Below are positions 1 to 54,427 of a stretch of 54,427 nt of DNA, piece by piece. The stretch comes from Thermoanaerobaculum aquaticum (lineage in GTDB: Bacteria > Acidobacteriota > Thermoanaerobaculia > Thermoanaerobaculales > Thermoanaerobaculaceae), in assembly GCF_000687145.1 (NCBI RefSeq), contig NZ_JMFG01000010.1:1-54427 (forward strand). Reading direction: 5' to 3'. The position numbers and the translations under genes are program-made. Every line of letters starts with the position of its first letter. Within the stretch, counting starts at the first letter, position 1. A model generated the notes under the pieces. The model had not been told where the DNA came from. It saw only the letters and a list, made by a program, of their open reading frames with translations, and did not search any database.

Positions 1-210
1 CAAAGCCGGATGCTCGCTTTCTGTGTGTGGGGCCGCCGCTCCGCGCCGGCTAAGAAAAGAAGCGACCCGCGACGGAGCGCGGGTCCCACATTTTTTGCGC
101 AGGTCCCACGTGTTTTCACGGTGTGGGGCCGCCGCTCCGCGGCGGCTTTTCCGAAAAAACTCCGGCTGGCCATCGCCCGTTGAGTGCCGCCTGCGGTTTT
201 CGAAAAGCGC
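1..210. repeat. Palindromic repeat cluster A (REP/BIME-like), no gene
   Basis: This gene-free stretch holds hairpin-forming repeats. One head-on unit begins TGTGGGGCCGCCGCTCC at 26 and is closed by an opposed unit at 64-90 (GACCCGCG...CGCGGGTC then CCACA and a T-run). A second forward copy is at 122-147, with stem arms GCCGCCGC/GCGGCGGC around a TCC loop. The first 19 bases are the reverse complement of a stretch near 35480-35505, so flanking sequence is repeated too. The hairpin plus T-run at 64-96 could also act as a terminator. The cluster may continue left of the window. Confidence 0.8.
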
Positions 211-1044
211 TTACTCATCCTCGCGTTCTCCTTCTTCCAGAGGCAACTCTCTGCCGAGACGGGCGCGGGTAAAGGCGGTGATGGCGTCGTACATGGCCCG
301 CACCTCAGGCTGCAAAGCGCTGCGGTGGGCACGAACGGTTTCCCAATCCCCGCGTACCAGGGGCCCGGTGAGAAAACCCCAACCCCCCGCGCGGTGGGCG
401 TGCTCGGCCGCAGTTTTGGCAAGGTTGGCCACGGCCTGAGGTGCTTTTTCCGCAGGAAAACCGGCCCGTTGCAGCTCTTCCCGGGCGGCCTGCAAAAGGG
501 CGTAGACCAGTGGCCCGGCCAGGGCAGCGGCGGCATGGTACAGGGGCCATGTCAGGTTACTGACCTCTACCGGCAGCATCCCCAGGGCTTGGGCCAGCTC
601 GCGGGCGGCCGCCACCGCCACCGGGTGGCCAGCGAGGGTGACCACCGCGCCCCGGAAATCCACCGGCGGCTCCAGGGGGTGAGGGAAGGCCAGCATCGGG
701 TGGAACACCCCCGTGGCGAATCCGCCCTGGGCCAGGGGCTCCAGCACGGCGGGGCCCAGCGCGCCCGAGCAGTGGAGGATCACCGCTTGGGATGCCAGCC
801 CCGGCGCCAGCGCCCGGGCGGTTTCTTCTATTTCGCGGTCGCGAACGGCCAGAAGCACCCGCGCGACCACCGGGAGCGGATCGTCGGCATCAAGCAGAAG
901 TTGTTCCGGGAGCACCTTTCCCGCGTTGGCACGGCTTTCCGGAGAACGGCAAAGGATGCCAGCTAACGGCACGTCGCGTTGAGAAAGGCCCCGCGCCAGC
1001 TGCAATCCCAGCCGCCCTGCTCCCACAATGAGCCAAGGTTCCAT
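211..1044 (-). CDS. Rossmann-fold DUF2520 protein (NADP oxidoreductase-like)
   Basis: This 277-aa protein starts MEPWLIVGAGRLG, a typical dinucleotide-binding glycine motif (GAGRLG, about residues 8-13). It has a C-terminal helical half (from about residue 140) like the DUF2520/F420-dependent NADP reductase-like family. The substrate is unknown; members are often annotated as oxidoreductases near pantothenate or quinone genes, but no such context exists here. The open frame continues far upstream antisense to hrcA. I chose ATG 1044 because the Rossmann strand begins there and a -10 box (TATCAT) lies just upstream. It is divergent from hrcA with only 45 bp between the start codons. Confidence 0.8.
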   Translation of the reverse strand: MEPWLIVGAGRLGLQLARGLSQRDVPLAGILCRSPESRANAGKVLPEQLLLDADDPLPVVARVLLAVRDREIEETARALAPGLASQAVILHCSGALGPAVLEPLAQGGFATGVFHPMLAFPHPLEPPVDFRGAVVTLAGHPVAVAAARELAQALGMLPVEVSNLTWPLYHAAAALAGPLVYALLQAAREELQRAGFPAEKAPQAVANLAKTAAEHAHRAGGWGFLTGPLVRGDWETVRAHRSALQPEVRAMYDAITAFTRARLGRELPLEEGEREDE

Positions 1045-1053
1045 AGCTTGTTC

Positions 1054-1068
1054 ATGATAAGGTAAACT
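1054..1068. promoter_or_regulatory. Back-to-back -10 boxes for DUF2520 gene and hrcA
   Basis: TATCAT on the minus strand (1059-1054) lies 9 bases before the DUF2520 start, predicting a leader of about 3 nt. TAAACT on the plus strand (1063-1068) serves hrcA. The two promoters must compete for the same DNA. No CIRCE inverted repeat (TTAGCACTC-N9-GAGTGCTAA) is present in this gap. Confidence 0.5.
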
Positions 1069-1089
1069 TGATACGCGGCAGGAACGGCT

Positions 1090-2154
1090 ATGGGGGACCG
1101 TGGGGAACTTTCCGCTCGGGAGCGCTTGATCGTTTGTGAGGTAGTCTCGCTCTACCTCCAGAGCGGAGAGCCTGTGGCTTCGGGGGTGCTGGCCCAGGTT
1201 TCCCGCACCGGCCTGTCCTCGGCCTCGCTTCGCAACATCATGGCGGCCCTGGAAGAAAAGGGGCTGCTGGTCCAGCCCCACCCCTCGGCCGGCCGCATCC
1301 CCACCGACCGGGCGCTCAAGGTTTACGTGGAGACCCTGGCCCAGGAGGCGGCGCTGCCGGAAGGGGAAGCGCAAATCCTCGCCGCTCGTCTTCCCCGGGA
1401 AGGCTCGCTGGACGAGCTTTTGCAGCGGGTGAGTGGGGTTTTGGCGGAAACCACGGCGGAGGTGGGCCTGGCGGCGGCGCCGGCACCGCGGGAAGCTGCC
1501 CTGGAGGCCATGCACTTTGTAAGGGTTTCCCGGGATCGGGTGATGGCGGTTGTGGTCACCCAGGGTGGGCTGGTGGACTCCCGGCTTTTGCCCACCGACC
1601 GGGAGTACACCCCCGAGGACCTGGAGCGCATTTCCAACTACTGCACCCAGGAGTTTCGCGGTTTGCGGCTTTCGGAGGTGCGGACTAGGCTGCAGGGGGT
1701 GGTGGCGGAAGAGCGGGCGCGGGGGGACGCGCTTCTGGCCGGGGTTTTGGCGTTGACCCAAAAGGCCCTGGAAGGTGAGCTGGAAACCGGCGGCGAGCTT
1801 TTTACCCACGGCACCGAGCACCTTCTGGCCAAAGCGGGCCCCAAGGAGCTGGTGGCGGTGCGGGATTTCTTCCGCGCCCTGGCAGATAAGGCGTCGCTGC
1901 TCCAGCTTTTGGACGCCTACCTGGAAGCCCCCGGGCCACGGGTGATCTTTGGACCGGAGCTTTCTTTTGACGCTGAAGGTAAGCTCTCGCTGATCGTGAC
2001 CTCGTTCCACTTGGAAAGCGGGGAAGAGGGTTTGGTGGGGGTGGTGGGCTTTAAGCGGATGGACTACCCACGCATTGTGCCCATTGTGGATTTTGTGGGT
2101 CGGTTCATCACGGCCATGGGTATGAGGAGGCTTTACCAGTATGAACGAGCATGA
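1090..2154 (+). CDS. hrcA: Heat-inducible transcription repressor HrcA
   Basis: HrcA is the dimeric repressor of class I heat-shock genes, normally acting at CIRCE operators and tuned by GroEL. The 354-aa length is typical. The N-terminal winged helix (about residues 1-75) includes the family's ASLRNIMAALEEKGLL and HPSAGRIPTDRALKVYV segments; a GAF-like middle and dimerisation core follow. It opens the hrcA-grpE-dnaK-dnaJ-prmA-rsmE run and overlaps grpE by 14 bases. A CAGGAA element precedes ATG 1090. I found no CIRCE in front of it, so its operator here is either diverged or elsewhere (for example at groESL, not in this window). Confidence 0.95.
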   Translation: MGDRGELSARERLIVCEVVSLYLQSGEPVASGVLAQVSRTGLSSASLRNIMAALEEKGLLVQPHPSAGRIPTDRALKVYVETLAQEAALPEGEAQILAARLPREGSLDELLQRVSGVLAETTAEVGLAAAPAPREAALEAMHFVRVSRDRVMAVVVTQGGLVDSRLLPTDREYTPEDLERISNYCTQEFRGLRLSEVRTRLQGVVAEERARGDALLAGVLALTQKALEGELETGGELFTHGTEHLLAKAGPKELVAVRDFFRALADKASLLQLLDAYLEAPGPRVIFGPELSFDAEGKLSLIVTSFHLESGEEGLVGVVGFKRMDYPRIVPIVDFVGRFITAMGMRRLYQYERA

Positions 2155-2794
2155 GGAAAAGGGCATCCAGGAGGTGCAAGACGAGGGCGAGGCCTCGTCT
2201 CCGGCGGAGGAATCACCTCCAGAAGAAGCTGCCGAGGTTGCCGGGGAGAGTGTGGACCAAGCCCTGCAGGAGGAGCTGGCGCGACTCCAGGACGAGCTGA
2301 ACCGCTTTCGCGAGCTTTACCTGCGCAAGCTGGCCGATTTTGAAAACTTCCGCAAGCGCAAGGAAAAGGAAGTGGAGGACTTTCGCGCGGCGGCCCACGC
2401 CGATCTGGTGCGCGATGTGCTGCCGGTCTTGGACAACCTGGAAAGGGCGCTGGCGGTTCCGGAAGGGGACGGTTCGGGGATCCGCGCCGGCGTGGAGCTG
2501 GTGCTGCGCCAGCTTAAGGACGTCCTCACCCGCTACGGTTTGGTGGAGCTGAACCCGCTGGCGGAGGCTTTTGACCCCCGGTACCATGAGGCCATTGCCC
2601 GCCAGGAGCGGGAGGACCTGCAGTGCGATCAGGTGTTGGAGGTTTTGCAGAAAGGCTATACGCTTCGCGGCAAGCTCCTGCGTCCCGCGCTGGTGGTGGT
2701 GGGTGTCCCCAAAAAGGGCGAAAGCTCAGAGGGAAGCGAAGAGCCGGGCTCAGGAGAAGCCGACGGGAGCCGAGGTGACCCATGGGCGCCGTGA
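2141..2794 (+). CDS. grpE: Nucleotide exchange factor GrpE
   Basis: GrpE releases ADP from DnaK. The protein has 217 aa: an acidic, disordered N-terminus (about 1-45), a long helix that forms the dimeric coiled coil (about 45-105, containing LRKLADFENFRKRKEKE), and a C-terminal beta-wing with the conserved GYTLRGKLLRPALVVVG. A serine/glutamate/glycine-rich tail follows. It overlaps hrcA upstream and dnaK downstream (13 bases), so the three are translationally coupled. Confidence 0.96.
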   Translation: MNEHEEKGIQEVQDEGEASSPAEESPPEEAAEVAGESVDQALQEELARLQDELNRFRELYLRKLADFENFRKRKEKEVEDFRAAAHADLVRDVLPVLDNLERALAVPEGDGSGIRAGVELVLRQLKDVLTRYGLVELNPLAEAFDPRYHEAIARQEREDLQCDQVLEVLQKGYTLRGKLLRPALVVVGVPKKGESSEGSEEPGSGEADGSRGDPWAP

Positions 2795-4635
2795 TTGGCA
2801 TTGACCTTGGTACCACCAACTCGTGCGCGGCGGTGGTAGAAGGGGCCCGCCCGGTGGTGATCCCCAACCGCGAAGGGGCCCGCACCACCCCCTCGGTGGT
2901 GGCGCTGGCGGCGGACGGTGAGCTTTTGGTGGGGCAAATTGCCCGTCGGCAAGCGGTGACCAACGCCAAAAACACGGTCTACGCGGTCAAGCGCCTGATG
3001 GGCCGAAAGTTCAATTCCCCGGAAGTGCACCGGGCGCGGGAGCTGGTGCCCTACGCCATCGTAGAGGCACCCAACGGCGATGCGTACGTGAGCATTGGCG
3101 GAAAGACCTTTTCTCCCCAGGAAATTTTTTCCTTCATCCTGCGGGAAATCAAGGAGTTTTCCGAGCAAGCTCTGGAGACGCAAATTACCGAGGCCATCAT
3201 CACGGTTCCGGCTTATTTCGACGATGCCCAGCGGCAGGCCACCAAGGACGCCGGCACGTTGGCGGGCCTTAACGTGCTGCGCATCATCAACGAGCCCACG
3301 GCCGCCGCTCTCGCCTACGGTTTTGGCCGCGGAGGCGGCACCGAGCTGGTGGCCGTTTACGATTTGGGCGGCGGCACCTTCGATATTTCGATTCTGGAAA
3401 TTGGCGAGGGGCTTTACGAGGTCAAGTCCACCTCCGGTGATACCTTCCTGGGGGGTGAGGACTTTGACGCCCGCATCATCGAGCTGCTTTTGGACCACTT
3501 CAAAAAGGAAACCGGTGTGGATTTGTCCTCGGATCCCATGGCCATGCAGCGGCTCAAGGAAGCGGCGGAGCAGGCCAAATGCCAGCTTTCTTCGGCAGAG
3601 GTGGCCACCATTTCCTTGCCGTTCATTGCCCAGGCGGGCTCCAAGGCGCTGCACCTCAACTACTCGCTCACCCGCGAACAGCTGGAAGACCTGGTGCGCG
3701 ATTTGGTGCTTAAGACCCTCGAGCCCTGTCGCAATGCGCTGGAAGCTGCCAGGGTGAGTCCCGAGCAAATCAATCAGGTCATCTTGGTGGGAGGACAAAC
3801 CCGCATGCCCTTGGTGACCCGGACGGTTGCTGAGTTTTTCCGCCGTGAGCCGTGCCGGGATATCAACCCCGATGAGGTCGTGGCTGTGGGGGCGGCCATT
3901 CAAGCCGGCATCATTCAAGGAGAAGTTAAGGACCTGGTGCTTTTGGATGTGACGCCGCTGTCTCTGGGGATCGAAACTCGTGGCGGGCTTTTCACCAAGC
4001 TCATCGAGCGTAACTCCACCATCCCCACCCGTGCCACGCAAATTTTCACCACCGTGGCCGACAACCAAAGGGCGGTGGAAATCCACGTTTTGCAGGGGGA
4101 ACGGGAGCTGGCGGCGGAAAACCGCTCCCTGGGCAAGTTCGAGCTGGTGGGCATTCCCCCGGCGCCCCGGGGGGTGCCGCAAATCGAGGTGACCTTTGCC
4201 ATTGACTCCAACGGCATCGTGCAGGTGACGGCGCGGGATGTGGCTTCCGGTAAGGAGCAGTCCATCCGCGTGAACCCGGCCGGGGGTTTGAGCCGGGAGG
4301 AAATTGACCGCATGATTGCGGAAGCCGACCGTTTCCGCCGCCAGGACCAGGAACGCAAGGAAATCCGCCTGCTGCGCAACCGCTTGGAGGGCCTGGTGTA
4401 CAACAGCGAAAAGGTGTTCAAGCAGTTTGGCGACGCCCTGGAGCCGGACAAGCGCAAGGAAGCCCAGGAAACCTTGCAACGGGCCAAGCGGGTGCTGGCT
4501 TCCGAAGACAAGGCGGCCATCCAGGAAGCCATTGCTGCTATGCAAGAGGTCTCCCGTTGGTTTACCCATCTCATGATGGCGGATCCCACCAGGCTGCTTT
4601 CCGGACTTTCCGGGTCCAGCTCGGAGGAAAGCTAG
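2782..4635 (+). CDS. dnaK: Chaperone DnaK (Hsp70)
   Basis: This is the ATP-dependent foldase of the KJE system. It has 617 aa. The phosphate-1 motif GIDLGTTNSC is at residues 5-14, the phosphate-2 motif VYDLGGGTFDISI and the adenosine motif VILVGGQTRMP follow, and the interdomain linker DLVLLDVTPLSLGIE is near residue 383, with a substrate-binding domain and helical lid after it. The C-terminus ends in a short Ser/Glu tail. It starts inside the end of grpE and is followed 3 bases later by dnaJ, so partners are co-expressed. Confidence 0.98.
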   Translation: MGAVIGIDLGTTNSCAAVVEGARPVVIPNREGARTTPSVVALAADGELLVGQIARRQAVTNAKNTVYAVKRLMGRKFNSPEVHRARELVPYAIVEAPNGDAYVSIGGKTFSPQEIFSFILREIKEFSEQALETQITEAIITVPAYFDDAQRQATKDAGTLAGLNVLRIINEPTAAALAYGFGRGGGTELVAVYDLGGGTFDISILEIGEGLYEVKSTSGDTFLGGEDFDARIIELLLDHFKKETGVDLSSDPMAMQRLKEAAEQAKCQLSSAEVATISLPFIAQAGSKALHLNYSLTREQLEDLVRDLVLKTLEPCRNALEAARVSPEQINQVILVGGQTRMPLVTRTVAEFFRREPCRDINPDEVVAVGAAIQAGIIQGEVKDLVLLDVTPLSLGIETRGGLFTKLIERNSTIPTRATQIFTTVADNQRAVEIHVLQGERELAAENRSLGKFELVGIPPAPRGVPQIEVTFAIDSNGIVQVTARDVASGKEQSIRVNPAGGLSREEIDRMIAEADRFRRQDQERKEIRLLRNRLEGLVYNSEKVFKQFGDALEPDKRKEAQETLQRAKRVLASEDKAAIQEAIAAMQEVSRWFTHLMMADPTRLLSGLSGSSSEES

Positions 4636-6589
<1,954 letters not shown>

Positions 6590-6593
<4 letters not shown>

Positions 6594-7303
6594 CCCGGCT
6601 GGTTCTCCCTGGGGCTTCTTTAGCTGTGGGGGAAACCCTGGTTCCCCGCAGTGTGGCCCACCACGCCCGGGTCAACCGGGTGCTCCCGGGGGAACCGGTG
6701 GAGCTTTTGGACCTGGCCGGGCGTATCGCCGTGGGAAAGCTTTCCCGCTGGAACCCCGATGGCTCCTGCTGGGTGGAGGTTTTTGAGCTGGTGAGCGGAC
6801 GGGGGGAACCTCCGCTGCCGCTCACCTTGGCTTTAGCTGTGCTCCATACCCAAGCCTTCGACTGGGCGGTGGAAAAGGCCACGGAGCTGGGGGCCACGGC
6901 GGTGGTGCCGGTGCTCACGGAGAGGGTGCAGGGCCGCAACCACGAAAAAAGGGTGGCCCGCTGGCAACGGGTGGCCTGCGCTGCGGTGGCCCAGTGCGGG
7001 CGCTCGCTGGCCCCCCAGGTGCGGGCCCCGCAGCCTCTGGGCAGCTTCCTGGCGGAAGCCCGGGGGTTAAAGCTCGTGGCGGATTTTGCAGGGCAAGCGG
7101 TATCTCGCCTGGGCCCCGCCGATGCGGAAGGGGTTGTGGTGCTGGTGGGTCCGGAAGGGGGCTTTAGTGAGCAAGAGCGCGCGGCCATTGTCGAAGCGGG
7201 CTTTTCCCGCGTGTACCTGGGGCCCCGTACCTTGCGTGCGGAAACCGCAGCCATGAGCGCTCTGGTGCTCGTGCAGTCGGCCCTGGGTTGGTGGACAAAG
7301 TAG
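6590..7303 (+). CDS. rsmE: 16S rRNA m3U1498 methyltransferase RsmE
   Basis: This SPOUT-fold enzyme of 237 aa starts at GTG 6590, inside the prmA stop. It has an N-terminal PUA-like domain (HHARVNRVLPGEPVELLD) and a C-terminal knot with the signature VGPEGGFSEQE near residue 186 and LGPRTLRAETA. The start begins VTRLVLPG, the usual N-terminal phasing for RsmE; a longer frame to 6563 would add only glycine-rich residues read from inside prmA. The rnpB promoter -35 lies inside its 3' end. Confidence 0.93.
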
Positions 7304-7320
7304 CGGGGAGGCGTTACCTT
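7292..7320 (+). promoter_or_regulatory. Promoter of rnpB
   Basis: TGGACA (7292-7297), 17 bases, then TACCTT (7315-7320). Counting 7 bases from the last T gives 7327, which matches the 5' end of helix P1 of RNase P RNA inferred independently from pairing. The -35 overlaps the last codons of rsmE. Confidence 0.65.
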
Positions 7321-7326
7321 AGGAAT

Positions 7327-7861
7327 TGGTGTCGGGGAGGGTAGGCGCCCGCCCAGCACCAACTTGACGATGTTTCGCCGGGGCAGGGCAGCGGCACAAA
7401 GCCGAAATTGCAACCGGCTACGCTTTAGGCCAAGCATGGTCAAGTTGGTGCTGGGAGGAAAGTCCGAACTCCAGGTGGGAGCACGCTGGGTAACGCCCAG
7501 CCGCGGTAACGCGAGGGAAAGTGCCACAGAAAACATACCGCCCCGCACCACTTCCCCAAAAGGGGCCACCACGCCAGGGAAGGCCTCCTGGGCCAAAACC
7601 TGCGAGGCCGCCGTCCCTTGGGGAAGTGGTGCGGGGTAAGGGTGAAAAGGTGGGGTAAGAGCCCACCGCTCGGCCGGTGACGGCCGGGGCATGGCAAACC
7701 CCGTGCGGAGCAAGGCCAAATAGGGGGACCAACGGGCCCCACCCCCGGTGGCGCCAAAAGCGCCGGGTCCCCGGGTAGGCCGCTTGAGCTGGCAGGTAAC
7801 TGCCAGCCCAGAGGAATGGGTGCCCTCGACAGAATTCGGCTTACAGCCCTCCCCGACGCCG
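7327..7861 (+). ncRNA. rnpB: RNase P RNA (bacterial class A) with extended P3 and P12
   Basis: This is the catalytic RNA that matures tRNA 5' ends. Conserved blocks in order: GAGGAAAGTCC at 7455, GGTAAGGGTGAAA-like and GGTAAGAGCCCACCG around 7635-7670, GGCAAACCCC near 7690, GAGCAAGGCCAAATAGGGG near 7707, and ACAGAATTCGGCTTA near 7829. P1 pairs 7328-7341 with 7847-7860; P2 pairs 7344-7350 with 7818-7824. The core CCGAA (7464-7468) and TTCGG (7835-7839) replace the usual CCGGG/CCCGG as a compensatory pair. The P3 base is a perfect 16-bp stem (7353-7368/7439-7454) and P12 a perfect 17-bp stem (7541-7557/7620-7636). At about 535 nt it is far longer than the 377-nt E. coli RNA. A T-run follows at 7862. 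Confidence 0.96.
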
Positions 7862-7870
7862 TTTTTTCTT
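7862..7870 (+). terminator. T-rich tract ending rnpB
   Basis: TTTTTTCTT directly follows the 3' strand of RNase P helix P1, so the closing helix plus this tract can end transcription. Confidence 0.45.
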
Positions 7871-7921
7871 GCCTCTTCGTGGTGTTCTGGCGCTGGTCCC
7901 GTCCGGCCCAGGGACTCACGG

Positions 7922-7936
7922 TACAATGCCGGCGTG
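7922..7936 (+). promoter_or_regulatory. Leaderless promoter of LD-carboxypeptidase gene
   Basis: TACAAT at 7922-7927 is followed by 6 bases and the GTG start at 7934. Transcription beginning 7 bases after the box would start on the G of the start codon. No -35 is evident. Confidence 0.6.
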
Positions 7937-8848
7937 AACCTGAGTAAGCCGTTGCCTCCGCCTCTGGTCCCCGGCGATGGGATCGGGGTATGGGCGCCCG
8001 CCAGCGCTCCCCGGTGGGAGGAGGTGGAGCGGGGGGTGGAGGTGTTGCGCCGCGCCGGTTTTATGGTGAAGCTGGCCGCCAACGTGGGCACCAAAACCGG
8101 CTACCTGGCGGGAAGCGACGGGGAAAGGCTTGGGGGGCTTTCCGAGCTTCTGGACTCAGGCTGCAAAGCGCTGTGGGCGGTGCGGGGTGGCTACGGGGTT
8201 ATGCGCTTGTTGCCTGCCATCCCGTGGGACGTGCTGGCCGGCTGGGGCGGTTTTCTCATTGGCTATTCAGACATCACCGCCCTCCACGCCGCAGCGCTTG
8301 AAAGGCTTCCTTACGCTACCCTTCACGGCCCTATGATTACCTCGCTGGGTCGTTCAGCGGAGGCCACCGCGCGGGTCTTGGGCTTTCTGCAGGGCCAGGT
8401 CCCTTCGGTGCTCTTCCGTTTTTCGCAACAAAAAGTCCTCCGCGCCGGTGTGGCCAGGGGCTTCCTCATGGGGGGCAACCTTTCGCTCTTAGCCTCGCTG
8501 GTGGGAACACCTTTCGAGCCCCCCTGGGAAGGGGCGGTGGTGGCGTTGGAGGACGTGGAGGAGCCGGGGTACCGGCTGGACCGCATGCTCACGCAGCTGG
8601 CGTTAGCCGGCAGGTGGGAACGGGTGGCAGCGGTGGTGGTGGGGAAGATGGCCCGCTGCGGACGCGGGGAAGCAAGTTTCCGCGAGGCCTGGCACCGGCG
8701 TTTGCTGGAAGTGGTTCCCGAGGGCTGCCCGGTGGTCGTGGATTTGCCCTTCGGCCACGTGCGCCGCAACCTGGCCTTCCCGCTGGGGGTTGGGGTGGTT
8801 TTAGATACCGAAAAAGGTGTGCTCACCATGGAGGGTGCCTGTGCTTAA
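7934..8848 (+). CDS. LD-carboxypeptidase, peptidase family S66 (LdcA-like)
   Basis: S66 enzymes remove D-Ala from the tetrapeptide of recycled murein. The protein has 304 aa from GTG 7934. The nucleophile lies in LIGYSDITALH (Ser112), and the other triad members fit Glu206 (ALEDVEEPGYRLDRML) and His275 (DLPFGHVRRN), close to the Ser115/Glu217/His285 spacing of the Pseudomonas enzyme. I rejected the longer frame from 7748 because it runs through rnpB. There is no signal peptide, so it is cytoplasmic. It overlaps the next gene by 8 bases. Confidence 0.9.
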   Translation: MNLSKPLPPPLVPGDGIGVWAPASAPRWEEVERGVEVLRRAGFMVKLAANVGTKTGYLAGSDGERLGGLSELLDSGCKALWAVRGGYGVMRLLPAIPWDVLAGWGGFLIGYSDITALHAAALERLPYATLHGPMITSLGRSAEATARVLGFLQGQVPSVLFRFSQQKVLRAGVARGFLMGGNLSLLASLVGTPFEPPWEGAVVALEDVEEPGYRLDRMLTQLALAGRWERVAAVVVGKMARCGRGEASFREAWHRRLLEVVPEGCPVVVDLPFGHVRRNLAFPLGVGVVLDTEKGVLTMEGACA

Positions 8849-9632
8849 GGTCAAACCCACGCAGCTTTCCGAACCTTTGAAGGCAAAGCTCGAGCGCTTT
8901 CCGGCAGGGGCGACGATTTTTAAAGAAGGCGACCCCGGCTACGAGATGTTCATCATCTTTTCGGGAACGGTGCGCATTTCCCGCACCGTGGCTGGCGCTG
9001 AGGAGGAGCTGGCCAAGCTCAAAAAGGGCGATTTCTTCGGGGAAATGGCGGTGCTAGAGGACTACCCCCAGCGCTCGGCCACCGCCCAGGCCGTAACCGA
9101 GGTGGAGGTTTTGCGCCTGGGGAAGGCCGAGCTTTTGGAGTTTTTAAAAAACCAAAAGGCGGCCTTGGGGCTTTTGGAGCGCCTTTCCGCCCGTTTGCGG
9201 GAAACCACCGAGCGCTTGGCCAAGCTCACCCGCACGCCGGCCAGCTCGTTTTTGCCGCCGTTGCCCGCCAGTCAGGGGATTGAAGGGTGGGCGGTGCTGG
9301 TGCACGAGCCCTCCGGGCGATTCTTCCCGCTGCGGCCGGTGGGGGAAACCACCATTGGACGGCACGACTCGGTGACCGGGGTGACGCCGGATGTGGACCT
9401 CTCCAGCCTTGACCCTCAGGCTTCCGTTTCCCGTCGTCATGCGGTTATCAGAGCCGAAAACGATGGGCTTTATCTGGTGGAGATAAACCCCCATACAAAC
9501 GGGACGTTTCTCAACACGCTGCGGTTGGAAACCCACAAGCCCTACAAGGTGATGGAGGCGGATTGGGTGCAGGTGGGGAACGTGCTGCTGCAGGTGCGCA
9601 TCTTGGCCAACCCCCGCCCGCCGGCGGCATGA
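8841..9632 (+). CDS. Cyclic-nucleotide-binding domain fused to FHA domain
   Basis: This 263-aa protein has an N-terminal cNMP-binding/CRP-like beta barrel (about 10-125: FKEGDPGYEMFIIFSGTVRI, then KKGDFFGEMAVLEDYPQRSATA) and no DNA-binding helix-turn-helix. After a proline-rich linker comes an FHA domain (about 170-255) with the phosphothreonine-binding pattern TTIGRHDS...ASVSRRHAVI...NGTFLN. It probably links a second messenger or phospho-signal to a partner protein, but the ligand is unknown. GTG 8841 has GGAGGG 5 bases upstream; GTG 8835 is an alternative. Its stop overlaps recG ATG (ATGA). Confidence 0.85.
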   Translation: MLKVKPTQLSEPLKAKLERFPAGATIFKEGDPGYEMFIIFSGTVRISRTVAGAEEELAKLKKGDFFGEMAVLEDYPQRSATAQAVTEVEVLRLGKAELLEFLKNQKAALGLLERLSARLRETTERLAKLTRTPASSFLPPLPASQGIEGWAVLVHEPSGRFFPLRPVGETTIGRHDSVTGVTPDVDLSSLDPQASVSRRHAVIRAENDGLYLVEINPHTNGTFLNTLRLETHKPYKVMEADWVQVGNVLLQVRILANPRPPAA

Positions 9633-11719
9633 GCCTTTCACTTACCAGCGAGCTTGTAAGCCTTCCGGGCATCGGCCCGGCCCGCGCCCGACAGCTCCGG
9701 CAACACGGGCTTTTTACGGTGGCCGATGTGCTTTGGTACCTCCCCTACCGCTACGAAGACCGCTCCAACCCCACACCCATCGGGAGCCTGACGGTCCCCG
9801 ATGTGGCGGTTACGGTGGTGGGGGAGGTTTGCGATGTGCGGGAGCGAAGGGCCCGCACCCGCAACCTCCATCTGGTGGAGGCGCTGGTCCAGGACCACAC
9901 CGGCGCCATTCCGGTGGTGTGGTTTAACCAGCCCTACGTGGCCAAAAGCCTCAAACCCGGAACCCGCCTGTGGCTTTACGGCACGGTTCGCCTGGCCAAA
10001 AGCGGCTGGGGTTTGCAGCTGGTTTCCCCGGAGTGGGAGGTGGAGGAGGACAAAGAGCCCCTGCACCTGGGACGGGTGGTGCCGGTATACCGCCGTTTGG
10101 GTCCGCTGGGAGGCCGGTTCCTGCGCAGTCTGGCGGCCAGGATCCTGCAGCGGGTGGATATTGGGCCGTCGCTTCTGGACGAGGTGCTTCCCCCGGGATA
10201 CCCGCCGCTGGCCCAGGCCTTCGCCCGGGTTCACTTCCCCGAGCTCACCGGTGGGCAAGACGAGGCGACCCGCCTGTGGCAGGAGCTGGCCCGGCGCACC
10301 TCCCCCTTTCACCGTCGCCTGGCGCTGGAGGAGTTTGCGGGTTTGGCCCTGGTTTTGGAAAAAACTCGCGCCGCCCGGGAGCGAATCCCCGCCCCGGTTT
10401 GCCAGGTGAGCGATCGGGAGCGGGCCTGGGCCCGGGCCATGCTGCCCTTTCCCCTGACGGCCGCGCAAAAGCGGGCGGTGGCGGAAATCGTGGCCGACCT
10501 GCAAAAGCCCACGCCCATGGCGCGGCTGCTGCAGGGGGACGTGGGCTCCGGCAAAACCGTGGTGGCGGCCTTGGCTTGCCTGGTGGTGTTGGCCTCGGGG
10601 TACCAGGTGGCCTTTTTGGCCCCCACCGAGGTGCTGGCCCAGCAGCACTTTGCCACGCTTTCCCGGCTCTTTTCGCCCACCCCCTTTCCCGTGCTGGTGC
10701 TCACCGGTTCCATGTTCGCGGCTGAAAAGGCGGAGGTGCGGGAGGTTTTGGCCCAGGGCCAGCCGGCGCTGGTGGTGGGGACCCATGCGTTGCTGGAGGA
10801 AACGGTGGCTTTCCCGCGCCTGGGCATGGCGGTGGTGGACGAGCAGCACCGCTTTGGCACCAGCCAGCGGCAGAAGCTGGTGGAAAAGGGGGCCTCCCCA
10901 CACCTGTTGGTGATGACCGCCACGCCCATTCCCCGCTCTTTGGCCTTGAGCCTTTACGGGGACCTGGAGGTCTCGGTCCTGGATGAGCTGCCCCCTGGCC
11001 GGAAGCCGGTGCGCACGGTCATCCGGGAGCGGGACGCGCTGCCGCGCCTTTTGGACTTCATCCGCAGGGAAGTGGCGGAAGGGGGGCGGGTGTACTGGGT
11101 TTTCCCGGTGATTGAGGAGTCCGAGGCCCTTTCCCTGAAAGCCCTCAAGGCCCACGAACGCGCCCTCAAGCGGTTGCTGCCGGAAATCCCCTGCGGCACG
11201 GTGCATGGCCGCATGGCCGCGGCCGACCGCGATCGGGTGATGCGGGCCTTTGCCGCCGGCGAGGTTTCCGTGCTTTTTGCCACCACCGTCATTGAAGTGG
11301 GCGTGGATGTGCCGGAAGCCAGCCTCATGGTCATTGAAAACCCCGAGCGTTTTGGCCTGGCCCAGCTCCACCAGCTCCGCGGGCGGGTGGGCCGGGGGCG
11401 AAGGCGTTCTTTTTGCGTTTTGCTTTTGGGTGAAAACGTCAGCCCAGAGGCCCGTAAGCGGCTGGAGTTTTTCGCTGCCACCAACGATGGTTTTGCGGTG
11501 GCCGAGGAGGACTTCCGCTTGCGCGGGCCCGGGGAGTTTACCGGCCTGCGCCAGTGGGGGCGACCGGAGTTTCGGGCGGCCAGCTTCTTTGTCCATCAGC
11601 AGGAGCTGGAGCTGGCCCGTCGCCTGGTGCGGACGCTCTTTTCCCAGGGCCGACAGCAGGAGCTGGAGCGGGGGCTGCTGCTTCCCCCCTCCCTGGGACA
11701 GGAGATCCCACCGGCGTAA
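9629..11719 (+). CDS. recG: ATP-dependent DNA helicase RecG
   Basis: RecG remodels stalled forks and branches Holliday junctions. From ATG 9629 it has 696 aa. The N-terminal wedge/OB domain includes DVLWYLPYRYEDRS. The helicase core has Walker A GDVGSGKTVVA near residue 304, motif II DEQHRFG near 404, motif III MTATPIPRSLALSLYGDL, and motif VI QLRGRVGRGRRRSFC. The C-terminal lobe ends REFTGLRQWG-like. Length and motif order match the family. The 8-gene distance from other repair genes says nothing special; it is coupled to the upstream FHA gene by a 4-base overlap. Confidence 0.97.
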   Translation: MSLSLTSELVSLPGIGPARARQLRQHGLFTVADVLWYLPYRYEDRSNPTPIGSLTVPDVAVTVVGEVCDVRERRARTRNLHLVEALVQDHTGAIPVVWFNQPYVAKSLKPGTRLWLYGTVRLAKSGWGLQLVSPEWEVEEDKEPLHLGRVVPVYRRLGPLGGRFLRSLAARILQRVDIGPSLLDEVLPPGYPPLAQAFARVHFPELTGGQDEATRLWQELARRTSPFHRRLALEEFAGLALVLEKTRAARERIPAPVCQVSDRERAWARAMLPFPLTAAQKRAVAEIVADLQKPTPMARLLQGDVGSGKTVVAALACLVVLASGYQVAFLAPTEVLAQQHFATLSRLFSPTPFPVLVLTGSMFAAEKAEVREVLAQGQPALVVGTHALLEETVAFPRLGMAVVDEQHRFGTSQRQKLVEKGASPHLLVMTATPIPRSLALSLYGDLEVSVLDELPPGRKPVRTVIRERDALPRLLDFIRREVAEGGRVYWVFPVIEESEALSLKALKAHERALKRLLPEIPCGTVHGRMAAADRDRVMRAFAAGEVSVLFATTVIEVGVDVPEASLMVIENPERFGLAQLHQLRGRVGRGRRRSFCVLLLGENVSPEARKRLEFFAATNDGFAVAEEDFRLRGPGEFTGLRQWGRPEFRAASFFVHQQELELARRLVRTLFSQGRQQELERGLLLPPSLGQEIPPA

Positions 11720-11726
11720 AGTTCGC

Positions 11727-11741
11727 TACAATTTGCCCGTG
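11727..11741 (+). promoter_or_regulatory. Leaderless promoter of pentapeptide-repeat gene
   Basis: TACAAT at 11727-11732, 6 bases, then GTG at 11739. The spacing is identical to the box before 7934. No Shine-Dalgarno precedes the start. Confidence 0.6.
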
Positions 11742-13196
11742 GCGAATACGGAACACGTAAACCTCCTGCTTTCCGCTTCCTGGGAAGCGTTTCGCAAGCA
11801 AAACCCCCGTATCGTTCCCGACCTCACCGGTGCCGACCTGCGGGGGCAGGATTTAAGCGGCCGGGACCTTTCCCGGGCGGTGTTGCGCAACGCCGATCTC
11901 CGGGGTGCCAACCTCAGCGGCGCCAACCTGAGCCTTTCGGTGGTGGACGGCGCCCTGCTGGAAGGGGCCAACCTGGAAGGGGTGGATTTCACCGGCGTGC
12001 GCTTGGACCTCATCGCCCTGCGCCAGTGCTGCCTCCGCCGGGCCACCTTCCGGCAGGCCAGCTTCCGGGGCACCGACTTTTCCGGTGCCGACCTTTCCGA
12101 GGCCGACCTTTCCCAGGCCAACCTGGAAGGGGCGGTGTTGCGGGGGGCCAAGCTCGTCAAAGCCAACCTGGCCGGCGCCACCTTGCGGGGGGCTTCCCTG
12201 GAGGAGGCGGACTTAAGCGGCGCTTGCCTGGACAAGGCGTGGGCGGAGGGTGTGGATTTTTCCGGTCTTCGTCTTGCCGGCGCAAGCTTTGTGGGGTTTT
12301 ACGGCGTGCGGGCCAACTTCAACCGCGCCAATCTGGAAGGAGCGGTGTTTCGCGAAGCCACCCTGCGGGAGGCCAGCTTCCTGGGCGCTGAGCTTACCGG
12401 GGCCCTGCTGGAAAAGTGCGACGCCAACAAGAGCTCGTGGCTGGAGGCCGATTTGCAGGGGGCTCGCATCACCGCCTGCGACATGCAGGCGTGCGACCTG
12501 CGCAAGGCCAACCTGCGAGACGCCTCACTCACCGCGGTGCAACTGGCGGCTTCCAACCTGGCAGGGCAGGACCTGCGCTTGCCGAAGCTTGAAGGTGTGG
12601 TGCTGGTGCGGGCGGTGCTCACCGGGGCGGTGCTGCGTGGCCTCACCCTCAGCAAGATGCGTTTGGAGCAAGCGCGCCTGGAGGGCGCCGACCTCAGGGA
12701 GGCCGACCTGGAAGCGGCGGTGCTGGACGAGGCGGTTTTATCCGGTGCCACCCTGCGGGGCGCCAAGCTGCGGCAAGCCAGGCTTTCCCGGGTGCAGGCG
12801 GACGACGCCGATCTTTCCGGCTGCGATTTGGTGCTGGCGGACCTTTCCGGTGCTGACCTTTTGCGGGCGGACTTGCGGTTTTCCCGCTTGGTGGGGGCTG
12901 ACTGTCGCCACGCTCACATGCAGTGGGCGGACCTCCGCCATGCGGATTTCTCGAAAGCGGTGATGTCCGGGGCCAACCTGTGGGGTTGTCGGGTGCGGGG
13001 GACCAAGTTGCCAGCCTCGGCCTTTTACTGGCGCTTCCTCCTGTTTTTTGCCGGTCTCGTGGTAGCCGCCCGCAGGAAGCGGCAGGAGTCCCTCCAGAAG
13101 GAGCACCAGCGGCGCATTCGGGAAACCGTCAAGCTGGTGCGGGAAATGGAGGAAAAAGACCCGATCCTTCGCCGGGCGGGCGTGCCCCGGAAGTGA
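11739..13196 (+). CDS. Membrane-anchored pentapeptide-repeat protein
   Basis: This 485-aa protein is almost entirely A(D/N)Lxx pentapeptide repeats from about residue 28 to 425 (GADLRGQDLSGRDLSRAVL and on), which fold as a right-handed square beta helix. A hydrophobic segment, FYWRFLLFFAGLVVAA (about 429-444), then an Arg/Lys-rich charged tail of about 40 aa follow. This suggests an inner-membrane C-terminal anchor with a basic cytoplasmic end. Function is unknown; some soluble family members mimic DNA and bind gyrase, but nothing here shows that. The GTG start is chosen from its -10 box; the open frame upstream is antisense-free overlap with recG. Confidence 0.85.
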   Translation: MANTEHVNLLLSASWEAFRKQNPRIVPDLTGADLRGQDLSGRDLSRAVLRNADLRGANLSGANLSLSVVDGALLEGANLEGVDFTGVRLDLIALRQCCLRRATFRQASFRGTDFSGADLSEADLSQANLEGAVLRGAKLVKANLAGATLRGASLEEADLSGACLDKAWAEGVDFSGLRLAGASFVGFYGVRANFNRANLEGAVFREATLREASFLGAELTGALLEKCDANKSSWLEADLQGARITACDMQACDLRKANLRDASLTAVQLAASNLAGQDLRLPKLEGVVLVRAVLTGAVLRGLTLSKMRLEQARLEGADLREADLEAAVLDEAVLSGATLRGAKLRQARLSRVQADDADLSGCDLVLADLSGADLLRADLRFSRLVGADCRHAHMQWADLRHADFSKAVMSGANLWGCRVRGTKLPASAFYWRFLLFFAGLVVAARRKRQESLQKEHQRRIRETVKLVREMEEKDPILRRAGVPRK

Positions 13197-13212
13197 CGCT
13201 AGCTACGAAGCG

Positions 13213-13770
13213 CTACCGAGCGCCAATACGGAGGGGTCCCACCTCTACGAAATCCAGACCGGCAAGCTGGCGATGCAGGGCCACAATGGCCTCCACCGGC
13301 CCGGCAAAAGTGCAGGTCGCGCGGTATTCAAAGTGGTGCACCGGTGCATAAAGTTCGGGTCCCCTGGCGGCGTTGTCTTGGGCCTGCTCTTCTTCCTTGT
13401 TGCGGACCTCCACCCCTGGTGGTAGCTCGGAAAAGAAGCTCTTCTTGATTTGCCCGGCAAGTTCGGGTGAAAAAACCCGGGCCCTGGCCTCAAACAGGAG
13501 CTCGACGATGGTTTTCCTCTCTTTAAGCTCCAGCCGCAGCTCCTGGTGGGCTTTCTCCAGCGCTTCCGCCAAACGGTTTGCGAGATTAGCCCGCACCAAA
13601 AGCCTCTGGTGAGGGCCCAGCTTCAGAAGGCTCGCCAAAGACTCACGTTCCAAATCGAGCTCGGCTTCGCAAAAAACGCCCTGGGGGTCCCCGGCGCCCC
13701 ACACAAAACCGTGGACGAAGCCCCGTACGATTTCTTTGTCGCCCTTGACCACAAAAAGTTCCCAGCTCAT
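13213..13770 (-). CDS. Unrecognised protein coupled to NhaD-like antiporter
   Basis: I do not recognise this 185-aa protein. It starts MSWELFVVKGDKEIVRGFVHG, has an amphipathic helical middle (LANRLAEALEKAHQELRLELKERKT) and ends with a compact alpha/beta segment (FEYRATCTFAGPVEAIVALHRQ). It has no signal peptide or membrane segment. ATG 13770 lies 7 bases after the antiporter stop, and the GAGG within that overlap serves as its ribosome site; GTG 13776 is an alternative. Co-translation suggests a role with the transporter. It converges on the pentapeptide gene with a 16-bp gap. Confidence 0.7.
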   Translation of the reverse strand: MSWELFVVKGDKEIVRGFVHGFVWGAGDPQGVFCEAELDLERESLASLLKLGPHQRLLVRANLANRLAEALEKAHQELRLELKERKTIVELLFEARARVFSPELAGQIKKSFFSELPPGVEVRNKEEEQAQDNAARGPELYAPVHHFEYRATCTFAGPVEAIVALHRQLAGLDFVEVGPLRIGAR

Positions 13771-13777
13771 AAGCACC

Positions 13778-15199
13778 TCACCCGAAGAACACCAGCGTTG
13801 CCAAGATGAAGGTGGGGATCAAAACCGGCAACGTGTACTTGAAGATGTAACCGAAGAACGAAGGCATGGGCACCCCTTGCTCTTCGGCAATGGACTTCAC
13901 CATGAAGTTGGGAGCGTTGCCGATGTAGGTGTTCGCCCCCATGAACACCGCTCCGGTGGCGATGGCTTGCAGGTAGGCGTGGTTTTCGGAAATGAGCTGG
14001 AGGATGGCCTGCCGCTCCGGAACGCCCGGATAAAGCCGGCCCAAAGCTGTGGAGAGGAAGGTCAAGTAGGTGGGGGCGTTATCCAAGAACGAGGAGAGGC
14101 TCCCGGCGGCCCAGAAAAAGTGAGCCGGCGTTTGCACCGCTTTGATGATGAAGGCTAAAGCCCCGTGCTCACCGGCGCGGAGCATCGCGAGAGCAGGGAT
14201 GATCGTGGCAAAAATGCCGGCAAAAAGGATGGCCACTTCGCGGATGGGTTCCCAGGAGAACTCGTTTTCCTTCCGAACCTGGCGCGGCGTGGTGAGCCAA
14301 GAGCCAGCAAACATCGCCAAAAGAAAAGCGTCCCGCAGCAAGTTCTGTACGTGCTGATGAACCCCAAGGATGTTCACCTCGCCCAGACGCAGAACGCCGG
14401 AAGCGATGACCGCAGCCAAGACCCCGGCCAAAAAGAAGAAGTTATGCCAGCCCTCAATGCGGAGCTTTTCTTCACCCATGTGCTTTTCCCGCACTTCCGG
14501 CGTTTCCCGCGACCAAAGGTAGCGGTCCAGAGCGATGTAGGTCCCCAAAACGATGGCGGCCACCAGAAGCATCTCCTTCCAGATGGTGAGCGTCCAGAAG
14601 AACGGCACCCCGTGAAGGAAGCCCAAAAACAGCGGTGGGTCACCAAGCGGAGTCAATGCGCCGCCAATGTTGGCCACCAGGAAAATAAAGAAAACCACCG
14701 TGTGGGAACGGTACCGGCGGTGTTTGTTGGCGCGCAAAAGCGGGCGAATGAGCAGCATGGCCGCGCCGGTGGTGCCGATCCACGAGGCAAGCACCGTGCC
14801 AATGAGCATGATGGCGGCGTTCACCGCCGGAGTGCCCCGCAGCGAACCACGCACGTAAATGCCGCCGCCAATGGTGAAAAGCGTGCCAATGAGGATGATG
14901 AAGGGGATGTAGTCCACGATGGCCATGTGCAGCACCTCGTGGATGGCCGGTGCCCCGTAGGTGCCTACAAACGGCACCAGCAGGATGAGAGCCCAAAAAG
15001 CCGCCACTTTCGGGTAATGGTGATGCCAAAAGTGGGGTGCCAACAGCGGAAAAAGGGCAATGGAAAGCAAGATTCCCGCAAAGGGCAAGCCGCTCCAGGC
15101 GGGCAGCACCGTGCCCAAATCCACACCGCCCTCGGCGGCCGCCAGAACCCCAGGGAAGAACAACAGGCACCCACCAACCAAACCCACAATTCGCCCCAT
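13778..15199 (-). CDS. NhaD-like Na+/H+ antiporter family protein
   Basis: This 473-aa membrane protein is of the ArsB/NhaD (ion transporter) superfamily. It has a signal-like first helix (MGRIVGLVGGCLLFFPGVLAAAEGG) and about 11 further hydrophobic helices. Two family re-entrant motifs are visible: NIGGALTPLGDPPLFLGFLHG and SFLDNAPTYLTFLS. Such proteins exchange Na+ (or Li+) for protons at the inner membrane, though substrate cannot be fixed from sequence. ATG 15199 has GGGAGGTGGG upstream and a hairpin in its leader. The open frame continues 106 codons upstream antisense to nnrDE, which I discount. Confidence 0.85.
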   Translation of the reverse strand: MGRIVGLVGGCLLFFPGVLAAAEGGVDLGTVLPAWSGLPFAGILLSIALFPLLAPHFWHHHYPKVAAFWALILLVPFVGTYGAPAIHEVLHMAIVDYIPFIILIGTLFTIGGGIYVRGSLRGTPAVNAAIMLIGTVLASWIGTTGAAMLLIRPLLRANKHRRYRSHTVVFFIFLVANIGGALTPLGDPPLFLGFLHGVPFFWTLTIWKEMLLVAAIVLGTYIALDRYLWSRETPEVREKHMGEEKLRIEGWHNFFFLAGVLAAVIASGVLRLGEVNILGVHQHVQNLLRDAFLLAMFAGSWLTTPRQVRKENEFSWEPIREVAILFAGIFATIIPALAMLRAGEHGALAFIIKAVQTPAHFFWAAGSLSSFLDNAPTYLTFLSTALGRLYPGVPERQAILQLISENHAYLQAIATGAVFMGANTYIGNAPNFMVKSIAEEQGVPMPSFFGYIFKYTLPVLIPTFILATLVFFG

Positions 15200-15209
15200 G
15201 CCCACCTCC

Positions 15210-15239
15210 CTCCGCCTTAGGGCGGAGATGCAAAGCTTA
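15210..15239 (-). promoter_or_regulatory. Promoter and leader hairpin of the antiporter gene
   Basis: TAAGCT (15239-15234) is a -10 box. Seven bases on, at 15227, the predicted RNA begins with a 7-bp hairpin (CTCCGCC/GGCGGAG, tetraloop CTAA, 15227-15210). The GGAGGTGG ribosome site follows it directly. A hairpin at the extreme 5' end may protect the RNA or affect ribosome loading. Confidence 0.5.
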
Positions 15240-15320
15240 ACACCCGCCCGTCCGTCTTTCCAAAGCTCTTTCCGCTTGCTTAGGGTTGTGCTTTGGCGCA
15301 GGATAAAGGGGGAGGGAAGC

Positions 15321-16859
15321 ATGGTTCCGGTGGTGGATAACCTGGGGATGCGGGCCGCCGACCGCCACACCATTGAGGAGCTGGGTTTGCCCAGCCTGGT
15401 GCTCATGGAGCAAGCGGCCGCTGCGGTGAACGCGGCGGTGGAGGAGCGATGCGAAAGCACAGACCTGGTGGTGGTGCTGTGCGGGCGGGGCAACAACGGC
15501 GGCGACGGCCTGGCCATGGCCCGTCAGCGCCACGCCAGCGGGGGCCTGGTGGAAGCGGTGCTGGTGGCGGACCCCGGGGAGCTTTCCCAGGACGCGGCCG
15601 TGCAGTGGGAGCTGGCGGGTCGTTTTGGGGTACCCCGCCGGGTGCTCACCGAGGAAGGGTTACCGGCGCTGGAGGAGCTTTTGACGAAGGCCGCAGTGGT
15701 GGTGGATGCCCTTTACGGCACTGGCTTGGACCGGGCCCTTTCCGGCCTTCCCGCCCAGGTCGTGGAGCTCATCAACACCGTGGAGGGCGAGGTGGTGGCG
15801 GTGGACATCCCCTCGGGTCTTTCGGGCAACAGCGGGGTGCTTTTGGGCCCGGCGGTGGAAGCCGACCTCACGGTGACCTTTGGGGCGCTGAAGTGGGTGC
15901 ACGTGCTTTCTCCCGCGGCCCTCTGCTGCGGGGATGTGGTGGTGGCCGACATTGGCATCCCCCAGGCGGCCGTGGAAAAGGTGGCCAGCGGCTTTGTCCT
16001 GGAAGACCAGGACGTGGCGGATTTCCTTCCCCACCGCGCCCCCGATGCCCACAAGGGGCACTTCGGCCATTTGCTGCTGGTGGCTGGGCGGCGAGGGAGA
16101 GCCGGGGCGGCTGCGCTGGCAGCCAAAGCCGGGGTGAGGGGTGGGGCGGGCTTGGTAACCGTTGCCACGGCGGTGGACGCGGTGAGCCCCATTCAAGCGC
16201 AGGTGCCCGAGGCCATGGTGGACCCCTTGCCCACCGGAGAAGACGGCAGCGTCAGCGGGGAGGGCATCGAGGAAAGCTTAGGCAAGGCCACGGCGGTGGC
16301 CGTTGGGCCGGGGTTGGGCTTGGGCGAGGGTCCCCGCCGCTTGCTTTCGCGCATCCTCGAGCTCTGGTCGGGGCCGCTGGTTTTGGACGCCGATGCGCTA
16401 ACGCTTCTCGCCGGCCAGCTGGAAAAGCTAAAAGGGAGAACCGCACCTACCGTTTTAACCCCACACCCCGGGGAGCTGGCGCGGCTTTTGGGAGTTACCT
16501 CCGCGCAAGTGCAGGAGGACCGCCCGGCCTGGGCACGGAAGGCTGCCGAGCTTTGCGGTGGCACGGTGGTTTTGAAGGGCTTTCACACCCTGGTGGCGGA
16601 AGCCGAAGGCCCCCTTTGGATCAACCCAACGGGTTCCCCGGGCCTGGCCAGCGGCGGCGCCGGGGATGTGCTCACAGGGTTAATTGGCTCTTTCCTGGCG
16701 CAGGGGTTGCCGGCAAAGCAGGCGGCAGCTCTGGGTGTGTTTTTGCACGGGCGCGCTGCCGAGCTTGCCGGCAAGCGTTTCCCAGGGGCAGTGCCGGCCT
16801 CGGTGGTGGCGCGGATGATCCCCAGGGCCGAAGCCGAGCTACGGGAGCTGGTGTGGTGA
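15321..16859 (+). CDS. nnrDE: Bifunctional NAD(P)HX epimerase/dehydratase
   Basis: This enzyme repairs hydrated NADH/NADPH: the N-terminal YjeF domain (about 1-215, with CGRGNNGGDGLAMARQ) epimerises NAD(P)HX, and the C-terminal ribokinase-like domain (about 225-505, with DAHKGHFGHLLLVAG, LTPHPGELARLLG and GGAGDVLTGLIG) dehydrates it using ADP or ATP. The 512-aa length is normal for the fused form. ATG 15321 has GGGGGAGGG 4-5 bases upstream. It is divergent from the antiporter and overlaps tsaE by 4 bases, a frequent pairing. Confidence 0.94.
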   Translation: MVPVVDNLGMRAADRHTIEELGLPSLVLMEQAAAAVNAAVEERCESTDLVVVLCGRGNNGGDGLAMARQRHASGGLVEAVLVADPGELSQDAAVQWELAGRFGVPRRVLTEEGLPALEELLTKAAVVVDALYGTGLDRALSGLPAQVVELINTVEGEVVAVDIPSGLSGNSGVLLGPAVEADLTVTFGALKWVHVLSPAALCCGDVVVADIGIPQAAVEKVASGFVLEDQDVADFLPHRAPDAHKGHFGHLLLVAGRRGRAGAAALAAKAGVRGGAGLVTVATAVDAVSPIQAQVPEAMVDPLPTGEDGSVSGEGIEESLGKATAVAVGPGLGLGEGPRRLLSRILELWSGPLVLDADALTLLAGQLEKLKGRTAPTVLTPHPGELARLLGVTSAQVQEDRPAWARKAAELCGGTVVLKGFHTLVAEAEGPLWINPTGSPGLASGGAGDVLTGLIGSFLAQGLPAKQAAALGVFLHGRAAELAGKRFPGAVPASVVARMIPRAEAELRELVW

Positions 16860-17335
16860 CGGCGGGCGGTTGGCTTTTCCTCCCGGACCCCGAGGCCACC
16901 GAGCTTGCGGGGGAGCGTTTGGCGTCAGAGCTGCGCCCCGGGGACCTGCTTTTGCTGGAGGGTCCCTTGGGAGCCGGAAAAACCACGCTTATCCGCGGGC
17001 TGGTGCGCGGCCTGGGTGGGGATCCCGGGGAGGTTTGCTCGCCCACCTTTATCCTCAGGGAAACCTACGCGGTGGCAGGACCAGGTGGCATTCGCCGGCT
17101 GCACCACTTGGACCTTTACCGTCTCCGCGGTAAAAAGCAAAGCCCCTGGCACGAGCTGGGCTTGGACGAGCTTCTGGATGACCCGGCGGCGGTCACCGCC
17201 GTGGAGTGGCCGGACGACCTGCCCCCTGCGGGTTTGGCCCCGCGGGTGCTGCACCTCCGTTTGCGCTGGCAAGGGGAGGGGAGGGAGCTGGAAGCCCAGT
17301 GGGAAACGGTGCCTTGCCCGTCCTTTAGCGCTTGA
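16856..17335 (+). CDS. tsaE: tRNA t6A synthesis ATPase TsaE
   Basis: TsaE is the ATPase of the TsaBDE complex that makes N6-threonylcarbamoyladenosine at tRNA position 37. The protein has 159 aa from GTG 16856, which overlaps the nnrDE stop (GTGA). Walker A GPLGAGKTTLIRGLVRGLG begins near residue 36; switch-like SPTFILRETY, then HHLDLYRL and the conserved VEWPDDLP follow. The stop overlaps the converging pilT stop by 11 bases, leaving no room for a terminator. Confidence 0.93.
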   Translation: MTAGGWLFLPDPEATELAGERLASELRPGDLLLLEGPLGAGKTTLIRGLVRGLGGDPGEVCSPTFILRETYAVAGPGGIRRLHHLDLYRLRGKKQSPWHELGLDELLDDPAAVTAVEWPDDLPPAGLAPRVLHLRLRWQGEGRELEAQWETVPCPSFSA

Positions 17336-18788
17336 AAAAGCCGGTGGTTGGCTTATCTGGAGTGGCCCGCCCCCCGAGGGAAGCAATTTGCTGGTTCAGC
17401 TCCTTGATGCGTTCCTGCAATCGCTTGATGGTTTCCGCGTTTTCCGCTTCAATGCGCGCCTTTTCCGCGCGCAGGGCTTCTAGCTGGTTGCGCAGCTCGG
17501 CAGCTAACGTGGTGTTGGAGCTCATCTCCTGGCGGAGGCTTGTAATTTGCGCCTGCAGGTCGGCAATGAGCTCGTCCTTTTCCTGCATGCGCTGCCGCCA
17601 CCTTTCCTCTTGCTCTTCGTAGAGCCTCTTGACCTCCATGAGCTCCATGATTTCAGCAAAGTCAGCGGGCGACGGCGCCATACCTTCCTCCCGGTACTTC
17701 TCCTCAATGTTGGGGAACATCTTGCGCAGCTTCAAGGAGAGGTCTTCGGGGTCCAAAGACTTCTCCATGGCCACGCGGTAATCAATGACGTTATTGACCA
17801 AAAGCGCCAAAAGGCTTTGGTTCATGGACTGCATGCGGTAGTAAGCCACGGACGATTCGATTTCCTCGTGGATTTCCTTGATTTCACCGGCTTCGATGTG
17901 CTTGGCCACTTTCGGCGAGTTGATAAGCACCTCCACCGCCGGCACCAAACCCTGCCCGTCCTTGCGCGGCACCAGCTGCATGGACATCACCGCCCGCAGC
18001 ACCTGGGCTAGCTGCGAGCGCACCTGCTCCTGCTGCTCAGGGGGGAAGGCGTCAATGATGCGGTCCACCGTTTGGCTGGCGGAGTTGGTGTGCAGCGTGG
18101 AAAACACCAGATGCCCGGTTTCGGCAGCGGTGATCACCGTGGCAATGGTTTCCAAATCCCGCATTTCCCCCACCATGATCACGTCGGGGTCCTGGCGCAT
18201 GGCGTTGCGCAGGGCTTCCCGGAAGGAGGGGGTGTCGGTGCCTACCTCCCGCTGGGAAACCGTGGCCAGATGATCCGCAAACAAAAACTCAATGGGATCC
18301 TCGATGGTCACCACGTGGCAGGGGCGGGTTTTAATGATGTCCTGAATGATGGCCGCCAGCGTCGTGGATTTGCCCGAGCCCGTGGGTCCGGTGATGAGCA
18401 CCAACCCCGCCGGGTACTGGGCAAAGCTGGCCACCACTTTAGGCAGGTTGAGATCGTCGTAGTTTTTGATTTCAAAGGGGATGCGGCGGAAAACCGCAGC
18501 AATGGAGCCGCGCTGCTGGAAGATGTTGCACCTGAAACGCGCCACCCCGGGCACCCCGTAGCCGATGTCCACCGACTGGCGCTCGTCGAACTTTTGCTTT
18601 TGCGCCGGGGTCAAAAGCGGCAGCACCATGCTTTCCACCTCCGCCGGCTTCAGCGGCGGGGATTTAATGGGCATGAGCTTGCCGTCAATGCGAACCATGG
18701 GCGGGCGCATGGGCTTCAGGTGAAGGTCCGAGGCGCCCTTCTTGGTCATGAAGCGCAAGAGGTCATCCAGGGACAGCGCGGTTTCCAT
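17325..18788 (-). CDS. PilT-like retraction ATPase with C-terminal coiled coil
   Basis: PilT-family hexameric ATPases depolymerise type IV pili. This protein has 487 aa, against about 345-375 for ordinary PilT. It has the PAS-like N-terminal domain (SDLHLKPMRPPMVRIDGKLMP), Walker A GPTGSGKST at 134-142, Asp box/Walker B DVIMVGEMRD at 202-211, and the His box HLVFSTLHTNSA at about 226-237. After the canonical end near residue 370, about 100 residues from 390 to 480 form an uninterrupted heptad-rich coiled coil (EEQEERWRQRMQEKDELIADL), ending in a basic KR tail. No other pilus gene is in this window. TAAAGT lies 7 bases before ATG 18788. Confidence 0.88.
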   Translation of the reverse strand: METALSLDDLLRFMTKKGASDLHLKPMRPPMVRIDGKLMPIKSPPLKPAEVESMVLPLLTPAQKQKFDERQSVDIGYGVPGVARFRCNIFQQRGSIAAVFRRIPFEIKNYDDLNLPKVVASFAQYPAGLVLITGPTGSGKSTTLAAIIQDIIKTRPCHVVTIEDPIEFLFADHLATVSQREVGTDTPSFREALRNAMRQDPDVIMVGEMRDLETIATVITAAETGHLVFSTLHTNSASQTVDRIIDAFPPEQQEQVRSQLAQVLRAVMSMQLVPRKDGQGLVPAVEVLINSPKVAKHIEAGEIKEIHEEIESSVAYYRMQSMNQSLLALLVNNVIDYRVAMEKSLDPEDLSLKLRKMFPNIEEKYREEGMAPSPADFAEIMELMEVKRLYEEQEERWRQRMQEKDELIADLQAQITSLRQEMSSNTTLAAELRNQLEALRAEKARIEAENAETIKRLQERIKELNQQIASLGGRATPDKPTTGFFKR

Positions 18789-18795
18789 CCCTTTG

Positions 18796-18865
18796 ACTTT
18801 ACCACAAGCCCGAGGCCCAGGGAGCCCGGTTTTTAAAACCCAGGTCAAGGGGCTTCGGTTAGAAT
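18796..18865. promoter_or_regulatory. Divergent -10 boxes for pilT-like gene and apgM
   Basis: Minus strand: TAAAGT (18801-18796) with 7 bases to ATG 18788, so nearly leaderless. Plus strand: TAGAAT (18860-18865) before apgM, giving a leader of about 23 nt that contains GGGAGG. Confidence 0.5.
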
Positions 18866-18894
18866 CGGGCGGCGGACGGACTCGGGAGGCAAGC

Positions 18895-20100
18895 ATGGAC
18901 CCCATGCAGGTGGTGGAACGGCAAGCGCAGCAAACCGACTCGCGCATCCTGCTGTTGGTCATGGACGGCCTGGGCGATATCCCCAACGCCCAGGGGCAAA
19001 CGCCGCTTTCGGCAGCTCGCAAGCCCAACCTGGACCGGCTGGCCCGGGAAGGGTGTTGCGGCCGCTTCGATCCGGTGGGCCCGGGGATTACCCCCGGTTC
19101 TGGCCCCGGGCATTTGGCTTTGTTTGGCTACGACCCCGCCCAGTACGAAATTGGCCGGGGGGTGCTCTCGGCGGTGGGGATTGACTTTCCGCTGCAGGCC
19201 GGCGACGTGGCTGCCCGCTTCAACTTCTGCACCCTGGACGCCCAGGGCCACATCGTGGATCGCCGGGCCGGCCGCATCCCCACAGAGGAAAACCGCCGGC
19301 TGGTGGCCAAGCTCAGGGAAGTTCAGCTGCCCGGCGTGCAGGTCTTTGTGGAAACCGAATCCGAGCACCGCGGGGTGCTGGTCCTCCGGGGCGAAGGTCT
19401 TTCCCCAAGGATTGCCGACACCGACCCGCAAAAGACCGGCGTGCGGCCGCTGCCGGTGCGCGCCCTGGTCCCCGAAGCGGAAAGGACCGCCGCCCTGGTG
19501 GCCCAGTTCGTGAGCCAAGCCCAGAGGATTTTGGCCGGGGAGCCGCAGGCTTCGGGTTTGCTTTTGCGGGGCTTTGACTCGCTGCCCAGGATCCCCTCGA
19601 TGCAGGAGCGGTTTCGGTTGCGCCCCCTGTGCGTGGCCACCTACCCCATGTACCGGGGCCTGGCCCGGTTGGTGGGGATGGAGGTGGTGGAACCGCCGGA
19701 AGGATTGGCGGACATCCCCCGGGTGCTGACCCGGCACGTGGAAGGCCACGATTTTGCCTTCGTCCACGTGAAGTACACCGACAAAGCCGGGGAGGATGGG
19801 GACTTTGAGCGCAAGAAAGCCGTGGTGGAAGAGATGGATCGGCTGCTCCCGGAGCTTTTAGCTGCAAGGTTCGATGTGGTGGTGGTGACCGCCGACCACT
19901 CCACGCCGGTGGCCTTGGCGAGCCACTCCTGGCACCCGGTACCGGCGCTTTTGTGGGCTCCGGGCAGGGTTTTTGCCGACGACGTGGTGGAGTTCTCGGA
20001 AAAGGCCTGCATCGCCGGCGCTCTCGGCCGGTTGCCCCTGCGTTTCCTTTTGGCGGAAGCGTTAGCCTGCGCCGGAAAGCTCGCCAAATTCGGGGCGTAA
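18895..20100 (+). CDS. apgM: Archaeal-type independent phosphoglycerate mutase
   Basis: The enzyme interconverts 3- and 2-phosphoglycerate without 2,3-bisphosphoglycerate (glycolysis/gluconeogenesis). It is a 401-aa alkaline-phosphatase-superfamily protein. The metal site opens with LLLVMDGLGD, and the family segments PGSGPGHLALFGYDP, FNFCTLDAQGHIVDRRAGRI, VHVKYTDKAGEDGD and TADHSTP are present. This is the ApgM form first known in archaea and scattered in bacteria. ATG 18895 has GGGAGG 7 bases upstream. Confidence 0.92.
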   Translation: MDPMQVVERQAQQTDSRILLLVMDGLGDIPNAQGQTPLSAARKPNLDRLAREGCCGRFDPVGPGITPGSGPGHLALFGYDPAQYEIGRGVLSAVGIDFPLQAGDVAARFNFCTLDAQGHIVDRRAGRIPTEENRRLVAKLREVQLPGVQVFVETESEHRGVLVLRGEGLSPRIADTDPQKTGVRPLPVRALVPEAERTAALVAQFVSQAQRILAGEPQASGLLLRGFDSLPRIPSMQERFRLRPLCVATYPMYRGLARLVGMEVVEPPEGLADIPRVLTRHVEGHDFAFVHVKYTDKAGEDGDFERKKAVVEEMDRLLPELLAARFDVVVVTADHSTPVALASHSWHPVPALLWAPGRVFADDVVEFSEKACIAGALGRLPLRFLLAEALACAGKLAKFGA

Positions 20101-20149
20101 GGGGTTTTCCCGGTGGGGGAACCATAGCGAAGCGCTGGAGGTGGACCTC

Positions 20150-20869
20150 GTGAAGCTGGCGACGTTGCCTTTGGGCCTGGACGGGTTTCTGTCGCTTCTC
20201 GTTTCCCTTTTGCCCGCTGACGTGAAGAGGCGGCCCCCGTATCAGGCCTACGCCACGCCGGGCTGGCACGTGGTTTCCGGCATTCTGGAAACCGCGGCTG
20301 GAGCCCTGCTGATCTTCTGGGGCTTTATGCGTTACGTCCAGGGCTTCCTCGTGGGGCCTGGGTGGCTTTACTTCACCGCCCCGCCGGTGGTTCCGGGCAG
20401 TGGCGCGCGCTACCTGGCGGCCCCGGGGCTTATAGGCTACCTGAGCTTCCTCTTGACCCCCTTTGCCTGGCTTTGCCTTTACGCCATGGTGGAGGGTGCG
20501 CTGCGGGCCTTGGAAGCCGTTTACCACGGCACCATGCCGGGGGTGGGTCCGGTGGTGCTGCTGGTGCGGGTAGCCTCCAGGCTGCGGGCAAAAAAGTCCC
20601 AGGCGGACCTGGAAAAGCGCTTGGGCCCGGAGCGTCCGGACACGCTCAAAACGCTGGTGGATGGGCGCGTGGAGGTGCTCAGCCGTCGCCGCTACCCCTG
20701 GGAGCCCGGGCGGGTGGTGGACCTCAACGGGGAGCTTTACGTGGTGGCGCGGGTGGAGCAAACCCTGGACGGACGCTGGCTTGCTTTTCGTCACCTCCTT
20801 CGACCTCTCGAGCCCGGAGAGGTCATCCGCGGCCAGGTGGTACGCTATCCCGGCCATGGTGAACTTTAA
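20150..20869 (+). CDS. Unrecognised protein with two membrane helices
   Basis: I do not recognise this 239-aa protein. Two hydrophobic stretches are clear: VVSGILETAAGALLIFWGF (around residues 45-63) and LIGYLSFLLTPFAWLCLYAM (around 100-120). A basic cytoplasmic-looking region (RLRAKKSQADLEKR) and a small beta-rich C-terminus (GRVVDLNGELYVVARVEQT) follow. GTG 20150 is preferred because GGAGGTGG sits 5 bases upstream; GTG 20141 is in frame. It lies 49 bp after apgM and 84 bp before the M16 gene on the same strand. Confidence 0.65.
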   Translation: MKLATLPLGLDGFLSLLVSLLPADVKRRPPYQAYATPGWHVVSGILETAAGALLIFWGFMRYVQGFLVGPGWLYFTAPPVVPGSGARYLAAPGLIGYLSFLLTPFAWLCLYAMVEGALRALEAVYHGTMPGVGPVVLLVRVASRLRAKKSQADLEKRLGPERPDTLKTLVDGRVEVLSRRRYPWEPGRVVDLNGELYVVARVEQTLDGRWLAFRHLLRPLEPGEVIRGQVVRYPGHGEL

Positions 20870-20953
20870 GCGCTTTCGTCACGTAAAAGGGAAGGCAAAT
20901 GGGCGGACCGGCGAGGAAAAGCCGTTTCCGGTCGGCCCGGAAAGGAGCGAACA

Positions 20954-23677
20954 ATGCCTTGGCGTGTTTTGCTGGGAGGGCTTGTGTTGATGAGCACCAC
21001 GGCTTTTGCCCAGACAGTTCCGGAAATTCCCTTTGAAAAGCACGTGCTTCCTAACGGGCTTACGCTCATCATCCACGAGGACCACAAAGCCCCCATCGTG
21101 GCGGTGAACGTTTGGTACCACGTGGGTTCAAAAAACGAAAAGCCCGGAAAGACAGGCTTTGCCCACCTCTTCGAGCACTTGATGTTCAACGGCTCCGAGC
21201 ACTTCAACGACGACTACTTCAAGGCTTTGGAAAAGGTGGGAGCCACAGACCTCAACGGCACTACCAACACGGACCGCACCAACTACTTCCAAAACGTGCC
21301 CTCTTCCGCTCTGGACTACGTGCTGTTCTTGGAGTCCGACCGCATGGGGCACCTCCTGGGTGCCATTGACCAGGCCAAGCTGGACGAGCAGCGCGGCGTA
21401 GTGCAAAACGAAAAGAGGCAAGGGGAAAACCAACCCTACGGCCTGGTGCGCCAGCTCCTGGCGGAGTACACCTACCCCGCTGGCCACCCCTACTCCTGGA
21501 CCACCATTGGCTCCATGGAGGACCTCAACGCCGCTTCCCTGGAGGACGTGCACAACTGGTTTAAGACCTACTACGGCCCCAACAACGCGGTGTTGGTGGT
21601 GGCCGGGGACGTGAACCCCCAGGAGGTCAAGGCCAAAGTGGAAAAGTACTTTGGGGACATTCCGCCGGGACCGCCCATTGCCAAGCAAACCGCGTGGATT
21701 GCCAAGATGACCGGCGAACGGCGGGCCTGGGCCCAGGATCGGGTGCCGCAGGCGCGGGTGTACATGGTGTGGAACGTGCCCCCTCTCACCGATCCCGAAG
21801 CCGACCTTTTGGACCTGGTGGCTTCCGTTCTTACCAACGGCAAAACCTCGAGGCTCTACAAGCGGCTGGTTTACGACGAGCAAATTGCCACCGATGTAAG
21901 CGCTTACGTCTGGGGCAAGGAGCTGGGCAGCCAGTTCATGATTGTCGCCACCGCTAAGCCTGGGGGCGATTTGGCCACGGTGGAAAAGGAAATCCGCGAA
22001 GAGCTGCAAAAGCTTTTGGCGCAGGGGCCTACGCCTGACGAGGTGGAGCGCGCCAAGCTCACCTGGCGGGCGGATTTCCTGCGTGGCATCGAGCGCATCG
22101 GCGGCTTTGGCGGCAAATCCGACGTGCTGGCCACGGGTGAGGTGTTTTACAAGGACCCCGGGGCGTACAAGAAGCAGTGGGCCACGGTGCAGCAGGCATC
22201 CCCAGGCTCCCTGCAAAAGGTCGCCCAAAAATGGCTTTCCGATGGGCTTTTTGTCCTGGAGGTTCACCCGTTCCCCAAGCTGGAAGCCAAAGGCCAGGGC
22301 GTGGATCGTTCGGCTTTGCCGGCGGTGGGGGAGCTGCCTGAACCGGCCTTCCCCGAGCTGCAAACGGCCACCCTGGCCAACGGCTTGAAGGTGGTATTGG
22401 CCGAACGGCGGGCGGTGCCGCTGGTGGAAATGGAGCTGGTTTTTGATGCGGGGTTTGCTTCCGATACCCCCGAGACCCTGGGGCGGGCCAGCCTGGCCAT
22501 GGCCATGCTGGACGAGGGCACCAAGACCCGCACCGCCCTGCAAATTTCCGATGAGCTGCAAAAGCTGGGGGCGGAGCTGGCCACTGGCTCCACGCTGGAC
22601 AGCTCCTACGTGAGCCTTTCGGCATTGACCGAAAAGCTTGCCGACTCGCTCGCTCTGTTTGCCGACGTGGTCCTCAACCCCACCTTCCCCGAACAGGACT
22701 TCCAGCGGCTGAAGAAGCAGCAGCTGGCGGCCATCGCCCGGGAAAAGGTGACGCCGGTGGCCATGGGCTTGCGGGTGCTGCCCGCGCTTTTGTACGGGGA
22801 AGGCCACCCGTACGCGGTGCCCTTTACCGGCTCCGGCACCGAAGCCACAGTGGCCAAGCTGACCCGGGAGGATTTGGTTCGCTTCCACCAGAGCTACTTC
22901 AAACCCAACAACGCCACGCTGGTGGTGGTGGGGGACGTGAGCCTTGCCGAGCTTAAAGCTCACCTGGAGAAGCTGTTTGGTGGCTGGAAGCCGGGGGAGG
23001 TCCGGGCTAAGACGTTGCAAGCGGCTGGTGGTCCGCAGGCCCGGGAGGTGTACATCCTGGATCGGCCGGGCTCTCAGCAATCGGTGATCCTGGCGGGGCT
23101 TCTGGCTCCCCCCAAGAACGACCCGTGGGAGGAAGCGCTGAAGCTGGTCCATGAGGTTCTGGGCGGCTCCTTTACCTCCCGGCTCAACATGAACTTGCGG
23201 GAAGACAAGCACTGGTCCTACGGGGCGCGGGTGGTGTTCCCCGACGCTCGCGGGCAGCGGCCGTTTTTTGCCATGGCGCCGGTGCAGGGGGACAAAACCA
23301 AAGAAGCGCTTTTGGAAACCGTCAAGGAGTTTGAGCACATCGTGGGCGCCAAGCCCATTGCTGCCGAGGAGCTTGCCAAGGCCAAAGGCAACCTGACGCT
23401 CACCCTGCCGGGCCGGTGGGAAACCAACGAGGCAGTTCTGCGCTCGCTTTTTGAGGTGGTGCAGTTCGGCTTGCCTTTGGATTACTACAAGACCTACGCC
23501 CAGCGCATCCGCGCGGTGGAGCTGCCGGTGGCTCAGCGGGTGGCTTCGGAGGTCATTCAACCTGCCCGCATGGTTTACGTGGTGGTGGGGGACCGCAGCA
23601 AGATCGAAGCCGGCATTCGCGAGCTCAACCTGGGTCCGGTGAAGTTCCTGGACAGCGACGGCAGGCCGGTTCAATAG
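20954..23677 (+). CDS. Exported M16-family zinc metallopeptidase, two-domain
   Basis: This 907-aa pitrilysin-type protease has a signal peptide (MPWRVLLGGLVLMSTTAFAQ, cleavage near 20), placing it in the periplasm. The inverted zinc motif HLFEH is at 71-75 with the third ligand in QNEKRQ (Glu153). The C-terminal half (from about residue 460) is a second M16 fold that has lost the HxxEH motif, as expected for the closed clam-shell form where one half is catalytic. Substrates are usually small peptides; none can be named here. AAGGAG precedes ATG 20954, and a strong terminator follows. Confidence 0.93.
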   Translation: MPWRVLLGGLVLMSTTAFAQTVPEIPFEKHVLPNGLTLIIHEDHKAPIVAVNVWYHVGSKNEKPGKTGFAHLFEHLMFNGSEHFNDDYFKALEKVGATDLNGTTNTDRTNYFQNVPSSALDYVLFLESDRMGHLLGAIDQAKLDEQRGVVQNEKRQGENQPYGLVRQLLAEYTYPAGHPYSWTTIGSMEDLNAASLEDVHNWFKTYYGPNNAVLVVAGDVNPQEVKAKVEKYFGDIPPGPPIAKQTAWIAKMTGERRAWAQDRVPQARVYMVWNVPPLTDPEADLLDLVASVLTNGKTSRLYKRLVYDEQIATDVSAYVWGKELGSQFMIVATAKPGGDLATVEKEIREELQKLLAQGPTPDEVERAKLTWRADFLRGIERIGGFGGKSDVLATGEVFYKDPGAYKKQWATVQQASPGSLQKVAQKWLSDGLFVLEVHPFPKLEAKGQGVDRSALPAVGELPEPAFPELQTATLANGLKVVLAERRAVPLVEMELVFDAGFASDTPETLGRASLAMAMLDEGTKTRTALQISDELQKLGAELATGSTLDSSYVSLSALTEKLADSLALFADVVLNPTFPEQDFQRLKKQQLAAIAREKVTPVAMGLRVLPALLYGEGHPYAVPFTGSGTEATVAKLTREDLVRFHQSYFKPNNATLVVVGDVSLAELKAHLEKLFGGWKPGEVRAKTLQAAGGPQAREVYILDRPGSQQSVILAGLLAPPKNDPWEEALKLVHEVLGGSFTSRLNMNLREDKHWSYGARVVFPDARGQRPFFAMAPVQGDKTKEALLETVKEFEHIVGAKPIAAEELAKAKGNLTLTLPGRWETNEAVLRSLFEVVQFGLPLDYYKTYAQRIRAVELPVAQRVASEVIQPARMVYVVVGDRSKIEAGIRELNLGPVKFLDSDGRPVQ

Positions 23678-23701
23678 CAAAAAAGCAGAGGAATTCAGCC
23701 C

Positions 23702-23729
23702 GGGGGTGGCCACCGGCTACCCCCTTTTT
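23702..23729 (+). terminator. Rho-independent terminator after the M16 gene
   Basis: A 10-bp GC-rich stem (23702-23711 with 23715-23724, one G-U pair, 3-base loop) is followed by TTTTT at 23725-23729. It lies between converging genes and has a T-run only for the plus strand. Confidence 0.85.
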
Positions 23730-23774
23730 GTTTGGCAGTTCTTTTGGAGAAATTCCTTGACCTGCCGCGAGCTG

Positions 23775-26243
23775 CTAGTTTTCAAGCTTCAGCAAGCGCG
23801 CTATGGTGGCCTTAAGCACGTTGAGGTTGGGGGGCTTGCTGAGCACCGCGTCCACGTAGGGTTCTGTGTCCGCCTGAAGCATCATTCCCCAACCGCTCAG
23901 CAGGATAATCGGGGTCGTTGGTGAAATCTCTTTGAGAACCGCAGCGAGCTGGCGTCCGCTCATCCCCGGCATACCCAAATCGGTGATGACCACGTCAAAC
24001 TTTTGATCCTTATGCAGCGAATCCCGGAAAACCTCCAGGGCTTTTTCGCCGGATTCGCAGGCGATGAGGGTATGGCCTTCCTGTTCCAGCGCGTGGCGCA
24101 AGCTCTCACGGATGAGCAGCTCATCATCCACAAAGAGAACGCGCAGCGGGGGCAAGGTGACAGGCGCTACGCTCGCGGCTTTATCTGGCCCAACCTCTCG
24201 CCAGGGAAGCACCAGTCGAACGGTGGTGCCTTTTCCCGGTTCGCTTTCAATCTCCACGGTGCCATCGTGCCGTTGCACCACGCCGTAAACGGTGGCCAAG
24301 CCCATGCCGGTGCCGCTCTCCTTGGTGGTAAAGAACGGCTCCAACGCGTGCAGGCGTGTTTCCTCACCCATGCCTACGCCGTTGTCCTTCACCTCTAGGA
24401 TCAAATAGCCGCCGGCTTTTGGGGCTCCATGGGTAAAGGCACGTATGGTGATGGTTCCCCCTTGGGGCAAAGCATCCACGGCGTTGAGGATCAAGTTGGT
24501 GAGTGCGTCCCGCAGCTCGTTTTCCACGGCGGGGAAAGGCGGTAGATTGGGTTCCACTTCGGTGACCACATCGATGACCACCCCCTGTTGCTGAGGCAGG
24601 GCGCTCCATTTGGGCTTGGTGAGCTCCACCACCTGGGTTACCAAATTGGCAACGTCCAGCGGCTCGAGGTTGGAGGTGGCCGGGGCCGTGCGGTAAAAGC
24701 TCTTCAGGCGGCGCAGCGTTTCGCTGGCCGATTCCACGGCTTTCAAGATAACCTCGGCGGCGCGACGGTGCTTTTCGGGAAGGGTGGGATCGCGCAGCAT
24801 TACGCTGGCGTAAAGGGACACCGGGGAAAGCGCGTTGTTAATGTCGTGAGCGATGCCCGAAGCCATTTGTCCTAAGGCCCGAAGCCGCCCTTGTTGCATC
24901 ATGGCTGCTTGCGTTTGCTGCAAATCGCGGTAGGCCATCTCCAGGCTTTCAAAAAGCTTGGCGTGCCGCCAGGCCAACGCCAGGTGTTCGGCCACGCTCC
25001 TCAAAAAGGAAGCTTCTTCGGCTAGGAACGCGTGCGGCTTCTTGCGTCCAGCAAAAAGCACTCCCTCTAGCTTTTCCTGCAAGACCATCGGCGCCATCAC
25101 CAGCGAGCTGCAAGTGTGGGCGGTGCTATCGAGGCACAATTCCCGGGTGAGGGTTTCCGTTTCATTGATCGTGACAGTCTGCCCCGCAGCCAAGAGCTCC
25201 AGAGTCCTGGGTTGCAAAGCCAGACGGGCGTTCTCTTCTAGGCACCCGGCCAGGGCCTCGACCCCCCGTTGGGTAATGCAAAGGGTTTGCACTTTCTCAG
25301 CCTCTACTTTGCCAATCCAGGCCAGATCCACGGGGAGGTGTTGCTCAATTTGGCTGAGCACCGCGTGAAACATGGAAGCCAGGTCGTGGCGTTCCAGAAC
25401 CGCCTGGGCCACCTGGTTGAGGAGCGCTAATTGCGCCATCCGCGCTCGCAGCGCATCTTCGGCAGCCTTTTGTTCGGTTATGTCCTGGGCGGCGCCGTCG
25501 CCACCAATGACGCGTTGGCCGTCTTTGTCGAAGCGGGGGCTGCAAAAATGTCGAACCCACCGCACTTCCTGGGTCTTGGTGAGCACCCTGTGAATAAACG
25601 TGGCGCTTTCACCCTTGCGTACCTTTTCCATGGCTTGTTGCAAAAGCGGTGAGTCGTCAGGGTGGGCGATAGCCAACAGCGGGAGGTTTCGTTCGCGAAA
25701 GTCCTCAAGGGTGTAGCCCAAGCGGCGGGAAAAAGACGGCGAAATCCACGTGACCCTCGGTAGGTTTTGCTCATCAAAGAGGAAGCCAAACGCGTAGTCG
25801 CTTACCAAATTGGCAATAGCCCGAAACCTTCGCTCTGATTCTTCGAGTTCTGTTACCGCTTGATCTCGCTCTTTCCGGACTTGAGCTTCTTCCAAACAGC
25901 GCATAACAACCTGAGGCAAGGTACGAAGATGGCGTTTGAGAATGTAGTCGCTAAGACCCGCCCGCATGGCCTTGACCACCAGCTCTTCGCTCCCTGAATC
26001 GGTGAACATTACCACCGGACAGTGGGGAAAACGCTCTTTGGTCGCGGCAAGTATTTGCAGCCCGTCGGTGTCTTGCAGCCTAAAATCAGTTACCACCACA
26101 TCGGGTTCACCCTTATCGAGCGCTGCGCGAAATTCCTCAAGGGAGCCACAGGACCACAAGTCTGCCTCTGAAAACGTCCGTTGCAGCATGCGGGTCACGA
26201 GCTCACGGTCAAACGGGTTGTCGTCTACCAGGATTATTCTCAT
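23775..26243 (-). CDS. Hybrid histidine kinase: REC-PAS-GAF-kinase-REC
   Basis: This 822-aa cytoplasmic protein has, in order: receiver 1 (1-120; acidic DD at 7-8, phospho-acceptor Asp53 in VVVTDFRL), PAS (about 140-260), GAF (about 270-430), dimerisation/phosphoacceptor helix with His466 ([13 protein letters not shown]), HATPase (N583/N587, KDNGVGMG with Asp620, [11 protein letters not shown]), and receiver 2 (701-822; DD at 706-707, Asp755 in VITDLGMPG, Lys803). No membrane helix is seen. It is the third gene of a KaiC-like/kinase operon and its ATG overlaps the preceding kinase stop (ATGA). Base composition is lower in GC than its neighbours. The receiver-first design makes it a likely phosphorelay intermediate. 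Confidence 0.92.
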
Positions 26244-27367
26244 GGTGAATCCTCGGTTGCGTCCACACAAGGCACTTCCAGCCTAAATATGCTTCCCTTG
26301 CCGGCGATTGAGGAGGCACCCACCCGCCCGCTGGTTAACTGCGCCGCTTTAGCCGCCGTGGCTAGCCCCAGACCGAAACCGGGATAAACATCGCTGCGAT
26401 GCAAGCGGGAAAACGGCTGGAAAAGCTTACTCAAATCTTGTGAAGGAATCCCGATGCCATTATCTTCCACGGAAAAACGGCACCACCGCCCCAGGGCTTC
26501 AACGCGCAGGGAAACAACCGGAGTGCCCCTGGGTTTTTGGAACTTCAAGGCGTTGCGCAAAAAGTTGGTCAAAACCACATTTACCAGCACGGCGTCGGCC
26601 AAAACGTCCGGCGCCTCGCCGCAAACATCCACCCGCGCCTTTGTTCGGGCGATCTGCTCTTCACAGTCCTTGACCGCGCCTTCAGCCAAAAGGCGAGCTG
26701 GCCATACTTCCAGGTGTACGCCCCCTTCTCCCAGTTGCGCCAGCTCCAGGAGGTGGGAAGCCAGGTGGTTGGCGTGGGAACAGAGATCTTCAATCGTATT
26801 CAGGTCTTTCTTGAAATCTGGGGTAATCCCTCCATCCAGAGACTCCACCAGCATGGAGGCAAATCCCGAAATGGCGCGGAGAGGGGCCCGCATTTCGTGG
26901 GCAATGGCTTGGGAAAAGATTTCCATGTCCGCCCGTTGGGCTTCCAAGCGTTGCGTGAGCCGGCGGATCTTAACCCAGCGGAAAATCCTGGTCAGGAGCT
27001 CCGCCCTGTGCATGGGTATCAGCAGGACCTCGTCGAAAACGCTCCAAACCCGGGTTGTAAGCTGGGCGTATTGGTCCTGTCTAACCAAAAGAACGTAGGG
27101 GAGGAGCAGCGGTTCTTCAAGGAGTTTTCTTTTGCGGGCGTTGTCTTCTCCCAAGCTGGAAAACCAGGAAAGATCGAAGATCAACAGGTCCCAGGGACCG
27201 TCCACGTCGGCTGGGGTCGAGGCGTGGTGTACGACAAGGTGTTGGCGCAAAAAATCGCCCAGAAGCCGGGCATTTTCATCCTCTTGAAGGCAGAGCAGCA
27301 GGCTCGCCTGCTCCTGCGCTGGTGAACCGGGCGTGATTTCAGCCCTTGGGTCGAAGGGGGCAGACAT
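26240..27367 (-). CDS. Histidine kinase with receiver-like N-terminal domain
   Basis: This 375-aa soluble kinase has an N-terminal receiver-like fold (about 18-130; a possible acceptor Asp65 in LLIFDLSWF, but the acidic pair and conserved Thr/Lys pattern are weak), HisKA with His157 (SQAIAHEMRAPLRAI), and HATPase (NVVLTNFLRNALKF, VEDNGIGIP, GFGLGLATAAKAA). The layout resembles kinases that sense through a pseudo-receiver or thioredoxin-like domain, as SasA does with KaiC, though homology to SasA was not tested. It sits between the KaiC-like gene (16-bp gap) and the hybrid kinase (4-base overlap). Confidence 0.88.
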   Translation of the reverse strand: MSAPFDPRAEITPGSPAQEQASLLLCLQEDENARLLGDFLRQHLVVHHASTPADVDGPWDLLIFDLSWFSSLGEDNARKRKLLEEPLLLPYVLLVRQDQYAQLTTRVWSVFDEVLLIPMHRAELLTRIFRWVKIRRLTQRLEAQRADMEIFSQAIAHEMRAPLRAISGFASMLVESLDGGITPDFKKDLNTIEDLCSHANHLASHLLELAQLGEGGVHLEVWPARLLAEGAVKDCEEQIARTKARVDVCGEAPDVLADAVLVNVVLTNFLRNALKFQKPRGTPVVSLRVEALGRWCRFSVEDNGIGIPSQDLSKLFQPFSRLHRSDVYPGFGLGLATAAKAAQLTSGRVGASSIAGKGSIFRLEVPCVDATEDSP

Positions 27368-27383
27368 GGCTTGAAAGATCTCG

Positions 27384-28838
27384 TCAGCTGCTCGAACCTC
27401 GAAATTCAGGAGTACCGGTCAAGATTCCGCTGAAGCTGGTGAGTGGCTGGCCCACCTTAATGCCGTAGCGGGTAATTTCAATTTCACGCACCGATTTCTC
27501 AAAGTCGGAAAGCCGCTTTTTCAATACACCAATAGCCTTGCGCAACTGACCGCCCGCTTCAAAGTAGCGCATGAAGATAATGTTGTCGGCCAAGTAGCTT
27601 ATGCCCACTTCGGTGATTTGGAAGTCCCCAGTAATTTTTTCCACTTCGGCGCAAACAAGAGTGGTGACTCCTTTATTCCCGAGATACTGGGTTAAGGCGT
27701 GGAGGGATGCGCCCAAGTCGTTACCGCGCAGCGAGAGCCGATAACCCGCAACGGAATCAATCATCACCATTTTCGTGCCGCGTTGTTCCACCTCCTCTCG
27801 AACCATATGAGCGAACTGATCTGCACTGAACTGCAGCGGCTCGATGCGCTTTAGCTCAAGTGAACCTTGCTCCAGCATTTGGGAAATGGGGATGTTGACC
27901 CGCTCACCCCGGCCAATGATGGTGCGCCTGGCTTCTTCAAAATGAAAAACCACCGACCGCTCGCCGCGGCTGGCGGCTTCTTTCATAAATTGCAAACCCA
28001 GGGTGGTTTTGCCAACGCCTGACGGGCCGGAAATCAGCGTGATCGTACCCCGCGAAATTCCCCCTTGCAGCAGCTCATCCAACGCCGGGATACCCGAAGA
28101 AATGAGCTCTAGCGGGAACTCCCTGGGTTCGCGCTGAGGATCCAGCCGGGGAAAAACCTGAAGACCCGTGCGCGTGATCTGGTAGGAATGCCAACCGGCG
28201 CTGTGTTCGGAACCACGCCATTTCTTCACCCGGAGGTGCCGGTCGTTCGCGGAAACTTCGAGCTCTACCACGCCGTCCACCAAAAACTGCACCTCGTCGT
28301 CTGGAGCCTGGGGGCTTGCTTCAGAAGTCAGTAAAACCGTGGCATGGTTTGACGTGAGGTACGCGAGCAGCGACAGGAGCTGTTTGTGGAAATTTTGCGG
28401 GGTCGATGACAAGAACTGGAGTTGGCTCACCGAATCAACCACGATTCTAGTGGGTTTTGTCTTTTCAACAACGTCGCGGATCTTTGCTGCGAGGGGCGCT
28501 GACTCCACTTCTTCCGGTGGAAAGATGTCGTAGCTCTTTTGGTCTCGGAAGAAGGCAGGTCCCGGCGTTAGGTCTAAGAAAGTCACTTTTGAAAGGTCGA
28601 GCCCAATTGCCGAGGTGCTCTCCTTTACCCGACCAGGGGGCTCGGAGAGAGTCACCCAAGCCACGGATTCTCCCCGATCGATCCCCGCCTTGGCAAAGTG
28701 AGCGCAGAAGGTGGTTTTCCCGGTCCCCGGCCCCCCTCGCACCAAATAGGCGCGCTCTTTGAGCATGCCACCACCCAGAATCTCGTCCAACCCGGGAATT
28801 CCGGTGGACAAGCGGCGTAACTTCTCGTCTTTATTCAT
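27384..28838 (-). CDS. KaiC-like double RecA-domain ATPase
   Basis: This 484-aa tandem ATPase is of the circadian KaiC family, which is broader than the cyanobacterial clock. Domain CI: Walker A GGPGTGKTT (35-43), Walker B Asp135; the catalytic Glu pair is replaced by SE (64-65). Domain CII: Walker A GPSGVGKTT (271-279), EE at 301-302, Walker B Asp361. By alignment from memory, the KaiC Ser431/Thr432 phosphosites correspond to Ser414 and Tyr415, and Thr426 to Thr409. No kaiA or kaiB is in the window. It leads an operon with two soluble histidine kinases, suggesting they share one pathway. A promoter with TTGACA lies about 120 bp upstream. Confidence 0.9.
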   Translation of the reverse strand: MNKDEKLRRLSTGIPGLDEILGGGMLKERAYLVRGGPGTGKTTFCAHFAKAGIDRGESVAWVTLSEPPGRVKESTSAIGLDLSKVTFLDLTPGPAFFRDQKSYDIFPPEEVESAPLAAKIRDVVEKTKPTRIVVDSVSQLQFLSSTPQNFHKQLLSLLAYLTSNHATVLLTSEASPQAPDDEVQFLVDGVVELEVSANDRHLRVKKWRGSEHSAGWHSYQITRTGLQVFPRLDPQREPREFPLELISSGIPALDELLQGGISRGTITLISGPSGVGKTTLGLQFMKEAASRGERSVVFHFEEARRTIIGRGERVNIPISQMLEQGSLELKRIEPLQFSADQFAHMVREEVEQRGTKMVMIDSVAGYRLSLRGNDLGASLHALTQYLGNKGVTTLVCAEVEKITGDFQITEVGISYLADNIIFMRYFEAGGQLRKAIGVLKKRLSDFEKSVREIEITRYGIKVGQPLTSFSGILTGTPEFRGSSS

Positions 28839-28929
28839 GGTTGTTTCCCACCCTAGCGGCTTTCATTGAGGAACTGAGGAAGGCAAGGAGACCGATCGTT
28901 GGTTACTTCCTCATGTATCATCATTACCC

Positions 28930-28971
28930 AATATTGCCCCACAGTGACCGTTTGTCAAGCGGCGCTAAACT
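28930..28971. promoter_or_regulatory. Divergent promoters: KaiC-like operon and peroxiredoxin
   Basis: Minus strand: TTGACA (28958-28953), 17 bases, AATATT (28935-28930), giving the KaiC-like gene a leader of about 85 nt, unusually long for this window. Plus strand: TAAACT (28966-28971), 7 bases, then an in-frame ATG at 28979 that would give a longer peroxiredoxin. Confidence 0.55.
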
Positions 28972-29023
28972 CAGGGGAATGAGCTTGGGTGCGGGGTTGT
29001 TCTTGCCTCGGGGAGGGTTTCGT

Positions 29024-29539
29024 ATGTCGTGGGAAGTGTTTTCGGTTGTGTTTTTGGTGTTGTTTGCTTTTGGGGCGGGGGCAGCCGGTCCTTTGACGGA
29101 AGGCAGCCCGTTTCCCCAGTGGGAGCTGGTGGACCAGCAGGGGCAAAAGGTCAGCTCCAAGGACCTGGCAGGGAAGACCTACTTGCTGTGGTTTTACCCC
29201 AAGGCCATGACCTCCGGTTGCACCCGGGAAGGCTGTGAGCTGAGGGATCACTACGCGGAGTTTCGCAAGCTGGGGGTGGAGATCCTTGGGGTTTCCTTCG
29301 ATACCCCTGCCGACAACGCCCGCTTTGCTGCCGAGCAGCGCTTTCCCTTCCGCCTGCTTTCGGATTCGAGCCGCCAGCTGGCGGTGCAGGTAGGGGCGGC
29401 GGATTCGCCGGAGGCTTCTTATCCCAAGCGGGTGTCCTTCCTGGTGGGTGGGGACGGCCGGGTTCTTAAGGTGTACCCGAAGGTGGACCCCGCCACCCAC
29501 GCGCAAGAGGTCCTGAAAGACCTTCAGAGCCTCAAGTAG
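29024..29539 (+). CDS. Exported peroxiredoxin, PrxQ/Bcp type
   Basis: Thiol peroxidases of this type reduce hydroperoxides. From ATG 29024 the protein has 171 aa, with a hydrophobic export segment (VFSVVFLVLFAFGAGAAG) and the thioredoxin fold. The peroxidatic Cys66 and resolving Cys71 sit in MTSGCTREGCELRD, the five-residue spacing of PrxQ. GGGGAGGG lies 7 bases upstream of ATG 29024. An in-frame ATG at 28979, next to a -10 box, would add 15 residues with two arginines, which would give the signal peptide the positive charge the short form lacks. Both forms may be made. Confidence 0.88.
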   Translation: MSWEVFSVVFLVLFAFGAGAAGPLTEGSPFPQWELVDQQGQKVSSKDLAGKTYLLWFYPKAMTSGCTREGCELRDHYAEFRKLGVEILGVSFDTPADNARFAAEQRFPFRLLSDSSRQLAVQVGAADSPEASYPKRVSFLVGGDGRVLKVYPKVDPATHAQEVLKDLQSLK

Positions 29540-29557
29540 CTCGTAAAAACCTGGATC

Positions 29558-30403
29558 CTAAGCTCTGGTGGCGCAAAGCACCGGCACCGGAGAGCGTCGG
29601 GTGACGTACTCGGTGGTGGAACCCAAAACCGTTTCGATGACGCGGCTGTGGCCGTGGGCGCCCATGAAGAGAAAGTCGTGCTCGGCGGGGTCCAGCATGG
29701 AAAGGAGCACCTGTTCCACCGCTTCCCCTCGCTCCCAGGAAAAGCTGGCTTTCACCGCAAAGGGCTCCAGGAAGCTGGCCGCCCGCTCCAGCAGGGAGGA
29801 AGCAGCGGCTTCGTCGGTTCCCAGGGTCACGACCTTGAGTGGCACGGCCAGCGCACCGCAGATTTCCCCGGCCAGGTGCAAGGCGCGGAAGGCCTTGGGG
29901 CTGCCGTCAAAAGCAGCCAGCGGCTTCTGCGGGAGGCTTCCATGTTCGGGAACGATGAGCACCGGCACCGGGCAGCGGCGGAGCAAGCGGCCGGTGTTGG
30001 GTCCGAGGAACTGCGGGTGCTGGGGGGCACCCACGCCTTTCTGCCCGAGCACCAGGAGATCGGCGGTTTGCGCTTCCTCACAGAGCTTCTCCACCACGCC
30101 CCCGTGGAGCAACACGAAGCGGTGTTTGACTCCGGCTTGCTCGCAAAAATTCGTGAACCGGTCCTTCAGCAAGTTGCCGAGCTCTTGCAGCGATTGCTCC
30201 ACCTGCGCTTGCAAGCGGAGAAAAGGCTCAAACCCCATGGCGCCGGAAATGTCACTGACGAAAGCACCCTGGAGGAACGCCGCATCAAGAATGTGGACAC
30301 CGCGTGCGCAGGCCCCCAGCTTGGCCGCCAACTGGATGGCCAGTTGCTCGGCAGCGGCTCCACAGGTGGAGCCGTCGAGGCCAACCACAATATGCTTGAT
30401 CAT
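29558..30403 (-). CDS. Universal stress protein, tandem UspA domains
   Basis: This 281-aa protein has two Usp folds: residues 1-about 150 (MIKHIVVGLDGS..., DLLVLGQKGVG) and about 155-281 (PLAAFDGSPKAFRALHLA, then HDFLFMGAHGHSRVIETVLGSTTEYVTRRSPVPVLC). The second half keeps the ATP-binding G-2x-G-9x-G-(S/T) pattern; the first is less complete. Such proteins are induced by starvation or redox stress, and their molecular role is not settled. ATG 30403 is preceded by GGGAGGTGCC. A perfect TTGACA lies at 30445-30440 upstream, but I could not find a matching -10. Confidence 0.9.
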   Translation of the reverse strand: MIKHIVVGLDGSTCGAAAEQLAIQLAAKLGACARGVHILDAAFLQGAFVSDISGAMGFEPFLRLQAQVEQSLQELGNLLKDRFTNFCEQAGVKHRFVLLHGGVVEKLCEEAQTADLLVLGQKGVGAPQHPQFLGPNTGRLLRRCPVPVLIVPEHGSLPQKPLAAFDGSPKAFRALHLAGEICGALAVPLKVVTLGTDEAAASSLLERAASFLEPFAVKASFSWERGEAVEQVLLSMLDPAEHDFLFMGAHGHSRVIETVLGSTTEYVTRRSPVPVLCATRA

Positions 30404-30502
30404 AGGCACCTCCCGGGCTTTCGCCCTGAGTCTCCAACCTGTCAAAGTGCCATGCCGCTCACCTCTAATGTGCGTCCGGACTTCCTATTCGGCAAGCTGC
30501 GG

Positions 30503-30508
30503 TAGAAT
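30503..30508 (+). promoter_or_regulatory. -10 box of fused E1 dehydrogenase gene
   Basis: TAGAAT at 30503-30508. Transcription about 7 bases on would give a short leader that carries GGGGAGGGGGG in front of ATG 30542; an in-frame ATG at 30518 lies almost at the 5' end. Confidence 0.5.
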
Positions 30509-30541
30509 GCGTCTCGGATGCATTTTCGTGGGGAGGGGGGG

Positions 30542-32650
30542 ATGGCGCAAGAATTGACCACTTTGGCAAGCTTGTTGACCCGGGAGGAAGTGCTTTCCGC
30601 CTACCGCCTGATGCTCACCTCGCGGCGGGTGGATGACAAGGAAATCCAGCTCAAGCAGCATAACCTGGTGTTCTTTCAAATTTCCGGTGCCGGCCACGAG
30701 GCGGTGCAGGTAGCCGCCGGCCTGCACCTTTCGCCCAGGAAGGACTGGTTTTTCCCTTACTACCGCGACCGCGCGTTGATGCTCACGCTGGGCATGACCC
30801 CGTACCAGATGTTTTTGGGCAGCATCGGCGCCGAAAGCGGGCCGGACTCCAAAGGCCGGCAAATGCCTTCCCACTGGGGGATGCGGGCCCTGCACGTGGC
30901 TTCCTCCTCTTCGCCCACCGGCACCCAGTGCTTGCAGGCCGTGGGTTTTGCCGAAGCCGGGCGTTACTTTCTGGCTTTGGAGCAGGGCATCCGCTGCGCC
31001 GAGGTGGCGGAAGACGAGGTGGTGTACGTCTCCCTGGGGGATGGCACCACTTCTGAAGGGGAGTTCTGGGAGTCTTTGAACACCGCCTGCAACAAGAAGC
31101 TGCCGCTTCTATACCTCATTCAGGACAACGGCTACGCCATTTCCGTGACCGTGGACGTGCAAACCGCCGGTGGCTCCATCTCTAAGTTGGTTCGAAGCTT
31201 CCCCAACCTGGGTGTGTACGAGGTGGACGGCTGTGATTTCCTTGCCTCTTACGCCACCCTGGCGGAAGCCGTGGCCCGGGTGCGCTCGGGGGAGGGGCCG
31301 GTGCTGGTACATGCCCACGTGGTGCGGCCCTACTCCCATTCCCTTTCCGACGATGAGCGCCTCTACCGGCCGGAGTGGGAGCGGGAGCAGGAAGCGCAAA
31401 AAGACCCCCTGCGCCGCACCGCCAAGCTGTTGCAGGAAGCCTACGGGGTGAGCGCCGAGGAGCTTTCGCAACTGGAGGAGGAGGTCAACCGCGAGGTCAA
31501 CGCCGCCGCCGAAGCGGCTCTGGCCGAAAAGCAGCCGCCGCCGGAGTCCTGGCCGCTGTGGATTTACTCGCCCGAGGTGGACCCCACCAGCGAGGCTTTT
31601 GCCACCGAACCCAAGTTTGAGGACTACGCCCCCAAGACCATGGTGGACCTGCTCAACGCCTGCTTGCGGGACGAAATGGCCAGAAACGAGCGCATCGTGG
31701 TTTTTGGCGAGGACGTGGCCGATGCCTCCCGCGATGAGGTGCTGAGCGAGGTTAAGGGCAAGGGCGGCGTCTTTAAGGTGACCTACGGTTTGCAGCGGCT
31801 TTACGGCTCCCGGCGGGTGTTTAACACCCCGCTGGCTGAGGCCAACATCATTGGCCGGGCCATTGGCATGGCCATGCGCGGCTTGAAGCCGGTGGCGGAA
31901 ATTCAGTTCTTCGACTACATCTGGCCGGCGTACATGCAGCTCCGCAACGAGCTGGCCACCATGCGCTGGCGTTCCGGAGGCGATTGGTCGGCGCCGGTGG
32001 TGGTGCGCGTCCCCATTGGCGGCTACCTGAAGGGCGGCGGACCGTACCATTCCCAATCGGGGGAGGTGCTTTTCACCCACATCCCCGGTTTGCGGGTGGT
32101 GATGCCCTCCAACGCTTTGGATGCCAACGGCCTCCTGCGCACCGCCCTGCGTTGCGATGACCCGGTGATCTTCCTGGAGCACAAGCACCTCTACCGCCAA
32201 ACCCACAACAAAGCCCCGTACCCGGGCCCCGATTTCATGATCCCCTTTGGCAAGGCGGCAGCGGTGCGGGAAGGGGAGGACCTCACCATCATCACCTACG
32301 GCGCAACCGTTGTGCGCAGCCTGGCAGCAGCCAAGCTGTTGGCCGAAGAGGGGGTTGAGGTGGAAATCCTGGACCTGCGGTCCCTGGCTCCCTACGACTG
32401 GGAGGCCATTGCCCGTTCGGTGAAGAAGACCAACCGCGCCCTGGTGGTGCACGAGGATTGCCTGTCCTTCGGCTACGGAGCGGAAATTGCCGCCCGCATT
32501 GCCGACGAGCTCTTTGCTTACCTGGACGCCCCCGTCCGGCGGGTCGCGGCCAAGGACAGCTTTGTGCCTTACGCCCCCGAGCTGGAGGACGTGGTGCTCC
32601 CCCAGGTGGAGGACGTTTACCGCGCGGCCAAGGACCTGTTGGCCTTTTAG
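30542..32650 (+). CDS. Fused alpha-beta E1 of a 2-oxoacid dehydrogenase
   Basis: This 702-aa thiamine-diphosphate enzyme is an E1 decarboxylase with both chains in one polypeptide. The alpha part (about 1-340) has the ThDP motif [36 protein letters not shown]. The beta part (about 370-702) begins [27 protein letters not shown] and includes [36 protein letters not shown]. The family resembles branched-chain 2-oxoisovalerate dehydrogenase E1; pyruvate cannot be excluded. No E2 or E3 gene is adjacent. I chose ATG 30542 for its strong ribosome site. Confidence 0.9.
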
Positions 32651-32694
32651 GTGCGAGAGGTTCGGCCCGCTTTAATGGCGGCGGGACCTACAGG

Positions 32695-34485
32695 CTAATC
32701 CACCGTCAACGTCTTCGAGAGGTTGCGCGGGTAATCCGGATCAAAGCCCAACGTCACCGCCAGGTGGTAAGCAAACAACTGGAACGGCACGGCCCCCACC
32801 ACCGCGTACTCCACCTCCGAGCCCACCGGCAGAGGGATGAAGAGGCTGGCTTCCGCCCGCAGGTTTTCGTGTTCCGGAGCGATAACGATGGCGTAGCCGC
32901 CGCGGCAGGTTACCTCGGTGACGTGGTTGGTGAGCATGTGGCAGCCGGCCGGGGAGGCGGTGAAAAGCACCGGCGTGCCTTGCTCCACCATGGCCAGCGG
33001 CCCGTGCTTGAACTCCGAGGAAAACATGCCCTCGCAGGGGATACCGGTCACCTCTTTGATCTTCAGCGCCCCCTCCAGAGCCACCCCGTGCCCCAGGCCG
33101 TAACCCAGGATGAAGAGCTTCTGGACCTTGGCCAGCTGCTTGGCCAGGGCGCGGGCGGTGCCGTCCATTTCCCGCACCGCTTTTTCAAGCCAAGAAGAAG
33201 CGGCTGCCAGCGGCCCCAAATCACGACCGCCGCTGCGGGCGGCTAAGGCAATGAGGGCGATGACCTGGTTTGTGTACGTCTTGGTGGCCGGCACGGAAAT
33301 TTCCCACCCGCAGGCCAGCGGCAGGTATCGCTCCACCTTCCTGGTGAGCGTGGAGCCCAGCACGTTCACCAGGCCCAAGGCCTTTACTCCCTTGGCGGTG
33401 GCGTAGTTGAGGGCGTTAAGCACGTCCTTGGTTTCCCCGGACTGGGATACGTACACCGCCACATCGTCGGCCCCCAGAGCCGGACCGAATTGCTCCACGA
33501 ACTGCTGGGGCAACACCGGAATGGCCAGAATCCCGGCCAGCGAGGAAAAAAAGTGAGAGCCGATGAGGCAAGCGTGGTAGGAAGAGCCGGAGCCCACCAG
33601 GAAAACCCTCCGGGCTTTAGCCACTTCCTGGGCGATTTGCGGCAGGTGCTCCGAATGCTCCAGAAGGTGGTAAAGCTCCCGGGCCGCAGCCGCCTGCTCG
33701 TGGATTTCCTTGAGCATGAAGTGGGGAAAGCCGCCTTTTTCCGGGACCCCCATGTCCTCGCCCACTTCCTTGGGCTCCCGGGCAATGGGGGCGCCGTCCT
33801 CCACCCGGTAAAGCTCCACGGAGTGAGGCCGCAGCACCACCATTTCCCCGTCTTCCATGGGGATCACCCGGCGGGTGAGCGGCAAGACCGAGGGCAGGTC
33901 GGAAGAACAGCAGGTAAAGTCGGGACCCACCCCCACCACCAACCCCGAGCCTTTTTTCACCGCCACCAGGATGTTTTCCCTGTTGTTGCCGATGACAAAG
34001 GCAAAATCCCCGGCCAAATCACGGTAGGCGGCCCGGACCGCTTCGGGCAAGCTCAAACCGCGGTTGACGTAGCGCTCCACCGCGTGCACGCAGGATTCCC
34101 CGTCGTTGGTGCCCCGCACCGTCATGCCTTCGGCAATAAACTGCCGACGCAGCTCGGCGTTGTTCACCACGTTGCCGTTGTGGGCGCCCACCAGATCCCC
34201 GTCGGAGTCCAAATGGGGCTGGGCGTTTTCGTAGGAAGGGGCGCCAAAGGTGGCCCAGCGCAGCTGGCAGATGCCGCGTGAGCCGGTAAGTTCCGAAAAC
34301 TTGAGCTTTTCCGCCACCTCCTCCACCTTGCCGGGGGCCTTGCGCAAATCAATTCGGCCCTGGGAATCAATGGCTGCAGCACCTACCGAGTCGTACCCGC
34401 GGTAGGAAAGCCTCTTGGCAGCACCCGTGAGGATCTCACCCAAAGGCCGGTCGTTCTCAAACACAATCCCGAAAATCCCGCACAT
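32695..34485 (-). CDS. glmS: Glutamine-fructose-6-phosphate transaminase GlmS
   Basis: GlmS makes glucosamine 6-phosphate for peptidoglycan and LPS. The protein has 596 aa. Cys2 (MCGIFGIV) is the N-terminal nucleophile of the glutaminase domain (with LRWATFGAPSYENAQPH and HNGNVVNN). Two SIS domains follow (VGSGSSYHACLIG, SQSGETKDVLNAL; then GYGLGHGVALEGALKIKEVTG, EFKHGPLAMV), ending NLSKTLTVD, the characteristic C-terminal loop. No glmS ribozyme is seen; the leader is only about 10 nt, GGAGGTGGGG. It converges with the E1 gene. Confidence 0.96.
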   Translation of the reverse strand: MCGIFGIVFENDRPLGEILTGAAKRLSYRGYDSVGAAAIDSQGRIDLRKAPGKVEEVAEKLKFSELTGSRGICQLRWATFGAPSYENAQPHLDSDGDLVGAHNGNVVNNAELRRQFIAEGMTVRGTNDGESCVHAVERYVNRGLSLPEAVRAAYRDLAGDFAFVIGNNRENILVAVKKGSGLVVGVGPDFTCCSSDLPSVLPLTRRVIPMEDGEMVVLRPHSVELYRVEDGAPIAREPKEVGEDMGVPEKGGFPHFMLKEIHEQAAAARELYHLLEHSEHLPQIAQEVAKARRVFLVGSGSSYHACLIGSHFFSSLAGILAIPVLPQQFVEQFGPALGADDVAVYVSQSGETKDVLNALNYATAKGVKALGLVNVLGSTLTRKVERYLPLACGWEISVPATKTYTNQVIALIALAARSGGRDLGPLAAASSWLEKAVREMDGTARALAKQLAKVQKLFILGYGLGHGVALEGALKIKEVTGIPCEGMFSSEFKHGPLAMVEQGTPVLFTASPAGCHMLTNHVTEVTCRGGYAIVIAPEHENLRAEASLFIPLPVGSEVEYAVVGAVPFQLFAYHLAVTLGFDPDYPRNLSKTLTVD

Positions 34486-34536
34486 CCCCACCTCCAGGGG
34501 CATTGTACCGGAAAGGCACAAGCTTCCCGCTAGAAT
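34486..34536. promoter_or_regulatory. Divergent ultra-short-leader promoters: glmS and MBL gene
   Basis: Minus strand: TACAAT (34507-34502); the seventh base after the box begins GGAGGTGGGG, which runs directly into the glmS ATG. Plus strand: TAGAAT (34531-34536), 6 bases, then ATG 34543 with no leader. The two -10 boxes are only 23 bases apart, so their -35 regions overlap. Confidence 0.65.
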
Positions 34537-34542
34537 GGGGGC

Positions 34543-35370
34543 ATGGAAGGCCCCCGCTTTGCCGATCCTTGCCCCAACCACCTGCCGCCGGAGCTGCGCC
34601 TTTCCTTTCCCTTTGGCACGCTCATGGGAACCTCCATTGCTTCCCGAGCTACTGCCCTGGCCGTGCCGGAGCTTGGCTTTGCTTTGGACCTGGGTCGCCT
34701 CACACCCGTCATCATGCAGCAGCCCACGGTGTTCTTGACCCACGCCCACCTGGACCACAGCTCGGCTTTAGCCGCTTACCTCAACACCCGGGCCCGTTTT
34801 TTCCGCGAAGAAAAAACTGCCGTTTGGGTTCCCGAGCCCCTGCGGGAGGACTTCCTTGCGGCTTTTGCTGTGCTCCCCGGCATGCACTCGGTGCGCAAGC
34901 GAACAGCTCTTGAGGAGGTGCTGCTGCCAGCTTGGGATGGTACCGAAGTGAGCCTCCCGTGGGGCCACGCCCGGGCCTTTGCCACCGATCACGGCGTGCC
35001 TTCTCTGGGCTGGGCGTTTTACCAGAAAGACAGCTCCCGGCCGTTTTTGGTTATTGCCGGGGACGGGGATCCCTGGCATTTTGCTAAGAAACCTCAGCTT
35101 CTGGACGCCCAGGTGGCGGTGGTGGAGTGTTCGCTTTCGGGGGAAAACCGCCGCCTGGCAGCTCGGATGGCCCGCCACGCCCATATCCTGGACTGGATCG
35201 AGTTAGCTCCGCAGCTTGCCTGCGACGTTCTGGTTTTGGCGCACCTTCCCGAGGGAGGCCTGGGCGAGCCAACGCTGCTTGACCGCCTGCAAAATGCTTT
35301 CCCCGGCCAGCTTGCGGTTTTTTCTCTGCCATCGCAAAGCACACGGCCAGCCCCGGCGGAGGAGGCTTAA
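34543..35370 (+). CDS. Metallo-beta-lactamase-fold hydrolase
   Basis: This 275-aa protein has the MBL metal motif HAHLDH at 67-72 (after QQPTVFLT), later ATDHGVPSLGW, VIAGDGDPWHF and VLVLAHLPEGG, which place it near the RNase Z-like branch of the superfamily. It lacks an obvious exosite arm, so tRNA 3' processing is only one possibility; other phosphodiesterase activities are equally open. Transcription appears leaderless from ATG 34543. The repeat cluster follows. Confidence 0.82.
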   Translation: MEGPRFADPCPNHLPPELRLSFPFGTLMGTSIASRATALAVPELGFALDLGRLTPVIMQQPTVFLTHAHLDHSSALAAYLNTRARFFREEKTAVWVPEPLREDFLAAFAVLPGMHSVRKRTALEEVLLPAWDGTEVSLPWGHARAFATDHGVPSLGWAFYQKDSSRPFLVIAGDGDPWHFAKKPQLLDAQVAVVECSLSGENRRLAARMARHAHILDWIELAPQLACDVLVLAHLPEGGLGEPTLLDRLQNAFPGQLAVFSLPSQSTRPAPAEEA

Positions 35371-35673
35371 TCGGGCTGAAAGAAAAAGACCCGCGCAGGA
35401 GCGCGGGTCCCACATTTGCAGCGCGCGTTGCACATTCTTGTTTGTGGGGCCGCCGCTCCTGCGGCGGCGGGGGCGGGCAAGACAAGCGAGCATCCGGCTT
35501 TGCCGGTGCGAGCGGTGGGGGTTGCGGGGGGTAAGCGAGCGGAAAGGTGGGCGGAGTGCGAGCGACCCCCCGCGTGAGATGTGGGGCCGCCGCTCCGCGG
35601 CGGCTTAGCATGGGCAATGGAGCGCCGCTCCGACATTTCTTTTCTCAATCCCGGTCCTCGTCTGGCCCCGCTC
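35371..35673. repeat. Palindromic repeat cluster B, no gene
   Basis: Between the MBL gene and the B12-binding gene are an opposed unit at 35388-35414 (GACCCGCG-CAGGAG-CGCGGGTC then CCCACA), a forward unit at 35443-35468 (TGTGGGGCCGCCGCTCC, tip CTCCT) and a second forward unit at 35580-35606. The middle contains AAGCGAGCATCCGGCTTTG, present inverted at bases 1-19, and several GCGAGC words. Compared with clusters A and C, the order of forward and opposed units is reversed. Confidence 0.8.
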
Positions 35674-35702
35674 TTGAGGAGCGGCTTGCGCTGGGGCATA
35701 CT
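35674..35702 (+). promoter_or_regulatory. Promoter of B12-binding protein gene
   Basis: TTGAGG (35674-35679), 17 bases, CATACT (35697-35702), then 7 bases to ATG 35710. The transcript would be almost leaderless. Confidence 0.5.
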
Positions 35703-35709
35703 GCGCTTG

Positions 35710-36120
35710 ATGCGACCGTACCGGATTTTGCTGGCCAAGGTGGGGTTGGACGGGCACGACCGGGGTGTCAAGGTCATCGCCCGGGCGCTGCGGGATGCGG
35801 GGTTTGAAGTGATTTACACCGGCCTGCGCCAAACCCCGGCCATGGTGGCGGATGCGGCGGTGCAGGAAGACGTGGATGCGGTGGGGCTTTCGTCCCTTTC
35901 CGGGGCGCACATGACGCTTTTTCCCGCCGTGGTGGAAGAGCTCAGAAAACGCGATGCCGGCGATATTTTGGTTTTTGGCGGGGGCATCATCCCCCAGGAG
36001 GACATCCCCGCGCTTTTGGCGGCGGGGATCGATCGCCTGTTTCTCCCCGGTGCCACGACCAGCGAAATCGTGGACTACCTCAAGGAAACGCTGGCGGCTC
36101 GCGCAGGACAAAAAGCCTAG
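35710..36120 (+). CDS. Stand-alone cobalamin-binding protein, mutase C-domain type
   Basis: This 136-aa protein is a complete B12-binding Rossmann-like domain as found at the C-terminus of methylmalonyl-CoA mutase. The DxHxxG motif is Asp14-Gly-His16-Asp-Arg-Gly19 (His16 would be the lower cobalt ligand), followed by SLSGAH and FGGGIIP. In split mutases it is the small subunit paired with a separate catalytic subunit; no such partner, epimerase or chaperone gene is in the window. The longer frame upstream runs into the repeat cluster, so ATG 35710 is preferred. Six bases separate its stop from the converging FAD gene. Confidence 0.87.
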   Translation: MRPYRILLAKVGLDGHDRGVKVIARALRDAGFEVIYTGLRQTPAMVADAAVQEDVDAVGLSSLSGAHMTLFPAVVEELRKRDAGDILVFGGGIIPQEDIPALLAAGIDRLFLPGATTSEIVDYLKETLAARAGQKA

Positions 36121-36126
36121 AGCCCT

Positions 36127-37455
36127 TTAGCTGGCCCGCAGCCGCTGGAGGATCAGCTTGGCCACCCGGTTGGCTTCCCGTACCGCGTAGTTTTGCCCCC
36201 GATCTTCCGGGTAAATGTGGGCCATGGAGCAGTGGAAAAGCCCGGGGATGGGGGTTTCCACCGGTGGCAGCTTCTCTTCGTAGTGACAGGTGACCAGGGG
36301 TTGAGCGTCGGCGGCCTTGAACAGGTGCCAGTCCAAAATAAACCTTTCGGAAAAAGCCGGGTTGAGGCGGGAGAGGTGGGGAACGAAGGCGTCGTACACC
36401 TCTTTGGGGCTGGCCTGCCAGAGGGGGTGGCTGGCAAAAAGGTATTTCGAAAGGTAAACCACGTGCCGACCCCCGTAGCGTTCCTTTTCCACCAAATTGG
36501 TGTGCTCGATGACGCCGCCAAAGGGGAACGAGGGATCGGCCACGTTGGTCCAGTAAAAGGGCAAGAAGGCCCGGTCCAGCTCCAGGACCAGGCAAAGCGC
36601 GTTGGTGGCCTCCAGGGCTTCCAGCTTTTGCCGGTACCAACCGGGGAAAGCGCCGGAATCAACCCGGACCAGCTCCCTGGGGGATGCGGTAAAGAGCACG
36701 TAGGGGAAAAGCTCTACCCCCTTGCGGGTGCGCAGCGCCAGGCCTTTTTCCGTAGCTTCAAGCTTCAAAGCAGGCTCCCCGTAACGAAAGACCACCCCCC
36801 GTTCCCGCAGTTTTGCTTCCAAAAGCCGCACCAGGCGGCCAAAGGAGCCGTCCATGTAGCCTAAGGCTTCCTTGAAACCCCCGGCGCCCCGGGACTGGCC
36901 CCGGAGCTGCACCTTCTTCCAGAGCCAGGCCATGGAAACCTCATGCTTTCGTTCGGCAAACTTTTGCTCCAGAAGCGGCCCCCACACCAAATCCAGAACC
37001 CTTTTGCCCGCAAAGCGGCGGATCCACTGCCAGGCGGGAACGCCGGTAAACCGCTGGGGGCTTTTAACCCTCCCCAGGTAAAGCACCGAAAGGGCAAAGC
37101 GCAGCTTGTCCGCCAGCGAAAAAGGAGAAAACCGCAAAAGCGAAAGCGGCGTGCCAAAGGGATAGAGTTTGCCGGCGGTGTAAATGCCCATGCTGGAGGC
37201 AAGCCAGCGGATGCTATCTCCAAGCCCCAGCTCCTCCGCCAAGGCCACGTAGTCGCGGTCGGTGGTGAACAGGTGGTGGTAGAAGCACTCCAGTTCCTCA
37301 CCGCCCACGCGAAAGGTGGCCACCAGGCCTCCGGCCTGGGGGTAGCGCTCGAAGATGGTCACCGGCACGCCTTCTTGCACCAGCCGCCAGGCGGCCACCA
37401 GGCCGGTTAAGCCCGCACCTACCATGGCTACCTTGGGAGTCGTCGCTTCTGCCAT
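36127..37455 (-). CDS. FAD-dependent oxidoreductase, amine-oxidase superfamily
   Basis: This 442-aa flavoprotein opens with the FAD-binding motif GAGLTG (13-18) and the paired Glu in ERYPQAGGL, as in protoporphyrinogen oxidase and phytoene desaturase relatives. The C-terminus has GLFHCSMAHIYPEDRGQNYAVREANRVA, typical of NAD(P)/FAD proteins annotated in polysaccharide or lipid loci. The substrate is unknown. ATG 37455 lies exactly 7 bases after TAAGCT, so it is predicted to be leaderless. Confidence 0.85.
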   Translation of the reverse strand: MAEATTPKVAMVGAGLTGLVAAWRLVQEGVPVTIFERYPQAGGLVATFRVGGEELECFYHHLFTTDRDYVALAEELGLGDSIRWLASSMGIYTAGKLYPFGTPLSLLRFSPFSLADKLRFALSVLYLGRVKSPQRFTGVPAWQWIRRFAGKRVLDLVWGPLLEQKFAERKHEVSMAWLWKKVQLRGQSRGAGGFKEALGYMDGSFGRLVRLLEAKLRERGVVFRYGEPALKLEATEKGLALRTRKGVELFPYVLFTASPRELVRVDSGAFPGWYRQKLEALEATNALCLVLELDRAFLPFYWTNVADPSFPFGGVIEHTNLVEKERYGGRHVVYLSKYLFASHPLWQASPKEVYDAFVPHLSRLNPAFSERFILDWHLFKAADAQPLVTCHYEEKLPPVETPIPGLFHCSMAHIYPEDRGQNYAVREANRVAKLILQRLRAS

Positions 37456-37461
37456 GGCGGT

Positions 37462-37510
37462 AGCTTACACGCAGGTCGTCGGTGGAAAACGCTACACTGG
37501 AGCCGGAGGG
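37462..37510. promoter_or_regulatory. Divergent promoters: FAD gene and DUF2147 gene
   Basis: Minus strand: TAAGCT (37467-37462), 6 bases, ATG 37455. Plus strand: TACACT (37493-37498); the seventh base after it (37505) starts GGAGGGCACC, which runs straight into ATG 37515, a 10-nt leader made of the ribosome site. Confidence 0.6.
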
Positions 37511-37514
37511 CACC

Positions 37515-38006
37515 ATGAAGCGCGTGTTGGTGGGCTTGTTCCTGTGCGCCAGCGTGGTGGGAGCAGGGGAAAGGGAAGCGGTGCTGGGCTTTTGGCACAC
37601 ACCCCCGGATGCAAAAAACGGTGCGGCCATCGTGGAAATCCGGCAAAAGGGGGAGGGCCTTTCCGGGCGGATCGTGTGGCTGGAAAAGCCGGTCTATCCG
37701 CCGGATCATCCGGCCGCGGGAAAACCCAAGGTGGATCGGGAAAACCCCGACCCCAACCTGCGCACCCGGCCGGTTATGGGCCTGGAGATCCTCACCGGAT
37801 TCCGCTGGGACGGGAAGCGGTGGGTAGACGGGGAGATTTACGATCCGGTCAGTGGCAACACCTACCGCGCCACCATCACCCTGGAAGGCCAGGACCGCTT
37901 GCGGTTGCGGGGTTACGTGGGCATTCCGCTTTTGGGTCGCACCGAGGTCTGGACCCGGGTGCCGGGCGTGCCGGAAAGCCAGACCGCTCCCGGTTCTTCT
38001 CCGTGA
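37515..38006 (+). CDS. Exported DUF2147 protein
   Basis: This 163-aa protein has a signal peptide (MKRVLVGLFLCASVVGAGE) and a DUF2147 beta-rich domain: LGFWHTPPDAKNGAAIVEI, then MGLEILTGFRWDGKRWVDGEIYDPVSGNTYRATIT and LRGYVGIPLLGRTEVWTR. The family is periplasmic and of unknown function, with a lipocalin-like fold proposed. An in-frame upstream ATG at 37482 lies before the promoter and is rejected. It converges with the helicase gene, 22 bp apart. Confidence 0.88.
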   Translation: MKRVLVGLFLCASVVGAGEREAVLGFWHTPPDAKNGAAIVEIRQKGEGLSGRIVWLEKPVYPPDHPAAGKPKVDRENPDPNLRTRPVMGLEILTGFRWDGKRWVDGEIYDPVSGNTYRATITLEGQDRLRLRGYVGIPLLGRTEVWTRVPGVPESQTAPGSSP

Positions 38007-38028
38007 AGAAGAACACACGGCAGCCCGC

Positions 38029-40080
38029 TTAATTGGGTTTTTGCGGCTTTAAGAACGCCGGCAGCTCGTAGTTCCCGCCGGCTTCCAGCTCCAGGTTTTC
38101 CTGCGGGGCTTCCACCAGCAAGCGCTGGTACAGCTCCTCGGGCAGCTCCTGCAAGAAGCGGGACGGTTCGGTGATGATGTCCATCCGGTAGCGGTCCCGG
38201 GCCACCAGCGGGTAGCAGAGGTAAAGCTCGTCCTTGGCGCGGGTGCAGGCCACGTAAAACAGGCGCCGTTCTTCTTCCACATCCTCGGCGCGGGCGGTGG
38301 GGAAGCGCCCCTCCGAAAGCCAAATGACGAAAACCACCCGCCACTCCAGGCCCTTGGCCTGGTGCACGGTGGAAAGCGTGACCCGCTCCCGCTCGCCCTC
38401 CAGGGCCGCCACGTCTTCACCGGAAAGCTCGTTCATGAGCGTCACTTCGTCCAAGAAGGCCGGCAGGCTGTCGTAACCATCGGCAAAGATGGCCAGCTGT
38501 TCCAGGTCGTCAAGACGAGAAGCCGCGTTGTCCAGCTGCGAGCGCACGTACTCCCGGTAGCCGGAGGCCAGCACCTCGCGGATCATCTCCCCGGGGCGCT
38601 GCTGCAATCGCGTGAGCTTGCCTACCAGCCCCTGGAGCTCCTGGAGGGAGTGGGCGGCAGCCTGGGGCAAACTCAAGCTAGCAGGATCCAGCTGCAGGAA
38701 AGCGGTCAGGGGCTCGGGGGAGGTGTGAAACGCCTCCCAAACCCGGGCCACCAAGCGCTGGCCCAGGCGCGGCCGCAGCTTGGCCATCCGGAAAAAGGCC
38801 ACCTCATCCCGAGGGTTGGCCACAAAGCGCAGGTGGGCGAGCACGTCCTTCACGTGCCGCTGCTCGAAAAACCGCAAGCCCGAGCGCACCTCGTAAGGGA
38901 TGGAGCGGCGGGTGAGCTCCACTTCCAGCTCCAAAGAGTGGGAGTGGTTGCGGTACAAAACGCCAATCTCACCTAAGGGCACACCTTCGTCCAAAAGCTC
39001 CAGGATGCGCTGGGCCACGAAGGCCGCCTGGAGCTCCGGGGAAGGGGCCGCCACCACCGCCGGCTTTTCCCCCCCTTGTCGCACCGGTTGCAGGTGTTTG
39101 GGGAACTGCTTCTGGTTGTGGGCAATGGAAGCGTTGGCCAACTCCAGGATGGGGGGTAGCGAGCGGTAGTTGGTGTTGAGGTGAAAAACCGTGCAATCCG
39201 GGTAGCGCTGGGGAAAGGTGAGGATGTTGGCGTACTCGGCCCCGCGGAAGGCGTAAATGGATTGGGCGTCGTCGCCCACCACCATGAGGTTGCGCTCGGC
39301 CCCCAGCATTAAATCCACGATTTCCGCTTGCAGCTTGTTGGTGTCCTGGTACTCGTCCACCAGGATGTGGCGGAAGCGGGTGGCCAGTGCCTGCCGCACC
39401 TCGGGGTGTTGGCGCAGCAGCAGCAGCCAGTTGAGCAAGAGGTCGTCGTAGTCCATGAGGTGGGCCTGTCTTTTGCGCTCCAGGTAGCGGCGGAAGACCG
39501 CCTGCATAAACTCCTGATCGGTCAAAAACTGCGGGTACTTCCAGGAAACCACCTCTTCCAGGCTGCGGCCGGTGTTGATGACGAAGGAGTACACCTCCAA
39601 AAGCACGGCCGCTCCCGGCAGCCTCTTGTCCGGCACCTGCGGCAGTACGTCGCTGGCCGCCTGCCCCATGAGCTCCTGGGCATCCTCCCGGTCAAGGATG
39701 CCGTAGTTGCTGGGATAGCCCAGCCTTTCCCCGTAGCGGCGCAGGATGCGGTTGCCCACCGAGTGAAACGTGCCGCCCATGACCCGGGAGGCGTCACGCC
39801 CCAGCAGGGTTTCCACTCGGGTGAGCATCTCCCGGGCAGCGCGGTTGGTGAAGGTGAGCATCAAAATGGACGAGGGCTCCACCCCGTCCTCCAGAAGCCG
39901 GGCCACGCGGTACACCACAGTTCGCGTTTTTCCTGAACCCGCTCCCGCCAGCACCAGCATGGGGCCGCCGGGGTGCATCACCACCGCCAGCTGCTCGGGG
40001 TTTAGGGCCGAGGCGTAGTCCACCCGCTTGGTCACAGCTTTTTCCGGCGAAAGCCTCACCGGCTTCGAACCCTCGCTCAC
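38029..40080 (-). CDS. UvrD/PcrA-family DNA helicase
   Basis: This superfamily 1A 3'-5' helicase has 683 aa. Motifs: Q motif LNPEQLAVV, Walker A AGAGSGKTRT (45-54), motif II VDEYQDTN, motif III GDDAQSIYAFRGA, motif IV TNYRS, motif V TLSTVHQAKGLEWRVVFV, motif VI EERRLFYVACTRAKDELYL. It could be UvrD, PcrA or Rep in function; motifs alone do not separate them. The start is GTG 40080, placed by TATGCT exactly 7 bases upstream; the frame stays open to 41274 antisense to the NYN gene, which is discounted. Confidence 0.93.
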   Translation of the reverse strand: MSEGSKPVRLSPEKAVTKRVDYASALNPEQLAVVMHPGGPMLVLAGAGSGKTRTVVYRVARLLEDGVEPSSILMLTFTNRAAREMLTRVETLLGRDASRVMGGTFHSVGNRILRRYGERLGYPSNYGILDREDAQELMGQAASDVLPQVPDKRLPGAAVLLEVYSFVINTGRSLEEVVSWKYPQFLTDQEFMQAVFRRYLERKRQAHLMDYDDLLLNWLLLLRQHPEVRQALATRFRHILVDEYQDTNKLQAEIVDLMLGAERNLMVVGDDAQSIYAFRGAEYANILTFPQRYPDCTVFHLNTNYRSLPPILELANASIAHNQKQFPKHLQPVRQGGEKPAVVAAPSPELQAAFVAQRILELLDEGVPLGEIGVLYRNHSHSLELEVELTRRSIPYEVRSGLRFFEQRHVKDVLAHLRFVANPRDEVAFFRMAKLRPRLGQRLVARVWEAFHTSPEPLTAFLQLDPASLSLPQAAAHSLQELQGLVGKLTRLQQRPGEMIREVLASGYREYVRSQLDNAASRLDDLEQLAIFADGYDSLPAFLDEVTLMNELSGEDVAALEGERERVTLSTVHQAKGLEWRVVFVIWLSEGRFPTARAEDVEEERRLFYVACTRAKDELYLCYPLVARDRYRMDIITEPSRFLQELPEELYQRLLVEAPQENLELEAGGNYELPAFLKPQKPN

Positions 40081-40086
40081 GGCTTC

Positions 40087-40092
40087 AGCATA
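40087..40092 (-). promoter_or_regulatory. Leaderless -10 box of helicase gene
   Basis: TATGCT (read on the minus strand, 40092-40087), 6 bases, then GTG 40080. No ribosome site is present. Confidence 0.55.
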
Positions 40093-40173
40093 CAGAAAAA
40101 TTTGGCGCTTGCAGGCTCCAGCACCGGGAATAACGGGAGGGGTGTTTGGATTTAACCAAGAGGGAACAGAACG

Positions 40174-40509
40174 GTGCCGGAAGACCTTGCCGCTAAGCGC
40201 TGTGTGCCATGTGAAGGGGGAACCCTTCCCCTTTCGCGGGAGCAAGCTACGGGGTTGTTGGCCCAGCTTCCGGGCTGGGCCCTGAAGGACGGCAAGCTGG
40301 AGCGCACCTTCGTGTTCCGCGACCACTACCAGGCCATTGCTTTCGTCAACGCTGTAGCGTGGATTTCCCACCAGCAGGACCATCACCCGCTTATGGAAGT
40401 GGGGTACAAAACCGTAAGGGTGGTGTACTGGACGCACGCCATCAGTGGTCTTTCGGAAAACGACTTCATTTGCGCTGCCAGGGTCAGCGGGCTTTTGCCT
40501 GGCCCCTGA
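40174..40509 (+). CDS. Pterin-4a-carbinolamine dehydratase
   Basis: This enzyme dehydrates 4a-hydroxytetrahydrobiopterin to recycle the cofactor of aromatic amino-acid hydroxylases. It has 111 aa with the signature DHHP at 69-72 followed by LMEVGYKTVRVVYWTHAISGLSENDF (His88). The family is about 100 aa. The start is GTG 40174 (an alternative would be internal); AGAGGGAA lies 7-12 bases upstream. No hydroxylase is nearby, so a moonlighting or other pterin role is possible. Confidence 0.9.
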   Translation: MPEDLAAKRCVPCEGGTLPLSREQATGLLAQLPGWALKDGKLERTFVFRDHYQAIAFVNAVAWISHQQDHHPLMEVGYKTVRVVYWTHAISGLSENDFICAARVSGLLPGP

Positions 40510-40530
40510 TCTCGCTTTTCCCGGCTTCAT

Positions 40531-40581
40531 TTGCGCCCGGTGGTAAAGAAGCGGTAGCATCTGCCCGGAGGCAGAAGGCGG
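40531..40581 (+). promoter_or_regulatory. Promoter of NYN-domain gene
   Basis: TTGCGC (40531-40536), 18 bases, TAGCAT (40555-40560). The seventh base after the box, 40567, is the first base of GGAGG, giving a 15-nt leader. Confidence 0.55.
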
Positions 40582-41451
40582 ATGCCCATTGAAGAACACA
40601 AAATTGCCCTGTTCATTGACTTTGAAAACATCGCCCTGGGCCTGCGGGAATCCGGGTACAAGCAGTTCGACATCAACCTGGTTTTGGCCCGGCTCTTGGA
40701 AAAGGGGAAGGTGGTGGTGCGCCGGGCTTACGCCGATTGGGAGCGCTACGGTCAGTACAAGCGCGCATTTCACGAAGCGGCCATTGAGCTCATAGACGTT
40801 CCCCTGAAAGCCTACTCGGGGAAGAACTCGGCGGATATCCGCATGGTGGTGGATGCTTTGGATTTGTGCTACGCCAAGGAGTTCGTCACCACCTTCGCCC
40901 TTTGCTCCGGGGATTCCGACTTTTCGCCGCTGGTTTCCAAGCTGCGGGAAAACGATAAGTACGTTATTGGCATTGGCGTGAAGAACTCCACCTCGGAGCT
41001 TTTGATTTCCAACTGCGACGAGTTCATCTTTTACGAGGACCTCATCCGCTCGCTGGCGGAAACCACCCCCTCCCTTGCCGGTCTCCCGGAAAAAAAGCAG
41101 GAGTGCTTTGCTTTGCTGGTGGATGCCATTAAGGCGCTCATGCGGGACGGCAAAGAGGTGCTCTGGGGCTCCATGATCAAGCAAACCATGCAGCGAAAAA
41201 AGCCGGAGTTCAACGAGGAGTACTACGGCTATCCCACATTCACCGCACTCCTCAAGGACGCCGAAACCCACCACATCGTCAAGCTGCGCAAGGACGAGCG
41301 CTCGGGAACCTACGTGGTGACCGGCTTTGATACCGGTTCGGGTGGTGAGACAGCAGTGGCCGAGGAAGCCCCCAAGCCCGCGGCCAAGCGCCGGCGGCGG
41401 CGGCGGAAGACCACAAGCGCCGAAGGGGAGTCGTCGTCCACTACTGCCTAG
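40582..41451 (+). CDS. NYN (LabA/DUF88) nuclease-like protein with LOTUS-like end
   Basis: This 289-aa protein has an N-terminal NYN/PIN-like domain: FIDFENIA (Asp13), KNSADIRMVVDAL (Asp85, Asp91) and ALCSGDSDFSPLV (Asp111, Asp113) form the acidic metal site of this RNase-like fold. A second domain (about 170-255, KEVLWGSMIKQTMQRKKPEFNEEYYGYPTFTALLKD) looks like OST-HTH/LOTUS. The C-terminus is very basic (KRRRRRRK) then Ser/Thr-rich. The combination suggests RNA binding and cleavage. In cyanobacteria LabA acts in KaiC clock output, which is notable with a KaiC-like gene 12 kb away, but NYN proteins are widespread. Confidence 0.87.
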   Translation: MPIEEHKIALFIDFENIALGLRESGYKQFDINLVLARLLEKGKVVVRRAYADWERYGQYKRAFHEAAIELIDVPLKAYSGKNSADIRMVVDALDLCYAKEFVTTFALCSGDSDFSPLVSKLRENDKYVIGIGVKNSTSELLISNCDEFIFYEDLIRSLAETTPSLAGLPEKKQECFALLVDAIKALMRDGKEVLWGSMIKQTMQRKKPEFNEEYYGYPTFTALLKDAETHHIVKLRKDERSGTYVVTGFDTGSGGETAVAEEAPKPAAKRRRRRRKTTSAEGESSSTTA

Positions 41452-42841
41452 GCTGCGGTGCTTCCTGCGGCTTCTTGACCTTCATCCACAGCCAGCTTCC
41501 CGCCAGCGCCAGGACACCCACCGCCAGCGCCGGCGGAATGTAGCCAATGGCGAGCTCATTAAGCCCGGGATCGGCGGCAAAGCGGAAAAGCCCTGAGCGC
41601 TCCAAAAGGAAGCTAGCCAAAACCGCAAAAAAGCCAACCCACGCTGCGACACGTGCGGCTTCCCGCAGGCTCGGGTAAAAGAGGCCCAGGGTCGGCCAGA
41701 AAAGCCCGGCGGACAACAACCCTGCCGAAAGGTAAAAAAGCTCGGAAAGCGAGCGGGAAAGCCAGGCCACCACCAGCGCCGCAAACACCGCCAGAGCGGA
41801 AGCCCATCGTGCCCAGCTCAAGTTGCTGCTATGGGCTTTTTCCCGGGGCCAATCCCGGGCCCAGGTGACCGCCACCACGTTGGCGGTGGTGGAAATGGTG
41901 GACAGGGCTACCGCCGCAAAGCCCCCCAAAACCAGGATGTGCAGCTGAGGGGGGAGAAGGTGGGCGAGAAGCCTGGGAAACACCAGGTCCTGGCTTTGGG
42001 GCAAAAGCGTCCGGGCTGCCGCCGCTAATAGCGCCGGCACCCCAATGACCAGCACCAGGGAAACGCCGGCGGTAAAGGCCATGGCCAGGCGGGCGTGGGT
42101 GTCGCTTTTGGCGGCGGTGAAGCGCAGCCAGATGTCGGCTTCCGAAAGCCAACCCGTGACGTACACCAAAAGCGTGACCAGCACAAGCCACAAGGAAGGG
42201 GCTGGAATGGGCGCCAGCGGGGATAAACCCTGGGGTTGCCAGGACCTCACCGCCAAAAAAACCAAAAACACCGCAATGAGCAGGAACTGGGCCACGTCGG
42301 TGAGCACCACCGCTCGAAAACCGCCAGCCCAGGAGTAAGCCGCCACAAGAAGTGCCAGCCCCGCCATCACCAGCGGGGCTGGCGCTTGCAGCATGGGGGC
42401 CAGCAGCTCGCCAGCGGCGGCAATTTCCGCGCCGCACCAGGCTAAAAACACCACGCTCAACACCAGAGCCGTCAAAAGCTGGAGCTTTCGGCCGTGCACC
42501 TGGCCAAAGAGCTCCCCCTGGGAAAAAGCACCGAAGGCACGCAAACGCGGTACCAAAAGGTAAAAAAGCCCCAAGGTCACAAGCCAGGGAATCGCCAAAA
42601 GCCAGAGCCCACCCCAGCCGTAGCGGTACAGGAGCTCCACCCCGTAAACCAGCGACCAGGACACCGAAAGCATGGAGGCGGAAAGGCTCATGCCCAGGCT
42701 CCAGCCCGAAAGCGAGCGGTGGGCGGTCCAAAAGCCCTCGCTATCGGCGCCGTGCCGGCGCTCGGCAATGCCGGCCCACAGGCCTAAGGCCAGCATGCCC
42801 AGGGCAAGAAGCGTTCCCCCCAACCAGGCTAAAAGATCCAT
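41441..42841 (-). CDS. Sodium:solute symporter (SSF family)
   Basis: This 466-aa membrane protein has about 13 hydrophobic helices and SSF landmarks: a first helix followed by GFWTAHRSLSGWSLGMSLSASMLS (the Na2-site region), AYSWAGGFRAVVLTDVAQF, and FAAVALSTISTTANVVAVTWARD. Family members import proline, pantothenate, sugars or acetate with Na+; substrate unknown. ATG 42841 is chosen over GTG 42847 because TAAAAT sits exactly 7 bases upstream of the ATG. It converges with the NYN gene with an 11-base overlap. Confidence 0.88.
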   Translation of the reverse strand: MDLLAWLGGTLLALGMLALGLWAGIAERRHGADSEGFWTAHRSLSGWSLGMSLSASMLSVSWSLVYGVELLYRYGWGGLWLLAIPWLVTLGLFYLLVPRLRAFGAFSQGELFGQVHGRKLQLLTALVLSVVFLAWCGAEIAAAGELLAPMLQAPAPLVMAGLALLVAAYSWAGGFRAVVLTDVAQFLLIAVFLVFLAVRSWQPQGLSPLAPIPAPSLWLVLVTLLVYVTGWLSEADIWLRFTAAKSDTHARLAMAFTAGVSLVLVIGVPALLAAAARTLLPQSQDLVFPRLLAHLLPPQLHILVLGGFAAVALSTISTTANVVAVTWARDWPREKAHSSNLSWARWASALAVFAALVVAWLSRSLSELFYLSAGLLSAGLFWPTLGLFYPSLREAARVAAWVGFFAVLASFLLERSGLFRFAADPGLNELAIGYIPPALAVGVLALAGSWLWMKVKKPQEAPQPRQ

Positions 42842-42847
42842 GGTCAC

Positions 42848-42853
42848 ATTTTA
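42848..42853 (-). promoter_or_regulatory. Leaderless -10 box of the SSF transporter gene
   Basis: TAAAAT (42853-42848 on the minus strand), 6 bases, ATG 42841. It lies only 16 bases past the stop of the preceding epimerase gene, so the transporter can be expressed independently. Confidence 0.6.
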
Positions 42854-42869
42854 AACAAGGATGGCAACC

Positions 42870-43805
42870 CTACGCCGTTTCCCTTTCCGCAAACCACCGG
42901 GCGGTGATGGCCAACCCTTCTTCCAGCGAAACCGAGGGGTAAACCCCCAGTTCCCGGCGCATGAGCTCCGAGGAGATGGCCGATCGGCGTTGTTCCCCGG
43001 GTTTTTCCGGCCCATGCACCGGCGGTTTTTCTACCCCTACCGCTTTGGCCAGGAGCCAGTAAAGCTCCACCACGCTGGTTTCCCGACCGGTGCCCACGTT
43101 GTACACGAAAAAGCCCTTCCTACCGATGCTGGCGAGATTGGCGGCCACCACATCGCCCACGTACACGTAATCCCGGGTTTGCAGGCCGTCGCCGTTGATG
43201 ACGCAGGGCTCTCCGCTGAGCAGGCGGTTCAAAAAGATAGCCACCACGCCCGCTTCGCCGTGGGGGTTTTGCCGGGGCCCGTACACGTTGGCGTACCGCA
43301 AACAGGTAGCGGAAAGCCGGTACTCGCTCCAGTAAAAGTACAGGTAGCGCTCCACCGAAAGCTTGGAAACACCGTAGGGGGAAACTGGGCGCGCCGGGTG
43401 CGTCTCGGTGGCGGGAAACGCCTCCTGCTCCCCGTACATGGCGCCGCCGGTGGAGGCAAAGATCACCTGCTTCAAGCGCGAACGCCGCCCTGATTCCAGT
43501 AAGTTCAAGGTGCCGAGGATGTTGACGTCGGCGTCAAAGAGGGGATCGGCGACGCTTTTGCGCACGTCCATTTGCGCGGCGTGGTGCACCAGAAGCTCCA
43601 CCCTTTCGTCAGCGAGAAGCTGGCCCGCTTGCGGAGAGCGGATGTCCATCTGGAAAAAGCGGGCTCCGGCGGGGATGTTCTCCTTGCGCCCGGTGGAGAG
43701 GTCGTCCACAATAAGTACTTCGAAGCCGCGGGCTAAAAGCGCCTCGGCCACGTGAGAACCGATGAAACCTGCACCACCCGTCACACAAGCTTTGGAAAGC
43801 TCCAC
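42870..43805 (-). CDS. NAD-dependent nucleotide-sugar epimerase (GalE-like SDR)
   Basis: This 311-aa extended short-chain dehydrogenase has TGGAGFIGSHVAEALL (NAD binding, about 9-24), the strand end VDDLSTGRKENI, the Ser/Thr of STGGAMYGE and the YxxxK pair in SPYGVSKLS. Closest in pattern to UDP-glucose 4-epimerases of the archaeal/thermophile type. It likely makes UDP-galactose or a related sugar for surface polysaccharide. GTG 43805 is preceded by AGGAGGT at 6 bases. A TAAAAT box (43859-43854) inside the divergent glycosylase gene may be its promoter. Confidence 0.88.
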   Translation of the reverse strand: MELSKACVTGGAGFIGSHVAEALLARGFEVLIVDDLSTGRKENIPAGARFFQMDIRSPQAGQLLADERVELLVHHAAQMDVRKSVADPLFDADVNILGTLNLLESGRRSRLKQVIFASTGGAMYGEQEAFPATETHPARPVSPYGVSKLSVERYLYFYWSEYRLSATCLRYANVYGPRQNPHGEAGVVAIFLNRLLSGEPCVINGDGLQTRDYVYVGDVVAANLASIGRKGFFVYNVGTGRETSVVELYWLLAKAVGVEKPPVHGPEKPGEQRRSAISSELMRRELGVYPSVSLEEGLAITARWFAERETA

Positions 43806-43839
43806 TTCTGACCTCCTTTGGGAAAAGTTGCACCACGCC

Positions 43840-44448
43840 GTGCTGCCGCGGGCATTTTACCAGCGGGATACGGAAACCGTGGCCCGGGAGCTTCTGGGGA
43901 AGCTGCTGGTGCGACGGCTGCCGGAAGGAATGGTGGTGCTGCGGCTTATGGAGGTGGAAGCCTACCTGGGGGTGGGGGATCCGGCAGCACACACCGCCGG
44001 TGGGCGGCGGACCCCCAGAAACGAGGTCATGTGGGGGGAAGCGGGCCACCTGTACGTGTACTTCACCTACGGCATGCATTACTGCGCCAACGTGGTGACC
44101 AGAAGGCCCGGGGACCCGCAAGCTGTTTTGCTGCGCGGAGGTGTGGTGGTTTTGGGCGAGGAGGTGGTCAGGAGGCGCCGGGGGGGCCGCCTGGACTGCA
44201 ACGGTCCTGCCAAGCTCTGCCAGGCCCTGGGGTTGGGGCGGGAAGAAAACGGCTACGACCTCACCACCGGAGAAGCGGTGTTTATTGCCGATGACGGGTT
44301 TTCCTTTGCGGAGGAGGAAGTCCTGCAGCTCCCCCGGGTGGGCGTGGCCTACGCGGGGGAAGCGGCTTTCTGGCCTTTGCGCTGGGTGGTGCGGGGGTTT
44401 CCTGCAGTGGGGGTCAGGATTTCCGGCGGTGGCGGAGGGTCTCAGTGA
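43840..44448 (+). CDS. Alkyladenine (3-methyladenine) DNA glycosylase, Aag/MPG family
   Basis: This base-excision enzyme removes alkylated purines. From GTG 43840 it has 202 aa, the usual bacterial size. Family segments: RDTETVARELLGKLLVRR, then MEVEAYLGVGDPAAHTAGGRRTPRNEVMWGEAGHLYVYFTYGMHYCANVVT (the catalytic Glu lies in VEAY, Tyr of the intercalating region in YGMHY), and CNGPAKLCQALGL. An in-frame ATG at 43762 would add 26 residues antisense to the epimerase gene; the family alignment begins at LPRAFYQRD so I prefer 43840. It overlaps the converging DedA gene by 35 bases. Confidence 0.88.
   Translation: MLPRAFYQRDTETVARELLGKLLVRRLPEGMVVLRLMEVEAYLGVGDPAAHTAGGRRTPRNEVMWGEAGHLYVYFTYGMHYCANVVTRRPGDPQAVLLRGGVVVLGEEVVRRRRGGRLDCNGPAKLCQALGLGREENGYDLTTGEAVFIADDGFSFAEEEVLQLPRVGVAYAGEAAFWPLRWVVRGFPAVGVRISGGGGGSQ
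43854..43859 (-). promoter_or_regulatory. Possible -10 box of the epimerase gene
   Basis: TAAAAT on the minus strand lies within the first codons of the divergent glycosylase gene; it would give a leader of about 42 nt with AGGAGGT. Confidence 0.35.
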
Positions 44449-45052
44449 TGGCGGGTAGCACCGAAACAACAATGATGCCGATGATCACCAGGGTAAAGTG
44501 ACGGCGCACCACCGGGATGTTGCCAAAGAAGTAGCCGGCCAGGGTTATGGAAAGCACCCAGAGCAAGCCACCCACCACGTTGTAAAGCAGGAACTTGCCG
44601 TAGGTCATGGCGCCAATACCAGCCACAAACGGGGCGAAGGTGCGGACGATGGGCACAAAGCGCGCCAGGATAATGGTTTTTGCCCCGTACTTTTCAAAAA
44701 ACTCGTGGGTGCGGTCCAGGTGCTTGCGGTTAAGCCAGCGCACATCGTCGCGGTGGAACACCCGGGGCCCCACGAAGTGGCCAATCCAGTAATTGACGGT
44801 GTCCCCGAGGATGGCGGCCGCAGAAAGCACCACCAGGGCGGTAATGAGATCCAGGCTTCCCCGGGCGGCAAAGGTGCCCACTGCAAAGAGCAAAGAATCA
44901 CCGGGGAGAAAGGGCGTCACCACAAAGCCGGTCTCGCAAAAGACAATGACGAAGAGGATGCCGTGCACCCAGCTGCCGTGGGTTTGAATGAGCGTGTCCA
45001 GGTGCACGTCCAGGTGCAGCAGGAAATCGAAGAACTTCAGAATGTAGCTCAT
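44414..45052 (-). CDS. DedA-family membrane protein
   Basis: DedA (SNARE-associated/VTT) proteins are polytopic inner-membrane proteins that include C55-isoprenoid-phosphate flippases. The protein has 212 aa with FCETGFVVTPFLPGDSLLFAVGTFAARG, GDTVNYWIGH and the conserved basic/acidic segment FEKYGAKTIILARFVPIVRTFAPFVAGIGAMTYGKFLLYN. ATG 45052 has GGGGGAAA upstream. It is the last leftward gene after fusA2, separated by a structured 109-bp gap. Confidence 0.92.
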   Translation of the reverse strand: MSYILKFFDFLLHLDVHLDTLIQTHGSWVHGILFVIVFCETGFVVTPFLPGDSLLFAVGTFAARGSLDLITALVVLSAAAILGDTVNYWIGHFVGPRVFHRDDVRWLNRKHLDRTHEFFEKYGAKTIILARFVPIVRTFAPFVAGIGAMTYGKFLLYNVVGGLLWVLSITLAGYFFGNIPVVRRHFTLVIIGIIVVSVLPAITETLRHRRKS

Positions 45053-45090
45053 GCCGTTTTTCCCCCGGGGAGGAGCCGCCTTCCGCTACT

Positions 45091-45154
45091 GGCAAACTGC
45101 GGGCGGTCTGGGACGGAAGCTCGCACCCCAACCGCCCGCAAGCTGCAGTTTGCC
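45091..45154 (-). other. Structured intercistronic hairpin between fusA2 and dedA
   Basis: A 17-bp stem pairs 45091-45099 with 45146-45154 and 45100-45107 with 45131-45138, leaving a 7-base one-sided bulge (45139-45145) and a 23-base loop that can itself pair (GGGG with CCCC). No T-run follows in either direction, so it is not a classical terminator; it may be an RNA-stability or processing element. Confidence 0.55.
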
Positions 45155-45161
45155 CTTGTAA

Positions 45162-47261
45162 TTACTCCTCTTCCTCCTCTTCCGCAGCCACCGCCCCCGC
45201 GGCAGCAATGATCTTTTCCTGCAGTTGCTTGGGCACCTCGTCGTAGTGGGAAAACTCCATGTGGAAATCGCCGCGCCCGCCGGTGATGGAGCGGAGGGTC
45301 TGGGAGTAGGTGAGCATTTCCGCCAGAGGTACCTGGGCCTTCACCACCGTTTGCCCGTCCGAAGGCTCCATCCCCTGCACCCGACCCCGGCGGGAGTTGA
45401 GGTCGCCCATGACGTCGCCCAGGAACTCATCGGGGGTGGTGATCTCCACCTGCATGACCGGTTCCAAAAGCGTGGGGCCGGCCAGCTTCACCGCTTCCCG
45501 GAAGGCCTTGCGGCCGCAAATCTGGAACGCCATGTCCGAGGAGTCCACCGGGTGTTCTTTTCCGTCCAGCAACACCACCCGGAAGTCCACCACCGGGTAA
45601 CCGGCGAGGGGACCGGTTTGCGCCGCATGCTGGATGCCCTTGTCCACCGAGGGGCGGTAGTTTTGCGAGATGGCACCGCCAAAGATCTTGTCCACGAACT
45701 CGTAGCCAGACCCCCGGGGCAGAGGCTCCAGGCGGATCTTGGCTTCGGCAAATTGCCCGTGGCCGCCAGTTTGCTTCTTGTGCCGGGTGGTGACTTCGGC
45801 GGTCTTGGTGATGGTTTCCCGGTAGGGCACCTTGGGCGGCTGGAGGGTGACTTCCACCTTGTAGCGCTTGGAAAGGCGGGCCACCGCAATTTCCACGTGC
45901 AGTTGTGCCGAACCGGAAAGCAACAGCTCTTTGGTTTGGGGGTCGCGGGAAACCTGCAGGGAGGGGTCCTCGTCCTGGATCTTGGCCAGGGCCCCGGCAA
46001 TCTTGTCCTCGTCACCCTTGGATTTGGGGGTGATGGCAAAGGAAATGGTGGGCTCGGGGATACGCACCGGAGGCACCTTGAGCGCCGATTCCTTGGCCGC
46101 TAGCGTGTCGCCGGTCTTGGTTTCCTTGAGCTTGGCCACTGCGCCAATGTCGCCGGCCACCAGCTTTTCGGTGGGGATGAGCTCTTTGCCTTGAATCCAG
46201 TTCACCGCGCCGAAACGCTCCGCCACATCCCGGGTCTTGTTCTGGTAGGTGCCGTCGGGGTTGAAGCTGCCGAGGTACACGCGCATGAGCGAAATGCGGC
46301 CAGCGTAAGGGTCGGAAATGGTCTTGAACACGTAGGAAAGCGCCGGCTGGTCGAGGGAAGCCGAAAGCGTGACTTCTTGCCCGTCATCCCGGAGGAAGGC
46401 GTTTTCCACCTCAGCGGGCGAAGGCACCAGATCCACCAGGGCATCCAGAAGCGGGGTAATGGCCTGCACGCGGGTGGCGCTGGTGAAAAACACGGGAAAG
46501 ATCTTGCGCTGGCGGAAGGCGGTCTTAAGGCCGGAAGCCAGCTCCTCCGAGCTCAACGTGCCTTCGGCAAAGAACTTTTCCAAAAGCGCCTCGTCCTGCT
46601 CGGCCACCATTTCCAGAAGCGCCGAGCGGGCCGCCTCGGCGGCTTCCGCCACTGACGCCGGAATATCACCCACCGTCACCGTCCCGCTCTCATCGGCGGG
46701 GGAGGTGAGGGCTTTCATGCTAAGAAGGTCCACCACCCCGGAAAAGCCCGCCTCTTCACCAATGGGCACCTGCACCGGCACCACCTCCCGCCCAAAGCGC
46801 TTTTGCAGCTGGGCGAGGGTGCGCTCGGCGGAGGCGCGCTCGCGGTCCATGAGGTTCACCACGAAAAGCACCGGCTTACCGGACTCAGCGCAAACCTTCC
46901 ACATCTTCTCGGTTTGCACTTCCACGCCCGCCACCGCCGAAACGGTGATGAGGGCGGCCTCACAAACCCTCACGCCCTGCAGCGCTTCGGTGAGGAAGAT
47001 GCCGTACCCCGGGGTGTCCACCAGGTTCACCTTGCACCCCTTGTGACGGGCAAAGGCCGCAGCAGCGGCAATGGTGATCTTGCGCTCCACCGCCTCGTCG
47101 TCAAAATCGGTGATGGCTGTGCCCTTGTCCACCTTGCCCAGCTTGGGCGTTTCTTTGGCGCAAAACAGCATGGCCGAAACCAGCGACGTTTTGCCGGTGG
47201 AAGAGTGACCCACGACCGCGACGTTCCGGATGTTTTCAGTGGCAAAAGGTTTTTCCGCCAT
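45162..47261 (-). CDS. fusA2: Elongation factor G-like GTPase (EF-G paralogue)
   Basis: This 699-aa translational GTPase has all EF-G domains but is not the housekeeping copy: the P-loop is GHSSTGKT (18-25) rather than AHIDAGKT, switch I reads RKITI, DTPG is at 82-85, and the guanine motif is NLMD (136-139) in place of NKxD. Domains II-V follow (domain III/IV around KIRLEPLPRGSGYEF and YRPSVDKGIQ; domain V VMQVEITTPDEFLGDVMGDLNSRRGRVQGME). It ends in an acidic tail of six Glu. GGGAGGA precedes ATG 47261. It lies in an operon after purC; no ribosomal or tuf gene is near, except rpsT. Confidence 0.9.
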   Translation of the reverse strand: MAEKPFATENIRNVAVVGHSSTGKTSLVSAMLFCAKETPKLGKVDKGTAITDFDDEAVERKITIAAAAAFARHKGCKVNLVDTPGYGIFLTEALQGVRVCEAALITVSAVAGVEVQTEKMWKVCAESGKPVLFVVNLMDRERASAERTLAQLQKRFGREVVPVQVPIGEEAGFSGVVDLLSMKALTSPADESGTVTVGDIPASVAEAAEAARSALLEMVAEQDEALLEKFFAEGTLSSEELASGLKTAFRQRKIFPVFFTSATRVQAITPLLDALVDLVPSPAEVENAFLRDDGQEVTLSASLDQPALSYVFKTISDPYAGRISLMRVYLGSFNPDGTYQNKTRDVAERFGAVNWIQGKELIPTEKLVAGDIGAVAKLKETKTGDTLAAKESALKVPPVRIPEPTISFAITPKSKGDEDKIAGALAKIQDEDPSLQVSRDPQTKELLLSGSAQLHVEIAVARLSKRYKVEVTLQPPKVPYRETITKTAEVTTRHKKQTGGHGQFAEAKIRLEPLPRGSGYEFVDKIFGGAISQNYRPSVDKGIQHAAQTGPLAGYPVVDFRVVLLDGKEHPVDSSDMAFQICGRKAFREAVKLAGPTLLEPVMQVEITTPDEFLGDVMGDLNSRRGRVQGMEPSDGQTVVKAQVPLAEMLTYSQTLRSITGGRGDFHMEFSHYDEVPKQLQEKIIAAAGAVAAEEEEEE

Positions 47262-47276
47262 CAAATCCTCCCTCTG

Positions 47277-47295
47277 CCAAGGGCTTCACCCTTGG
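47277..47295 (-). other. Hairpin between purC and fusA2
   Basis: CCAAGGG (47277-47283) pairs with CCCTTGG (47289-47295) around a 5-base loop, directly upstream of the fusA2 ribosome site. No T-run follows. Confidence 0.4.
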
Positions 47296-47304
47296 GAATC
47301 GGTT

Positions 47305-48204
47305 TTAGATTCGCAGCACCTGTCCGGTGAGCTTCGCGTAGGCTTCCAAATACCGCGCCCTCGTTCCTTCCACCACTTCTTCCGGCAGCTCCGGTGCCGG
47401 TGGGTTCTTGTCCCAGCCGCAGCCCTCCAAAAAGTCCCGCACGAACTGCTTGTCGTAAGACGGCGGGTTTCCCCCCGGCTGGTAATGCTCCACCGGCCAG
47501 AACCGCGATGAATCCGGGGTGAGCGCCTCATCCGCCCACACCACTTGCCCCTGCTCATCCAGGCCAAACTCAAACTTGGTGTCGGCAATGATGATGCCCC
47601 GCTCCCGGGCGTAGGCGGCTGCCTGCCGGTAAATGGCTAGCGAGAGGTCCCGCAGCTTTTCGGCAAGCTCCCCACCCACCAGCTCCACCATGCGGTCAAA
47701 GCTAATGTTCTGGTCGTGCCCGGTTTCTTCCTTGGTGGCCGGTGTGAAGATGGGGGCTGGAAGCTCGTCCGCCTGGCGGAGGCCGGCGGGCAGGGGAATA
47801 CCGCAGACGCTGCCGGTTTCCCGGTACTCCTTCCAGCCGCTCCCTACCAGGTAGCCCCGCACCACGCATTCCACCGGCACCATGGTGAGTTTCTTAACCA
47901 GCACCGCCCTTCCCGCAAGGGTCTCTTCCCGGGAAAAAGGCTCGCCCAGCTTTTCCCGCTCGGTGGCCAGCAGGTGGTTGGGCACCAGTGGGGCAAAGTG
48001 GGCAAACCAAAAGTTGGAAAGCTGGGTGAGGATGATCCCCTTGCCGGGAATGCCGGGGCTTAAGACCACATCAAAAGCGCTGATGCGGTCGGTGGCCACC
48101 AGCACCAGGTTCCCGTCGGCAGTGCCGTAAATATCCCGCACCTTTCCCTGGCGGAGAAGGTGCGGTTTTAAGGTGCTGGGGGCGCGATAAGGCTCACGCG
48201 CCAT
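47305..48204 (-). CDS. purC: SAICAR synthase PurC
   Basis: PurC joins aspartate to CAIR in purine synthesis. It has 299 aa, the longer form. Visible: QGKVRDIYGT near the N-terminus (ATP-binding), LVATDRISAFDVVLSPGIPGKG, VPVECVVRGYLVGSGWKEY, and IIADTKFEFGLD with WADEALTPDSSRFWP. ATG 48204 overlaps the rpsT stop by 11 bases, so the two are coupled, an unusual partner for a purine gene. Confidence 0.95.
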   Translation of the reverse strand: MAREPYRAPSTLKPHLLRQGKVRDIYGTADGNLVLVATDRISAFDVVLSPGIPGKGIILTQLSNFWFAHFAPLVPNHLLATEREKLGEPFSREETLAGRAVLVKKLTMVPVECVVRGYLVGSGWKEYRETGSVCGIPLPAGLRQADELPAPIFTPATKEETGHDQNISFDRMVELVGGELAEKLRDLSLAIYRQAAAYARERGIIIADTKFEFGLDEQGQVVWADEALTPDSSRFWPVEHYQPGGNPPSYDKQFVRDFLEGCGWDKNPPAPELPEEVVEGTRARYLEAYAKLTGQVLRI

Positions 48205-48484
48205 GGGCAGCTTGGCCCTTCAGCAGGGCTGCCGCTTGCGAAGTCAGGCGCGACTTGAGACGGGCGGCGGTGTTCTTGTGGAAAACACCCTTCCGCACGC
48301 CTACGTCAATCACCGAAACCGTGCGCGGCAAAAGCTCCTTGACGGTCTTCGCCTCGCCGCTGGTGAGCGCTTGCCGCAAGGCCTTGACGGCGTTGCGAAC
48401 CCTGGTCCGTACCGCGCGGTTGCGCAGCCGACGGACCTCGTTTTGCCTCTTTCTCTTCAAACCCGACTTGATCCTTTTAGCCAT
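48194..48484 (-). CDS. rpsT: 30S ribosomal protein S20
   Basis: S20 is a primary 16S rRNA-binding protein. The 96-aa, very basic sequence starts MAKRIKSGLKRKRQNEVRRLRNRAVRTRVR and has the three-helix pattern ending KNTAARLKSRLTSQAAAL. It is placed 12 bases after cpoB and overlaps purC. Confidence 0.95.
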   Translation of the reverse strand: MAKRIKSGLKRKRQNEVRRLRNRAVRTRVRNAVKALRQALTSGEAKTVKELLPRTVSVIDVGVRKGVFHKNTAARLKSRLTSQAAALLKGQAAHGA

Positions 48485-48496
48485 TCCTGCTCCCTC

Positions 48497-49294
48497 TCAC
48501 TTGATTTTCACGCCCAACTTGGCCAGCCGCTCCTTGGCAAGGCTGGCTTCCGGGCTTGCTGGATACTCGAAAACCACGTACTGCAGGTTAATCACCGCCT
48601 GCGACTTGTCGCCCTTTTCCAGGTACGCAAAGCCCTTCTTCAACAGCGCAGCGGCTGCTTTGTCTGAGGTCTTGTAGCTGTTCAAAAGCTGGGTAAAGGT
48701 GTCAATGGCCCTGTCGTAGTCCTTCTTGGAGTAGTGGCACTCGCCGATCCAGTACAGGGCGTTGTCCGAAAGCTCGGTGTCGGGGTAGCGCCGCAGGTAC
48801 TCGGAAAACCCCTGGATGGCCAAATCGTAGTTGCCACGCATGTAATCTTCGTAGGCGCTGTTGTAAAGCTGAGCCGGCTCGGAAGCTGGCGTTCCCAGAG
48901 CGGGCTGTGTTCCCGCAGGCGCCGGTGCGCCAGCGGGAGCCGCTCCCAAAGCCTGGAGCTTTTCCCGTGCGGCAGCCAGCTCCTGGGAGAGCTGCCCCAG
49001 GCGCTGGTTGGTGGACTCTAAAGCCGCCTGCAGGGTTTCCATTTGCTCCCGCAGGGCGCGAATTTCCTGCTGGATATCGGCGTTGGACTTCAAAAGCTGC
49101 GAGGTTTGCTGGCCTATGGTGCGGGAAAGAGCCGCCACGTCTTCCTTGCCGCTCGTGGCCCGGGCCAAATCGTCCACCCGCTTGCCCACATCGGTGATTT
49201 CCCTGTGCAAAAGCTCGATATCCCCGCTGGACACGCAGCCGTAGGCCAAAAAAGAAGCCAGAACCAAAGCGGAAAAGCCCAATTGGTATTTCAT
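48497..49294 (-). CDS. cpoB: Tol-Pal system TPR lipoprotein (CpoB/YbgF-like)
   Basis: CpoB coordinates outer-membrane constriction with PBP1B. The 265-aa protein has a lipobox ending LAYGC (lipidated Cys20, unlike the periplasmic E. coli form), a coiled-coil N-terminal half (residues about 30-115), an Ala/Pro linker, and C-terminal tetratricopeptide repeats (AQLYNSAYEDYMRGNYDLAIQGFSEYLRRYPDTELSDNALYWIGECHY...). ATG 49294 overlaps the pal stop (ATGA). Confidence 0.88.
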   Translation of the reverse strand: MKYQLGFSALVLASFLAYGCVSSGDIELLHREITDVGKRVDDLARATSGKEDVAALSRTIGQQTSQLLKSNADIQQEIRALREQMETLQAALESTNQRLGQLSQELAAAREKLQALGAAPAGAPAPAGTQPALGTPASEPAQLYNSAYEDYMRGNYDLAIQGFSEYLRRYPDTELSDNALYWIGECHYSKKDYDRAIDTFTQLLNSYKTSDKAAAALLKKGFAYLEKGDKSQAVINLQYVVFEYPASPEASLAKERLAKLGVKIK

Positions 49295-49866
49295 TTTCCT
49301 GTCACCACAAAATGAGCCCGGCGGTTTTGCCACCAGCAGCTCTCGTCGTGGCAAGTGGCAAAGGGCCGCTCCTCACCGTAGGAAATGGTGCTGATGCGAT
49401 CGGCAGCCACCCCCAGGGAAACCAGGTAGTCCTTGGCCGCGTTGGCCCGGCGCCAGCCCAGGGCCAGATTGTACTCGTTGGTGTTGCGCTCGTCGCAGTG
49501 CCCCTCGATGAGGATCTTCACCGTGGGGTGCTGCTGCAGCCAACGGGCGTTTTGAGCCAGGAGATCGCGGGCATCGGGGCGCAGCTCGGACTTGTCGGTA
49601 TCGAAGAACACGTCCTTGAGGTAGCCCGCCTTGTTAATGGCCTCCACATCGGCGGGAAGCTCGGAAGCGCTCACCTCGGATTCCGGGAGGGAGGCCGGCT
49701 GCACCGCCGGCTCAGGGGCCACCTCGCGGCTGGGCGCAGGCTCGGCCGCGGGAGCTGCAGCCTGGGACGGACGGCTCACCTCCGGCGCCACCACCGGTTT
49801 TGGCCGGGCGCAGCCAGCCGCCAACGCGAGAACCACAAGCATCCCAACACCCCAGGCTCGGCGCAT
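49291..49866 (-). CDS. pal: Peptidoglycan-associated lipoprotein Pal
   Basis: Pal ties the outer membrane to peptidoglycan and binds TolB. The 191-aa protein has the lipobox LAAGC (Cys19), a Pro/Ala/Glu-rich linker, and an OmpA-like domain: VFFDTDKSELRPDAR, ILIEGHCDERNTNEYNLALGWRRANAAKDYL, ISYGEERP and NRRAHFVV. It opens the leftward operon; tolQRAB are not next to it. The leader is about 15 nt with GGAGGTGG, from TAAGCT at 49893-49888. Confidence 0.95.
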   Translation of the reverse strand: MRRAWGVGMLVVLALAAGCARPKPVVAPEVSRPSQAAAPAAEPAPSREVAPEPAVQPASLPESEVSASELPADVEAINKAGYLKDVFFDTDKSELRPDARDLLAQNARWLQQHPTVKILIEGHCDERNTNEYNLALGWRRANAAKDYLVSLGVAADRISTISYGEERPFATCHDESCWWQNRRAHFVVTGK

Positions 49867-50052
49867 GGGCCACCTCCAAGCTGGGCAAGCTTACACGAAC
49901 TTGCAGGGGGGGACAAGTCGCGGGGTCACCAAAGCTTGGCCCTCCAGCCGGCAGGCTTTGAGCGGCCTCCGGGCGGTGGGGAGGCCAAAACCCGCACCAG
50001 AAATGCCCGCAGTCCGCTCACCTGCGCTACCATGAGGCCGGAGGCGAGGCCG
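49867..50052. promoter_or_regulatory. Divergent regulatory region: pal operon and tryptophanase
   Basis: Minus strand: TAAGCT (49893-49888) serves pal. Plus strand: TACCAT (50028-50033), after TGCGC; the seventh base after the box, 50040, is the first G of GGAGG, giving a 13-nt leader to ATG 50053. This placement rules out the in-frame ATG at 50032, which overlaps the box. I see no TnaC-like leader peptide. Confidence 0.55.
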
Positions 50053-51423
50053 ATGAAAACCATCATTGAGCCTTTCAGGATCAAAGTGGTGGAACCCATC
50101 CGCATGACCACCCGGGAAGAGCGCCAGAGGAAAATCGCCGAAGCCGAGTACAACCCGTTCCGCCTGAAAGCCGAAGACGTGCTCATTGACCTGCTCACCG
50201 ATTCCGGCACCGGCGCCATGTCCACCCACCAGTGGGCCGGGGTCATGGAAGGGGACGAGTCCTACGCTGGAGCCAGGTCTTTTTTTCGTTTCGAAGCTTC
50301 GGTGAAAAGCGTGTTTGGCCACAAGCACGTGATCCCCACCCACCAGGGGCGGGCGTCCGAGCGCTTGTTGTGTGCGGCGGTGGTCAAACCGGGGGATGTG
50401 ATCCCGGGCAACACCCACTTTGACACCACCCGCGCCAACATTGAAGCATCCCATGCGGAAGCGGTGGATTTGCCCATTCCCGAAGCCCGGGATCCCGAAA
50501 ACCTGCACCCCTTCAAGGGCAACATGGATTTGCAAAAGCTCGAGGATTTGCTGAACAAAGAACACCACCGGGTGCCTTTCGTGCTCATCACCGCCACCAA
50601 CAACTCCGGAGGGGGCCAGCCGGTTTCCATGGCCAACCTTCGGGAAGCCAAGAAGGTTTGCGATGCCTTTGGCGTCCCGCTGTTTCTGGATGCCGCCCGC
50701 TTCGCGGAAAACGCCTACTTCATCAAGCTGCGGGAGCCGGGTTATCAGGACAAGACGCCCAGGGAAATTGCCCAGGAGATGTTTTCCTACACCGACGGCG
50801 CGCTCATGAGCATGAAGAAGGACGCCTTTGGCAACATCGGCGGGGTGATTTCTTTGAACTCCGACGCCTGGGCGGAAAAGATCCGCACCCTTCTGATCCT
50901 CACCGAAGGCTTTGTGACCTACGGCGGTCTTGCCGGCCGGGATCTGGAAGCTTTGGCCATTGGCCTGGAGGAAGTGCTGGAGGAAGACTACCTGCGCTAC
51001 CGAATTGCCTCCACAGCCTACGTGGGCCAGCACCTGGACGAGCTCGGTGTGCCGCTTTTGAAGCCCTTTGGCGGCCACGCCATTTACCTGGACGGCCGCC
51101 GCTTTTGCGAGCATTTGCCTGATGAACAGCTCCCAGGCTGGGCTTTGTCGGTGGCCTTGTACGAGCACGCCGGTATCCGCGCCTGCGAAATTGGCAACGT
51201 GATGTTTGGCAAGAAGCTGCCCGATGGCTCCTGGCAGTGGCCGGCTTTGGACCTGGTGCGCCTGGCCATTCCCCGGCGTGTGTACACCCAAAGCCACATG
51301 GACTACGTGGTGGAAGCCATCGGTGAGCTTTACCAGCAGCGCCAAAGCATCCCCGGGTTGGAGTTCGTCTACCGCCCTGACGTCTTGCCTCACTTTTCCG
51401 CGCGTTTCCGGTTGCGGAGCTAG
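50053..51423 (+). CDS. tnaA: Tryptophanase (tryptophan indole-lyase)
   Basis: This PLP enzyme cleaves tryptophan to indole, pyruvate and ammonia. The 456-aa sequence has DLLTDSGTGAMS, IPTHQGRASE, NNSGGGQPVSMAN, LDAARFAENAYF and the PLP lysine in SMKKDAF (Lys256). Tyrosine phenol-lyase is also 456 aa and very similar, but the specificity positions favour tryptophanase: Asp124 (FDTT; Thr in phenol-lyase) and Ile381 (ACEIG; Arg in phenol-lyase). These come from memory of the two families. No aromatic permease is adjacent. Confidence 0.87.
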   Translation: MKTIIEPFRIKVVEPIRMTTREERQRKIAEAEYNPFRLKAEDVLIDLLTDSGTGAMSTHQWAGVMEGDESYAGARSFFRFEASVKSVFGHKHVIPTHQGRASERLLCAAVVKPGDVIPGNTHFDTTRANIEASHAEAVDLPIPEARDPENLHPFKGNMDLQKLEDLLNKEHHRVPFVLITATNNSGGGQPVSMANLREAKKVCDAFGVPLFLDAARFAENAYFIKLREPGYQDKTPREIAQEMFSYTDGALMSMKKDAFGNIGGVISLNSDAWAEKIRTLLILTEGFVTYGGLAGRDLEALAIGLEEVLEEDYLRYRIASTAYVGQHLDELGVPLLKPFGGHAIYLDGRRFCEHLPDEQLPGWALSVALYEHAGIRACEIGNVMFGKKLPDGSWQWPALDLVRLAIPRRVYTQSHMDYVVEAIGELYQQRQSIPGLEFVYRPDVLPHFSARFRLRS

Positions 51424-51443
51424 CGCTGCTTACCGGCTTTGAC

Positions 51444-51458
51444 TAAAATCTTGTCATG
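51444..51458 (+). promoter_or_regulatory. Leaderless promoter of the short ORF before the hybrid kinase
   Basis: TAAAAT (51444-51449), 6 bases, ATG 51456. Same spacing as the other leaderless genes, but this ATG opens a 16-codon ORF, not the kinase. Confidence 0.55.
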
Positions 51459-51506
51459 AGCTTCCACGAGCAATGCGATTTGCGACTCAAATTGCTGGGG
51501 GGGTGA
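51456..51506 (+). CDS. 16-codon upstream ORF (possible coupling peptide)
   Basis: ATG 51456 to TGA 51504-51506 encodes MSFHEQCDLRLKLLGG. It begins exactly at the predicted transcription start. Its last two Gly codons and stop (GGGGGGTGAGGG) form the purine-rich ribosome site of the kinase gene, whose ATG follows 4 bases after the stop. This layout fits translational coupling by termination-reinitiation. There is no homology evidence; it is a prediction from position. Confidence 0.4.
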   Translation: MSFHEQCDLRLKLLGG

Positions 51507-51510
51507 GGGC

Positions 51511-54102
51511 ATGAAGTGGGTCGCTTTCCTTGCAGTGACACTGCAGTTAGTCACGGTAGCTTGGGCGCTGTGGTTGATGCGACGAACTAATGAAAAGAGC
51601 CCTTGGATGTTTTTTTCTCTCGCAGCAGCGGTTATGTTCGTACGTCGAGTTCTGCATTGGTACGAGCTGTCTATGGCGTCAGAACCGAGCCGTTCACCTT
51701 ATCTCGGCGCCGAGACCACTATTGTTTTCGCAGTTAGCGTCTTGCTTTTGGTTGGTGTTGTTCTTTCCGGAAGAATGTTTACACGCATGGCACGGGAGCA
51801 AGTTGACCTTGCTCATGCTCGCGAACTCACTTCGCTGGAAAGGGACAGGCTAAAGCAGCTTTTGGAGCGCCTACCTGTGGGAGTGGTGGTGGAGCAAGAG
51901 AAGGGTATTGCTTTCGTGAACAGTGCTTTTTTGCGGATGGTGGACCTGGACGAAACTGGGTTTAAAAACCAAGCAATTCGCGATTTGGTAGCCCCCGAAC
52001 ATCGGGAAAAACTGTTGGATCCTGGCTGCCGCTCCAGCCACGGGGCGCAGGGAGTGGAGCTGGAGCTCCTCCGGGCCAACGGTTCCCGCCTGTGGGTGGG
52101 ATGTCGGGTCCATCACGTCGTTTGGGCAGAAAAACCAGCTACCGTTTGGGTTTTTGCGGACATTTCGGAGCGCAAAGCTGCTGAGGCACAACGGGAAGCT
52201 ATATTTCAGCTGTTCTCCCAGGGTCCGGTGGTGCTCTTTCGATGGCGACCGGCACCGGAGCGCAGCGTGTCGTTTGTCACGGATAACGTCAGGGCTTGGG
52301 GGTTTGAGCCGGAACAGCTAATGGCGTACCCCCGATCTTTTCACGAGCTGGTTCACCCAGAAGATCGGGAACGGGTGCAAGAAGAAGCGCGCCGTTTCTT
52401 TTCACAGGGGGCCAATAGCTGGAGCCACGAGTACCGAATCGTTTGCCTCGACGGAAAAATCCGTTGGGTTTTGGATCGCACGGTGGTCTTGAGAGACGGC
52501 CAGGGCCGGGTTATAGGGTTTGACGGCTATTTGCTGGACATTTCCGAGCTCCACGAAACCCGGCGCATTTTGGAAGAGGAGCGGCTTCGCTACGCGGCTG
52601 CCCTGGAAGCCACCGGTGAGGTGGTGTACGACTGGAACGTGCGCACTGGCGAAATTACCTGGAGCCGCGCTGTGCTCAAATCGTTCGGATTAACCCCAGA
52701 GGAGATGGGTGGTATCGTTGAATGGACCGAACGCATCCATCCCGAGGATCGGGAACGAGTAACCCGGGTTTTGGCTGAATCGTTGGCCAGCGGTGCCCCT
52801 TTTGAGGCGGAATACCGCTTCGCCCGTGCCAATGGCAGCTACGCCCACGTTTTCGACCGCGGTATTGTGGAAAAAGACCAGGCAGGAAAGGCAGTGCGGA
52901 TGGTGGGAGCCATGGCGGACCTCACCGGCCTTAAGAAGATGGAAGAACAACTCCGCCTTTCGCAGCGGTTGGAAGCCTTGGGGCAACTGGCCGGCGGCGT
53001 GGCCCACGATTTCAACAACCTCCTTACGGCCATGATGGGGACGGTGGACCTCATGGAAAGAAAGCTTCCTGCCAACGATCCCCTCTTGCAGGATTTGGAA
53101 AGCTTGCGGCAATCCGCCCAGCGCGCTGCAACCTTAACCCGGCAGCTTTTAGCGTTCGCCCGGCGACAAGTAATTGAACTCCAGCCACTAGACCTCAACA
53201 AACACCTGGAGGCAAGCCTGCAAATGTTCCGGCGGTTGTTGCCAGAAACCGTTCGCCTAGATTTCATTCCTGCCCGCCAATTGGGCACCATCATGGCCGA
53301 TCCCGGGCAACTGGACCAAATTTTGGTGAACTTGCTGGTCAACGCCCGTGACGCTATGCCCAATGGGGGCACCGTGACCATTGAAACGGAAAACGTGCTG
53401 ATTAACGGCGAGTACGTTCGCCAACACCCGTGGGCGAAACAGGGTCGTTACGTCCTGCTTACGGTGAGCGACACCGGCGTTGGCATGGACGAAGCCACCC
53501 GCCAGCGGATTTTCGAGCCTTTTTTCACCACCAAAGAGCCGGGAAAGGGTACAGGGCTGGGTCTTTCAACCGTGTACGGCATCGTTAAGCAACACGACGG
53601 CATGATTCACGTGTATTCCGAGCCCGGAAGGGGCACCAGCTTCAAAATCTATTTCCCGGTGGTAGAGCGTCGAGCCGTAGAAGTGGGTCCCAAAGTTGAA
53701 GGACCGGTAGTGGGCGGGAGCGAACGGATTTTGCTCGTGGAAGACGAAGAAGTGGTGCGGCAAGTTCTCGCGGAGTCCTTGGCTGCCTTGGGTTACGAGG
53801 TGCTCACCGCTGCCGACGGAGAAGAGGCGCTGCAGCTTTTGGAGGAAAGAAGTTTTGCTGTGGACCTGGTGGTTTCGGATGTGGTTATGCCCCGCATGGG
53901 CGGCTGGGAGCTTTACCAGAAGGTCCAGGAAAAAGCCCCGCACGTGTGTTTCCTTTTTTCCACAGGTTATTCGGAAAACGCCGTGCATGTCGATTTCAAG
54001 AAAAAAGAAGGGGTGTTTCTCATCACCAAACCTTACGGTTTGGACTCCCTCGCCCGCAAAGTCCGCGAAATCCTCGACCAAAAGAAAGAAGGGAAGATTT
54101 AG
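51511..54102 (+). CDS. Membrane hybrid histidine kinase, 3 PAS plus receiver
   Basis: This 863-aa sensor has three N-terminal hydrophobic segments (about 4-22, 33-50 and 69-87), a helix, PAS domains at about 115-225, 230-350 and 360-475 (the last two with PAC ends), HisKA with His499 (GGVAHDFNNLLTAMMG), HATPase (N607/N611, SDTGVGMD with Asp654, GTGLGLSTVYG) and a C-terminal receiver (740-863; ED at 744-745, Asp790 in VVSDVVMPRMGG, Lys840). The input is unknown; the PAS domains lack recognisable heme or flavin residues. The membrane region is clearly lower in GC than the rest (29 G+C of 60 in 51601-51660). Confidence 0.93.
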   Translation: MKWVAFLAVTLQLVTVAWALWLMRRTNEKSPWMFFSLAAAVMFVRRVLHWYELSMASEPSRSPYLGAETTIVFAVSVLLLVGVVLSGRMFTRMAREQVDLAHARELTSLERDRLKQLLERLPVGVVVEQEKGIAFVNSAFLRMVDLDETGFKNQAIRDLVAPEHREKLLDPGCRSSHGAQGVELELLRANGSRLWVGCRVHHVVWAEKPATVWVFADISERKAAEAQREAIFQLFSQGPVVLFRWRPAPERSVSFVTDNVRAWGFEPEQLMAYPRSFHELVHPEDRERVQEEARRFFSQGANSWSHEYRIVCLDGKIRWVLDRTVVLRDGQGRVIGFDGYLLDISELHETRRILEEERLRYAAALEATGEVVYDWNVRTGEITWSRAVLKSFGLTPEEMGGIVEWTERIHPEDRERVTRVLAESLASGAPFEAEYRFARANGSYAHVFDRGIVEKDQAGKAVRMVGAMADLTGLKKMEEQLRLSQRLEALGQLAGGVAHDFNNLLTAMMGTVDLMERKLPANDPLLQDLESLRQSAQRAATLTRQLLAFARRQVIELQPLDLNKHLEASLQMFRRLLPETVRLDFIPARQLGTIMADPGQLDQILVNLLVNARDAMPNGGTVTIETENVLINGEYVRQHPWAKQGRYVLLTVSDTGVGMDEATRQRIFEPFFTTKEPGKGTGLGLSTVYGIVKQHDGMIHVYSEPGRGTSFKIYFPVVERRAVEVGPKVEGPVVGGSERILLVEDEEVVRQVLAESLAALGYEVLTAADGEEALQLLEERSFAVDLVVSDVVMPRMGGWELYQKVQEKAPHVCFLFSTGYSENAVHVDFKKKEGVFLITKPYGLDSLARKVREILDQKKEGKI

Positions 54103-54427
54103 CCGAACTTTTCACCCCAGAATCCTGGCGCCGCCGCAGGCAATGTGGGGCCGCCGCTCCTGCTGTGGGGCCGCCGCTCCACTTGTGGGGCCGGCGCTCC
54201 TGCGCCGGCTTAGAGAAAAAAGACCCGCGACGGAGCGCGGGTCCCACATTTTTCAGCGCGAATCCCACTTTTTTTTCTTGTTGTGGGACCGCCGGCTATC
54301 TGACGCGGGGGGCACGGCCACGCTCCCCCGCCCATCCGTGGCCGGCTTGGCCCCCCGAACCCCCACGCGCGCGCCAGCAGAGCTGGACGCGCGCTCCTGT
54401 GGGGCCGGCGCTCCTGCTGTGGGGCCG
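54103..54427. repeat. Palindromic repeat cluster C, no gene
   Basis: Tandem forward units start TGTGGGGCC at 54144 and 54164 (both cut short after CTCC) and 54184 (complete, stem GCCGGCGC/GCGCCGGC), and an opposed unit lies at 54222-54248 followed by a T-run. A degenerate copy begins near 54282 (TGTGGGACCGCC). Two more forward starts lie at 54396 and 54418, the last running off the window. The stretch 54300-54395 is GC-rich and has no gene that I can see. Confidence 0.8.

Follow-up and report, generated by a model that had tools for sequence, protein, structure and literature searches.

A KaiC-like ATPase gene followed by two histidine kinase genes in Thermoanaerobaculum aquaticum, a variant of the KaiB-less kaiC-kinase arrangement

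The window analyzed here, a stretch of 54,427 nucleotides (positions 1-54,427 of contig NZ_JMFG01000010.1), derives from the 2.66-Mb, 96% complete genome of Thermoanaerobaculum aquaticum (GCF_000687145.1, hereafter G000) and harbors, on its minus strand, a gene for a KaiC-like ATPase followed by the genes for two histidine kinases, HK1 and then HK2 (Table 1). The stop codon of the kaiC-like gene is separated from the HK1 start by 16 bp, and the HK1 stop overlaps the HK2 start in an ATGA, through which the translation of both kinases is likely to be coupled; HK2 begins at the ATG at 26243 rather than at an upstream TTG. The order, strand, coordinates, 16-bp gap, and four-base overlap reported in an earlier, sequence-only reading of this DNA were all correct, and, judged by such a layout, the trio would represent one transcription unit. 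The window encodes two further proteins worthy of mention, these being a tandem universal stress protein with two Usp domains, located on the strand of the trio past a peroxiredoxin gene (29561 to 30403), and another hybrid kinase, encoded apart from the trio on the plus strand (51511 to 54099), which combines multiple PAS domains with HisKA, HATPase_c, and a C-terminal REC.

Table 1. Features of the KaiC-kinase locus of T. aquaticum (window coordinates, except where residues are indicated)
Feature	Position	Strand	Basis and remarks
kaiC-like gene, double-domain RecA-superfamily ATPase	27384..28838	-	484 aa; Pfam PF06745 x2; PDB matches; residue conservation
HK1, pseudo-receiver + HisKA + HATPase_c histidine kinase	26240..27367	-	375 aa; Pfam; AF2 models; receiver fold
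HK2, REC-PAS-GAF-HisKA-HATPase_c-REC hybrid kinase	23775..26243	-	822 aa; Pfam; sequence
HK2 domains	Residues: REC 3-104, PAS 166-245, GAF 286-424, HisKA 457-517, HATPase 574-681, second REC		Pfam
ATGA shared by the HK1 stop and the HK2 start	26240..26243	-	Sequence; same 4-nt overlap in L012, L022, and L036
Candidate promoter TTGACA-N17-AATATT	28930..28958 (28958-28930)	-	10/12 matches
Segment missing from G002	23684..29092		Comparison of flanking genes

The trio had also been credited with a promoter of its own. The element in question is indeed present and would give a leader of approximately 85 nt, with TTGACG-N18-AATAAT at the corresponding alignment position of the sister species (G001), but the scan which detected it returned two sites against 1.5 expected by chance, a count that does not rise above chance.

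The KaiC-like protein belongs to the double-domain KaiC family, as it harbors two RecA-type PF06745 domains (Pfam, E 1.6e-79, over the cut-off), and its closest solved structures are KaiC proteins (PDB search, E 2e-61). In an alignment of 78 relatives, the Walker A lysines (K41 and K277) and the K-x-R pairs of both domains (trans-acting K440 and R442 in CII) are invariant, while the CII glutamate pair, E301 E302, is kept in 77. The second CI glutamate is equally invariant; because the first (E77 of KaiC) is replaced by S65, a position occupied by G or A in most relatives, the CI ATPase may be weak. The circadian KaiC equivalog (TIGR02655) is scored at 170 bits against a curated cut-off of 546, and the CII phosphosite is of the “SY” type (S414, S in 71 and T in 6 of the 78; Y415, Y in 74) rather than the S431-T432 of circadian KaiC, tyrosine at this phosphosite having been found in some KaiC3 proteins too (PMC5520375). 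Because few residues (approximately seven, by sequence and alignment) come after the conserved GTP motif at the C terminus, the KaiA-binding tail that would follow the A-loop is absent. A search of the 96% complete genome for KaiB (PF07689) yielded no match, the Synechococcus control being detected.

In HK1, Pfam recognizes a HisKA and a HATPase_c domain, whose phospho-His (H157), N268, and G-box residues are present, and no domain in the first 136 residues, a region that went unrecognized in all three members scanned. Because kinase cores filled the fold search performed with full-length HK1, the N-terminal domain was folded alone. The resulting AF2 model, built with 26 relatives, confidently predicts a (beta-alpha)5 fold (pLDDT 92.4, pTM 0.86) which can be superposed on receivers over 107-131 residues (VIA Z 13.4-15, rmsd 2.1-3.7); the matches listed are all receivers or receiver-containing proteins, with neither SasA nor KaiB among them. 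The N-terminal domain of SasA is thioredoxin-like and KaiB-related. Because that of HK1 is predicted to be receiver-fold and not thioredoxin-like, the label “SasA-like” applied to this kinase is not supported where it denotes family membership. Of the receiver active site, D65 and only one acidic residue are retained, while the switch threonine and the lysine are replaced by V95 and I117, respectively. As modeled, the domain is a pseudo-receiver, defined as a receiver fold from which one or more of DD, D, T, and K are missing (PMC12632262), and the earlier designation as such is borne out by both the predicted fold and the lost T and K positions.

Both receivers of HK2 possess all five active-site residues (D7, D8, D53, T81, and K103 in the N-terminal domain; D706, D707, D755, S783, and K803 in the second), its phospho-His being H466. 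No HPt domain was recognized in the KaiC-like protein, HK1, or HK2 (Pfam, E 0.01), a weak HPTransfase match in HK2 being dismissed as it is below its cut-off and situated in the ATPase domain, and the operon encodes no DNA-binding output. Because no HPt domain was recognized in the three proteins, the “complete internal phosphorelay” formerly ascribed to them is unsupported, and the flow of phosphate between them is hypothetical; an HPt may yet be encoded elsewhere in the genome.

A set of 80 kaiC loci was drawn from bacterial and archaeal genomes, one per species. In 73 of them, a gene for a receiver or kinase begins within 700 bp downstream of kaiC, on the same strand, a proportion which does not represent a census because the underlying peptide-word search favors close relatives. 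The synteny search proposed alongside the sequence-only reading retrieved the same three-gene order from the sister species, Thermoanaerobaculum sp. SKYB76 (L007; G001), five Ktedonobacteria (L009, L012, L022, L036, and L049), and one KSB1 bacterium (L082). When HK1 (P0002) was used as the query in the six trio genomes outside the genus, the trio kinase was in each case the best match, scoring 149-212 bits, whereas none of the other genes among the 15-42 kinase matches per genome exceeded 118. These matches begin at residue 17-22 and span nearly the whole length, pseudo-receiver included, whereas the next-best ones cover the kinase core only, from approximately residue 132-136. The trio HK2 was, likewise, the best match of the HK2 query (P0003) in all five Ktedonobacteria; in KSB1, it ranked first only once the scores of its two pieces had been added. 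The HK1-HK2 overlap recurs in the three Dictyobacter loci listed in Table 1, and a small stand-alone receiver gene, missing in T. aquaticum, lies between KaiC and HK in the five Ktedonobacteria. The sensor parts of HK2 vary, PAS and GAF going unrecognized in the two Ktedonobacteria scanned.

Because it recurs in unrelated bacteria, the trio is a real signaling module. The many hybrid kinases of the T. aquaticum genome make chance neighbors conceivable, the two kinases then serving unrelated pathways and merely sharing an operon with the ATPase; however, given that the same order is present in three phyla and that the trio kinases are the best matches in their genomes, this explanation is regarded as very improbable.

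Variations on this organization were also encountered. L051 encodes a fusion in which a pseudo-receiver kinase resembling HK1 carries a receiver at its C terminus. In cyanobacterial loci L060, L070, and L071 and the plasmid locus L137, KaiC has a kinase on either side and a response regulator is encoded nearby; in L137, this regulator is annotated as a transcription factor. Such neighbors suggest the form that the output takes in these cyanobacterial variants. L137 (Acaryochloris plasmid pMB01, 1-8230) carries transposase genes on both sides of its KaiC, kinase, and response regulator genes, and this segment is possibly a mobile cassette. The KaiC genes of other Acidobacteriota were rejected as close kin, being 35-41% identical and belonging to another subgroup, and kinases, where encoded after them, match HK1 and HK2 only in the generic kinase core. 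Between the two Thermoanaerobaculum species, HK1 (45-52% identity) is more diverged than KaiC (70%) or HK2 (62%), and the sister species has its HK1 broken into two frames (L007, 9472-10556; L098, 5569-6650), representing either an assembly error or a real lesion.

In both G000 and G001, the trio is located between an M16 peptidase gene and a peroxiredoxin gene. In a third genome of the same genus, G002, these flanking genes are 178 bp apart and the trio is cleanly lacking. Because G002 keeps the flanks and is devoid of the whole trio, the latter was gained or lost as a unit, and because G000 has a nearer relative in G002 than in G001 (91% versus 85% identity of the M16 protein), the simplest course of events would be a single gain in the ancestor of the genus, followed by loss in G002. 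The kaiC-like gene was absent from all 14 genomes of other genera in the family (E 1e-60). The suggestion of transfer as a unit therefore stands with regard to unitary gain or loss, but not with regard to the low GC content invoked in its favor. The block is lower in GC than its surroundings, as had been claimed (57.2% versus 63.5%, sd 2.3, in 5-kb windows over approximately 0.4 Mb of the same genome, placing it in the lowest 1.7%), and the GC3 of the trio falls at the 9th to 17th percentile; the count of 31 in 60 cited for positions 27541-27600 is correct but meaningless alone. Codon usage is, however, ordinary, with 30-77% of background ORFs at least as far removed, and the trio of the sister species has a GC content of 0.62 against 0.63 in its flanks. 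For both of these reasons, low GC was rejected as proof of recent transfer, at which it hints without proving it. Relatives of the KaiC-like protein occur on 206 plasmid records, 93 of which are typed as conjugative. Because those among the matches listed are at most approximately 51% identical, and HK1 had no full-length match against plasmids at the threshold used, no plasmid donor was found. In the KaiC tree, the only sequence with which the Thermoanaerobaculum pair clusters is an alphaproteobacterial one on a long branch, a placement which may be an artefact.

KaiC homologs are widespread beyond the cyanobacteria, mostly without a known job. Because KaiB-less kaiC-HK operons were described by De Luca et al. 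in 2011, in which a kaiC of the SY, TY, or SF type immediately precedes the gene for a specific kinase whose N-terminal domain is conserved (PMC3164672), the trio is a variant of an arrangement known since then, combining an SY site and an adjoining kinase with a conserved N-terminal domain in the absence of kaiB. The same authors noted that other kaiC genes adjoin receivers and hybrid kinases (PMC3164672). In the Ramlibacter tataouinensis operon of their “dark-blue group” (Rta_04330/Rta_04340), kaiC and HK are co-transcribed, as established by RT-PCR, and RtaNt, the N-terminal domain of the kinase, resembles a receiver domain (PMC3164672). Both operons thus comprise a kaiC with an SY-type site, then a kinase with a receiver-like N terminus (HK1 and RtaNt being likened by description), and no kaiB, whereas T. 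aquaticum adds a third gene, for the REC-PAS-GAF-HK-REC hybrid, overlapping that of the preceding kinase. KaiC-REC and KaiC-HK loci of Cyanobacteria and Chloroflexota encode KaiC proteins with approximately 41-59% identity (best segment) and, in many cases, a homologous pseudo-receiver kinase; they are, however, mostly organized as KaiC-REC-HK or KaiC-HK with no hybrid kinase, while T. aquaticum is without the stand-alone REC. Archaeal signaling hubs have been described in which KaiC-like ATPases are associated with two-component proteins (Makarova et al. 2017, as cited in PMC5847659), and four haloarchaeal loci (L072, L074, L076, and L077) have the order KaiC-HK-HK, with kinases that score weakly against HK1 and HK2. 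No description of a triad of KaiC, pseudo-receiver kinase, and hybrid kinase was found in the literature searched, Makarova et al. 2017 apart.

Like the cyanobacterial KaiABC-SasA-CikA clock, the trio pairs a double-domain ATPase of the KaiC type with kinases, and a pseudo-receiver is likewise present in CikA (PMC12632262); the trio differs in being without KaiA, KaiB, and the KaiA tail, in having Y in place of T432, and in the receiver fold predicted for the HK1 sensor, that of SasA being thioredoxin-like. De Luca et al. suggested an hourglass for KaiB-less kaiC-HK operons, that of Ramlibacter included (PMC3164672), and a primitive timer of this kind, in which slow KaiC auto-(de)phosphorylation, with HK1 as a SasA-like output and HK2 as an environmental input, would anticipate daily change without KaiA or KaiB, could draw on the two phosphorylatable residues at key positions (S414 and Y415). 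Yet the trio lacks both KaiB and the tail that binds KaiA, its CI glutamate pair is degenerate, and no KaiB-less member shown to keep time was found in the literature search; we therefore consider such an hourglass decidedly improbable, and timekeeping by the trio, while possible, is unsupported and is not implied here.

We propose instead, as an explanation held with slightly more belief than doubt, that the trio is a KaiB-independent KaiC signaling module in which the state of the ring is read by HK1 and passed on to HK2. The KaiC-like protein would form an ATP-driven two-tier ring, which can probably self-phosphorylate at the SY site, and its nucleotide or phosphorylation state would be read, through protein contact, by the HK1 pseudo-receiver. 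Such contact would change the kinase activity of HK1, which, having no working receiver of its own, would hand phosphate to one of the two HK2 receivers, with the N-terminal domain as the likeliest acceptor. HK2 would merge this signal with its own PAS/GAF input, and the output would exit through a regulator encoded elsewhere. Of this scheme, the association of the three genes is observed, whereas the flow of signal through their products is an inference. Against this proposal count the missing HPt domain, DNA-binding output, and stand-alone receiver gene, the S65 substitution, the variable HK2 sensors, and the fact that the literature search found no biochemical data for this KaiC branch.

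The relationship may also run in the opposite direction, with HK1 and HK2 sensing the environment and controlling the KaiC-like ATPase, which would in turn be an effector acting on another target, as is the case for other RecA-family KaiC relatives. The obvious sensor domains of HK2 (PAS and GAF) and the lack of another output gene in the operon are consistent with such a role as target, but a conserved pseudo-receiver at the sensor end of HK1 is what would be expected of a docking or input domain, and the cyanobacterial versions have a response regulator beside their kinases; this direction is accordingly deemed unlikely, albeit the least so of the alternatives. A broader proposal, in which the trio operates on its own, independently of KaiA and KaiB, as a KaiC timer or a sensor of ATP state whose ring is read by the pseudo-receiver kinase and whose signals are integrated by the double-receiver hybrid, the whole having moved between phyla as a cassette, is improbable, if marginally less so than the hourglass.

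Under the reading preferred here, a signaling module in which HK1 reads the KaiC ring, the conserved HK1 pseudo-receiver is likely the docking part, and the compact unit of KaiC-like ATPase, reader, and integrating kinase would lend itself well to studying the function of a KaiC ring without KaiA and KaiB.
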